Source: a virus
Virus record (IMG/VR): IMGVR_UViG_3300020410_000033
Span: 1 to 35,081 of that record
Length of the DNA stretch: 35,081 nt
Strand: one strand, 5' to 3'
The position numbers and the translations under genes are program-made. Positions 1 to 35,081 of this stretch are shown here, piece after piece. Position 1 is the first letter of the stretch; each line of letters starts with the position of its first letter. The notes beneath the pieces were generated by a model that saw nothing but the letters and a program-made list of their open reading frames with translations, searched no databases and had not been told where the DNA came from.

Positions 1-1
1 T

Positions 2-475
2 ACGAGAGAGATTGGTTTCCTCCCAGGTGACCATGAGGATAAGTCAAACTTATATCAGATACCATATAAAAACATGGTAAAGTTTATGTTTGAAATGCCT
101 GATGACAATGCATTTGAATCACTCTATAGTAATCTAAGAAACCAAGAGACTATATCATTCTGGTCTACATCATTCATACGTGGTACTACATTAGATAACT
201 GTATTGTTATAGTGGATGAGTTTAGTAACTTGAATTTTCATGAGTTAGATAGTATAATAACAAGAGTGGGTCAGGATACTAAGATTATTTTCTCAGGAGA
301 CTACGCACAATCTGATTTAGCAAAGAGTAATGAGAAGAATGGAGTCTTAGACTTCCTCAAAATTATACAGACAATGCCTTCATTCACATGCACTGAGTTT
401 GGCATCGATGATATCGTTAGGTCTGGTCTCGTTAAGGAATACCTTATCAGTAAAATTAATATGGGATTAAATTAA
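2..475 (+). CDS. phoH: PhoH-like P-loop ATPase (C-terminal part, 5' truncated by window)
   Basis: The frame is open from the first bases, so the gene starts upstream of the window and the internal ATG at 74 is not its start. The visible part begins with TREIGFLPGD, a motif typical of PhoH-family proteins. It continues with a Walker B-like stretch (IVIVDEFSNL) and a following strand with FSGDYAQSDL, which resembles the sensor region of these SF1-type ATPases. The Walker A loop would lie outside the window. PhoH-like genes are very common in T4-like cyanophages; their role in infection is not settled, although the family was named for phosphate-starvation induction in E. coli. The stop overlaps the ATG of the exonuclease gene by one base, which suggests translational coupling. 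Confidence 0.85.
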   Translation, partial: TREIGFLPGDHEDKSNLYQIPYKNMVKFMFEMPDDNAFESLYSNLRNQETISFWSTSFIRGTTLDNCIVIVDEFSNLNFHELDSIITRVGQDTKIIFSGDYAQSDLAKSNEKNGVLDFLKIIQTMPSFTCTEFGIDDIVRSGLVKEYLISKINMGLN

Positions 476-1149
476 TGTTTAATTATGTGGGCACTCCTCT
501 TGAGTTAGAGGACTTAGAAAGTAAGACTCTAAATCATGGACGTTTCTATAAACTAGATGACGTTTGGGTACCTAGTGTAACTACTGTTGTCGGACACCAA
601 TCTAAGCAAGGTATACTTGACTGGGAGAATCGAATCGGTTATACTGAAGCGGAGAAGATACGACGTGCAGCTGCATGGCGAGGCACTAAGTATCATTCCA
701 TCGTAGAATACTATCTAAGAAATGAATCTGAGAAAATTAAGGAAAGCAAAGGTCTTGCCAAATACCTTTTTGGGGCTAGTCGTGAGACTCTTAATCGGAT
801 ATCTAATATTCATGCTATTGAAACCCCTCTTTTTTCTCGCAATTTATATCTGGCTGGGCGCGTTGATTGCATTGCTGAGTTTGATAATGAGCTTAGTATC
901 ATAGACTTTAAAACTACTGGCACATTAAAGAAAGAAAAATACCTAGAGAAATACTTCGTGCAAGAAGCAGCATATGCTTACATGTATTGGGAGTTAACTG
1001 GTATAGAAGTTGATAAACTTGTCACCATATCTGTTGCAGAAGATGGACAGACACAGGTAGTTGAGAAGTATGATAAAGTTCCTTACATCAATACCCTCAT
1101 TGATTGGATAAAAGACTATCGATATTATACTGAGGGATTAAATTCATGA
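475..1149 (+). CDS. PD-(D/E)XK family exonuclease (MGME1/RecB-like)
   Basis: A 224-residue protein with the expected order of PD-(D/E)XK nuclease motifs: an N-terminal SVTTVVG region, GTKYH at residues 70-74 followed by Glu78, AGRVD ending at Asp131, IIDFKTT with Asp144 and Lys146, and a QEAAYAY helix starting at Gln163. This set matches single-strand exonucleases of the RecB/MGME1 type, which use two metal ions to degrade DNA ends. Homologues are common in cyanophage replication clusters. The likely role is DNA recombination, repair or host DNA degradation, which is inference. It overlaps the next gene by four bases (ATGA), consistent with one operon running from phoH to the DUF1825-like gene. 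Confidence 0.85.
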   Translation: MFNYVGTPLELEDLESKTLNHGRFYKLDDVWVPSVTTVVGHQSKQGILDWENRIGYTEAEKIRRAAAWRGTKYHSIVEYYLRNESEKIKESKGLAKYLFGASRETLNRISNIHAIETPLFSRNLYLAGRVDCIAEFDNELSIIDFKTTGTLKKEKYLEKYFVQEAAYAYMYWELTGIEVDKLVTISVAEDGQTQVVEKYDKVPYINTLIDWIKDYRYYTEGLNS

Positions 1150-1391
1150 AGGAAATTGAAGAAAAATTTATGACTCAGGGTAAGTTTACCGCTCTCGTTG
1201 AGAATCGTGTTAAAGATAGCAGTGGTCTCATCAATTACATTGAAGCAGTTACATCCATATGTGAAGAGTTAGAGATAGATGTCACTACAGTTAAGAAGTT
1301 GATATCTAAACCACTCAAAGATAAAATACAATGGGATGCAGCAAGACTAAATTATATTAAACGTACAAGTAAAGCAGTTTTAAACCTATGA
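1146..1391 (+). CDS. gp33: gp33-like late transcription co-activator
   Basis: An 81-residue charged, helical protein with a segment reading KPLKDKIQWDAARLNYIKR near its C terminus. Its size, position just upstream of gp32, and overall pattern match the proteins annotated in cyanophages as gp33 (T4 gp33 is about 112 residues). T4 gp33 binds the RNA polymerase beta-flap and links gp55-containing polymerase to the sliding clamp, activating late promoters. The many late-promoter-like motifs in this window fit the presence of such a factor. The assignment rests on memory of the family and gene order, not on an alignment. It shares four bases with each neighbour. Confidence 0.7.
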   Translation: MKEIEEKFMTQGKFTALVENRVKDSSGLINYIEAVTSICEELEIDVTTVKKLISKPLKDKIQWDAARLNYIKRTSKAVLNL

Positions 1392-1756
1392 ATGAAGACG
1401 AAAGTTTCTTTGAATCCGATGTAGTTCAGCAAGAGTTGACCGACATACAGGAGACATACACACAACTACTAAAGATATCAGCAGGACTTGCTGACTTTTC
1501 TCCTAGAGAGAGACTAGAGCACATAGAAAAAACACTTGAGTTAATTGCTAAACAGAAAGTATTTTACTCACGTCTTGCTCTTGCGTCACATAATATATCA
1601 GGAGATGAAAACGATGAGGAAGCAAGTTTCGTTAAAGAAAAGATAGATACTTTATCTGCACAGTATTCGGGAGGATTAAACCTCATGTTAATACTACAAC
1701 AGATGGAAGACAAACTAAGAGCTTGGAGAAAGGAGTTAAAAGATGCCGAATCCTAA
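1388..1756 (+). CDS. DUF1825-like protein
   Basis: A 122-residue, mostly helical and acidic protein. The N terminus contains FFESDVVQQEL, close to the F-F-x-S-x-V-V-Q-x-E start of DUF1825 proteins found in cyanobacteria. The middle has RERLEHIEKTLELIAKQKVFYSRLALA, which also fits that family's helical pattern. The function of DUF1825 is unknown. Cyanophage versions usually sit near gp33 and gp32, as here. The gene starts four bases inside gp33, and its last codons overlap the start of the next small gene. Confidence 0.7.
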   Translation: MNEDESFFESDVVQQELTDIQETYTQLLKISAGLADFSPRERLEHIEKTLELIAKQKVFYSRLALASHNISGDENDEEASFVKEKIDTLSAQYSGGLNLMLILQQMEDKLRAWRKELKDAES

Positions 1757-1895
1757 TCAACTTTACGAAGATGCTGAGAGACTTAATGACCTCTTTGAAG
1801 AGTTACTTTGGGATGCGGACGACGAATTGTTTTTTACTCATGACGGAGAGAAGGTAATTATATATAACATGACGAAACAGGGATATCCCTGTTAA
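1743..1895 (+). CDS. Small acidic hypothetical protein (50 aa)
   Basis: A 50-codon frame beginning MPNPNQLYEDAERLND and ending at a TAA inside the palindrome that precedes gp32. It overlaps the DUF1825-like gene by 14 bases and has a GGAG ribosome site about 10 bases upstream of the ATG (within AAAGGAGTTAAAAG). It is rich in Asp and Glu and has an amphipathic helical start followed by a predicted strand (EKVIIYNM). No domain is recognised. Its fit in the tightly overlapping operon, with correct coupling and an SD sequence, supports it as real. Confidence 0.6.
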   Translation: MPNPNQLYEDAERLNDLFEELLWDADDELFFTHDGEKVIIYNMTKQGYPC

Positions 1896-1913
1896 CAGGG
1901 ACTTGACAAGTCC
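1886..1913 (+). promoter_or_regulatory. Back-to-back inverted repeats in the gp32 leader
   Basis: A perfect 16-base palindrome (1886-1901, TCCCTGTTAACAGGGA) overlaps by three bases a second inverted repeat (1899-1913, seven bases each side of one central base). As RNA, each could form a stem of six or more pairs, but they compete for the shared bases. After them comes a G-poor, A- and C-rich stretch up to the gp32 SD sequence. In T4, gp32 represses its own translation by binding a structured leader and the unstructured region next to it. A similar operator here is inference. No T-run follows, so an intrinsic terminator is unlikely. Confidence 0.45.
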
Positions 1914-1919
1914 TAAATA
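1912..1919 (+). promoter_or_regulatory. Putative T4-type late promoter for gp32
   Basis: CCTAAATA lies 62 bases upstream of the gp32 ATG, immediately after the inverted repeats. It matches the TATAAATA late -10 motif in the last six positions. A start site a few bases downstream would give a gp32 leader lacking the hairpins. T4 gene 32 also has a late promoter besides its earlier ones. Confidence 0.4.
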
Positions 1920-1980
1920 ATATGTCATCATTATATGGTGGCAAATACAACAAAACAAAAACCACAACGGAGAAATACAA

Positions 1981-2889
1981 ATGTCATTCGCATCGCTTAA
2001 GAAAAAGTCTGGAAGTTTTGACAAGCTTACCAAACAGATTGAGAAGATGTCTAAACCTCAGGGCGCAGGACCTGATGAAAGACTCTGGAAACCTGGGGTC
2101 GATAAGTCTGGAAACGGATATGCAATAATTCGATTCCTTCCTGAGCCAGATGGTGAAGACCTACCATGGGCACAAGTTTGGAGTCACGCATTCCAAGGTG
2201 CAGGCGGTTGGTATATTGAGAATTCACTCACCACATTGGGACAAAAAGACCCTGTTGGTGAATTGAATCGCACCCTTTGGAATTCTGGTCTAGACCAAGA
2301 CAAAGAGACTGCTCGTAAACAGAAGAGGAAACTCTCCTACTACAGCAACATCTATGTTGTTAAAGACCAACTCAACCCAGATAATGAAGGAAAGGTCTTC
2401 CTATACAAGTATGGCAAGAAGATTCATGATAAGATTGTGAGTTCTATGCAACCTCAATTCGAGGATGAAGAACCTATCAACCCATTTGATATGTGGAAAG
2501 GTGCGGACTTCCGTATCAAGATACAAACCATCGGTGGGTATTGGAATTATGATAAGTCTGACTTCGCACCTGTCTCTCCTCTAGGGGGATTTGATGACGC
2601 TAAGTTAGAAGAAATTTGGAAGTCACAACACTCTCTAAAAGAGTTTACTGACCCTGCCAACTTTAAATCATATGAGCAACTAGAAGAGAGACTCAACACT
2701 GTGTTGAATAAGTCTGCTCGTGCTACAGTTCGCGCATTTGACGGTGAAGAAACAGAAGCAGTGTACGCAGAAGAAACTGTCACACAACCTTCCACACCTA
2801 GTGGATTTGGTGATAAAGTAAAAGAGTTAAGTCAGACTCCAACAAGTCCTGACCTTGATTACTTTGCATCACTAGCTGAAAACGACTAA
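1981..2889 (+). CDS. gp32: gp32 single-stranded DNA-binding protein
   Basis: A 302-residue protein, similar in size to T4 gp32 (301). The core shows the conserved GGWYIEN, LSYYSNIYVVKD, NEGKVFLYKYGKKIHDKI, GADFRIKIQ and NYDKSDF segments of the family, which coats single-stranded DNA during replication, recombination and repair. The N terminus (MSFASLKKKSG with SFDKLTKQIEKM) matches the cooperativity B domain. The C terminus is acidic and ends in DLDYFASLAEND, typical of the partner-binding A domain. There is no cysteine in the whole protein, so the zinc site of T4 gp32 (three Cys, one His) is missing; cyanophage versions share this as far as I recall. The start is set by a CGGAGA ribosome site 9-12 bases upstream. 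Confidence 0.95.
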   Translation: MSFASLKKKSGSFDKLTKQIEKMSKPQGAGPDERLWKPGVDKSGNGYAIIRFLPEPDGEDLPWAQVWSHAFQGAGGWYIENSLTTLGQKDPVGELNRTLWNSGLDQDKETARKQKRKLSYYSNIYVVKDQLNPDNEGKVFLYKYGKKIHDKIVSSMQPQFEDEEPINPFDMWKGADFRIKIQTIGGYWNYDKSDFAPVSPLGGFDDAKLEEIWKSQHSLKEFTDPANFKSYEQLEERLNTVLNKSARATVRAFDGEETEAVYAEETVTQPSTPSGFGDKVKELSQTPTSPDLDYFASLAEND

Positions 2890-3188
2890 TGAAAATACTG
2901 GTTGCTTTACTCGCATCTTTAACTGTTGCACCCGCAGCAGAGGCACTTACTTGGAAGGAATTCTGGGAGCCATTTGTTGAGTATGGCAACCATTATCATC
3001 ATCATACTCATCGTTATTACGCACCACATCGTTACGAGGGTCCTCGTCGATGCATGGAAGAAAGAATTATTAAAGAAAGGGTATGGGTACCTGGCTCTTG
3101 GTTATCCCCCACATATTTTTCAGAAGGATATGTTGAGCATCGCTCACGTATTATTACTGTACCTTGTGGTTACCACGACCATCATTAA
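2889..3188 (+). CDS. Exported His/Tyr-rich small protein
   Basis: A 99-residue protein with a clear Sec-type signal peptide: Lys2, a hydrophobic core ILVALLASLTVA, and a likely cleavage after AEA near residue 19. The mature part has a His/Tyr cluster (residues 35-48), then RRC at Cys55, a WVPGSW segment and a second Cys at 93, followed by GYHDHH. The two cysteines could form a disulfide in the periplasm, and the His-rich ends could bind metal; both are inference. Similar W-V-P-G proteins with a leader occur in cyanobacteria and cyanophages, without known function. The ATG overlaps the gp32 stop by one base, so expression is probably coupled to gp32. Confidence 0.75.
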   Translation: MKILVALLASLTVAPAAEALTWKEFWEPFVEYGNHYHHHTHRYYAPHRYEGPRRCMEERIIKERVWVPGSWLSPTYFSEGYVEHRSRIITVPCGYHDHH

Positions 3189-3250
3189 CCCATATATTAT
3201 TTCACTTTCAGTTCCATGAAAGGTCGAAAAAAAACTCGGGGTAAAAATTG

Positions 3251-3265
3251 CCCTGTAGGGTTTTT
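3251..3265 (+). terminator. Weak possible intrinsic terminator
   Basis: CCCTGTAGGG followed by five Ts lies in the 89-base gap after the exported protein gene. The stem is only three to four pairs with a tiny loop, though flanking A and T runs (3242-3247 and 3261-3265) could extend it past a bulge. It is the only terminator-like element downstream of gp32 before the next small genes. Confidence 0.25.
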
Positions 3266-3277
3266 CATAAAATTATC

Positions 3278-3472
3278 ATGACACACTACAAACCATATTC
3301 ACCAGAGTGGCATAGATATCGTTATCTTAAAGAATCGCTCGATAAATACTTTGACGAGTATGTCGAGAATGAAGTTATTCTTGCCGATATACATGATATT
3401 CTACAAACTCGCTCAGATGCTGCAAAAGCAGAATTTGAGAAAATCAGTGAATTGAATGCAAAACTAAAATAG
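3278..3472 (+). CDS. Small hypothetical protein (64 aa)
   Basis: Begins MTHYKPYSPEWHRYRYLKES and continues as a charged helical protein. The open frame extends upstream to a TTG at 3248, but that region is the hairpin/T-run area, so the ATG at 3278 is preferred. No clear SD sequence is visible. Cyanophages often carry small proteins of this type after gp32; I do not recognise a function. The predicted two long helices (residues 13-40 and 45-64) suggest a helical hairpin. Confidence 0.65.
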   Translation: MTHYKPYSPEWHRYRYLKESLDKYFDEYVENEVILADIHDILQTRSDAAKAEFEKISELNAKLK

Positions 3473-3479
3473 AGTTAAA

Positions 3480-3797
3480 ATGCTATCAACCCAATATCGC
3501 TTGCGACTTGATAAAGTCTGCAAACTTATTGTCGAAGGAAAAGACGTAGATTTGACAGAAATGATATGGGCACAAAAATTAGCAAAATCTAACACCACTG
3601 CTGCTACATGGTTGCGACAAGCACGACAAAAAGCAGCGAATCCCGACATGAAGAAGGGAGGGACGGACGATTTTCTGAATAAGATGGGATTAGGCGAACC
3701 CGACCCATCTGACCATCGACAGGGGTTCGACAGTGCTGATGATATCAGTGACTGGTTTAACCGCAAAAAACCTGATGATTGGAGACAACGTGACTAA
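3480..3797 (+). CDS. Conserved cyanophage hypothetical protein
   Basis: A 105-residue protein beginning MLSTQYRLRLDKVCKLIVEG and ending in DISDWFNRKKPDDWRQRD. I associate the pattern (helical start, an AATWLRQARQKAANPDM segment, an acidic FLNKMGLGEPDPSDH linker and a Trp-rich end) with a conserved hypothetical in T4-like cyanophages near gp32. Its function is unknown. It is followed by a gene whose GTG start lies inside its last codons, so the two are probably co-translated. Confidence 0.75.
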   Translation: MLSTQYRLRLDKVCKLIVEGKDVDLTEMIWAQKLAKSNTTAATWLRQARQKAANPDMKKGGTDDFLNKMGLGEPDPSDHRQGFDSADDISDWFNRKKPDDWRQRD

Positions 3798-4044
3798 ACC
3801 TGTAGAAAACTACGAGCAACTAATTCAGCGTTTTACAAAACGCACAATGCAACTCTCTGCCAGACAAGATGAATTAAAAGGTTGGTATGAAGAGTATATT
3901 AAAAACGAAAATGACCTAAAACGTCTAGAAGGGTCAATGCAAGCAATACAATATGTTGCTTATGGCAAGATGCCTGGGGACGGTAATCATGATAAGTTTA
4001 AAGACCATAAACCAGACTACGGTAAAATTCCTGAGAGGTATTAA
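3790..4044 (+). CDS. Coiled-coil-like hypothetical protein, GTG start
   Basis: An 84-residue protein reading (M)TKPVENYEQLIQRFTKRTMQLS. The GTG at 3790 is chosen because GGAGA lies five bases upstream; an in-frame ATG at 3775 has no SD and would add five residues. The first 55 residues form a charged, heptad-like helix (QLIQRFTKRTMQLSARQDELKG...), and the C terminus is a short Gly/Pro/Lys-rich tail. No domain recognised. It overlaps its upstream neighbour by eight bases and its downstream one by one base. Confidence 0.65.
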   Translation: MTKPVENYEQLIQRFTKRTMQLSARQDELKGWYEEYIKNENDLKRLEGSMQAIQYVAYGKMPGDGNHDKFKDHKPDYGKIPERY

Positions 4045-4331
4045 TGCTATCATTCCTATTTTCAATGGCAGGGTTATTAAACCTGTTATTCTACATTTTT
4101 GCAATCGGTTTTGTTATCTCATTGGTGTTAGAGCAGATTCTTAAGTTTAGACCTTTATCTGTTGACGCATCGATGAATGAAAGAAACAATTATATAGTCC
4201 AAACTAATAGAAAGTATTGTTGGAGACAAGCATGGGTAACCAATCTTTATTGGTTTGCATGTAATGTAGGTTTATATTTTATATCGAGAAATATGGCAAC
4301 ACCAACAGATACATTCTGGAACGGAATATGA
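4044..4331 (+). CDS. Small membrane protein (two predicted TM segments)
   Basis: A 95-residue protein with a hydrophobic N-terminal segment (residues about 3-28, rich in Leu, Phe and Ile) and a second, Trp/Tyr-rich hydrophobic segment (about 64-82, TNLYWFACNVGLYFIS). The loop between is charged and polar. No family recognised. It overlaps the next membrane protein gene by four bases, so the two probably form a pair acting in the host membrane, which is inference from context. Confidence 0.6.
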   Translation: MLSFLFSMAGLLNLLFYIFAIGFVISLVLEQILKFRPLSVDASMNERNNYIVQTNRKYCWRQAWVTNLYWFACNVGLYFISRNMATPTDTFWNGI

Positions 4332-4627
4332 TTTTTTGGATTGGATTCACCCTCATGGTATTAAATGAGGGTTTTGTTATGATGAGACATGTATCTCCTT
4401 TCTTCGATAAACTAAGAAAGAAGGTAATTAAAAAATTAGGTGAGAATCTATGGTATCGTCTTCATGGCACTCTAGATTACACTTGGATAGCTCTCGTAAC
4501 ACTAGGATTAATAGTAAACTCCTACAGATTAATGCACTTGCTTTTTGTGATTGCATTTTGGGTGTTATCTTATTGTATATTTTACTTACCAAGAAAACTT
4601 AATAACCGCCATAACCGCCCTGACTAG
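4328..4627 (+). CDS. Small membrane protein (about three hydrophobic segments)
   Basis: A 99-residue protein with hydrophobic stretches near residues 2-19, 50-63 and 67-88, separated by a basic segment (RKKVIKKLGENLWYR). The end is basic (PRKLNNRHNRPD). No family recognised. The last 29 bases overlap the 3' end of gp53, which is encoded on the other strand, so the end of this protein is antisense to the end of gp53. Its function is unknown. Confidence 0.55.
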   Translation: MIFWIGFTLMVLNEGFVMMRHVSPFFDKLRKKVIKKLGENLWYRLHGTLDYTWIALVTLGLIVNSYRLMHLLFVIAFWVLSYCIFYLPRKLNNRHNRPD

Positions 4628-5564
4628 ACCCACTACTTCCGCTACTTCCACTGCTACTGCTACTGGAAGATGAAGAAGACGAAGAATCTGTAGTATTAGA
4701 CGCTGTTTCTGTAATCGCTGTATCAGACGATGTAGAGGCAGCGTTTGTTGATGTACTTGTAGTCACTGTTGTGCTACCGTCAGCAAGTTGCTGTCCTTCC
4801 TCAATAGTTGCACCTGAGGTATCAACTGTAATATTTCCAAAGTCTTGTTGCACTGCAAAATCAACAGATGGTGTTTGACCAATATTTGTGGAATATGTAG
4901 GTTTGACAGGTATAAAGTTTTCTTTGATAGCGTCTTTTGTTTTCTTGAAACCTGTATTATCATCAACTTCTCTAGAATCCTCATATTCAACAAGTGACTG
5001 GAATTCTTCTAAGAATGTGGTTAAGAATGGTCTGCGTAATACGTAAATATTACGTTTGAAGTCATTTTTCTTTGCTTCAAACTCATAGTTAGTAATTGGC
5101 ACAATCAACTCTGAGGGAGGTACCATTGTCCCATCAGGACGTCTATATGTAAAATTATGAGGTATTGTCAATCCCGCTTTTAATATAGTAGTGCCATTTT
5201 GGTCTTTTACTTCTTGACTTTCATGGTGATGGATGCCTTCTGGACTATCATATGTAGAAACACAATATTTGTATAACTCATCCTCAGTCATAGGCCACTC
5301 ATCGTATAGATTAGTAATATTATTTGTCATCATGATAACCCAGTCATATTCTGGGTCGCCATACATCTTCATGCTTACATTATCAGGTCTTTCATTGTTT
5401 ACTATAGTATATTGAGTAAAACCAGTGACAAAACCCTCTACATCGTCTCTTATCTTAACTCTACGAAATAGATTCTTAGTCAGGACGTATGGGTCAACGT
5501 TATTTTGACGATACGTTGTTGTCCTTACATATACATTTGGTAAATATGAAAAATAATTACTCAT
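4599..5564 (-). CDS. gp53: gp53-like baseplate wedge protein with Ser-rich tail
   Basis: A 321-residue protein whose first ~190 residues carry the gp53 signature: SYLPNVYVR, LTKNLFRRVKIRDD, YTIVNNERPDNVSMKMYGDPEYDWVIMMTNNI and YDEWPM. T4 gp53 (196 residues) is a wedge component that joins wedges to the hub during baseplate assembly. The last part (about residues 235-321) is Thr/Ser-rich and ends in a run of about a dozen Ser, then Gly-Ser repeats and GGYGGY. Such a tail is not part of T4 gp53 and looks disordered. The gene lies downstream of gp48 on the minus strand and overlaps it by four bases, so the pair is one short operon. Confidence 0.88.
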   Translation of the reverse strand: MSNYFSYLPNVYVRTTTYRQNNVDPYVLTKNLFRRVKIRDDVEGFVTGFTQYTIVNNERPDNVSMKMYGDPEYDWVIMMTNNITNLYDEWPMTEDELYKYCVSTYDSPEGIHHHESQEVKDQNGTTILKAGLTIPHNFTYRRPDGTMVPPSELIVPITNYEFEAKKNDFKRNIYVLRRPFLTTFLEEFQSLVEYEDSREVDDNTGFKKTKDAIKENFIPVKPTYSTNIGQTPSVDFAVQQDFGNITVDTSGATIEEGQQLADGSTTVTTSTSTNAASTSSDTAITETASNTTDSSSSSSSSSSSSGSSGSSGSSQGGYGGY

Positions 5565-6583
5565 GATTTTTCTCCTCTAGTATTGTATCCATAACTCTGA
5601 CGAGTAAGTAGAGATGTTTCTTTGAATGATAAACTCATATTATATGCAACAGGACCGAAGTCATATGAATTATTAGCAGGGTCATTTGTCTTAAGAGACG
5701 TATATGGACCGTATGGAGATAAATCCACGTCCATATTAGACAAAACCATTTTAGATGGGAATTGCATCAATTTCTGTAAGACACCTTTATTTTTTGAATT
5801 ACCAGATTGAGGATATAGTGTTTCTTCCTCTTCATTAGACACTAATCTAACAATTTCAATTCTAAAGTAATCAGGTATAGTCAACCACATACTGTCATCT
5901 TTTCCTGGGAGCATAGCAACACGAAATGCCTCTATTATATTGACAACTGTCTCTACGTCAGATGCATTCTTAGGTGCAAACAAGAAATCAAACTTATGGT
6001 CTCTAAACTCTACACCTTGAAATATAGTCTCTTCATATGGGTTAAATACCCTTCCTGTAGTTAATGCTGCTAAATCATTTGCACCTATATTACCGCCACC
6101 ACCAAATTTAAGCACTTTATTGATAACATCAGCTCCAATACCATATCCTGCTACAGATTTTCCAGACTCTGCCATATTCGCAATGGTATCTTTGAAACTA
6201 TCACCTATACCTCCTGCAGCTATCGCTTCAGATGCAGCACCAACTGCTCCTACACCTAAAGGTCCTAACTTTACACCATTATACTTCGCTTGATATCCTT
6301 CTCTTAGTTTATTTGGTAGATATAGATATATACTTCTTTTTACTTTATCATTGTTTGCTAAATTCTTTTTAGAGTTATTATAACTACTATTATTACCTTC
6401 CTTTGGGTCATAAATAGTTATCTTAAGGTAGTCAACTACCTCAGTACCATTTGTCTTATCCTTTGATATTGCGTCTTGTGCAGATGATGAGTTAGCACCA
6501 TAGGGTTTACTACGAGGGAACACAAGGGTTTCACCCCCGCCTAGCTCGCTTCCATAAGGATTGTCCCAAGTACCTACTGCCAT
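5561..6583 (-). CDS. gp48: gp48-like baseplate tail-tube cap protein
   Basis: A 340-residue protein. The N-terminal part has a variable region and a Gly/Ala-rich middle (about residues 105-175). The C-terminal half (from FNPYEETIFQGVEFRDHKFDFLFAPKN to the end) has the pattern of a tail-tube fold, with WLTIPDYFRIEIVR and a final NMSLSFKETSLLTRQSY. T4 gp48 and gp54 both have this tube-like domain and connect the hub to the tail tube. Pairing with gp53 and the N-terminal region favour gp48; gp54 is the alternative. It is read divergently from gp4, with only ten bases between the two start codons. Confidence 0.75.
   Translation of the reverse strand: MAVGTWDNPYGSELGGGETLVFPRSKPYGANSSSAQDAISKDKTNGTEVVDYLKITIYDPKEGNNSSYNNSKKNLANNDKVKRSIYLYLPNKLREGYQAKYNGVKLGPLGVGAVGAASEAIAAGGIGDSFKDTIANMAESGKSVAGYGIGADVINKVLKFGGGGNIGANDLAALTTGRVFNPYEETIFQGVEFRDHKFDFLFAPKNASDVETVVNIIEAFRVAMLPGKDDSMWLTIPDYFRIEIVRLVSNEEEETLYPQSGNSKNKGVLQKLMQFPSKMVLSNMDVDLSPYGPYTSLKTNDPANNSYDFGPVAYNMSLSFKETSLLTRQSYGYNTRGEKS
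6409..6416 (+). promoter_or_regulatory. Possible late promoter for gp4 (within antisense of gp48)
   Basis: CATAAATA lies on the plus strand inside gp48, 177 bases before the gp4 start. It would mirror the minus-strand promoter located in gp4, giving overlapping divergent leaders. The distance is long compared with other promoters in the window and the motif is short, so chance is quite possible. Confidence 0.25.
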
Positions 6584-6593
6584 TTTGTTATTT

Positions 6594-7028
6594 ATGTCTT
6601 ATTCGGGAAAATACAAACCAACCAACAGATTCAAATACAAAGGAGACCCGACTAATATTATTTATAGAAGTTTATGGGAAAGAAAATTCATGGTCTGGTG
6701 CGACAGAAACGAAAATGTAATAGAGTGGGGCAGTGAAGAAATCGTTATACCTTATATCAGTCCTGTCGATAGGCGGGTTCATCGCTATTTCCCAGACTTT
6801 TATGTCAGAGCAAGGACTAAAACTGGGAGGACAGAGAAGTTTGTCATTGAGGTCAAGCCTCATAAGCAGACGTCACCTCCCAAAAAACAACGCAGAGTTA
6901 CAAAGAAGTATCTAACGGAAGTTAAGACATACTGTGTAAACGAGGCAAAATGGAAAGCAGCGATTGAATATTGTAAAGACCGTCGTATGCAATTCAAGAT
7001 ACTTACAGAGCACGAATTAAAAGTATGA
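6594..7028 (+). CDS. gp4: gp4-like head completion protein (PD-(D/E)XK fold)
   Basis: A 144-residue protein, close to T4 gp4 in length. It begins MSYSGKYKPTNRFKYKGDPTNIIYRSLWERKFM, the hallmark of the gp4 head-completion family, and the ATG at 6594 is chosen to give this standard N terminus. The sequence also fits a restriction-endonuclease-like core of the TnsA type: Glu29 (SLWE), Asp68 (YFPDF), then Glu86-Val-Lys88 (IEVK). In T4, gp4 acts after DNA packaging so that heads can join tails; a nuclease step is suggested by the fold and is inference. A four-base overlap joins it to the next gene. Confidence 0.9.
   Translation: MSYSGKYKPTNRFKYKGDPTNIIYRSLWERKFMVWCDRNENVIEWGSEEIVIPYISPVDRRVHRYFPDFYVRARTKTGRTEKFVIEVKPHKQTSPPKKQRRVTKKYLTEVKTYCVNEAKWKAAIEYCKDRRMQFKILTEHELKV
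6659..6666 (-). promoter_or_regulatory. Putative late promoter for the gp48-gp53 operon
   Basis: On the minus strand the sequence reads TATAAATA, an exact match to the T4 late promoter. It lies inside the gp4 gene, where the plus strand encodes part of the conserved NIIYRS segment. A transcript starting a few bases further on would have a leader of roughly 70 bases before gp48. It is the only exact match seen near this minus-strand operon. Confidence 0.5.
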
Positions 7029-7495
7029 GTATTTTCTCCGACATAAAAGATGCAACAGGAGGTGCTACTAAAAGCAAAGAGTGGTATCGTGCACGGTTAG
7101 TAGATAGTCTTGAGCCGTTTAGTGGAATACTTGCAGTGGGTGATATTATATTCTATCAGTATGCAGCACAGACTGAACTTCTACCTTTCTTTGATACATA
7201 TCCTATGACACTCGTTAGTGATGTGGATTTCAATAAAAGACAGTTTTCTGGTGGAAATTTACATTATTTACGTCCATCTGTCAGACAGGGAGTAGCATCT
7301 TCGTGGTCAGCAGGCACACAAGCATTTCCTAAGCGATGCTACCATAAATACTTCATGTCAAGTGCTACAAATATGTACATAGTCCCTAAAGAGGAACTTG
7401 CAAACTTTACACCATTACCAGTTGAGCAGTTTGTTAGGGATGTCATGGGTAGATATGTCGAGATTCCCAGTAGTTTTATATGGAGTAGACTCTAA
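7025..7495 (+). CDS. Conserved phage protein, probably virion or assembly related
   Basis: A 156-residue protein with the motif IIFYQYAAQTELLPFFDTYPMTL (residues about 41-63), then FSGGNLHYLRPSVR and a final PLPVEQF. This resembles phage proteins with an F-x-Y-x-P-K...L-P-Y-Y-D-x-F-P-L core and N-L-H-Y-L that are common in T4-like marine phages, usually annotated as hypothetical. Its place between gp4 and a tail-tube-fold protein suggests a role in tail or baseplate assembly. It overlaps both neighbours (four bases with gp4, one base with the next gene). I do not assign a function. Confidence 0.7.
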   Translation: MSIFSDIKDATGGATKSKEWYRARLVDSLEPFSGILAVGDIIFYQYAAQTELLPFFDTYPMTLVSDVDFNKRQFSGGNLHYLRPSVRQGVASSWSAGTQAFPKRCYHKYFMSSATNMYIVPKEELANFTPLPVEQFVRDVMGRYVEIPSSFIWSRL

Positions 7496-8229
7496 TGCCA
7501 AATTCATTTAAGAGATTCCAAGACCAAGTGATGTCGGGGTATAAGACACCCTCGAAGTCTAACTTGTTTGAAGTCAGAGTACAAATACCACAGTCAGTAA
7601 TGATGAAGGAGTCTACTTTTGGCACAGAAAGAAATACTCTAGAGCATTTCGATGCTATGAATTACTTTGCAAGCTCTGTAACTGTACCTGGCAGAAGGGT
7701 TACTACCAGTGAGATTAGAGATATTGGTGTATCTCGTAAATATGCTACTAATACAGCATTTGGAGACTTACAAGTAGAATTTTTAGTAACAAAAGACCAA
7801 TATCATCGTGATTTCTTTGAGACATGGATGCAGAGCACAGCATCAGACTCAGAGAATAGAGTTGGTTTATATGAAGAATATACGTCTAACATATCAGTTA
7901 TTAAATGGGAAAACGCTTCAAATGTGGTATATAGCGACCCCTCCAATAAGGGCACTGCTAGATTAAATCGCTCATCTGCTGTATGGCAAATGTATGGTGC
8001 ATTTCCATATGACATGTCAGAGCAGTCATTTGACAACGGTCCTACTGGTTTAGTCAAATTAAATGTAAACTTCTTCTTTGAGAGGTATAGATTTGATAAG
8101 ATTGGTAACAGAAACGCTGCATTTGGGAAAGTAGGAATGAAAGATATCAAAGTCACTAACACAAATGAAGTTGCAAACAAACTAGGATTCGTACTAGACC
8201 AGAAAGATGTTGCCTCTGTGGGTGTCTAA
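7495..8229 (+). CDS. Tail-tube-fold protein (gp19/gp54-like)
   Basis: A 244-residue protein starting MPNSFKRFQDQVMSG, with NLFEVRVQIP, a YFASSVTVPGRRVTTSEI strand pair, and FGDLQVEFLVTKDQYHRDFFETWMQ. These are the features of the T4 gp19 tail-tube fold, shared by gp48 and gp54. Since tail tube gp19 in cyanophages normally sits beside the sheath gene gp18, and this one lies between gp4 and the hub gene gp26, a tube-initiator role like gp54 is more likely. The assignment to gp54 is inference. Its stop codon is part of a CTAAATA late-promoter motif for the next gene. Confidence 0.7.
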   Translation: MPNSFKRFQDQVMSGYKTPSKSNLFEVRVQIPQSVMMKESTFGTERNTLEHFDAMNYFASSVTVPGRRVTTSEIRDIGVSRKYATNTAFGDLQVEFLVTKDQYHRDFFETWMQSTASDSENRVGLYEEYTSNISVIKWENASNVVYSDPSNKGTARLNRSSAVWQMYGAFPYDMSEQSFDNGPTGLVKLNVNFFFERYRFDKIGNRNAAFGKVGMKDIKVTNTNEVANKLGFVLDQKDVASVGV

Positions 8230-8232
8230 ATA
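8225..8232 (+). promoter_or_regulatory. Putative late promoter for gp26
   Basis: TCTAAATA spans the end of the tube-fold gene, whose TAA stop is inside the motif. It lies 21 bases before the gp26 ATG, so a transcript would start about 15 bases upstream of the gene. No strong SD is visible in that short leader. Confidence 0.5.
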
Positions 8233-8253
8233 AAATTATAATAATGTCACATT

Positions 8254-8958
8254 ATGCCTTTACCTAAATTATCCATACCTGAGTATGATTTGGAGTTACC
8301 TCTTACAGGTACGAAAGTTACATACAGACCTTTTCTTGTAAAAGAAGAGAAACTACTTTACCTTGCAATGGAGTCGCAAGACAACAAGCAAATGGTAAAA
8401 GCAGTTAAAACTATCATTAAAAACTGCACTAATTTAAAAAGTAATGTAGATAAACTCGCTACTTTCGAGATTGAATACATTTTCCTTCGTATTAGAGCAA
8501 AAGCAGTTGGTGAAATTAGTGAATTTAAAATCACCGCACCAGATGACGAAAAGACATCTATTCCAGTCCAAATACCATTGGAAGAAGTAGAAGTCCAAGT
8601 CCCTGATGGTCATGATAAGAAGATTAAACTCGATGACAAAATTGGTATTGTAATGAAGTATCCTTCACTGGATGCATTTATTCAACAGAATATGAGTGAG
8701 AATCCCACTGTAGATGACATCTTTGAGATGGCAGCTAAGTGTATAGACCAAGTATATGATGAAGAAGAAGTTTATGACTCTTTCTCCCATAAAGAAGCAC
8801 TAGAGTTTCTAGAGAATCTAAATTCTGAGCAATTTGCTCTAATACAGAATTTCTTTGAGACTATGCCTAAACTACAGCATACTATTGAGGTATATAACCC
8901 AGAGACCAAAGTCAAAAGTGAAGTAGTTTTAGAAGGGTTAGCGTCTTTTTTCGAGTAG
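8254..8958 (+). CDS. gp26: gp26-like baseplate hub / tail assembly protein
   Basis: A 234-residue protein that begins MPLPKLSIPEYDLELPLTGTKVTYRPFLVKEEKLLYLAMES, the signature of the T4 gp26 base plate protein family (T4 gp26, 208 residues). A helical region with CTNLKSNVDKLATFEIEYIFLRIRAKAVGE follows, then a strand-rich part and a C-terminal helical part ending in EGLASFFE. gp26 is needed for hub assembly; in other tailed phages the same fold is used by tail chaperones. It is followed after five bases by the gp51-like gene and then the tape-measure-like genes, the order expected for a tail chaperone pair. Confidence 0.88.
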   Translation: MPLPKLSIPEYDLELPLTGTKVTYRPFLVKEEKLLYLAMESQDNKQMVKAVKTIIKNCTNLKSNVDKLATFEIEYIFLRIRAKAVGEISEFKITAPDDEKTSIPVQIPLEEVEVQVPDGHDKKIKLDDKIGIVMKYPSLDAFIQQNMSENPTVDDIFEMAAKCIDQVYDEEEVYDSFSHKEALEFLENLNSEQFALIQNFFETMPKLQHTIEVYNPETKVKSEVVLEGLASFFE

Positions 8959-8963
8959 CATTA

Positions 8964-9149
8964 ATGCATGACAGTCTTGAGAATTACTACAAGACAAACT
9001 TCGCATTGATGCAGCATCATAAGTATAGTCTCACTGAGCTAGAGAATATGATGCCTTGGGAGCGTGATGTTTATGTTAATCTCCTCTTAGCATTCATTCA
9101 AGAGGAAGAGCGAAGACAAAAAGCAGAAAGCAATCGTATGTCTCTCTGA
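8964..9149 (+). CDS. gp51: gp51-like baseplate hub assembly protein (61 aa)
   Basis: A small protein with the motif YYKTNFALMQHHKYSLTELENMMPWERDVYVNLL. Helical proteins of this pattern lie directly after gp26 and before the tape measure in cyanophages and are annotated gp51. Their pattern resembles the short second tail chaperone of other phages. T4 gp51 is longer (about 250 residues), so this may be only its functional equivalent. A ribosomal frameshift linking it to gp26 is not evident, since the two genes are separated by five bases. The stop overlaps the next ATG by one base. Confidence 0.7.
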   Translation: MHDSLENYYKTNFALMQHHKYSLTELENMMPWERDVYVNLLLAFIQEEERRQKAESNRMSL

Positions 9150-11914
9150 TGGCAGCCAAATTAAGGAAATTTGTTACTATCAATAAGTTTTCCGCCAAGA
9201 CTGAGGTGGGAGACGCTTTTAATGAGCTCAGAACAGGTATTAATCGTGCAGGAGTTGTTACTGATTCTATTGGTCAGAATGTAATAGCACAGTCAACCCT
9301 ACTAAAATTTCAAGCAGATTATCTTTCAGATAGTAGAAATAGACAGGTTACTATTGTAAGGAAGGGACAGAAACAGAAAACCAAATTCTTCAAAGACATG
9401 AAAAAACGTCTTAAAAGGATGTTTGGTCTCAAAAAAAGAAAGAAGGCAGAAGAAGTTGCAGAGAATGGTGTAAAGGAAGGAGCAAAACAAGCAGATAAGA
9501 GGTTTAGTAGTATTCGTAAACCTATAGAGAGTTTCATAGGTATGCTCAGTAAGACACTGGGCACTATGGTCAAGTGGTTTGTCATATATGGTGCATTAAA
9601 CTTTATTCAGAAAAATCCAGAGCAAGTAACTAAATTAGTTAAATTCTTCTTCACTCTAGGTAAGTTTGCATTTAAGATAGCCACTTTTGGTATGGGTGGT
9701 GTGATAGGAGGTCTAAGTAACGTATTTGGAGACCTTAGTGACAAGACTGGTGTCGAAAGGGGAATGCGTCGTTTTCTTGGAGTATTCCAGATAATTGGTG
9801 GTATAGCAGCATTAAGGACTGCTCAATATCTTGTTATGCCATGGAAGTTGATAAGTGATATTAAAGGTGTCAATTCTATGTTTGATAAGAATGCGATGAC
9901 TGCAGAAGAGTTGAGGCAATCGCAAAAGGCAAGATTAAAAGGTTATAGGGATAAGAAGACAGGAGTCATATACTCAGAAGATGAATATAATGCAATGAAA
10001 AAGTCAGCAAATAGAGCTGATGCTAAACGTGGTGCGAAGGCAGGCAAAGGGTATAAGTCTGAATTATATAATAAAGAATTAGAAAATAGATTCCAAAAAC
10101 AATACAGAGGTAAGGGTAAGTTACAGAAGTTACAGCAAAGAGGTAGAATTGCTCGTGGCAAAATGGTCAAGGGTGTAAAGGGATTTGCAAAGAAAAATCC
10201 AATGAAGATGGCAAAAGGATTTGCTGTTTTAGGTGGTGTTACACGGATTGCATCAGGAATGGCAATGGGTGAAGAAGCAGGGTCTGCGATAGGTGCGGGT
10301 GTAGGTCAGGCAGTTGGTGGTATGGCAGGAGCTGCAGCATTAACAGCAGTTGCACCATTCTTAGGACCTTTCGCACCTATGATTGGTAGTGCTATTGGTG
10401 GTTTCTTAGGTGAATGGGTTGGAAAAGCGTTTGGTAAGATGGCACAACCTATATTTGAGCCTATAAAGAGAGCATTTGGTATGTATTTTGAATTGGCAAA
10501 GGCAATATATAAACCCTTTATTGACAGTCTAGGACCTGTGCTTGGCGAAGTATTTAATGTGTTAGGTGCTCTTGGTGGAATGTTGTTTAAGTTTACAAAA
10601 CCATTAAGAGATTTCTATGGATTTGTTTTTAGTCAGGGGATGAAAGCGATAGGTGATACAGTAGCATTTGTAATTAACAATGCTAAACGATTGATGGACC
10701 CAGGAAGTATGGCACAAGGGTTTGCCGATTTCTTAACATTTAATATGTTTGATTTTGATAATATGAATGACCCTGAGAAGGAAAATAAAAATAAAAATAA
10801 AAAGAAATCACGAAGAGCAGAAGGCGGACCTGTATTTGTACCATTTATAGCTATGTCAACATCAGTGCGAGACGCACAGTTTGCAGAGGGTGGTGTAGTA
10901 AAAGCGTTTGAGTTAGGAATGAAAGTTGCAGGACACAGTCCAACTCAAAGATGGCAGGAGTTTGAGCAGGGTGGTAAGGTATTAACCGTACCATATTACA
11001 ATCAAAGAGCAAATGACGATGACCCACTTGGTCGTAAAGGAGATACACAGTGTTATTCTACTGTCATGGCAATGTGGACAAGTTATTTGACAAAGAATAA
11101 TGTATCTACAAAAGAATATAATAAGACAAGAAGTAAGTATGGGTCATCCACTTCCGCTTCAGCACAAGAGAAAGCATTGAAAGATTATGGTATTGAAAGT
11201 AAGTTGCAGACTGGTGTGCAGGGATATGATGTCTTAAAGAAAGAAATAGATGATGGATACCCAGTACCTCTTGGAATGAAGTATACAGGGTCGGGTCACT
11301 GGGCTATGTTGACAGGTTATTCACCATTAGGTTGGATTGTGCATGACCCCTTTGGTCAATTAGGTAAAGGTGGCAACTGGATTAAGAAGAATGCACAGGG
11401 TAGTAAGACTGATGGTGTAGGTAAGTCATATCTCATGACACGAGATATATTCCAAGACCAGTCACCTGAGGATGATATATGGATGTGGAAAGCACCTCGA
11501 AGTACGAAAGAAATTACAAAACCAAAATCAGCAGAGCCTAAGAAGGCATGGTGGGACCCATTAGGTGTATTCACAGGTAATAAAACTAAACTTACGACAG
11601 AGACAAAGAAAGAAGGTGCTGAGGAAGAGACTGAAGCAGGCAAAACTATTGCGTCATTATTGGATAATCTTTCTAAGGATATGGAGAAAGCATTAGGGCA
11701 AATTACGATGGATGATAAGGTTGAAACTAATATGACATTCTCTGATGCTACTCTGTTAAACAAGGCACAAAAGGATGCTGATGAGGAAATGCAGAGTAAT
11801 TTCGTTGTAATTACTCAACAGGTCGACCAACCCATAATAAATAATGTTAAGGGTGATACCCCTAATATTAGATATGTTTCTACCAACAATGGAATGCTAA
11901 CAAATGGCAACTGA
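9149..11914 (+). CDS. Tape-measure-like tail protein with C39-like cysteine peptidase domain
   Basis: A 921-residue protein. Residues 1-130 are basic and helical. Hydrophobic helical stretches (about 128-240 and 350-520) include a long Gly/Ala-rich segment, as in tail tape measures. Residues 611-790 look like a peptidase C39-type domain: VPYYNQ at 614-619, Cys635 in TQCYSTVMAMW, His717 in GHWAMLTGY and Asp733 in VHDPFG. This Cys-His-Asp order is that of clan CA peptidases. Phage tails often carry peptidoglycan-cleaving domains in the tape measure; cleavage of the host wall or of a virion protein is inference. It is a paralogue of the next gene in its N-terminal and central parts and overlaps it by 11 bases. 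Confidence 0.75.
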   Translation: MAAKLRKFVTINKFSAKTEVGDAFNELRTGINRAGVVTDSIGQNVIAQSTLLKFQADYLSDSRNRQVTIVRKGQKQKTKFFKDMKKRLKRMFGLKKRKKAEEVAENGVKEGAKQADKRFSSIRKPIESFIGMLSKTLGTMVKWFVIYGALNFIQKNPEQVTKLVKFFFTLGKFAFKIATFGMGGVIGGLSNVFGDLSDKTGVERGMRRFLGVFQIIGGIAALRTAQYLVMPWKLISDIKGVNSMFDKNAMTAEELRQSQKARLKGYRDKKTGVIYSEDEYNAMKKSANRADAKRGAKAGKGYKSELYNKELENRFQKQYRGKGKLQKLQQRGRIARGKMVKGVKGFAKKNPMKMAKGFAVLGGVTRIASGMAMGEEAGSAIGAGVGQAVGGMAGAAALTAVAPFLGPFAPMIGSAIGGFLGEWVGKAFGKMAQPIFEPIKRAFGMYFELAKAIYKPFIDSLGPVLGEVFNVLGALGGMLFKFTKPLRDFYGFVFSQGMKAIGDTVAFVINNAKRLMDPGSMAQGFADFLTFNMFDFDNMNDPEKENKNKNKKKSRRAEGGPVFVPFIAMSTSVRDAQFAEGGVVKAFELGMKVAGHSPTQRWQEFEQGGKVLTVPYYNQRANDDDPLGRKGDTQCYSTVMAMWTSYLTKNNVSTKEYNKTRSKYGSSTSASAQEKALKDYGIESKLQTGVQGYDVLKKEIDDGYPVPLGMKYTGSGHWAMLTGYSPLGWIVHDPFGQLGKGGNWIKKNAQGSKTDGVGKSYLMTRDIFQDQSPEDDIWMWKAPRSTKEITKPKSAEPKKAWWDPLGVFTGNKTKLTTETKKEGAEEETEAGKTIASLLDNLSKDMEKALGQITMDDKVETNMTFSDATLLNKAQKDADEEMQSNFVVITQQVDQPIINNVKGDTPNIRYVSTNNGMLTNGN

Positions 11915-14486
11915 TAATCCATCTAGTATCAAAGTCCCTAAGGCAACTCTTTATAAGATGGTATCTTATAAGGGGTCTACTGGTGGAAAGAAATATACAC
12001 CCTTACAATCTGCAGATGAAATGGGTAAGATGCAGGGTGATATGGGGAAAGGTTTTCAAGCAGTAATAGGTGGTATAAACTCTTTAGGTGCATCTATCAA
12101 TAGCATTGCACTAGGTGTGCAGAGCATGACTTCATCTTTGAAGACATCAATAGGTAAACAGGTAAAAGCAGCAAATACAATAGAGAAAGTCCAGAAAGAA
12201 GCAATAAAAGCAGATGATGATAGAGAAAGAGAAAAAATAAAGAATGAGCAAAGACAAAAAAAATTAGAGCAAAGAAACCAATCAGAGGAAGATGGAGAAG
12301 TAGGTGGTAAGCGAGGTCTATTCAAGAATATAGGAAAAGCATTTAAAGAAAATACTAAGAAGTCATTTGGAGGATTATTCACTGGATTAGTAAGATTATC
12401 TACTTACTTCCTCAAGATAGTCATGGGTATGGCAGCTTTGACTTGGATAGCAAGGAATCCCGAAGCAATACAAAGACTTGCTAAGACACTAGCAACTGTA
12501 GGTAAGTTTATCCTTAATATGTCATCATTCCTAGCAGGGAATGCATTTAATGGTCTTATAAAATTTCTTGAGAATCCTATTAGTCTTAAAGGATTGTTTG
12601 GTGCTCTTCAATTTGTCGCTGCTGCTGCACCTTTATTTGCAACACTAGCATTCCTTAAGAATCCTAGAGGCACAGTAAAAGCGTTTGCATGGGTTTTAAG
12701 CACACTAGGCAAATCATTAGGTGGAATAATGAAAGCTGGTGGACGCATGGATAAATTGCGTGGTTTTTATCGTAATAAGTTTGCAAAGGTTGGGTTAGGT
12801 GTAGGTTTAGGACTAGGTGCAGCGTTTGCAGTTTCACAGGCGGGTGGTGATACATTTGAAGCAGTAGGAGCAGGAGTTGGTGCAACTGGTGGAGCTATGA
12901 TAGGTCAGTCAGTGGGTAATGCCATTGCTGGTCCTGTAGGTGGTGCTTTATTGGGAGCAGCAGGAGGATTTTTAGGAGGAAAAGCAGGACAGGGTATTGG
13001 TAAGTTTTTGAGTCCTTTAACTGAGCCTTTAGGTAGATTTTTCAAAGATGTGGGTAAGGTATTTAATGATATAATGGCTCCTATACAAGAAAGTTTATCT
13101 GGATTCTTTGAAGCACTTGGTGGTGTTATGAATGGAATTTTAGATTTCATTGAGCCACATATGCCAATGATTACTAAGATTCTAGGAATTGGTATTAACA
13201 CTTTGTTTGCACCTCTATTCTTAGGTTTGAAGGCATTAACAGCAGTATTGAAATTCTTTGCACCTAAAGGAACTGAAACAACGACAGAGTCTTCTTCCTT
13301 CTCTGAGAGCATGAGTTATAAGAGAGCATACAACCCAGATACAGGATTACAGGAAGTTATTGAGGGCACTCAAGATGAAGGTGTTGACATTGTTGCAGCG
13401 AATCAGCATAACTATAAGTCACAGATAAAGATGTTGGAAACTGAAAAAAGGTTTGATAAAATAGAAACAGAAGCACGGGGTCTTGAGTTTGACCCATCCC
13501 AATATGATGAGAAACTTCTAAAACTTGAAAAAGCATATAATTCTACTCTAGAATTTGGTGGTATTCAAACTTCAGCATCAAGAGCAAAAGGTGGATGGAT
13601 AAACGGTCCTATGTCTGGATACCCTGTATCACTAGACGGTGGTAGAAGCACAGCGTTTATTGGTCATGGTTTAGAGTGGGTTGGGTCTAAGATGGCGAGT
13701 GGTGGTGCATTTGTTGTGCCATATAATACTCCTGCAACTAAAAAGGATAGCGGACTAACATCACGAAGATTTCGTGAGGCAATGATGGGTGGATATGCAT
13801 TACCCACTAAGGCAGAAGGTGGTGAGGTAGAGCAAGTTATAGGAAATGTAGAGGTTGAAAATAAAATCATGGGACAAGGATTTAATATTGATATTGAAGA
13901 GCTTAGAAAACATCAAGCACAGATATTAAGACAATTACCTGAGGGCACTTCTATTGATGATGTGATTGCGGGTGAAGTTAATATGCAGCATACACAGTTG
14001 ATTAAAATCTTAGCAAACAGTGATGCACAGAGAGCTACACATCAACGCAGAAGGATGGAGGTAGTCAGTAAGTTAAAGAATAACTTTGCCAACTTCCTAA
14101 GAGCAGAGCCGAATGAAGAAGGTCAAGCTACAGGATGGAAGAGAATCTATATGGGATTGGCAGATGCTTATACAGGTAATAAGTATGATTTTGATGGTCG
14201 TGGTGATATGTTAGATGGTGCAGAGAAATTACACACAGAAGTTGGTAATATGATAGAGTTAGCAAAACTAGCACTTGTTGATAAAAAGAATGAGATACTA
14301 GCACAACAAAATAAAGTAGTAGAAGCACCTAAGGTAACAGCAGACCCAATAGTCACAGGTAGTGGTGGAGGTGGTAGTTTTGATGTGCCTATAAATGTAG
14401 ATAATGATGGAGCAGCTGACCCCTACCTTATAACTAGATTTGGGTTAGTATCCGAATTTAACGGAGACATGGCAGACTTAATGTAA
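11904..14486 (+). CDS. Second tape-measure-like tail protein
   Basis: An 860-residue protein with the same plan as its neighbour: a charged helical N terminus, a hydrophobic segment (GLFTGLVRLSTYFLKIVMGMAALTWIARNPE) that aligns by eye with KTLGTMVKWFVIYGALNFIQKNPE, and a Gly/Ala-rich membrane-like segment near 290-370. It has no peptidase domain. Instead, residues about 550-640 carry GGWINGPMSGYPVSLDGG, FIGHGLEWV and LTSRRFREAMMGGY, which I recognise from the C-terminal region of cyanophage tail proteins near the hub. A structural role as tape measure or hub-attached protein is likely. The stop codon overlaps the next ATG by one base. Confidence 0.7.
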   Translation: MATDNPSSIKVPKATLYKMVSYKGSTGGKKYTPLQSADEMGKMQGDMGKGFQAVIGGINSLGASINSIALGVQSMTSSLKTSIGKQVKAANTIEKVQKEAIKADDDREREKIKNEQRQKKLEQRNQSEEDGEVGGKRGLFKNIGKAFKENTKKSFGGLFTGLVRLSTYFLKIVMGMAALTWIARNPEAIQRLAKTLATVGKFILNMSSFLAGNAFNGLIKFLENPISLKGLFGALQFVAAAAPLFATLAFLKNPRGTVKAFAWVLSTLGKSLGGIMKAGGRMDKLRGFYRNKFAKVGLGVGLGLGAAFAVSQAGGDTFEAVGAGVGATGGAMIGQSVGNAIAGPVGGALLGAAGGFLGGKAGQGIGKFLSPLTEPLGRFFKDVGKVFNDIMAPIQESLSGFFEALGGVMNGILDFIEPHMPMITKILGIGINTLFAPLFLGLKALTAVLKFFAPKGTETTTESSSFSESMSYKRAYNPDTGLQEVIEGTQDEGVDIVAANQHNYKSQIKMLETEKRFDKIETEARGLEFDPSQYDEKLLKLEKAYNSTLEFGGIQTSASRAKGGWINGPMSGYPVSLDGGRSTAFIGHGLEWVGSKMASGGAFVVPYNTPATKKDSGLTSRRFREAMMGGYALPTKAEGGEVEQVIGNVEVENKIMGQGFNIDIEELRKHQAQILRQLPEGTSIDDVIAGEVNMQHTQLIKILANSDAQRATHQRRRMEVVSKLKNNFANFLRAEPNEEGQATGWKRIYMGLADAYTGNKYDFDGRGDMLDGAEKLHTEVGNMIELAKLALVDKKNEILAQQNKVVEAPKVTADPIVTGSGGGGSFDVPINVDNDGAADPYLITRFGLVSEFNGDMADLM

Positions 14487-15865
14487 TGGCAGATAGAAAA
14501 TCACGGTTATTTACGCTAGACAAGATGGAGATTGCAATACCTAATGGTAATCCTCCAACTTATGATATACGAGACTTAGTAATTGATTTCACTTATACTG
14601 AATCTATAGACTCACCATTTTTAAGAGTTGATTTTAGTATGGTTGATGCTATTGACTTCAACAAACTACTGATAGGTGGAGAGATTATCACTGTCAAGTT
14701 GACAACTGAAAGTAGCACGTTGAAAGGTAATAAACAGTCATTAGAATTTAAAGTTAGAGTATTTAAAATTGGTAGCACTCTTAAGAGTGAGAGAGGACAG
14801 TTGTATATTTTACATTGCACATCGCCAGAAGCATATACAAATGAAATGAATAAAGTATTCAAACCATTCGGACCTGCAGGAAAAGATGTAGATAACATTC
14901 CTAAGCACATATGTAAAGAATACCTTTCATCACCTAAAGAAAAGACTAAAGATGTAAACTTTGAAACTCACTCTAAAATATCTTTTGTATCTACGAATTG
15001 GAGACCAGTAGAAGCAATAGCATATATGTCAGATAAGGTAACACGTGTTGAAGGTAGTGGTGGTGGAAAAGCATCTGAAAAACAATCTGGTTTCTTATTC
15101 TTTGAGAATAGATATGGATTTAATTTTAAATCACTAGACGCACTCTGTCTGGGAGATGGTATACCGAAGGAAGCAGAGATATTTGAATATACTTATATAC
15201 AGCAGGGTAGTGACCCTCCTAACAATGGTTATCATACCATTGAGAGTATATCCTATCCTGACAGAGCCAATCATCTCAGAAACATGAGAATGGGGACATT
15301 TAAGACAGTTGGTATTAGTATATCAATGCCTCGTCCTACAAATTCAAATGCTACTGACTCTGGCTCAACTGAAGAAACTGCCCCTGCAGGGACTATTCAT
15401 AGTCCTCGAGAATTGTCATACAATCAGGTGTTTTCAAAGGCAGATACAATACATAAAAGAAAACCTTATGATTTGCCTTCTGACTTAGAAGAATTTGATG
15501 GTGCGACTAGAATCAAGTATAGAGCATTACCTGGCTTGAAAAATCAAGTCAATAATGATGACCCCGAAAATGGGACAAGTTCTGATACTGACACAATGGC
15601 AGTTGCGGAATATGCTGCAGCACGCTATAATCTACTACAGGCTATACAACTATCAATAGTTGTACCTGGAAACTCTGCTCTGACGGCAGGAATGCTCATA
15701 AAAGTGAGGATACCCGCCTCTCAGGAGAAGCAAAGGTCTGTTAAAGAAGACCTAAGATATAGTGGGATGTATTTAATCTCCGCAGTGACACATACTTTCA
15801 CTAAAGAAGGTTTAACTAGCCAACTTGTTTTGACTAGGGACTCTGTTATGAAAGAAACTTATTAA
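14486..15865 (+). CDS. gp27-like baseplate hub protein
   Basis: A 459-residue protein starting MADRKSRLFTLDKMEIAIPNGNPPTYDIRDLVIDFTYTESIDSPFLRVDFSMVDA. The alternating strand pattern, the ITVKLTTE and FKVRVFKIG strands, and the C-terminal domain with LSIVVPGNSALTAGMLIKVRIP followed by YSGMYLISAVTHTFTKEG fit the gp27/gpD-type hub fold of contractile tails. Its position between the tape-measure-like genes and gp5 fits T4 gp27, which forms the trimeric hub with gp5. Sequence similarity to T4 gp27 itself is too low to judge by eye, so the name is by context and fold pattern. Confidence 0.7.
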   Translation: MADRKSRLFTLDKMEIAIPNGNPPTYDIRDLVIDFTYTESIDSPFLRVDFSMVDAIDFNKLLIGGEIITVKLTTESSTLKGNKQSLEFKVRVFKIGSTLKSERGQLYILHCTSPEAYTNEMNKVFKPFGPAGKDVDNIPKHICKEYLSSPKEKTKDVNFETHSKISFVSTNWRPVEAIAYMSDKVTRVEGSGGGKASEKQSGFLFFENRYGFNFKSLDALCLGDGIPKEAEIFEYTYIQQGSDPPNNGYHTIESISYPDRANHLRNMRMGTFKTVGISISMPRPTNSNATDSGSTEETAPAGTIHSPRELSYNQVFSKADTIHKRKPYDLPSDLEEFDGATRIKYRALPGLKNQVNNDDPENGTSSDTDTMAVAEYAAARYNLLQAIQLSIVVPGNSALTAGMLIKVRIPASQEKQRSVKEDLRYSGMYLISAVTHTFTKEGLTSQLVLTRDSVMKETY

Positions 15866-15876
15866 AGGTAACTAAT

Positions 15877-16104
15877 ATGGAATCAATCGAAAAACACATT
15901 CAAAAAGACAAAGACATCGTGGACGACCCACTAGCAAATCCTGCAGCACGCAGACATGCTAAGGTAGAGTTACATGAGTTGGAAGAATACGCAGAGCATC
16001 ACAAAGAAGAGATTGCAGCAGGCGACCATCATGACCCTAATGCACTTGAGCTCTGGTGTGACCAACACCCAGAAGAACCTGAATGTCTGGTATATGACGA
16101 CTAA
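15877..16104 (+). CDS. cp12: CP12-like Calvin-cycle regulator
   Basis: A 75-residue protein ending ALELWCDQHPEEPECLVYDD, which matches the C terminus of CP12 (Cys, eight residues, Cys, then V-Y-D-D). CP12 bridges GAPDH and phosphoribulokinase and holds them inactive, which blocks the Calvin cycle. Here Cys61 and Cys70 form the conserved C-terminal pair, the part that enters GAPDH. The N-terminal cysteine pair of plant CP12 is absent, and the helical region (RRHAKVELHELEEYAEHH) resembles cyanophage CP12. Cyanophage CP12 is known to be made during infection to favour the pentose phosphate pathway. It has an AAAGGT ribosome site nine bases upstream of the ATG and lies between the hub genes. Confidence 0.85.
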   Translation: MESIEKHIQKDKDIVDDPLANPAARRHAKVELHELEEYAEHHKEEIAAGDHHDPNALELWCDQHPEEPECLVYDD

Positions 16105-16244
16105 TGGCACATCGTAAAAAGACAAACAAACTAAAGAATCCTCCTTCAAAGTGGAAGGATAAATTGCTTGAAGAAGGACCTAAGTCTTTCATGCAAGCAA
16201 TTCTATATGAACAATTAAAAAAAGGAAATAGTGAATCTACATAA
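16104..16244 (+). CDS. Small basic hypothetical protein (46 aa)
   Basis: A 46-codon frame beginning MAHRKKTNKLKNPPSKWKDK, with the ATG overlapping the CP12 stop by one base. It is strongly basic in the first half and helical in the second (SFMQAILYEQLKKG). No domain recognised. The overlap and coupling with both neighbours support it as real. Confidence 0.55.
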   Translation: MAHRKKTNKLKNPPSKWKDKLLEEGPKSFMQAILYEQLKKGNSEST

Positions 16245-16434
16245 TATTACTCTGACTTCCGAAGAGTTGGAGTGTGTGAGGGTATGTTTGACAAATGCAC
16301 CCATTCCTTATGATATAACTAAAAAGAAGATTCCTGCTGATATTCTACACAGAATAGGATATCCAACAAAGGAGGAGCATGAGGGAGAAATCCTTGTAGA
16401 TTGCGATTTATCGATTTACGAACATGATGAATAA
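16231..16434 (+). CDS. Small hypothetical protein, GTG start (67 aa)
   Basis: Starts at a GTG with an AGGAA ribosome site four bases upstream (AAAAGGAAATA-GTG), overlapping the upstream gene by 14 bases. The protein reads (M)NLHNITLTSEELECVRVCLTN and is acidic, with a C-terminal EHEGEILVDCDLSIYEHDE. It has three cysteines. No family recognised. The next ATG lies inside its last codons, so the small genes from CP12 to the CpeT-like gene form one coupled unit. Confidence 0.55.
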   Translation: MNLHNITLTSEELECVRVCLTNAPIPYDITKKKIPADILHRIGYPTKEEHEGEILVDCDLSIYEHDE

Positions 16435-16894
16435 CTGGGAAAACTTAATTCAAGGACATTACCGAAACCAACGTCAAGCAATGTCTAATCCTGCCAAGTG
16501 GCCACAGGTTGATATTAGAATCTGGAAGACTGGTAGTGGTATCTTTGAATCTAAATCATGGTATAAGTATAAGGGTGAAGAAAATCCTTACAACTGGTTA
16601 CGTTATAGGGTAACTGGTATGGCAGAAGATTATGTGAAAACAGACATCTTCAATTTAATGCACAATACAGATTCATGTCCTTTCTATTGGAAATGGAATA
16701 AAGAAACTGGTTGGTGGTCTGGCACTACTCTAGAAGATTGTGTTGTCAGAGGACATAAGATGGTATCAACAGTTAGATTCAATGGGTTTGATTACAGGTC
16801 TCAAGATGTTGGATACAATCTGGAAACAAATGAGCAAGCATGGGGCAAACCAAAAGAAGAAGGTGAGTTTCAATTTGTGGCTATAAATAACTAA
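16424..16894 (+). CDS. cpeT: CpeT/CpcT-like phycobiliprotein lyase
   Basis: A 156-residue protein. The start, LIQGHYRNQRQAMSNPAKWPQVDIRIW, matches the G-x-F-S-N-x-x-Q-A-x-x-x-P family start. The end, STVRFNGFDYRSQDVGYNLETNEQAWG, matches the S-R-D-x-G-x-x-x-x-T-x-E-Q-x-W-G end of CpeT proteins. CpeT-family lyases attach or carry bilins to cysteines of phycobiliproteins, and cyanophages often carry such a gene. It is shorter than typical CpeT (about 200 residues), mainly in the middle, as is common for phage versions. The gene supplies a late promoter (TATAAATA) for gp5 from its final codons. Confidence 0.85.
   Translation: MMNNWENLIQGHYRNQRQAMSNPAKWPQVDIRIWKTGSGIFESKSWYKYKGEENPYNWLRYRVTGMAEDYVKTDIFNLMHNTDSCPFYWKWNKETGWWSGTTLEDCVVRGHKMVSTVRFNGFDYRSQDVGYNLETNEQAWGKPKEEGEFQFVAINN
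16882..16889 (+). promoter_or_regulatory. Putative late promoter for gp5
   Basis: An exact TATAAATA sits in the last codons of the cpeT-like gene, 17 bases before the gp5 ATG. The expected start site would leave about a dozen bases of leader, without a visible SD. Confidence 0.6.
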
Positions 16895-16906
16895 AACTTT
16901 AATAAA

Positions 16907-19624
16907 ATGAGAACAAGGTCGGACTTTCTAGGAAGGGATGGTTACACATGGTGGGTTGGCGAGGTTGAGTCTAATCAAGACCCCTCAAAGCTTGGTCGTG
17001 TCAAGGTGCGTATTCTTGGATGGTATACTGGAAGTCACGACAAAGAAACATATACAAAAGAAGTCCCAACAGTATCATTACCTTGGGCAAGTGTATTACT
17101 ACCTACTGATAAAGCACAGATTAAAAATACAGGTACAACCTGTCAACTGCAGCCAGGTGCATGGGTATTAGGATTTTTCCTTGATGGTGACGAAGCACAG
17201 TTACCTTGTGTATTGGGAGCGTTTAGAGGATTTCAACAGAAAGAAAGCGATAAGAAAACTACCATTGCTGATGGTAAAGAAGGTGTAGATGCTAATATTT
17301 TACAGAAAGATTTAACTGGCTCAGAGAGAAACGAAGGTAATCCATTTGTAGTAGTGCAATCAGAGACACCTTCAAGTGAGACAGGTGGCACAGAAGAATC
17401 ACGTGGTGGTATATCAACTGCAGAGCAAACACTCCCAGGAAATGTAATTACCAATCCTATCAAACCCTCTGTAAATGCAAACTCTATTGCAGATGGAGTT
17501 GGTGGGCCTGGTGGGTCAGGATTTGAGTTAGACTTGAATCGTATGTTGCAAGACTTAGGTGAAATGGCAACATCCTCTGCATGGACTAAGAATGGTATGA
17601 TTTCACTTGCAACTGGTCATAAGATTGCAGGAGATAAAATTAGAGAGCATCTAGGAAGGATTACTAACTTCTTATCAAGTGGTATTGCAGGCATACTTGC
17701 ACCACTAAAAGAATTGTTAGCAAAGATTATTGCAGAAGTTATTAATGCTTTAGTTAAGATTGTATCTAAGTTTATTCCTCTTGTTGTTATCCAAGCTATT
17801 CTTGGTTTAGTTGAAGAGATATTCAGTATATTTTGTGCTAAGACACCAATGTGGTTAGGACTGGTGCGAGCCGCACTGAATGATGTGGTGAATTTCGCCA
17901 ATCAGATGGCATCGTTCGCAATTAATAAGGTAATACAAGTAGTTAATAAAGCAATCAGTGATGCAGTTAGAGCAGTTACATGTCGTATATTAAATGGTAT
18001 TACCTCAGCAATGGAGAGAATCAAAGGTGTTGCGGGTGATGTAATTGCAGCAGTTAATATAGCAAAAGCAGCAGCAGGGGCAGCAAGAGCACTTGGAAAA
18101 ACTGTTAGTAAAATCTTTGAGATTGACTTTACTTCACTAGACTGGGGTAGTTTGATTTCTATTATCAAGATGCTTCTTGGAGCATTGTTTAAAAAAGACT
18201 GTGGTAGGAAAATTAAACGACCCAAACAAAACCGATGGTATCCTTTGATAGGTACGACACCTTGTGACAATATAGATGATGCAGTAAAGGGCACACCATA
18301 TAAATGTGGTGACATGAATTCAATATATGATAATAAAGGTGTAACGATAAAAGGTCTCAGTTATATTGATAACATGTTTCAAAACTTAGATACACAGTTG
18401 ATGGAGGTAACTACCTTCCTCGATGGGTCTAAGATAATTCATGATGCAAACCCAGGTAAGATAAAATCTATTTTCTCAGGACCTGGTGGGGTATCTACCT
18501 TTGAAGATGAATATGGTAACAGACATCTTAATGTGCCTAATAATGAAACTACAATTATTGGTAGAGACTTAGCACAAACTGTTAAGGGTAATTATGTATT
18601 GACAGTTGAAGGAGATATGTATCTCAAGGTCATGGGTAACTATCATGAGGAAGTGACTGGTGCAAAGAATGAGCACTCATCTAACGGTCCTCAAGCAGAG
18701 TCAGAAGGGTCATCTAATAATCCTAATGACCAGTTAGGTAGTATGTTAAAAGATGTTGATACTAACGTGACATCACAACATACAAATAGTAGTACATTCA
18801 CAACTGCAAATGCTGATAACGGTGGTGGCGGATATACTGGTGGCGGTGGAAGAAATAATCCAGATAATATAAGTAGAGTATACAAGAAGAAGGAAGGGGA
18901 GAGATACCAGATATTAAAGAGAAATAATTTAGGTGGATTCTATCCAGTAAATGAGATACCATTTCATCCTGACGCTGACGAGTGGGGTAGGACACCACAC
19001 GGTCCTCAACTTACTGCTGATTTACAGGATGATAACGAGCAGAAGTCTGCTATGCGTAAGGAAGGAGACCACGAGATTGCATACACAGGTGAGGTAAAGA
19101 TTCAAGGGTCTAAAGTCAAGATTACTGCTGTTGAGGGTATCAACTTAAATGCACAGACAGTTAGGACAGAAGCAAATACTATTGAAAATGTTGCTGACGG
19201 TGAGATAACTAACGAAGCAAACTGGATTACATCATTCTTAAACGCAGGAAGATTTGAGTTTGTTGCACTATTCAATCCATTTGCTGCATTAACTGGACAA
19301 TTTAGTTTAGTTAAGGGGTCAATCGTAGATGTTGTAACTGACTTACCATTCCCATCAGTTTCACCACCAACACATACTCGTATCGCAGTGTCAACATACA
19401 CACCTGGCTCAATGAATGATATTCTTACAGGTGCTATATCAGGTGTCCATAACACATTCATCGCTGCCCCAACTGGTGTAATTACCGAATTTGTAACCGC
19501 AGGAAACATCATGAATCAGGTGGTAACAGGGATGGCATCCTATGGAGTTGGTGCGGGATACATGGCAACTGGTTGCGGTTTCGGACCTCATCAGGTCTAT
19601 GGCTTGCCATTACTCCTAAACTAG
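16907..19624 (+). CDS. gp5: gp5-like baseplate hub / central spike protein
   Basis: A 905-residue protein. The N-terminal ~115 residues form an OB-fold typical of gp5/VgrG: WWVGEVESNQDPSKLGRVKVRILGWY, then LPWASVLLP and GAWVLGFFLDGDEAQLPCVLGAF. Residues about 215-430 are a long hydrophobic and amphipathic helical region (LLAKIIAEVINALVKIVSKF...). The part after residue 530 has VgrG-like beta-helix strands (LNVPNNETTIIGRDL, VKGNYVLTVEGDMYLKVMGNY, VKIQGSKVKITAVEGINLNAQ). The C-terminal 120 residues are glycine-rich and may form the tip. T4 gp5 carries a lysozyme between the OB-fold and the helix; I see no such domain here. The ATG follows a late promoter. Confidence 0.88.
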   Translation: MRTRSDFLGRDGYTWWVGEVESNQDPSKLGRVKVRILGWYTGSHDKETYTKEVPTVSLPWASVLLPTDKAQIKNTGTTCQLQPGAWVLGFFLDGDEAQLPCVLGAFRGFQQKESDKKTTIADGKEGVDANILQKDLTGSERNEGNPFVVVQSETPSSETGGTEESRGGISTAEQTLPGNVITNPIKPSVNANSIADGVGGPGGSGFELDLNRMLQDLGEMATSSAWTKNGMISLATGHKIAGDKIREHLGRITNFLSSGIAGILAPLKELLAKIIAEVINALVKIVSKFIPLVVIQAILGLVEEIFSIFCAKTPMWLGLVRAALNDVVNFANQMASFAINKVIQVVNKAISDAVRAVTCRILNGITSAMERIKGVAGDVIAAVNIAKAAAGAARALGKTVSKIFEIDFTSLDWGSLISIIKMLLGALFKKDCGRKIKRPKQNRWYPLIGTTPCDNIDDAVKGTPYKCGDMNSIYDNKGVTIKGLSYIDNMFQNLDTQLMEVTTFLDGSKIIHDANPGKIKSIFSGPGGVSTFEDEYGNRHLNVPNNETTIIGRDLAQTVKGNYVLTVEGDMYLKVMGNYHEEVTGAKNEHSSNGPQAESEGSSNNPNDQLGSMLKDVDTNVTSQHTNSSTFTTANADNGGGGYTGGGGRNNPDNISRVYKKKEGERYQILKRNNLGGFYPVNEIPFHPDADEWGRTPHGPQLTADLQDDNEQKSAMRKEGDHEIAYTGEVKIQGSKVKITAVEGINLNAQTVRTEANTIENVADGEITNEANWITSFLNAGRFEFVALFNPFAALTGQFSLVKGSIVDVVTDLPFPSVSPPTHTRIAVSTYTPGSMNDILTGAISGVHNTFIAAPTGVITEFVTAGNIMNQVVTGMASYGVGAGYMATGCGFGPHQVYGLPLLLN

Positions 19625-19633
19625 GGTATACTA

Positions 19634-19650
19634 GGGAGAGATACACTCCC
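19634..19650 (+). other. Small hairpin before a start codon
   Basis: GGGAG and CTCCC pair around a seven-base loop, right after the gp5 stop and four bases before the ATG at 19654. The only SD-like sequence (GGAG) lies in the stem, so folding could hide it or bring it close to the start. No T-run follows, so it is not a standard terminator. Confidence 0.3.
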
Positions 19651-19653
19651 CTC

Positions 19654-19863
19654 ATGATTGAAAGCTTTGATGAGCTCAGTAATACAACAACGTATTTGGA
19701 GCACATCTGGGTCAATATACCCAAACGTAGCGTAAAGATTCTCGATACTGAAGGCTACGAAGAGACTGTCACATGGAAGTTTGACAGTGATGGAATGGAG
19801 GGTTTCACGGAAACCTTACAAACATTCCAAGACTTACCCGAAGATTTAATCACATACCTATGA
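19654..19863 (+). CDS. Small hypothetical protein (69 aa)
   Basis: Reads MIESFDELSNTTTYLEHIWVNIPKRSVKILDTEGYEETVTWKF. The frame extends upstream to a TTG inside gp5 (19573), but the ATG at 19654 lies just after the gp5 stop and gives a compact protein. It is acidic, with a predicted strand-rich middle. I associate this type of protein, found after gp5 in cyanophages, with no known function. Its stop is overlapped by the next ATG by four bases (ATGA). Confidence 0.6.
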   Translation: MIESFDELSNTTTYLEHIWVNIPKRSVKILDTEGYEETVTWKFDSDGMEGFTETLQTFQDLPEDLITYL

Positions 19864-20099
19864 ATATAATCAGCGTAGAGGTAGCAGAGTTTAAAGCAAA
19901 CTTTGACTTCATCATGTCACTTGTAGCAAAGGGACATACTGTAAAAATAAACACAGGAGATAAAGTTGCTATTATTACTTCAGTAGCACAGGCTCCACCC
20001 GAGATAAATATTCCTCAACCAGAGGAATTTGTGCCTGACCCTGCAGGGACACAGGCATTTGTCTCTGAATCTCTAGGACAAATGACACAGGATTTTTAA
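19860..20099 (+). CDS. Phd/YefM-antitoxin-like small protein
   Basis: A 79-residue protein that starts MNIISVEVAEFKANFDFIMSLVAKGHTVKINTGDKVAIITSV. This follows the N-terminal DNA-binding fold of Phd/YefM antitoxins: a first strand, the E-F-K-A-N-F helix, G-x-T-V-x-I, then G-D-K-V-A-I. The rest is Pro-rich and acidic and would be the toxin-binding tail in an antitoxin. No toxin gene of the Doc, YoeB or RelE type lies beside it. It may act as a transcription regulator or protect against a host toxin; both are inference. It is in a structural gene context between gp5 and the oxygenases. Confidence 0.6.
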   Translation: MNIISVEVAEFKANFDFIMSLVAKGHTVKINTGDKVAIITSVAQAPPEINIPQPEEFVPDPAGTQAFVSESLGQMTQDF

Positions 20100-20725
20100 T
20101 GGAAAACCTTAGTGATAAATTAGAAGATGTAATCCAAGCGGAGACGTATGGTTTCTTTCCTACACCTGTTACAAGAATCAAAGCAACACAACATGCAGAC
20201 CTTAAGAAAGGTATCATGGAGTGGATAAGTAAACAAGATATTTTACCTAAACATGGAAGAGAAACAATATGTCATGGCATCTCACAGATAGGAGAAACTA
20301 ATGCACTGATAAATGAGTATCAGGAATTTAGAGAAATTATCATGGATGCTATCCATAAACATAATGAATCATCTTATAATTACAAATCAGATTTACAAAT
20401 CTCTGAGAGTTATCTTGAGTTAGCAGCAGAAGGTGCAATCTATGCACCACATGAGCATAGTAATTGTGTATACTCACTTACTTACCTAATTAACTATAAT
20501 CATGAGCAGCACTCTTATATTAAATGGAGAAAGAATGTTGCATCGAATCATTATCCAATACTACAGATTGATAGTAAAGACCCTACTGCCTTTAATCTAA
20601 CAGAAGCAACCTTCAATATGGAGGAAGGAGATATTATTATCTACCCATCAAATGTCACACATGGATTTGATTCCAATCCTAGCAATGATAGAATTTCATT
20701 TACAGCAAACATTACCATAAGCTAA
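20099..20725 (+). CDS. 2OG-Fe(II) oxygenase-like protein (TIGR02466-type)
   Basis: A 208-residue protein with a double-stranded beta-helix pattern. Likely iron ligands are His118 and His120 (APHEHSN) and His188 (SNVTHGF), and Arg198 (SNDRISF) fits the 2-oxoglutarate salt bridge. The strand MEEGDIIIYPSNVTHGF is typical of phage oxygenases near structural genes. Such genes are frequent in cyanophages; their substrate is unknown and could be protein, nucleic acid or a small molecule. The start overlaps the Phd-like gene's stop by one base. The first residues (YGFFPTPVTRI) match the N terminus usual in this group. Confidence 0.8.
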   Translation: MENLSDKLEDVIQAETYGFFPTPVTRIKATQHADLKKGIMEWISKQDILPKHGRETICHGISQIGETNALINEYQEFREIIMDAIHKHNESSYNYKSDLQISESYLELAAEGAIYAPHEHSNCVYSLTYLINYNHEQHSYIKWRKNVASNHYPILQIDSKDPTAFNLTEATFNMEEGDIIIYPSNVTHGFDSNPSNDRISFTANITIS

Positions 20726-21027
20726 TGGTCAAAGCACAAATTACAAATAATTACTGCTGGCTTACATTGTATACTCAGAAACCTGAGGAGACAGTAAGGA
20801 TAATAGTAATGATGTGGTTTGTTAATGGTATTCCATTTACCTTTGAGGAGTTACCACAAGCAGTGCAAGAAATGCATGAGGTTGTAGTAGAGGCAGACGT
20901 ATTCTCGCTAGAGTATACTGACATTGACTTGTATCATTGGAGTGAATACCTTATAATGGAGGAGTGTCATCCTCTAATATTTGATATGGAATATATGACT
21001 GAAAATTATGATACAATCCCAGAATAA
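20725..21027 (+). CDS. Hypothetical protein (100 aa)
   Basis: An acidic protein with a strand-rich first half (CWLTLYTQKPEETVRIIVMMWFVNG) and a helical, acidic second half (EYLIMEECHPLIFDMEYMTENYDTIPE). It is coupled to the oxygenase gene through an overlap of one base and to the next one by 20 bases. No family recognised. Its position between two oxygenase-like genes may point to a shared role, which is speculation. Confidence 0.55.
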   Translation: MVKAQITNNYCWLTLYTQKPEETVRIIVMMWFVNGIPFTFEELPQAVQEMHEVVVEADVFSLEYTDIDLYHWSEYLIMEECHPLIFDMEYMTENYDTIPE

Positions 21028-21568
21028 TATTTTTAGTCAATCTTTTTATTGGAAATTTCAAGCACCAAATAAAGAGGAGTTAAGTACATTTGTATTAGCA
21101 CAAGAGAGTGGAGACCCTGTACCTTGGGGTAATCTCTGCTCTGTTAAGATGACACAGATACTAGATGATATACTTCCTATGATGCAACCTAGCATCAACA
21201 AATTCTGTGAAGAAGTTGACCAAAGAATGCTCATGTCTATGAATAGACCTTGGGTAAGTCATTATGAAAAGGGAGACTATCAAGAACCTCATGACCATAA
21301 TGATTGTGATGTTGTTGGTGTTTTCTTTCCAGAATATTTGGAGGGGTATTCACAATTTTATTTCCTAGATAGACATGTAGATTTATCATCAGTATGGAAA
21401 CGTGTTTTACCAACAGAGCAAACACATATTCCTAAAATCGAGGCAGGAGATATTCTATTTTTTCCTGGCCACATGTTACATGGGGTGTCATCCCACAAAC
21501 ATGACAATATAAGAAAAACATTATCCTGCAATTTTTGGGTAAAACAAATTGCACCTAAACTATTATGA
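21008..21568 (+). CDS. Second 2OG-Fe(II) oxygenase-like protein
   Basis: A 186-residue protein with the jelly-roll pattern. The motif PHDHND offers His95 plus His97, or His97 with Asp99 (an H-x-D pair), and the C-terminal part has AGDILFFPGHMLHGVSSH with His158 and KHDNIRKTLSCNFW with Arg169. This is the usual His, acidic or His, His and Arg set of Fe(II)/2-oxoglutarate enzymes. It is not a close copy of the first oxygenase, so this is unlikely to be a recent duplication. The stop overlaps the talC start by four bases (ATGA), which ties their translation together. Confidence 0.75.
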   Translation: MIQSQNNIFSQSFYWKFQAPNKEELSTFVLAQESGDPVPWGNLCSVKMTQILDDILPMMQPSINKFCEEVDQRMLMSMNRPWVSHYEKGDYQEPHDHNDCDVVGVFFPEYLEGYSQFYFLDRHVDLSSVWKRVLPTEQTHIPKIEAGDILFFPGHMLHGVSSHKHDNIRKTLSCNFWVKQIAPKLL

Positions 21569-22224
21569 AATTATTTCTTGACTCTGCTATAACAGATGAA
21601 ATCAAAAAGTATTATAATACTGGTTTGATTGATGGAGTCACAACAAATCCTACTCTGATATACAAATCAGGTAGAGACCCAGAAGATGTATATCAAGAGT
21701 TAATCGACATTGGTATACCTGACATTAGTATGGAAGTCGTAGGTGATGAAAATACTATGATTGGTGAAGGTAGAAGACTTATTAAAAAGTTTGGTAATCG
21801 CCAATCAACAATTAAAGTGCCCTGCACAGTGGAAGGTCTAGCCGCATGTAGAGCATTATCAGATGAAGGAGCAAGAGTAAATGTTACTCTTATATTCTCA
21901 TTAGCTCAATCTATATTGGCATATAAATCAGGAGCGACATATATTAGTCCATTTGTAGGTAGAGTTGATGATAACTCATTCAATGGTTTGGAATTGATAA
22001 AAGAAATTGCTGCTACATTCTGCACACATGATGTAGAATCAACAAAAGTATTAGCAGCGTCACTTCGTGATGTGCATAGTGTTGCTGAATGTTTCACATA
22101 TGGTGCTGACATTGTTACAATGCCACCTAAAATCTTTGATAAGATGTATAATCATGTATTGACTGAAAAAGGTTTAGCATTATTTGACGCAGACTATGCA
22201 GCAACAATCGGTAAAACACTTTAA
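21565..22224 (+). CDS. talC: Transaldolase TalC (FSA/TalC type)
   Basis: A 219-residue protein of the small transaldolase family. Visible motifs are MKLFLDSA (1-8), GVTTNPTL (24-31), IKVPCTVEG with the likely Schiff-base lysine at Lys84, and YISPFVGRVDD (126-136). Its length is full for this group. It moves a dihydroxyacetone unit between sugar phosphates in the pentose phosphate pathway. In cyanophages talC is common and is thought to increase NADPH and ribose for phage DNA synthesis, acting with CP12, which is also encoded 5.5 kb upstream. The gene overlaps its upstream neighbour by four bases and its downstream one by 29 bases. Confidence 0.95.
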   Translation: MKLFLDSAITDEIKKYYNTGLIDGVTTNPTLIYKSGRDPEDVYQELIDIGIPDISMEVVGDENTMIGEGRRLIKKFGNRQSTIKVPCTVEGLAACRALSDEGARVNVTLIFSLAQSILAYKSGATYISPFVGRVDDNSFNGLELIKEIAATFCTHDVESTKVLAASLRDVHSVAECFTYGADIVTMPPKIFDKMYNHVLTEKGLALFDADYAATIGKTL

Positions 22225-22654
22225 ACAGTGGATAGATGAGTGTTTTTTCTTGGGTGTGACATGGAATGATGTCATTGATAAGGTTGATGTTGATGTTTTT
22301 AATGGTGAGTGGGGTTATTGTGAAGACCCACAAGAGGGATTCATACCAACTATAGTATGTGAAGGTAAATGGACTCCACCTATTTTTAAACCTATCATAG
22401 ACAAAGTTGCAGATAATTTTGATTATAATAGAGTCCATACTTATATCTCATTTGCAAAGAGTAAAACACTTGGCAGACATAATGATACAATGGATGTATT
22501 CATTGTTAATGTGCTAGGAATAGTGAAATATGAGTTTGATGATGGCACAGAAGTAACTCTAGAACCTGGTGATGGCATACATATTCCTAAAGGAGTGTAT
22601 CATAACCCCTCAGTTATAGGTCCTAGATGTAGTCTATCCTTCTCAAAGGAATAG
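22196..22654 (+). CDS. Cupin/JmjC-like protein
   Basis: A 152-residue protein when started at the ATG at 22196; an upstream TTG at 22184 is possible but less likely. The C-terminal half is a cupin barrel: GRHNDTMDVFIVNVLG, YEFDDGTEVTLEPGDGIHIPKGVYHNPSVIGPRCSLSFS. His95 and Asp97 (HND) with His136 form a possible iron-binding H-x-D...H set, and Arg144 could bind 2-oxoglutarate. Cyanophages carry similar proteins, probably JmjC-type oxygenases; the substrate is unknown. The start lies inside talC. The gene ends just before a late promoter that serves the next structural genes. Confidence 0.7.
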   Translation: MQQQSVKHFKQWIDECFFLGVTWNDVIDKVDVDVFNGEWGYCEDPQEGFIPTIVCEGKWTPPIFKPIIDKVADNFDYNRVHTYISFAKSKTLGRHNDTMDVFIVNVLGIVKYEFDDGTEVTLEPGDGIHIPKGVYHNPSVIGPRCSLSFSKE

Positions 22655-22660
22655 AACGCT

Positions 22661-22668
22661 TATAAATA
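22661..22668 (+). promoter_or_regulatory. Late promoter for the tail-fibre operon
   Basis: An exact TATAAATA, six bases after the cupin gene stop and 29 bases before the GTG of the next structural gene. Spacing and perfect match make it one of the best late promoters in the window. Confidence 0.7.
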
Positions 22669-22697
22669 AAAAAGTAGCAAAGTAGTGTTGAATTTCA

Positions 22698-24044
22698 GTG
22701 GCAACTAAAAGAATATCCCAGTTAGATACAATCGCAGACGCACTCGTAACTGGTGAAGCTATTCTGCCTATTGTTATATCAGACCCGCTAATCCCAAACC
22801 GTAAGGCAAAAGTTAATCAACTTTTTAGAGGATTGTCAGCAGGGTCACAGACTGCTCCTGGGTTATCCTTCGATTTGGACAGGGATTCGGGAATATATCA
22901 AAGTGCTGTAAATGAGATTGGTATCACATTTGGCACAGCAGCGTTTTATAACACACGCAGAAACAATACAGATGGGTCGTCGACCTTAGTAGTCAGAGCT
23001 GTAGACACTGCCTCTGCAACATCAAGCATTGAATTCACACCTCAGGGTAGTGGATTCTTTACTGTGAACGGTCCTATTATTCAGACCGATGCACAGTTTT
23101 TCTTAGGAGGAGACCAAAACCCTGCTAAGAGAGCACACTTTAACGTAGATACTATATCTACACAGTCAGGGACACGTCGTTTTGACTTACCAAACGTAGG
23201 TACAAACACAAGCACAACATTGCTTGCAAACGATACATTCCAGACTATTACTAACAAGACAATTATTATCAAGGACGGTGAGTTACAAATCACAGGTTCT
23301 ACATCAACTGATAAGATTGCTAAGTTAGAGTGTGACGCATGGGAGTCACCTGGGTTGCATACCTATAGACTACCTGATTTTGGTGCTGCTGTAACACAGT
23401 CAACTCTATTGGATGACGTTACAGAGCAAAATGTATTCAATAAGAATATGGTTAACCCCACATTCTCGAATACACCTTCAAGTGATGAGCAGAATGACCC
23501 TACTCGTTATGTTATTTTTGATTCTTCTCAACTAACTTTAAACAGGACAGTTGTATTTCCTGACCTTAACATCAAGGTAGTTGGTGAGGCATCATCACAA
23601 ACAATAGAGAATAAACTGTTTAAGGGAGCAGTTTTCTGTGACACAGACGTAAATGATGGTGAAGGTAGAAAGATACAATTCGACCTGTCCAACATAGAAG
23701 ATAACCAGACATATGCTTTTGGTTTCCCGAATAATACGGTTACCGCCCCACTAAACAATGCGGGTGCTACAAATATCTTAGTTACTGAGTTAAAAACTCA
23801 AACTCTTAAGAATAAAACCTTAGAGCTTACTAAGATAAATAACCCAGACGACGTTAATGGTGAGATAACCATTGATGCATCAAACTTGACTGGTGCTCGC
23901 ACCATTCAATTCCCAGATGCTAACGCTACATTGCTATCTACTAACAACATTAGTGATGTTGCAATCAGTTTCGGTGGTGCATTATCCGCTCCTGTATTGG
24001 GCGGACAGATTCGATTACAATCATTTTTCCAAAGCGGATGGTAA
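22698..24044 (+). CDS. Virion structural protein with fibre-like repeats
   Basis: A 448-residue protein starting at GTG (reading (M)ATKRISQLDTIADALVTGEAILPIVISD). The N-terminal ~45 residues resemble the start of phage tail-fibre and baseplate-attached proteins in cyanophages. After that, the protein is strand-rich with repeated units of the form x-T-x-x-N-K-T-x (QTITNKTI, QTIENKLF, QTLKNKTLEL). Such repeats form elongated trimeric fibres. A role in the tail fibre or in attachment of fibres to the baseplate is likely, but I do not assign a T4 name. It follows the exact late promoter. Confidence 0.75.
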   Translation: MATKRISQLDTIADALVTGEAILPIVISDPLIPNRKAKVNQLFRGLSAGSQTAPGLSFDLDRDSGIYQSAVNEIGITFGTAAFYNTRRNNTDGSSTLVVRAVDTASATSSIEFTPQGSGFFTVNGPIIQTDAQFFLGGDQNPAKRAHFNVDTISTQSGTRRFDLPNVGTNTSTTLLANDTFQTITNKTIIIKDGELQITGSTSTDKIAKLECDAWESPGLHTYRLPDFGAAVTQSTLLDDVTEQNVFNKNMVNPTFSNTPSSDEQNDPTRYVIFDSSQLTLNRTVVFPDLNIKVVGEASSQTIENKLFKGAVFCDTDVNDGEGRKIQFDLSNIEDNQTYAFGFPNNTVTAPLNNAGATNILVTELKTQTLKNKTLELTKINNPDDVNGEITIDASNLTGARTIQFPDANATLLSTNNISDVAISFGGALSAPVLGGQIRLQSFFQSGW

Positions 24045-24048
24045 GTAA

Positions 24049-26295
24049 ATGACAGCAGGAAGACTAGCCGCTGCAAAACCAGGGGCGACTACAAACACAA
24101 CGGTATATAGATGCCCTACTACAGTAACTGGTAGCACAGTATTAAATGTGTGTAATCAGTCAGGAAGTGCAGCGACATATCGGACAGCATTGAGAGACTA
24201 TGACCAAGTGTTACATCTAAGTGGCACACAGTCATCTACAGGTGCAGCAGCATCTCCTTTAAAATTTGCTCAAGGTAATCCGATTACCGCATATAAAATT
24301 CAGACAAACCCAGGATTCCAAGATGCTGCAGCGATTCCAGGTACAACTTTTACATCAACAAACAATGCGATAGCAACAATTCTTGACGTATTCAAACCAA
24401 CATCAGACGTTACATATTACACTATAGTTGCACCTGTCTCACAAACTCAGTTAGAAGCTAATAGTCAAGCAGGTACTTTCAGTAATGGTGAGACAATTAC
24501 AGGAGCAACATCAGGTCTAACTGCTGTTTATCGTGGAGGAGCAGACACTGAATTAACACTACAATTTACAAATGTTACTACAGCAGCGACCACATTTAAT
24601 ATTTCTAGAAATACTGGTCTTGCTGACGGTATGTATCTTACCTTGGGTATTGCCCAAAATACAGATGGGTCTCCTGCGAATACGGAAATCGTTAGTATCA
24701 ACGCTAGTGGAATTAATACAACAACGAATGTTTTAACTGTTACTCGTGGTGCTCTTAACACAACTCCTGCAGAAATTCCTGCGGGAAGGTCATGTAATGC
24801 GTGGAGTGCATCTGCTACAGTTACAACTATTGATGAGGGTGCGACATTTGCATCTGGTGACCTAACACTTACAGTTGCAGATTCTACTGGATTTGTTTCT
24901 GGTGGTAAAATGTTAATTGACAATGAAATATTAAATATCACAGACGTAGCAGGAAATGATATAACTGTTGAGAGAGCACAGTATGGCACAGGAGACGTTG
25001 ACCACAATAACGGTGCAACAGTTACACTGTTAACAGATAACGGTGTATATCTTGCCAACTATTTCACTGAATCGGAGAATATTTCTGGTGGCACATCAAA
25101 CGCATCAGCAACATTAGGATTCTCTACTGCATCTGACGCTCTCATTACTGATAAGTATCTTCTCTCTGAAACACAGGGTAGTGGACACGTACTTTTTGGG
25201 TCAATACTTATCAGGAAAGATAGGTTATATAAATTTGATTTAAGTGACGCTAGTAACAATAACTATCCACTTAAATTCTCCGCAGATGAGGCTGAAGGTA
25301 CAAACGCAGACCCAACCCCAGGTACTGAATATACTGCAGGGGTCAGTAAAGTAGGTACTGCAGGCACAGGTGGAGCATATACTTCAATCGCAGTAACAGA
25401 ATCTACTGAGATTAACATATTTGCATATGCAGATGGAAGTCCTGCGGGTAGCACACTTGGTATTGGTTTCTCACTTGCAGTTGATGAAAACCCTGCATAT
25501 AATGAGATATACATTTATGATGTAAAAGGTGAAGCTCTTGTTGCAGGCGACACCTTCACTGTTAATAGTGTCACCTATACTATTACAGCAGATAGTCTTG
25601 GTGGTGGTAGTGCTGCTGTAACACCAGGACCCTTTGGTTATGTGCAGTCATATGACCCAGTTAACGCTCACCTAAAAGTTACATTGGGTGAAGGGTCAGC
25701 AGGATTTACTGCAGGCACAGACTTCTATGACACACCAACTTTAAACAACGGTACTCGCACAATGGCAGAGGTTGTAGATGGTAAGATACTTACTATCAAC
25801 TCTATTGGTGCAGCAGATGGAAGTAGAGCAGCAGGCACTTACTCTATCTCAGCCCCATCAGGCACTACAGGTAGTGGCACAGGAGACACATACTCTATAG
25901 TTGTGGATGGTAGTGGTGCAGCGACTGTGACTGTTATTGATGGTGGTAAAGGTCATGCAGCAGCAGATACAATTACAGTTAATGACTCATTACTTGGGTC
26001 TGGTGGCGGGGCAGCGTTGACATTTAATGTCGCTACAGTTAGCACAGGTGTCAATACAGACCAAGCAGCAATTTATAATGCAGAAGATTATGTATTCTAT
26101 GGTAAAGAAGTTGCAGCAAATACAACAGATAAAAATAGTGCAATCATTGTCGGTCCTGGGCAAAACTTAACAGTCTACTCGTCAGCAGGCGACTTAAGTT
26201 ATGTTGTTACAGGGTTTGAATCTCCGTCGGATGACTTTACAGTGGTCAATATGACTAAGGTAGCAGCAGAAGGTGGTGGTGGTGCAGCACCCTAA
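24049..26295 (+). CDS. Virion structural protein, repeat-rich (748 aa)
   Basis: An acidic, Thr/Ser/Gly/Ala-rich protein, typical of cyanophage structural proteins. Two copies of an x-L-T-V-x-R-G/A-x-x-x-T type unit are visible: TTNVLTVTRGALNTTPAEIPAG and a longer unit with DLTLTVADSTGFVSGGKMLIDNEILNITDV ending in ITVERAQYGTGDVDH. This unit is common in fibre and baseplate-associated proteins. A Gly-rich segment (about residues 600-660) follows, and the end is Gly/Ala-rich (EGGGGAAP). I infer a tail-fibre or decoration role from composition and location. Only four bases separate it from the previous stop. Confidence 0.7.
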   Translation: MTAGRLAAAKPGATTNTTVYRCPTTVTGSTVLNVCNQSGSAATYRTALRDYDQVLHLSGTQSSTGAAASPLKFAQGNPITAYKIQTNPGFQDAAAIPGTTFTSTNNAIATILDVFKPTSDVTYYTIVAPVSQTQLEANSQAGTFSNGETITGATSGLTAVYRGGADTELTLQFTNVTTAATTFNISRNTGLADGMYLTLGIAQNTDGSPANTEIVSINASGINTTTNVLTVTRGALNTTPAEIPAGRSCNAWSASATVTTIDEGATFASGDLTLTVADSTGFVSGGKMLIDNEILNITDVAGNDITVERAQYGTGDVDHNNGATVTLLTDNGVYLANYFTESENISGGTSNASATLGFSTASDALITDKYLLSETQGSGHVLFGSILIRKDRLYKFDLSDASNNNYPLKFSADEAEGTNADPTPGTEYTAGVSKVGTAGTGGAYTSIAVTESTEINIFAYADGSPAGSTLGIGFSLAVDENPAYNEIYIYDVKGEALVAGDTFTVNSVTYTITADSLGGGSAAVTPGPFGYVQSYDPVNAHLKVTLGEGSAGFTAGTDFYDTPTLNNGTRTMAEVVDGKILTINSIGAADGSRAAGTYSISAPSGTTGSGTGDTYSIVVDGSGAATVTVIDGGKGHAAADTITVNDSLLGSGGGAALTFNVATVSTGVNTDQAAIYNAEDYVFYGKEVAANTTDKNSAIIVGPGQNLTVYSSAGDLSYVVTGFESPSDDFTVVNMTKVAAEGGGGAAP

Positions 26296-26302
26296 CTAAA
26301 TA
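26295..26302 (+). promoter_or_regulatory. Putative late promoter for the 1190-residue protein gene
   Basis: ACTAAATA begins at the last base of the preceding TAA stop and lies 21 bases before the next ATG. The leader would carry AGGAATT as a possible SD sequence (GGAA at 26312-26315). Confidence 0.5.
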
Positions 26303-26323
26303 TTTCCGATAGGAATTCCTTAA

Positions 26324-29300
26324 ATGGCATTAACACGTCTTAAAAATATCATCACGTCGAGGACTGGTCGTATCATATACGTCAACCCCGACGACTTTGA
26401 TGCGTCAGATAGTTTTGATAATAGAGGTAACTCAGCGTTACGTCCGTTTAAGACGTTGCAACGAGCATTTTTAGAGGTAGCAAGATTTTCATATAGAGTT
26501 GGTCTAAGTAATGACGAATTTGACGCATTCAGTATATACCTATATCCCTCAGAGTATGTTATAGACAACAGACCTGGGTTGGCAGATTACAACCAGATAC
26601 AACCATTTAATGAGAATACTAACTTTGATTTAACGTCTGCAAGTAACGAATTATATAAATTTAACTCCACTCGTGGTGGTGTGATAGTCCCCAGAGGTTG
26701 CTCTGTTGTTGGTAGTGACTTACGTCGTACTAAAATTGTGCCGAAGTATGTGCCATATCCTACAGTGCAGGGTAGTTTAGGTATTACTGCTGCTAACGAG
26801 CCAGGTATCTCTGCTATATTCAGACTGACTGGTGGATGCTATTTCTGGCAGATGTCATTCTTTGATGGAGACAACAACGGTGTATATTATCGTGATGACC
26901 TTTCACAGATTGCCCCAAATTATTCGCACCATAAAATTACATGTTTTGAGTATGCGAATACTACAGACCTAGAACTCTATTATCAGAAGATTTCAAAAGG
27001 TTATGCTGTTATCCCAGATACATCTGGTATTATCGCACAAGACCAATTACAACCAAGAGTTGAAGAAAATAGAATTGTAGGTCCTATTTCTGATGAATTT
27101 GCTGTATCACAGATTATTAGAAACGGACAGACTGCAACTGCATTTACTGTGGATGAATTGGGTAACCCCAAGAATCACGGTTTCTCTGTTGGTGTTGCTG
27201 TTAATATATCAGGTGTAACAGGTCCTACTGACCAAGATGCTCTTCTCTATAATGGTAGTTTCTTGGTAACGTCTGCACAAGGCAACCAGTTTACATATCA
27301 GATGTCATCTGAGCCGTCAGGTAATGCGTTAGGTAGTAATATACTTGTTAAAGTTGAGATTGATACTGTTGACTCAGCATCACCATATGTCTTTAACTGC
27401 TCACTAAGAAGTGTGTGGGGAGTTGCGGGAATGCATGCAGATGGAGCAGAAGCAACTGGTTTCAAATCTATGGTTGTTGCTCAGTTTACTGGTATTTCAC
27501 TACAGAAAGACGATAGAGCATTTGTGTTATACAACCAATCAACAGGAGCATATGAAGCACAAGCAGCAGGGTCTGGTGCACACATTAACGGTCTTTGCAA
27601 ATATCGTAAAGGATGGCGTCACTGCCATATTAAAGCATCCAATGATGCTTTCATTCAAGTTGTTTCTGTGTTTGCTGTTGGATTTGGTGACCATTTCTTC
27701 TCTCAGTCTGGTGGTGACCTCTCTATTACTAACTCTAACTCAAACTTCGGAAATACGTCGCTGCGAAGCAAAGGATTTAAAGCAGCATCATTCACGAAAG
27801 ATAAAGCTGGGCAAATCACTCACGTTATCCCACCCAAGTCGTTGTCAGATGTTGAAGAAATTTCAATCAACTGGGTTACTATTGACATTACCAAGACGAG
27901 AAACGTCGCAGACCCAACTAAACTATTTTTATATGGATATACAGTAGAGACTGCAAGACCACCAAGTAAAGTACAGGGATACACCATAGGTGCTAGACGT
28001 GATGATGTTAATACACCAGATAGAGTATATGTGCTACTGATTGCCAGTGGTGCATCTGAGCCAACAACTCATTATGCAGAGATTAATCCTTCAGGTCCTG
28101 ACGTAACAGGCACAAGAGCGGGTGATGATAATTCACCTATCAAGTGGGATAGCACAAATAATCAATGGTATATACAGGTAGATGGTGGACAAAACACAAT
28201 TTATACTACATTACTTGCTAATAGTATCTACCAAAACTTAGGATTCACACCTACTACATTTATCCGAAGAGTACCTGACGCAAGAAACCTTGTTGATAGA
28301 ATTTACAGATACCGTTATGTATTGGATAAGGATGCTTTCCCAGTGCCTAGACCACCTATAACTGGTTTCGTTGTGCAACCTAGAAGTAGTGAGACAAACA
28401 GTCCTGCATATTCTAAGACATATTATCTTTATTCAGTAGAAACATATCAGACATTTGAAAGAGGTGTGACTGATGGAGTATACTATTTGACATTCTTGAA
28501 TGCCAGTGTATCACCATCAACATCTAACTTTAACGATTTCTTCTTCTCACAACAGACTGTAGACTTATATCCTGCATTTGACAGAGACAACCCAGTTGCT
28601 GACCCTTCTGCTGCAGTATCAATAGCAGATAACGAGACACTAGGACTGGTGACAACAACAGATGGTGCATCACCTACACCTAATGAAGATACACAGAGGT
28701 CAATCACAAAAGAAACATCTCAATTCTTCTTACTAGAGTCAGAGAATAACTTAGGATATAACACTACATCTAACGTATTGAATGGTATTAGTGTGACTGC
28801 TAGATTAGGAGACGCAGAAGAGAGAAAGATACCATTGAAATTAAATGCAGATAACTCAGTCCAACCTATACTCTGTGAGTTGAGACGATACTCGATTCTC
28901 AGAGCATCAGGTCACACGTTTGAGTATCTAGGTTTCGGGCCAGGTAACTACTCAACTGCATTCCCATCTACACAGGTGGAGGTGTTAACACCCGCACAGG
29001 TCAGACTGTCACAGTCGTTGAAAGAAGCAGCAGGAGTTGCATATTACTCTGGTGTTAACAGTGATGGTGAGTTATTTGTTGGTAACCAAGTCATCAACCC
29101 TGTTACAGGTCAGATTACTAACGAAGATATTGCACAACTTAACGTGTTGGGTGAGGAAGGCACAACGATTGAGACATTCTCTGAGTTGGTGCTGACTGAT
29201 AAATTGACTGTTATTGGTGGTGCATCAAACCAGTTAGAGTCTGTATTCTCAGGTCCTGTTACATTCCAGAAGAAAGTAACATCACAGGATACAATTCAGA

Positions 29301-29896
29301 CACTTAATCTAACATACTCCAACGACGATGGCACAGTGCTAAGAAATTCATTCTTAGCAGAAGATAACGGCTCAGGTCAGCCCACTGTTGATGCCACACT
29401 TGCATTTAATGATGGAGACCTAGCATATAATATTGACTGGACACCAGGTACATTCTTAGGATGGATATATGACAGTGGCACATGGTATAAGTTTGGTCTA
29501 AGTGACACTGCACCTATTACATCTAATAGATTCGCAGGAGTTACTAACTATGGTATCGGAGAAGCACCCGACGCTAACAATAGATTTAGAATTACTGGTA
29601 ATATTGCTGTTACTGGTGACATTGATGTTAGTGGTAAATATGGTTGTGCAGATAAATATAGTTTAGCAACAGGTGTAAATAGTGGTAACAATGGTGTAAT
29701 GTATACAGGTAATGGAAACACAACCTCATTCGCTATATCACCTGGGCACACTGCATATTCGTTATTGGTATTCTTGAATGGTGTCTGCCAGAGACCAGGT
29801 ACAGATTACACAGTTAATGCTAACTCTGTAGACTTCTCTATTGGCACAACTCCTCAAACAGGAGATAACATTCAAATTCGTGAATTGGTAATTTAA
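26324..29896 (+). CDS. Large virion structural protein, tail/baseplate fibre (1190 aa)
   Basis: The longest gene in the window. The N-terminal part (MALTRLKNIITSRTGRIIYVNPDDFDASDSFDNRGNSALRPFKTLQRAFLEVARFSYR) and the repeat-rich continuation with GVIVPRGCSVVGSDLRRTKIVP have the look of a pectate-lyase-type beta-helix entry domain. Segments such as GGDLSITNSNSNFGNTSLRSKGF and THVIPPKSL recur in cyanophage structural proteins of this size. The last third is a mix of fibre-like strands, with VNSGNNGVMYTGNGNTTSFAI and a C-terminal VLVFLNG-type domain (LLVFLNGVCQRPGTDYTVNANSVDFS), which is typical of fibre ends. Its exact position in the virion is unknown; no T4 counterpart is clear. Confidence 0.8.
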   Translation: MALTRLKNIITSRTGRIIYVNPDDFDASDSFDNRGNSALRPFKTLQRAFLEVARFSYRVGLSNDEFDAFSIYLYPSEYVIDNRPGLADYNQIQPFNENTNFDLTSASNELYKFNSTRGGVIVPRGCSVVGSDLRRTKIVPKYVPYPTVQGSLGITAANEPGISAIFRLTGGCYFWQMSFFDGDNNGVYYRDDLSQIAPNYSHHKITCFEYANTTDLELYYQKISKGYAVIPDTSGIIAQDQLQPRVEENRIVGPISDEFAVSQIIRNGQTATAFTVDELGNPKNHGFSVGVAVNISGVTGPTDQDALLYNGSFLVTSAQGNQFTYQMSSEPSGNALGSNILVKVEIDTVDSASPYVFNCSLRSVWGVAGMHADGAEATGFKSMVVAQFTGISLQKDDRAFVLYNQSTGAYEAQAAGSGAHINGLCKYRKGWRHCHIKASNDAFIQVVSVFAVGFGDHFFSQSGGDLSITNSNSNFGNTSLRSKGFKAASFTKDKAGQITHVIPPKSLSDVEEISINWVTIDITKTRNVADPTKLFLYGYTVETARPPSKVQGYTIGARRDDVNTPDRVYVLLIASGASEPTTHYAEINPSGPDVTGTRAGDDNSPIKWDSTNNQWYIQVDGGQNTIYTTLLANSIYQNLGFTPTTFIRRVPDARNLVDRIYRYRYVLDKDAFPVPRPPITGFVVQPRSSETNSPAYSKTYYLYSVETYQTFERGVTDGVYYLTFLNASVSPSTSNFNDFFFSQQTVDLYPAFDRDNPVADPSAAVSIADNETLGLVTTTDGASPTPNEDTQRSITKETSQFFLLESENNLGYNTTSNVLNGISVTARLGDAEERKIPLKLNADNSVQPILCELRRYSILRASGHTFEYLGFGPGNYSTAFPSTQVEVLTPAQVRLSQSLKEAAGVAYYSGVNSDGELFVGNQVINPVTGQITNEDIAQLNVLGEEGTTIETFSELVLTDKLTVIGGASNQLESVFSGPVTFQKKVTSQDTIQTLNLTYSNDDGTVLRNSFLAEDNGSGQPTVDATLAFNDGDLAYNIDWTPGTFLGWIYDSGTWYKFGLSDTAPITSNRFAGVTNYGIGEAPDANNRFRITGNIAVTGDIDVSGKYGCADKYSLATGVNSGNNGVMYTGNGNTTSFAISPGHTAYSLLVFLNGVCQRPGTDYTVNANSVDFSIGTTPQTGDNIQIRELVI

Positions 29897-29912
29897 TTAA
29901 CGAGGGTAACCA

Positions 29913-30812
29913 ATGTCAACAAAAATTATAGGTAATCAGATTGACGCAACCACTAGGGCTATCATGGAAGCACTACAGGTTACGGAGCAGATTAACCTAC
30001 CCGCCCTTAATCAGTCACAAGTTAATGCTTTAGGTACGCCCGCATATGGCACGTTAGTGTATAACACTACGGAAGATATGGCACAGATATACAAGGCAGA
30101 CGCAGCACAAGGTGTACCAGGCTGGGATGATGTCGGTGGTGGAGGACCTAGTGTAGGAGAAGATAGTATCATAAGGACAAATGGCACAACTATTGGTGAG
30201 ACTCTAACAGTCGGGCCAAGTGCTAATGGTGGTGTAGAATTTACTAACGGATTCTCTGCAGGACCTATTAATATTGCCAATGGCAATACAGTCACAGTAG
30301 AGAATGGTGCACAATGGTTTATAATTGGTGGTGAGGACAACGACGTTGGTGAAGGTCAGATAATGCAGATGAGATATGCACAGACTCCAGCTAGCAGATA
30401 TTTAATTCAATCACAAGATTTATCGCCCATACCTAACTTAGAGGTAACAATACAACCCTCACATACAAACTCAAAAGTGCTCTTAGTTGCTATGATTAAT
30501 AGTAATGCAAGACACGTTACATCATTTGGTTTCCTAAGGAATAATGGCATATTAACCAGTAATCTCTCTGGTAACAGTAACGTTGGTAGTGGTAGTGTAG
30601 CTACTACCTATCATAATAGGGATACTGGTGGAGATATGTTTAATTGCGTTATACAAATGATGGATATGCCAAACACAACTAACCCCTGCACATATTCTGT
30701 TGGAGTATCAGCGTCATGGGGTGGTAGTGTGAGAGACCTCTATATTAATGATAGAGATAGTAATGACATGAGGTCAATCAGTAGTTTAGCTGCATACGAG
30801 ATTAGAGGTTAA
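29913..30812 (+). CDS. Tail-fibre-like structural protein (299 aa)
   Basis: Starts MSTKIIGNQIDATTRAIMEALQVTEQINLPALNQSQVNALGTPAYGTLVYNTTEDMAQIYKAD. The LNQSQVNALGTPAYGTLVYNTTE stretch is the usual attachment domain of phage fibre proteins. The rest is strand-rich with a C-terminal jelly-roll-like domain (YLIQSQDLSPIPNLEVTIQPSHTNSKVLLVAMINS...SLAAYEIRG), also seen at the ends of marine phage fibres. The start is supported by a GAGGGT ribosome site. The following gene may encode its chaperone. Confidence 0.75.
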   Translation: MSTKIIGNQIDATTRAIMEALQVTEQINLPALNQSQVNALGTPAYGTLVYNTTEDMAQIYKADAAQGVPGWDDVGGGGPSVGEDSIIRTNGTTIGETLTVGPSANGGVEFTNGFSAGPINIANGNTVTVENGAQWFIIGGEDNDVGEGQIMQMRYAQTPASRYLIQSQDLSPIPNLEVTIQPSHTNSKVLLVAMINSNARHVTSFGFLRNNGILTSNLSGNSNVGSGSVATTYHNRDTGGDMFNCVIQMMDMPNTTNPCTYSVGVSASWGGSVRDLYINDRDSNDMRSISSLAAYEIRG

Positions 30813-30814
30813 TT

Positions 30815-31126
30815 ATGAATCGTGGTGCTGATGATTTAAAAGCAGAAGCAATCAGGAGATTAAGACCTGACGTTGATTTTATTATTATTGATGGAGAGAC
30901 TATTAAATTTCCAAATAATGATGCAAAAGCAATTCCTACTGCTAAATTAGAATATATGATGGAGGAAGTGCAGAAGGAGTGGGATATAAATGCTCAAGTG
31001 GAGAGACCACCACTTGATAAAATGTTGGAGTGGTTATGGACTGACATACATAACAATTCACTAAATAAGAGTGGAGCATTCTATACTTGTTGTAAACCTC
31101 ACTACATAAATAAGACAGGAGCATAG
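30815..31126 (+). CDS. Small protein, possibly a fibre assembly factor
   Basis: A 103-residue protein: helical start (DDLKAEAIRRLRPDVDF), strand FIIIDGETIKFPN, then AIPTAKLEYMMEEVQKEW and a C-terminal part with CCKPHY. The D-F-x-I-x-D-x-x-x-x-F-x-N pattern followed by a helix is often seen in cyanophage proteins next to fibre genes. A chaperone role is inferred from position between the 299-residue fibre and the glycine-rich adhesins. It starts two bases after the upstream stop. Its last codons contain a late promoter for the next gene. Confidence 0.6.
   Translation: MNRGADDLKAEAIRRLRPDVDFIIIDGETIKFPNNDAKAIPTAKLEYMMEEVQKEWDINAQVERPPLDKMLEWLWTDIHNNSLNKSGAFYTCCKPHYINKTGA
31105..31112 (+). promoter_or_regulatory. 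Putative late promoter for adhesin copy 1
   Basis: CATAAATA inside the last codons of the upstream gene, 20 bases before the ATG of the first glycine-rich adhesin. AGGAG at 31117-31121 is followed by the stop and then the start, so SD and promoter are close together. Confidence 0.5.
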
Positions 31127-31132
31127 TAAACA

Positions 31133-31942
31133 ATGGCACAGTTAAAACTGGGAGCTATCAAAGACTTAGGAGGAATTGGTGGATTCACCTTTTCCAGTAG
31201 TGGTGTTACTGCGAACGGGACTTTAACTGTTACTGACATTGTTATTGATGGTACCATCTCGGGGTCTTCGGGTTATATTCTTCCCAACCCATCTGGACAG
31301 TCAGGTAATTTCGTTACCAATAATGGCTCAACAATGTCATGGGGTGCTGTTAACTTGCAGTCTGGTATTCGCTCAATGCAAGTGTGGACTTCCAATGGCA
31401 CATGGAATAGACCAAGTGGTGTAAAAACTATTTTGGTTAGAGTTACAGGTGCAGGCGGTGGTGGTAGTGGATTCTGTGAGTCTGGAGGTGCAGGAGGTAC
31501 TTCTCAGAGACAGGTTGATGTTACTAACGTATCATCAGTCTCAGTCACAGTAGGAAACCCAGGTGGAGGTACTAACTACTCTGGTTGTGGTGGAGGTGGA
31601 AACACATCATCATTCGGAGGTTATTGCTCTGCATCAGGTGGATATGGTGCTAACTGTAGGCAACAGCACGCAGGAGGTATCGGTGGTAATGGTAGCGGTG
31701 GCACACTGAATATATACGGTGGTGGAGGTAACGGACACGGTTCTTATCACTCGTATGGTAACCACAGTTGTGGACAATCTTTCTATGGTGGTGGACAAGC
31801 AGCATCACACGTACAAAGAAACTACGGACATAATCATCAGTCTCATGCTGCATGGGGTAGTGGTGGTAATGGCACAAGAGAAGGAAATAGAGGTGCGAGA
31901 GGACGTGAAGGCGTCGTTGTTGTACATGAATTCTACGGATAA
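31133..31942 (+). CDS. Glycine-rich tail-tip adhesin, copy 1
   Basis: A 269-residue protein with an attachment-type N terminus (about 75 residues, GTLTVTDIVIDGTISGSSGYILPNPSGQSG), a linker RSMQVWTSNGTWNRPSGVKTILVRVTGAGGGGSGF, and a long Gly-rich C-terminal domain with repeated GGGGN, GGNGSGG and GGYG runs. The domain resembles phage glycine-rich tail-tip proteins, such as T2/S16 gp38, where polyglycine helices present variable loops that bind the receptor. That function is inference. The two following genes are close paralogues. This copy has unique Cys residues at FCESGG and SCGQSF, positions that differ between the copies. Confidence 0.8.
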   Translation: MAQLKLGAIKDLGGIGGFTFSSSGVTANGTLTVTDIVIDGTISGSSGYILPNPSGQSGNFVTNNGSTMSWGAVNLQSGIRSMQVWTSNGTWNRPSGVKTILVRVTGAGGGGSGFCESGGAGGTSQRQVDVTNVSSVSVTVGNPGGGTNYSGCGGGGNTSSFGGYCSASGGYGANCRQQHAGGIGGNGSGGTLNIYGGGGNGHGSYHSYGNHSCGQSFYGGGQAASHVQRNYGHNHQSHAAWGSGGNGTREGNRGARGREGVVVVHEFYG

Positions 31943-31945
31943 ATA
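31938..31945 (+). promoter_or_regulatory. Putative late promoter for adhesin copy 2
   Basis: GATAAATA contains the TAA stop of copy 1 and ends only five bases before the ATG of copy 2. A start about six bases after the motif would place the first transcribed base at or near the ATG, giving a leaderless message. Confidence 0.4.
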
Positions 31946-31950
31946 CTGAT

Positions 31951-32760
31951 ATGTCACAGCTCAAAGTTGCTTCAATAAGAGATTTAACAGATGCCAGAGG
32001 TTTCTCACTATCTGGTGGAGGTATATCTGCTATAGGTACATTGACTGTTGGTAACATTAATATCAACGGACAGATACAAGGGCAGTCTAACTATGTAATA
32101 CCACCACAGACAGGTAACTCTGGTAAATTCTTGAGCTCAAATGGCTCAGGATTGACTTGGCAAGAAGTTTCAACTTCTACAGGTATTCGCTCAATGCAAG
32201 TATGGACATCTAATGGCACATGGTCAAGACCCTCAGGAGTCAAGACAATTCTAGTTACTGTAACAGGAGCAGGAGGTGGAGGAAGTGGATTCGCAGAATC
32301 AGGTGGAGCAGGCGGTACAGCAGAGAGAACAGTTGACGTCACAAACACATCATCCGTTAGTGTTACCGTTGGTAACCCAGGTGGGGGTACAAATTACTCT
32401 GGTTGCGGTGGTGGTGGCAATACTAGCTCCTTTGGTAGTTACTGTAGTGCCTCAGGTGGATATGGTGCTAACTGTAGGCAACAGCATGCAGGCGGTATTG
32501 GAGGCAATGGGTCTGGAGGAACGCTAAACGTATATGGTGGTGGAGGAAATGGTCATGGTAGTTATTGGTGCTATGGAAACCACACTGCAGGGGGTAGTTA
32601 CTACGGTGGCACACAACCCTCATCACACAACCAACGTAACTATGCACACAGACATCAGTCACATTGTGCATGGGGAGCAGGAGGAAACGGTGCTAGGGAA
32701 GGTAACCGTGGTGCACGAGGTCGAGAAGGTGTGGTTGTAGTAAAGGAATATTACGGATAA
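31951..32760 (+). CDS. Glycine-rich tail-tip adhesin, copy 2
   Basis: A 269-residue paralogue of copy 1. Its N-terminal part is distinct (MSQLKVASIRDLTDARGFSL, YVIPPQTGNSGKF), and its glycine-rich part is almost the same, including GGCG-type runs, GANCRQQHAGG and the REGNRGARGREG end. The variable region reads SYWCYGNHTAGGSYYGGTQPSSHNQRNYAHRHQSHCAW, with Trp-Cys and Cys at positions where the other copies have His-Ser and Ala. It lies eight bases after copy 1, with no SD in the gap. It may be translated by re-initiation after copy 1 or from a leaderless message. Confidence 0.8.
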   Translation: MSQLKVASIRDLTDARGFSLSGGGISAIGTLTVGNININGQIQGQSNYVIPPQTGNSGKFLSSNGSGLTWQEVSTSTGIRSMQVWTSNGTWSRPSGVKTILVTVTGAGGGGSGFAESGGAGGTAERTVDVTNTSSVSVTVGNPGGGTNYSGCGGGGNTSSFGSYCSASGGYGANCRQQHAGGIGGNGSGGTLNVYGGGGNGHGSYWCYGNHTAGGSYYGGTQPSSHNQRNYAHRHQSHCAWGAGGNGAREGNRGARGREGVVVVKEYYG

Positions 32761-32763
32761 ATA
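32756..32763 (+). promoter_or_regulatory. Putative late promoter for adhesin copy 3
   Basis: GATAAATA includes the TAA stop of copy 2. It ends 20 bases before the ATG of copy 3, and a purine-rich AAGGGAA ribosome site follows at 32770-32776. Confidence 0.5.
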
Positions 32764-32783
32764 AAACGTAAGGGAATTATCTA

Positions 32784-33596
32784 ATGTCTGTTTTAAAAGT
32801 TACTGAAGTAAGAGACCTAGCGGGTATTGGTGGATTTTCATTCTCTAGTGGCACAGTTACTGCACTAGGTACATTGAAAGTCAATGACATCAATATCAAT
32901 GGAAATATTCAAGGTAGCTCTAACTACATAGTTCCTAATTTGTCTGGACAGTCAGGTAGATTCTTGACCACTAATGGCACATCAATGTCATGGCAAGGAT
33001 TGACTGCTGTAGCAGGATTAAGGTCAATGCAAGTGTGGACATCTAATGGCACATGGAGTAGACCAAGTGGTGTAGAAACTATCCAAGTCACTGTAACAGG
33101 TGCGGGTGGTGGAGGCTCTGGATTCACTGAATCTGGTGGAGCGGGCGGTACTTCTGAAAGAGTTATTGACGTAACTAATACATCATCTGTATCAGTTACC
33201 GTTGGAAACCCTGGTGGTGGTAGTAACTACTCAGGATGTGGTGGTGGAGGTAATACTTCATCATTTGGTAGTTATTGCTCTGGCGGTGGTGGTCAAGGTG
33301 CTAACTGTCGTCAGCAACACGCAGGAGGTGTTGGTGGTAATGGTAGTGGTGGTACCCTAAATGTATATGGTGGCGGTGGTAATGGTCATGGTAGTTATCA
33401 CTCATATGGTAACCACTCAGCAGGCATGTCATATATGGGAGGCACACAACCCTCTGGACACGCACAAAGAAACTATAGTCATAGACATCAATCTCACGCA
33501 GCTTGGGGTGCAGGCGGTAATGGTGCTCGAGAGGGCAACCGTGGTGCTCGAGGTCGTGAAGGTGTGGTCGTAGTTTATGAATACTATGGTGGCTAA
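32784..33596 (+). CDS. Glycine-rich tail-tip adhesin, copy 3
   Basis: A 270-residue paralogue, starting MSVLKVTEVRDLAGIGGFSFSSGTVTALGTLKVNDININGNIQGSSNY, which shares features with both other copies. Its glycine-rich domain differs from them at CSGGGGQGAN (instead of CSASGGYGAN) and in the loop SYHSYGNHSAGMSYMGGTQPSGHAQRNYSHRHQSHAAW. It ends in EYYGG, one Gly longer. All four cysteines of the conserved region (SGCG, YCS, NCR) are maintained except those unique to copies 1 and 2. It is expected to form the same tail-tip structure with another loop surface. Confidence 0.8.
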   Translation: MSVLKVTEVRDLAGIGGFSFSSGTVTALGTLKVNDININGNIQGSSNYIVPNLSGQSGRFLTTNGTSMSWQGLTAVAGLRSMQVWTSNGTWSRPSGVETIQVTVTGAGGGGSGFTESGGAGGTSERVIDVTNTSSVSVTVGNPGGGSNYSGCGGGGNTSSFGSYCSGGGGQGANCRQQHAGGVGGNGSGGTLNVYGGGGNGHGSYHSYGNHSAGMSYMGGTQPSGHAQRNYSHRHQSHAAWGAGGNGAREGNRGARGREGVVVVYEYYGG

Positions 33597-33599
33597 ATA
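33592..33599 (+). promoter_or_regulatory. Putative late promoter for the 141-residue protein gene
   Basis: GCTAAATA contains the TAA stop of adhesin copy 3 and lies 24 bases before the next ATG. The leader holds a strong AGGAAGGA ribosome site. Confidence 0.55.
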
Positions 33600-33623
33600 G
33601 AATTATAGGAAGGAATTAATCTC

Positions 33624-34049
33624 ATGGCAAAATGGGCAATCGTGGATGGCGATTCTGGAAGTTTATCAGATATCGTTGATGAAGCGGACAAATTTGAAAT
33701 CTATGAAGGTGCTGACGCAACATCTAAATGGTGCGAAGTGCCAGACGATACTACCTACGAGCATTATATGGTCAATGGGACAGTCATACATCATAATGAT
33801 GTAGAAGACCCTAAAGAAGATGCTCAGGTAACTAGGGAATTAGCATATGGTTCTATCGGAGACCAGCTCGACATGCAATTCAAAGACGCAATTAATGGCA
33901 CGACTACATGGAAAGACCATATTGCAAATATTAAGGCAACAACAACTGCACCATCAACATTTGGTACTTTTACAGTAGACGAGAAAAAAGTGCAACTAGA
34001 AGGACGCAAAGCGTGGGATGCATGGGTTGACAACTGGTCACCACCATAG
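33624..34049 (+). CDS. Small protein of the fibre locus, possible fibre assembly factor
   Basis: A 141-residue acidic protein starting MAKWAIVDGDSGSLSDIVDEADKFEIYEGADATSKWCEVPDD. The later part, TRELAYGSIGDQLDMQFKDAINGTTTWKDHIANIKAT, is a helical motif (Y-G-x-x-x-x-Q-L-D-x-x-x-K-D) common in tail-fibre-linked proteins and fibre chaperones of marine phages. It ends the run of structural genes and is followed by a strong terminator. A role in fibre folding or attachment is inferred from position and pattern. Confidence 0.65.
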   Translation: MAKWAIVDGDSGSLSDIVDEADKFEIYEGADATSKWCEVPDDTTYEHYMVNGTVIHHNDVEDPKEDAQVTRELAYGSIGDQLDMQFKDAINGTTTWKDHIANIKATTTAPSTFGTFTVDEKKVQLEGRKAWDAWVDNWSPP

Positions 34050-34055
34050 TATAAT
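34027..34055 (+). promoter_or_regulatory. Consensus sigma70 promoter
   Basis: TTGACA (34027-34032) and TATAAT (34050-34055) are separated by exactly 17 bases, a perfect match to the bacterial housekeeping promoter. The -35 box is inside the last codons of the preceding gene, and TATAAT begins right after its stop. Transcription would start near 34062 and run through the terminator hairpin at 34077 into the halogenase gene. Host RNA polymerase should recognise it early in infection. Confidence 0.75.
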
Positions 34056-34076
34056 ATATTTGCAAGTGACCTATAT

Positions 34077-34104
34077 AAGAGGAGCATGACACTCCTCTTT
34101 TTTT
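34077..34104 (+). terminator. Strong intrinsic terminator abutting the halogenase start
   Basis: AAGAGGAG (34077-34084) pairs with CTCCTCTT (34092-34099) around a seven-base loop and is followed by Ts up to 34104. The stem has eight pairs and the T-run is seven long. It is placed to end the late structural transcripts. The ATG of the next gene starts on the base after the T-run. Confidence 0.85.
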
Positions 34105-35081
34105 ATGAAAGTTGAATCTATTTGTATAATTGGTGGTGGTAGTAGTGGTTGGATGTCAGCAGCTATACTATCTAAAGAACATCCAGACCTTGAGATATGT
34201 CTGATTGAAAGTGAAAAAACTAAACCTATTGGTGTAGGAGAATCTACACTGGGACATTTTAATAGGTTTCTTATTCGTTTAGGATTAAAAGATGACACGT
34301 GGATGCCACATTGCAATGCCACTTACAAAACATCTATTGCATTTAAGAATTTTAGAAAGGGAAAGGGAGAGAGATTTCAATATCCATTTGGTAAGTTTGA
34401 TACTATAGATTGGTATTGCGATAATCCCATACGCTTTTATGAGTTGAGAGCAAAGTATGGTAAAGAGTTATATCCACCAGAAGAATTTGCCCGATTTGCC
34501 AACAGGTCTACATGGTTGGCAGAAGAGTGTCGTATGGTTGATAAGGAGATACCAGGTTCGGTATGGGATGAGAGATTAGATAGAGCATATCATTTAGACG
34601 CAGAATTATTCGGACAGTATTTAAAAGAGCACCATTGCATACCTAATGGTGTGGTGCATCTTACTGGGGAGGTTGGCAATGTAATTAAAAGACCTGATGG
34701 TAGTATTCAATCCATTATTACTGATGATGGCACTTCTATTAGTGCTGATATGTTTATAGATTGCACAGGTTTTAAATCATTAATACTTGAGCAACACATG
34801 GGTAGTCCTTTCGAGGATTTTCATTACAAATTATTCAATGATGCAGCACTCGCAACACAGATTCCATATGTTGACAGAGAAAAACAGATGGAAACATATA
34901 CTGATTGTGTTGGAATGAATGCAGGGTGGGTATGGAATATTCCACTATGGCATAGAGTAGGCACAGGTTATTGTTATAGTAGTAAGTATATCAATCAGTG
35001 TGAGGCAGAGGTAGAATTCAGAAAGTATCTTGCAGTTAGATATTCGCCCAAAATTGCCCACGAAGCAGAGTTTAAACCTAT
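34105..35081 (+). CDS. Flavin-dependent tryptophan-halogenase-like protein (3' end outside window)
   Basis: The frame stays open for 325 codons to the window end. It begins MKVESICIIGGGSSGWMSAAILS, an FAD-binding G-x-G-x-x-G site. Then come GVGEST (43-48), a TYKTSI segment with Lys75 at the position of the catalytic lysine of PrnA, and GWVWNIP (274-280), the W-x-W-x-I-P motif of flavin-dependent halogenases. The family adds chlorine or bromine to tryptophan or other aromatic substrates with reduced flavin. Halogenase-like genes are known in cyanophages, but their substrate is unknown. There is no SD next to the ATG; the bases before it are the T-run of the terminator. A consensus sigma70 promoter precedes it by about 50 bases. 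Confidence 0.85.
   Translation, partial: MKVESICIIGGGSSGWMSAAILSKEHPDLEICLIESEKTKPIGVGESTLGHFNRFLIRLGLKDDTWMPHCNATYKTSIAFKNFRKGKGERFQYPFGKFDTIDWYCDNPIRFYELRAKYGKELYPPEEFARFANRSTWLAEECRMVDKEIPGSVWDERLDRAYHLDAELFGQYLKEHHCIPNGVVHLTGEVGNVIKRPDGSIQSIITDDGTSISADMFIDCTGFKSLILEQHMGSPFEDFHYKLFNDAALATQIPYVDREKQMETYTDCVGMNAGWVWNIPLWHRVGTGYCYSSKYINQCEAEVEFRKYLAVRYSPKIAHEAEFKP

Follow-up and report, generated by a model that had tools for sequence, protein, structure and literature searches.

Three tandem glycine-rich tip genes in a cyanophage contig

The stretch of DNA analysed here (the window, 35,081 nucleotides) is a 35-kb viral record of a T4-like cyanophage, whose closest annotated relatives belong to the Kyanoviridae (P-TIM40 and syn9 among them). 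The original prediction placed three consecutive glycine-rich paralogues at 31133-33596, and we find the three open reading frames there (Table 1), in a gene order common to the window and its annotated relatives, namely tail-fibre genes, the adhesin block, a small conserved ORF and a tryptophan halogenase. In all three copies the profile of phrog_863, a 'tail' family that holds the syn9 gp38 group, covers residues 1-268, and the Pfam domain Gly_rich_2 (PF21722) is matched at 27.7, 28.5 and 32.5 bits in copies 1-3, slightly above its curated cutoff of 24.3. The Pfam search with copies 1-3 returned nothing significant besides this domain, which is also found at E<=0.1 in all 75 aligned relatives; invariant glycines and variable turns make up glycine-rich motifs parted by variable loops.

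The copies had been described as near-identical, which holds for the C-terminal part of the protein only, as overall protein identity is 74-78%. By segment it is 0.46-0.57 at residues 1-80, 0.87-0.93 at 81-205, 0.63-0.74 at 205-240 and 0.86-0.97 from 240 to the end, in agreement with the N-terminal ~80 residues and a loop at ~208-235 having been named as the divergent parts. Synonymous sites have diverged almost to saturation (pS 0.54-0.85 across segments and pairs), and the copies are therefore old: a recent duplication is ruled out, and their C-terminal likeness reflects conservation or protein-level selection and not recent copying. Four cysteines are not common to the three copies, two of them in copy 1 (C115 and C213) and two in copy 2 (C207 and C239); such residues had been assigned to the variable loop, and C213 alone falls within 208-235, with C115, C207 and C239 outside it.

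Three further observations concern the rest of the window. The tryptophan halogenase gene (PF04820, E=3e-74) lies at 34105-35081, right after the adhesin block and small ORF, and likewise in all annotated relatives examined. At 20099-22654, within the tail/fibre gene region, 2OG-Fe(II) oxygenase-like and transaldolase-like genes were recognised by eye from their translations, and 9149-11914 encodes a 921-aa structural-looking protein with a C39-like cysteine peptidase stretch (VPYYNQ...DTQCYSTVMAM), also by eye only.

Table 1. Features at and around the tip-gene block, in window coordinates
Feature	Position	Strand	Evidence
Conserved neighbour, 299 aa	29913..30812	+	phrog_7459
ORF just upstream of block, 103 aa	30815..31126	+	weak match to phrog_9114, a family also matched by the downstream ORF
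ATAAATA late-promoter-like motif, 27 nt before copy 1	31106..31112	+	motif scan; enriched at this place in family
Copy 1 (slot 1) tail-fibre tip protein, 269 aa	31133..31942	+	ORF; phrog_863 E=6e-59; Gly_rich_2
Copy 1 slot-specific N-terminal base, residues 1-88	31133..31396	+	N-domain tree by slot; no within-genome matching
Copy 1 private hypervariable segment, residues 206-220	31748..31792	+	weak matching, z=1.9
Copy 1 genome-matched tip segment, residues 221-240	31793..31852	+	within-genome 0.812 vs null 0.738
ATAAATA motif over copy 1 stop, just 12 nt ahead of copy 2; doubtful as a promoter of its own	31939..31945	+	motif scan
Copy 2 (slot 2) tail-fibre tip protein, 269 aa	31951..32760	+	ORF; phrog_863 E=3.5e-60; Gly_rich_2
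Copy 2 slot-specific N-terminal base, residues 1-88	31951..32214	+	N-domain tree by slot; no within-genome matching
Copy 2 private hypervariable segment, residues 206-220	32566..32610	+	permutation test
Copy 2 genome-matched tip segment, residues 221-240	32611..32670	+	permutation test
ATAAATA motif over copy 2 stop, 27 nt before copy 3	32757..32763	+	motif scan
Copy 3 (slot 3) tail-fibre tip protein, 270 aa	32784..33596	+	ORF; phrog_863 E=3e-58; AF2 model pLDDT 83.7; Pam3 fibre 7ypx_A fold match E=1.2e-8
Copy 3 slot-specific N-terminal base, residues 1-88	32784..33047	+	N-domain tree by slot; no within-genome matching
Copy 3 private hypervariable segment, residues 206-220	33399..33443	+	permutation test
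Copy 3 genome-matched tip segment, residues 221-240	33444..33503	+	permutation test
Candidate fibre-assembly chaperone, 141 aa, beta-rich N-terminus and three helices	33624..34049	+	homologue in 59 loci; model pLDDT 91.5

Copy number and rearrangements among relatives

Comparison of copy number and loops in related cyanophages had been proposed with the original prediction. From searches of a viral collection and phage records we drew 48 distinct loci of related T4-like cyanophages that carry the adhesin block, with three copies in 41/48 and two copies in 7/48 (syn9, Syn10, P-RSM6, S-WAM1, S-SZBM1, and the contig loci L048 and L049, the latter cut by its contig end). A second search gave 19 loci of a two-copy lineage, including its three isolates, together with two complete loci that have one profile-recognised member each. 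This candidate receptor-binding set is widespread, being present in dozens of marine viral contigs and several isolates.

Some loci depart from the standard arrangement. The first gene of L048 (L048:1541-2350) is chimeric, with a slot-1 base, a slot-2 tip and a crossover in the conserved middle, and is adjoined by an intact slot-3 gene; it represents either an assembly error or a real recombination event within the tandem array. Copy 2 of the P-TIM40 clade (L001:8814-10400; relatives L024, L027, L034, L035 and L038) runs on past the glycine-rich domain for ~259 residues, a C-terminal extension that has a weak Pfam match to COLFI only (E=0.056) and may be an added binding domain. Separately, syn9 gp39 (L002:8807-9985) repeats part of its own glycine-rich domain with an odd stretch between and looks like a rearranged copy, the copy of its close relative Syn10 being 272 aa. 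In S-CREM1 (L006:7190-7991) the first copy appears interrupted, as it is split into N- and C-terminal open frames; the second copy is intact.

Late-promoter-like motifs

Each copy had been credited with its own late-promoter motif, and an ATAAATA does lie upstream of each. Across the whole window the ATAAATA/TAAATA motif is not enriched (22 found vs 23.9 expected). Among the three-copy loci it occurs upstream of copies 1, 2 and 3 in 36/41, 31/41 and 22/41 cases, vs 2.9, 1.3 and 0.8 expected from a mononucleotide shuffle, an enrichment that is somewhat overstated because the shuffle preserves nothing beyond base composition and the box frequently coincides in part with a TAA stop codon. In relatives a TAAATA box is often found 24-32 nt upstream of the tip genes. 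The T4-type late promoter TATAAATA-like box is enriched and fairly well placed in the family, but it is badly placed for window copy 2, where 12 nt before the ATG leave little room for a leader, and it is absent before copy 3 in many loci. Moreover, in 18/41 three-copy loci the first bases of copy 3 lie within the 3' end of copy 2 (4-nt overlaps), so that three separate promoters are not a general feature. Judged from the motif positions, separate late promoters are plausible for window copies 1 and 3.

Predicted fold and the adjoining ORF

For copy 3, AlphaFold2 gives a monomer model of good confidence from residue 80 (block means 71-97), with pLDDT 50-75 in the N domain. Its best PDB fold match by Foldseek is the fibre of cyanophage Pam3 (TM 0.52/0.55), followed by the mycobacteriophage Bxb1 tail-tip protein and then, with weaker scores, by ALK/LTK ligand-binding domains; PDB sequence searches with the profile or with single proteins gave no usable match. 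Pam3 gp24 is a trimeric receptor-binding fibre (PMC9608196), and we predict that the tip proteins have heads of the gp24 type. The copy 3 model has no N-terminal helix, in a region of low model confidence, and so shows no Pam3-type alpha-helical shaft. Together, the 'tail' family, Gly_rich_2 and the Pam3 fold match lend good support to the earlier reading of the products as adhesins of the tail-fibre tip, in which glycine-rich supports carry variable distal loops. The comparison with T2/S16-type gp38 made there survives as an analogy only: no gp38 adhesin family appears among the Pfam/PHROG matches, 6F45 is absent among the 50 PDB fold matches listed, and the helical attachment bundle and beta-helix of the gp38 fold were not seen, the copy 3 model being without N-terminal helices.

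The small ORF downstream of the block has as its first PDB fold match the Pam3 chaperone chain 7ypx_a, at a non-significant score (E=1.2, TM 0.29), and shares the beta-rich plus helical layout of that chaperone (PMC9608196); this is no more than suggestive of a role in fibre assembly. On the other side, ORF _51 of S-SZBM1, just before the flank of the block, is a virion protein (PMC9146016 Table 1).

Bases follow the slot and tips follow the genome

We compared identity between different slots in the same genome and in different genomes, with 14 genomes of <85% identity that the permutation test treats as exchangeable. At N-terminal residues 1-80 there is no matching (within-genome 0.456 vs cross-genome 0.457, p=0.6), whereas residues 89-270 are more alike within a genome than across genomes (0.805 vs 0.772, z=10.2, 0/20,000 permutations), and still so after removal of the three genomes most suspected of conversion (z=8.8). 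This contrast was repeated in the two-copy lineage, there with five divergent genomes only (C 0.900 vs 0.859; N 0.538 vs 0.537). At glycine-rich/loop sites within-genome identity is 0.839, compared with 0.803 between genomes for different slots and 0.810 for the same slot (0/20,000 permutations). Expressed as excess, slot accounts for 0.223 in the N domain, 0.188 at variable sites on the predicted TNF-like strands and 0.027 in the glycine-rich/loop parts, where the genome-matching excess is 0.098; the strands, mostly slot-specific, yet show some genome matching (z=4.8). Within the tip, segment 221-240 (z=7.9, 14 genomes; Table 1) and also segment 171-180 are strongly genome-matched. Only segment 206-220 varies freely between copies, with weak matching (z=1.9, 627/20000 permutations).

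Quick trees, in which many forks are weakly supported, give a similar picture. The N-domain tree is ordered by slot, with 2 label changes needed, and the glycine-rich C-domain tree requires 7 slot-label changes, places all three P-TIM40-clade copies together (SH-aLRT 99) and groups the P-RSM6 and S-SZBM1 copies by genome. At the level of sequence, these comparisons show bases that are slot-fixed over long evolutionary times and, statistically, tips that are matched within each phage and vary from one phage to the next. The matched residues lie between glycine motifs and are on that account probably exposed.

At the matched sites, which were picked post hoc for this purpose, pairs of copies with the same residue share the codon in 0.515 of cases within genomes vs 0.518 across genomes (p about 0.55), and synonymous sites of residues 161-240 are not significantly genome-matched (p=0.10). 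Since residues are matched with no codon sharing beyond chance, and since the signal survives removal of the suspected three-copy genomes, amino-acid selection is favoured over recent gene conversion as the source of the matched tips.

Discussion

Receptor-binding proteins of marine cyanophages are poorly known, and the usual picture is that phages collect different ones. Taken together, our data suggest another arrangement, in which the three genes would encode paralogous fibre-tip proteins, each a TNF-like beta-sandwich that bears a glycine-rich lattice with exposed distal turns. The slot-fixed N-terminal base most likely assigns each copy to a separate partner, fibre or baseplate site, keeps it within a trimer of its own, or does both, and the tips are most likely kept matched because all three must bind one host-surface ligand. 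Segment 206-220 escapes this matching and may fine-tune each copy. On this reading a single specificity is probably displayed in three places on the phage, where it would serve avidity or geometry, with only modest differences private to a copy. We consider that one adhesin specificity on three stems, rather than three unrelated specificities or a broad repertoire, stands an even chance of being correct, and the L048 chimera counts towards it, since there a slot-1 base can bear the tip of slot 2. A fuller reading we hold more tentatively, at somewhat below even: the bases diversified by slot, and tip residues co-adapted across the copies of a genome via amino-acid selection, with shared (e.g. 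227, 229 and 177) and private (206-220) sites, and with either one specificity at several positions or one heteromeric tip as the outcome. Matched tips on diverging mounts would be a departure from, even a reversal of, what is usual among paralogous receptor-binding proteins. The matched residues, predicted to face the shared ligand, offer a testable map of the binding surface.

Published data on these proteins are sparse. The virion proteome of S-SZBM1, a shallow list of 30 proteins, lacks the homologues _48/_49 and includes the neighbours _51 to _54 (PMC9146016), and the cyanophage experimental-evolution papers (PMC9910659, PMC6224464) name other tail genes, none of them linked to phrog_863-type tip genes. 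Our literature search for concerted evolution of tail-fibre paralogues found no relevant paper.

The original prediction saw in the three genes a receptor repertoire, with copies of different specificity serving as mixed tips or as an allele store for recombination. Several findings fit this: the freely differing residues 206-220, the extended copy 2 of the P-TIM40 clade, the slot-1/slot-2 chimera, and the interrupted or rearranged copy in two isolates (S-CREM1 and syn9 gp39), which is expected if copies are partly redundant. However, at most variable tip sites the copies of a phage resemble each other more than they do those of other phages, with no codon sharing beyond chance, and synonymous saturation and distinct N domains do not fit frequent whole-gene shuffling. 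What is left of the idea is that 206-220 alone behaves in this way and that recombination is seen (L048), and we regard a repertoire as unlikely.

A slightly less likely explanation still is gene conversion alone, in which recombination between tandem copies homogenises the tips and no shared-ligand selection is involved. From the sequences, recombination between copies does seem to happen, with its clean crossover in L048 as the clearest case, and C-domain conversion signs are found in L012, L033, L036, S-WAM1 and S-SZBM1. Codon identity in the C domain exceeds the codon-shuffle expectation in L036 and L033 (z=4.9-6.7) and in S-WAM1 (z=6.0), with shared exact blocks of up to 53 nt, and window copies 1 and 2 share a 35-nt exact block; old conversion is moreover compatible with the data because synonymous sites are saturated. 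Against conversion stand the matched residues without within-genome codon excess, the synonymous sites of 161-240, the near-saturated synonymous sites of the window copies, and the matching that persists once suspected genomes are set aside.

Lower again we place an obligate heteromer, where the three proteins (elsewhere two) assemble into one tip and contact drives the co-evolution of their ends. Bases that differ under matched tips, a stable three-copy arrangement, closely packed genes (4-nt overlaps in 18 loci) and a structural relative that is a trimer (PMC9608196) all agree with it, but related lineages with two copies, perhaps one, are a poor fit to a fixed 1:1:1 trimer, and slot-specific strand residues suit separate homotrimers equally well. 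That the tips are matched to a single downstream chaperone which folds all three, and not to a receptor, is very improbable. A chaperone-like ORF does follow the block, the fold search puts the Pam3 chaperone first (non-significantly), and in Pam3 it is the distal fibre loops that this chaperone covers (PMC9608196). Given phylogeny, however, differences among the tips show no association with those in the ORF (partial Mantel -0.04, p=0.61, 17 genomes).

Comparison with known systems

The closest relatives of the window genes are syn9 gp38/gp39 and phrog_863, which are direct homologues (E about 1e-58) in the same gene order, with the tryptophan halogenase downstream; their 'tail fiber assembly' label is annotation only. 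Unlike the window, syn9, Syn10, P-RSM6, S-WAM1 and S-SZBM1 carry two copies, one of them rearranged in syn9. Similar to Pam3 gp24 (PDB 7YPX, 7YFW), the tip proteins are predicted to combine a TNF-like beta-sandwich with a glycine-rich lattice and a variable distal tip, and the adjoining ORF resembles the Pam3 chaperone in layout. However, the Pam3 fibre comes from a single gene and has a long helical shaft at its N-terminus, whereas here there are three tandem copies with short slot-specific bases that are mostly beta or unstructured. The gp38 of T2/S16/PP01 (6F45) is by description similar in that glycine-rich motifs carry hypervariable loops at the fibre tip (PMC6851490, PMC12892980), but unlike the window copies it caps gp37 as one monomer, whose fold includes an N-terminal helical bundle and a beta-helix. 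Finally, the branched tail-spike complex of Ackermannviridae likewise has several paralogous receptor-binding proteins encoded together (PMC11414711); those spikes recognise different polysaccharides, whereas in the cyanophage set it is the bases that differ most and the tips that are matched.
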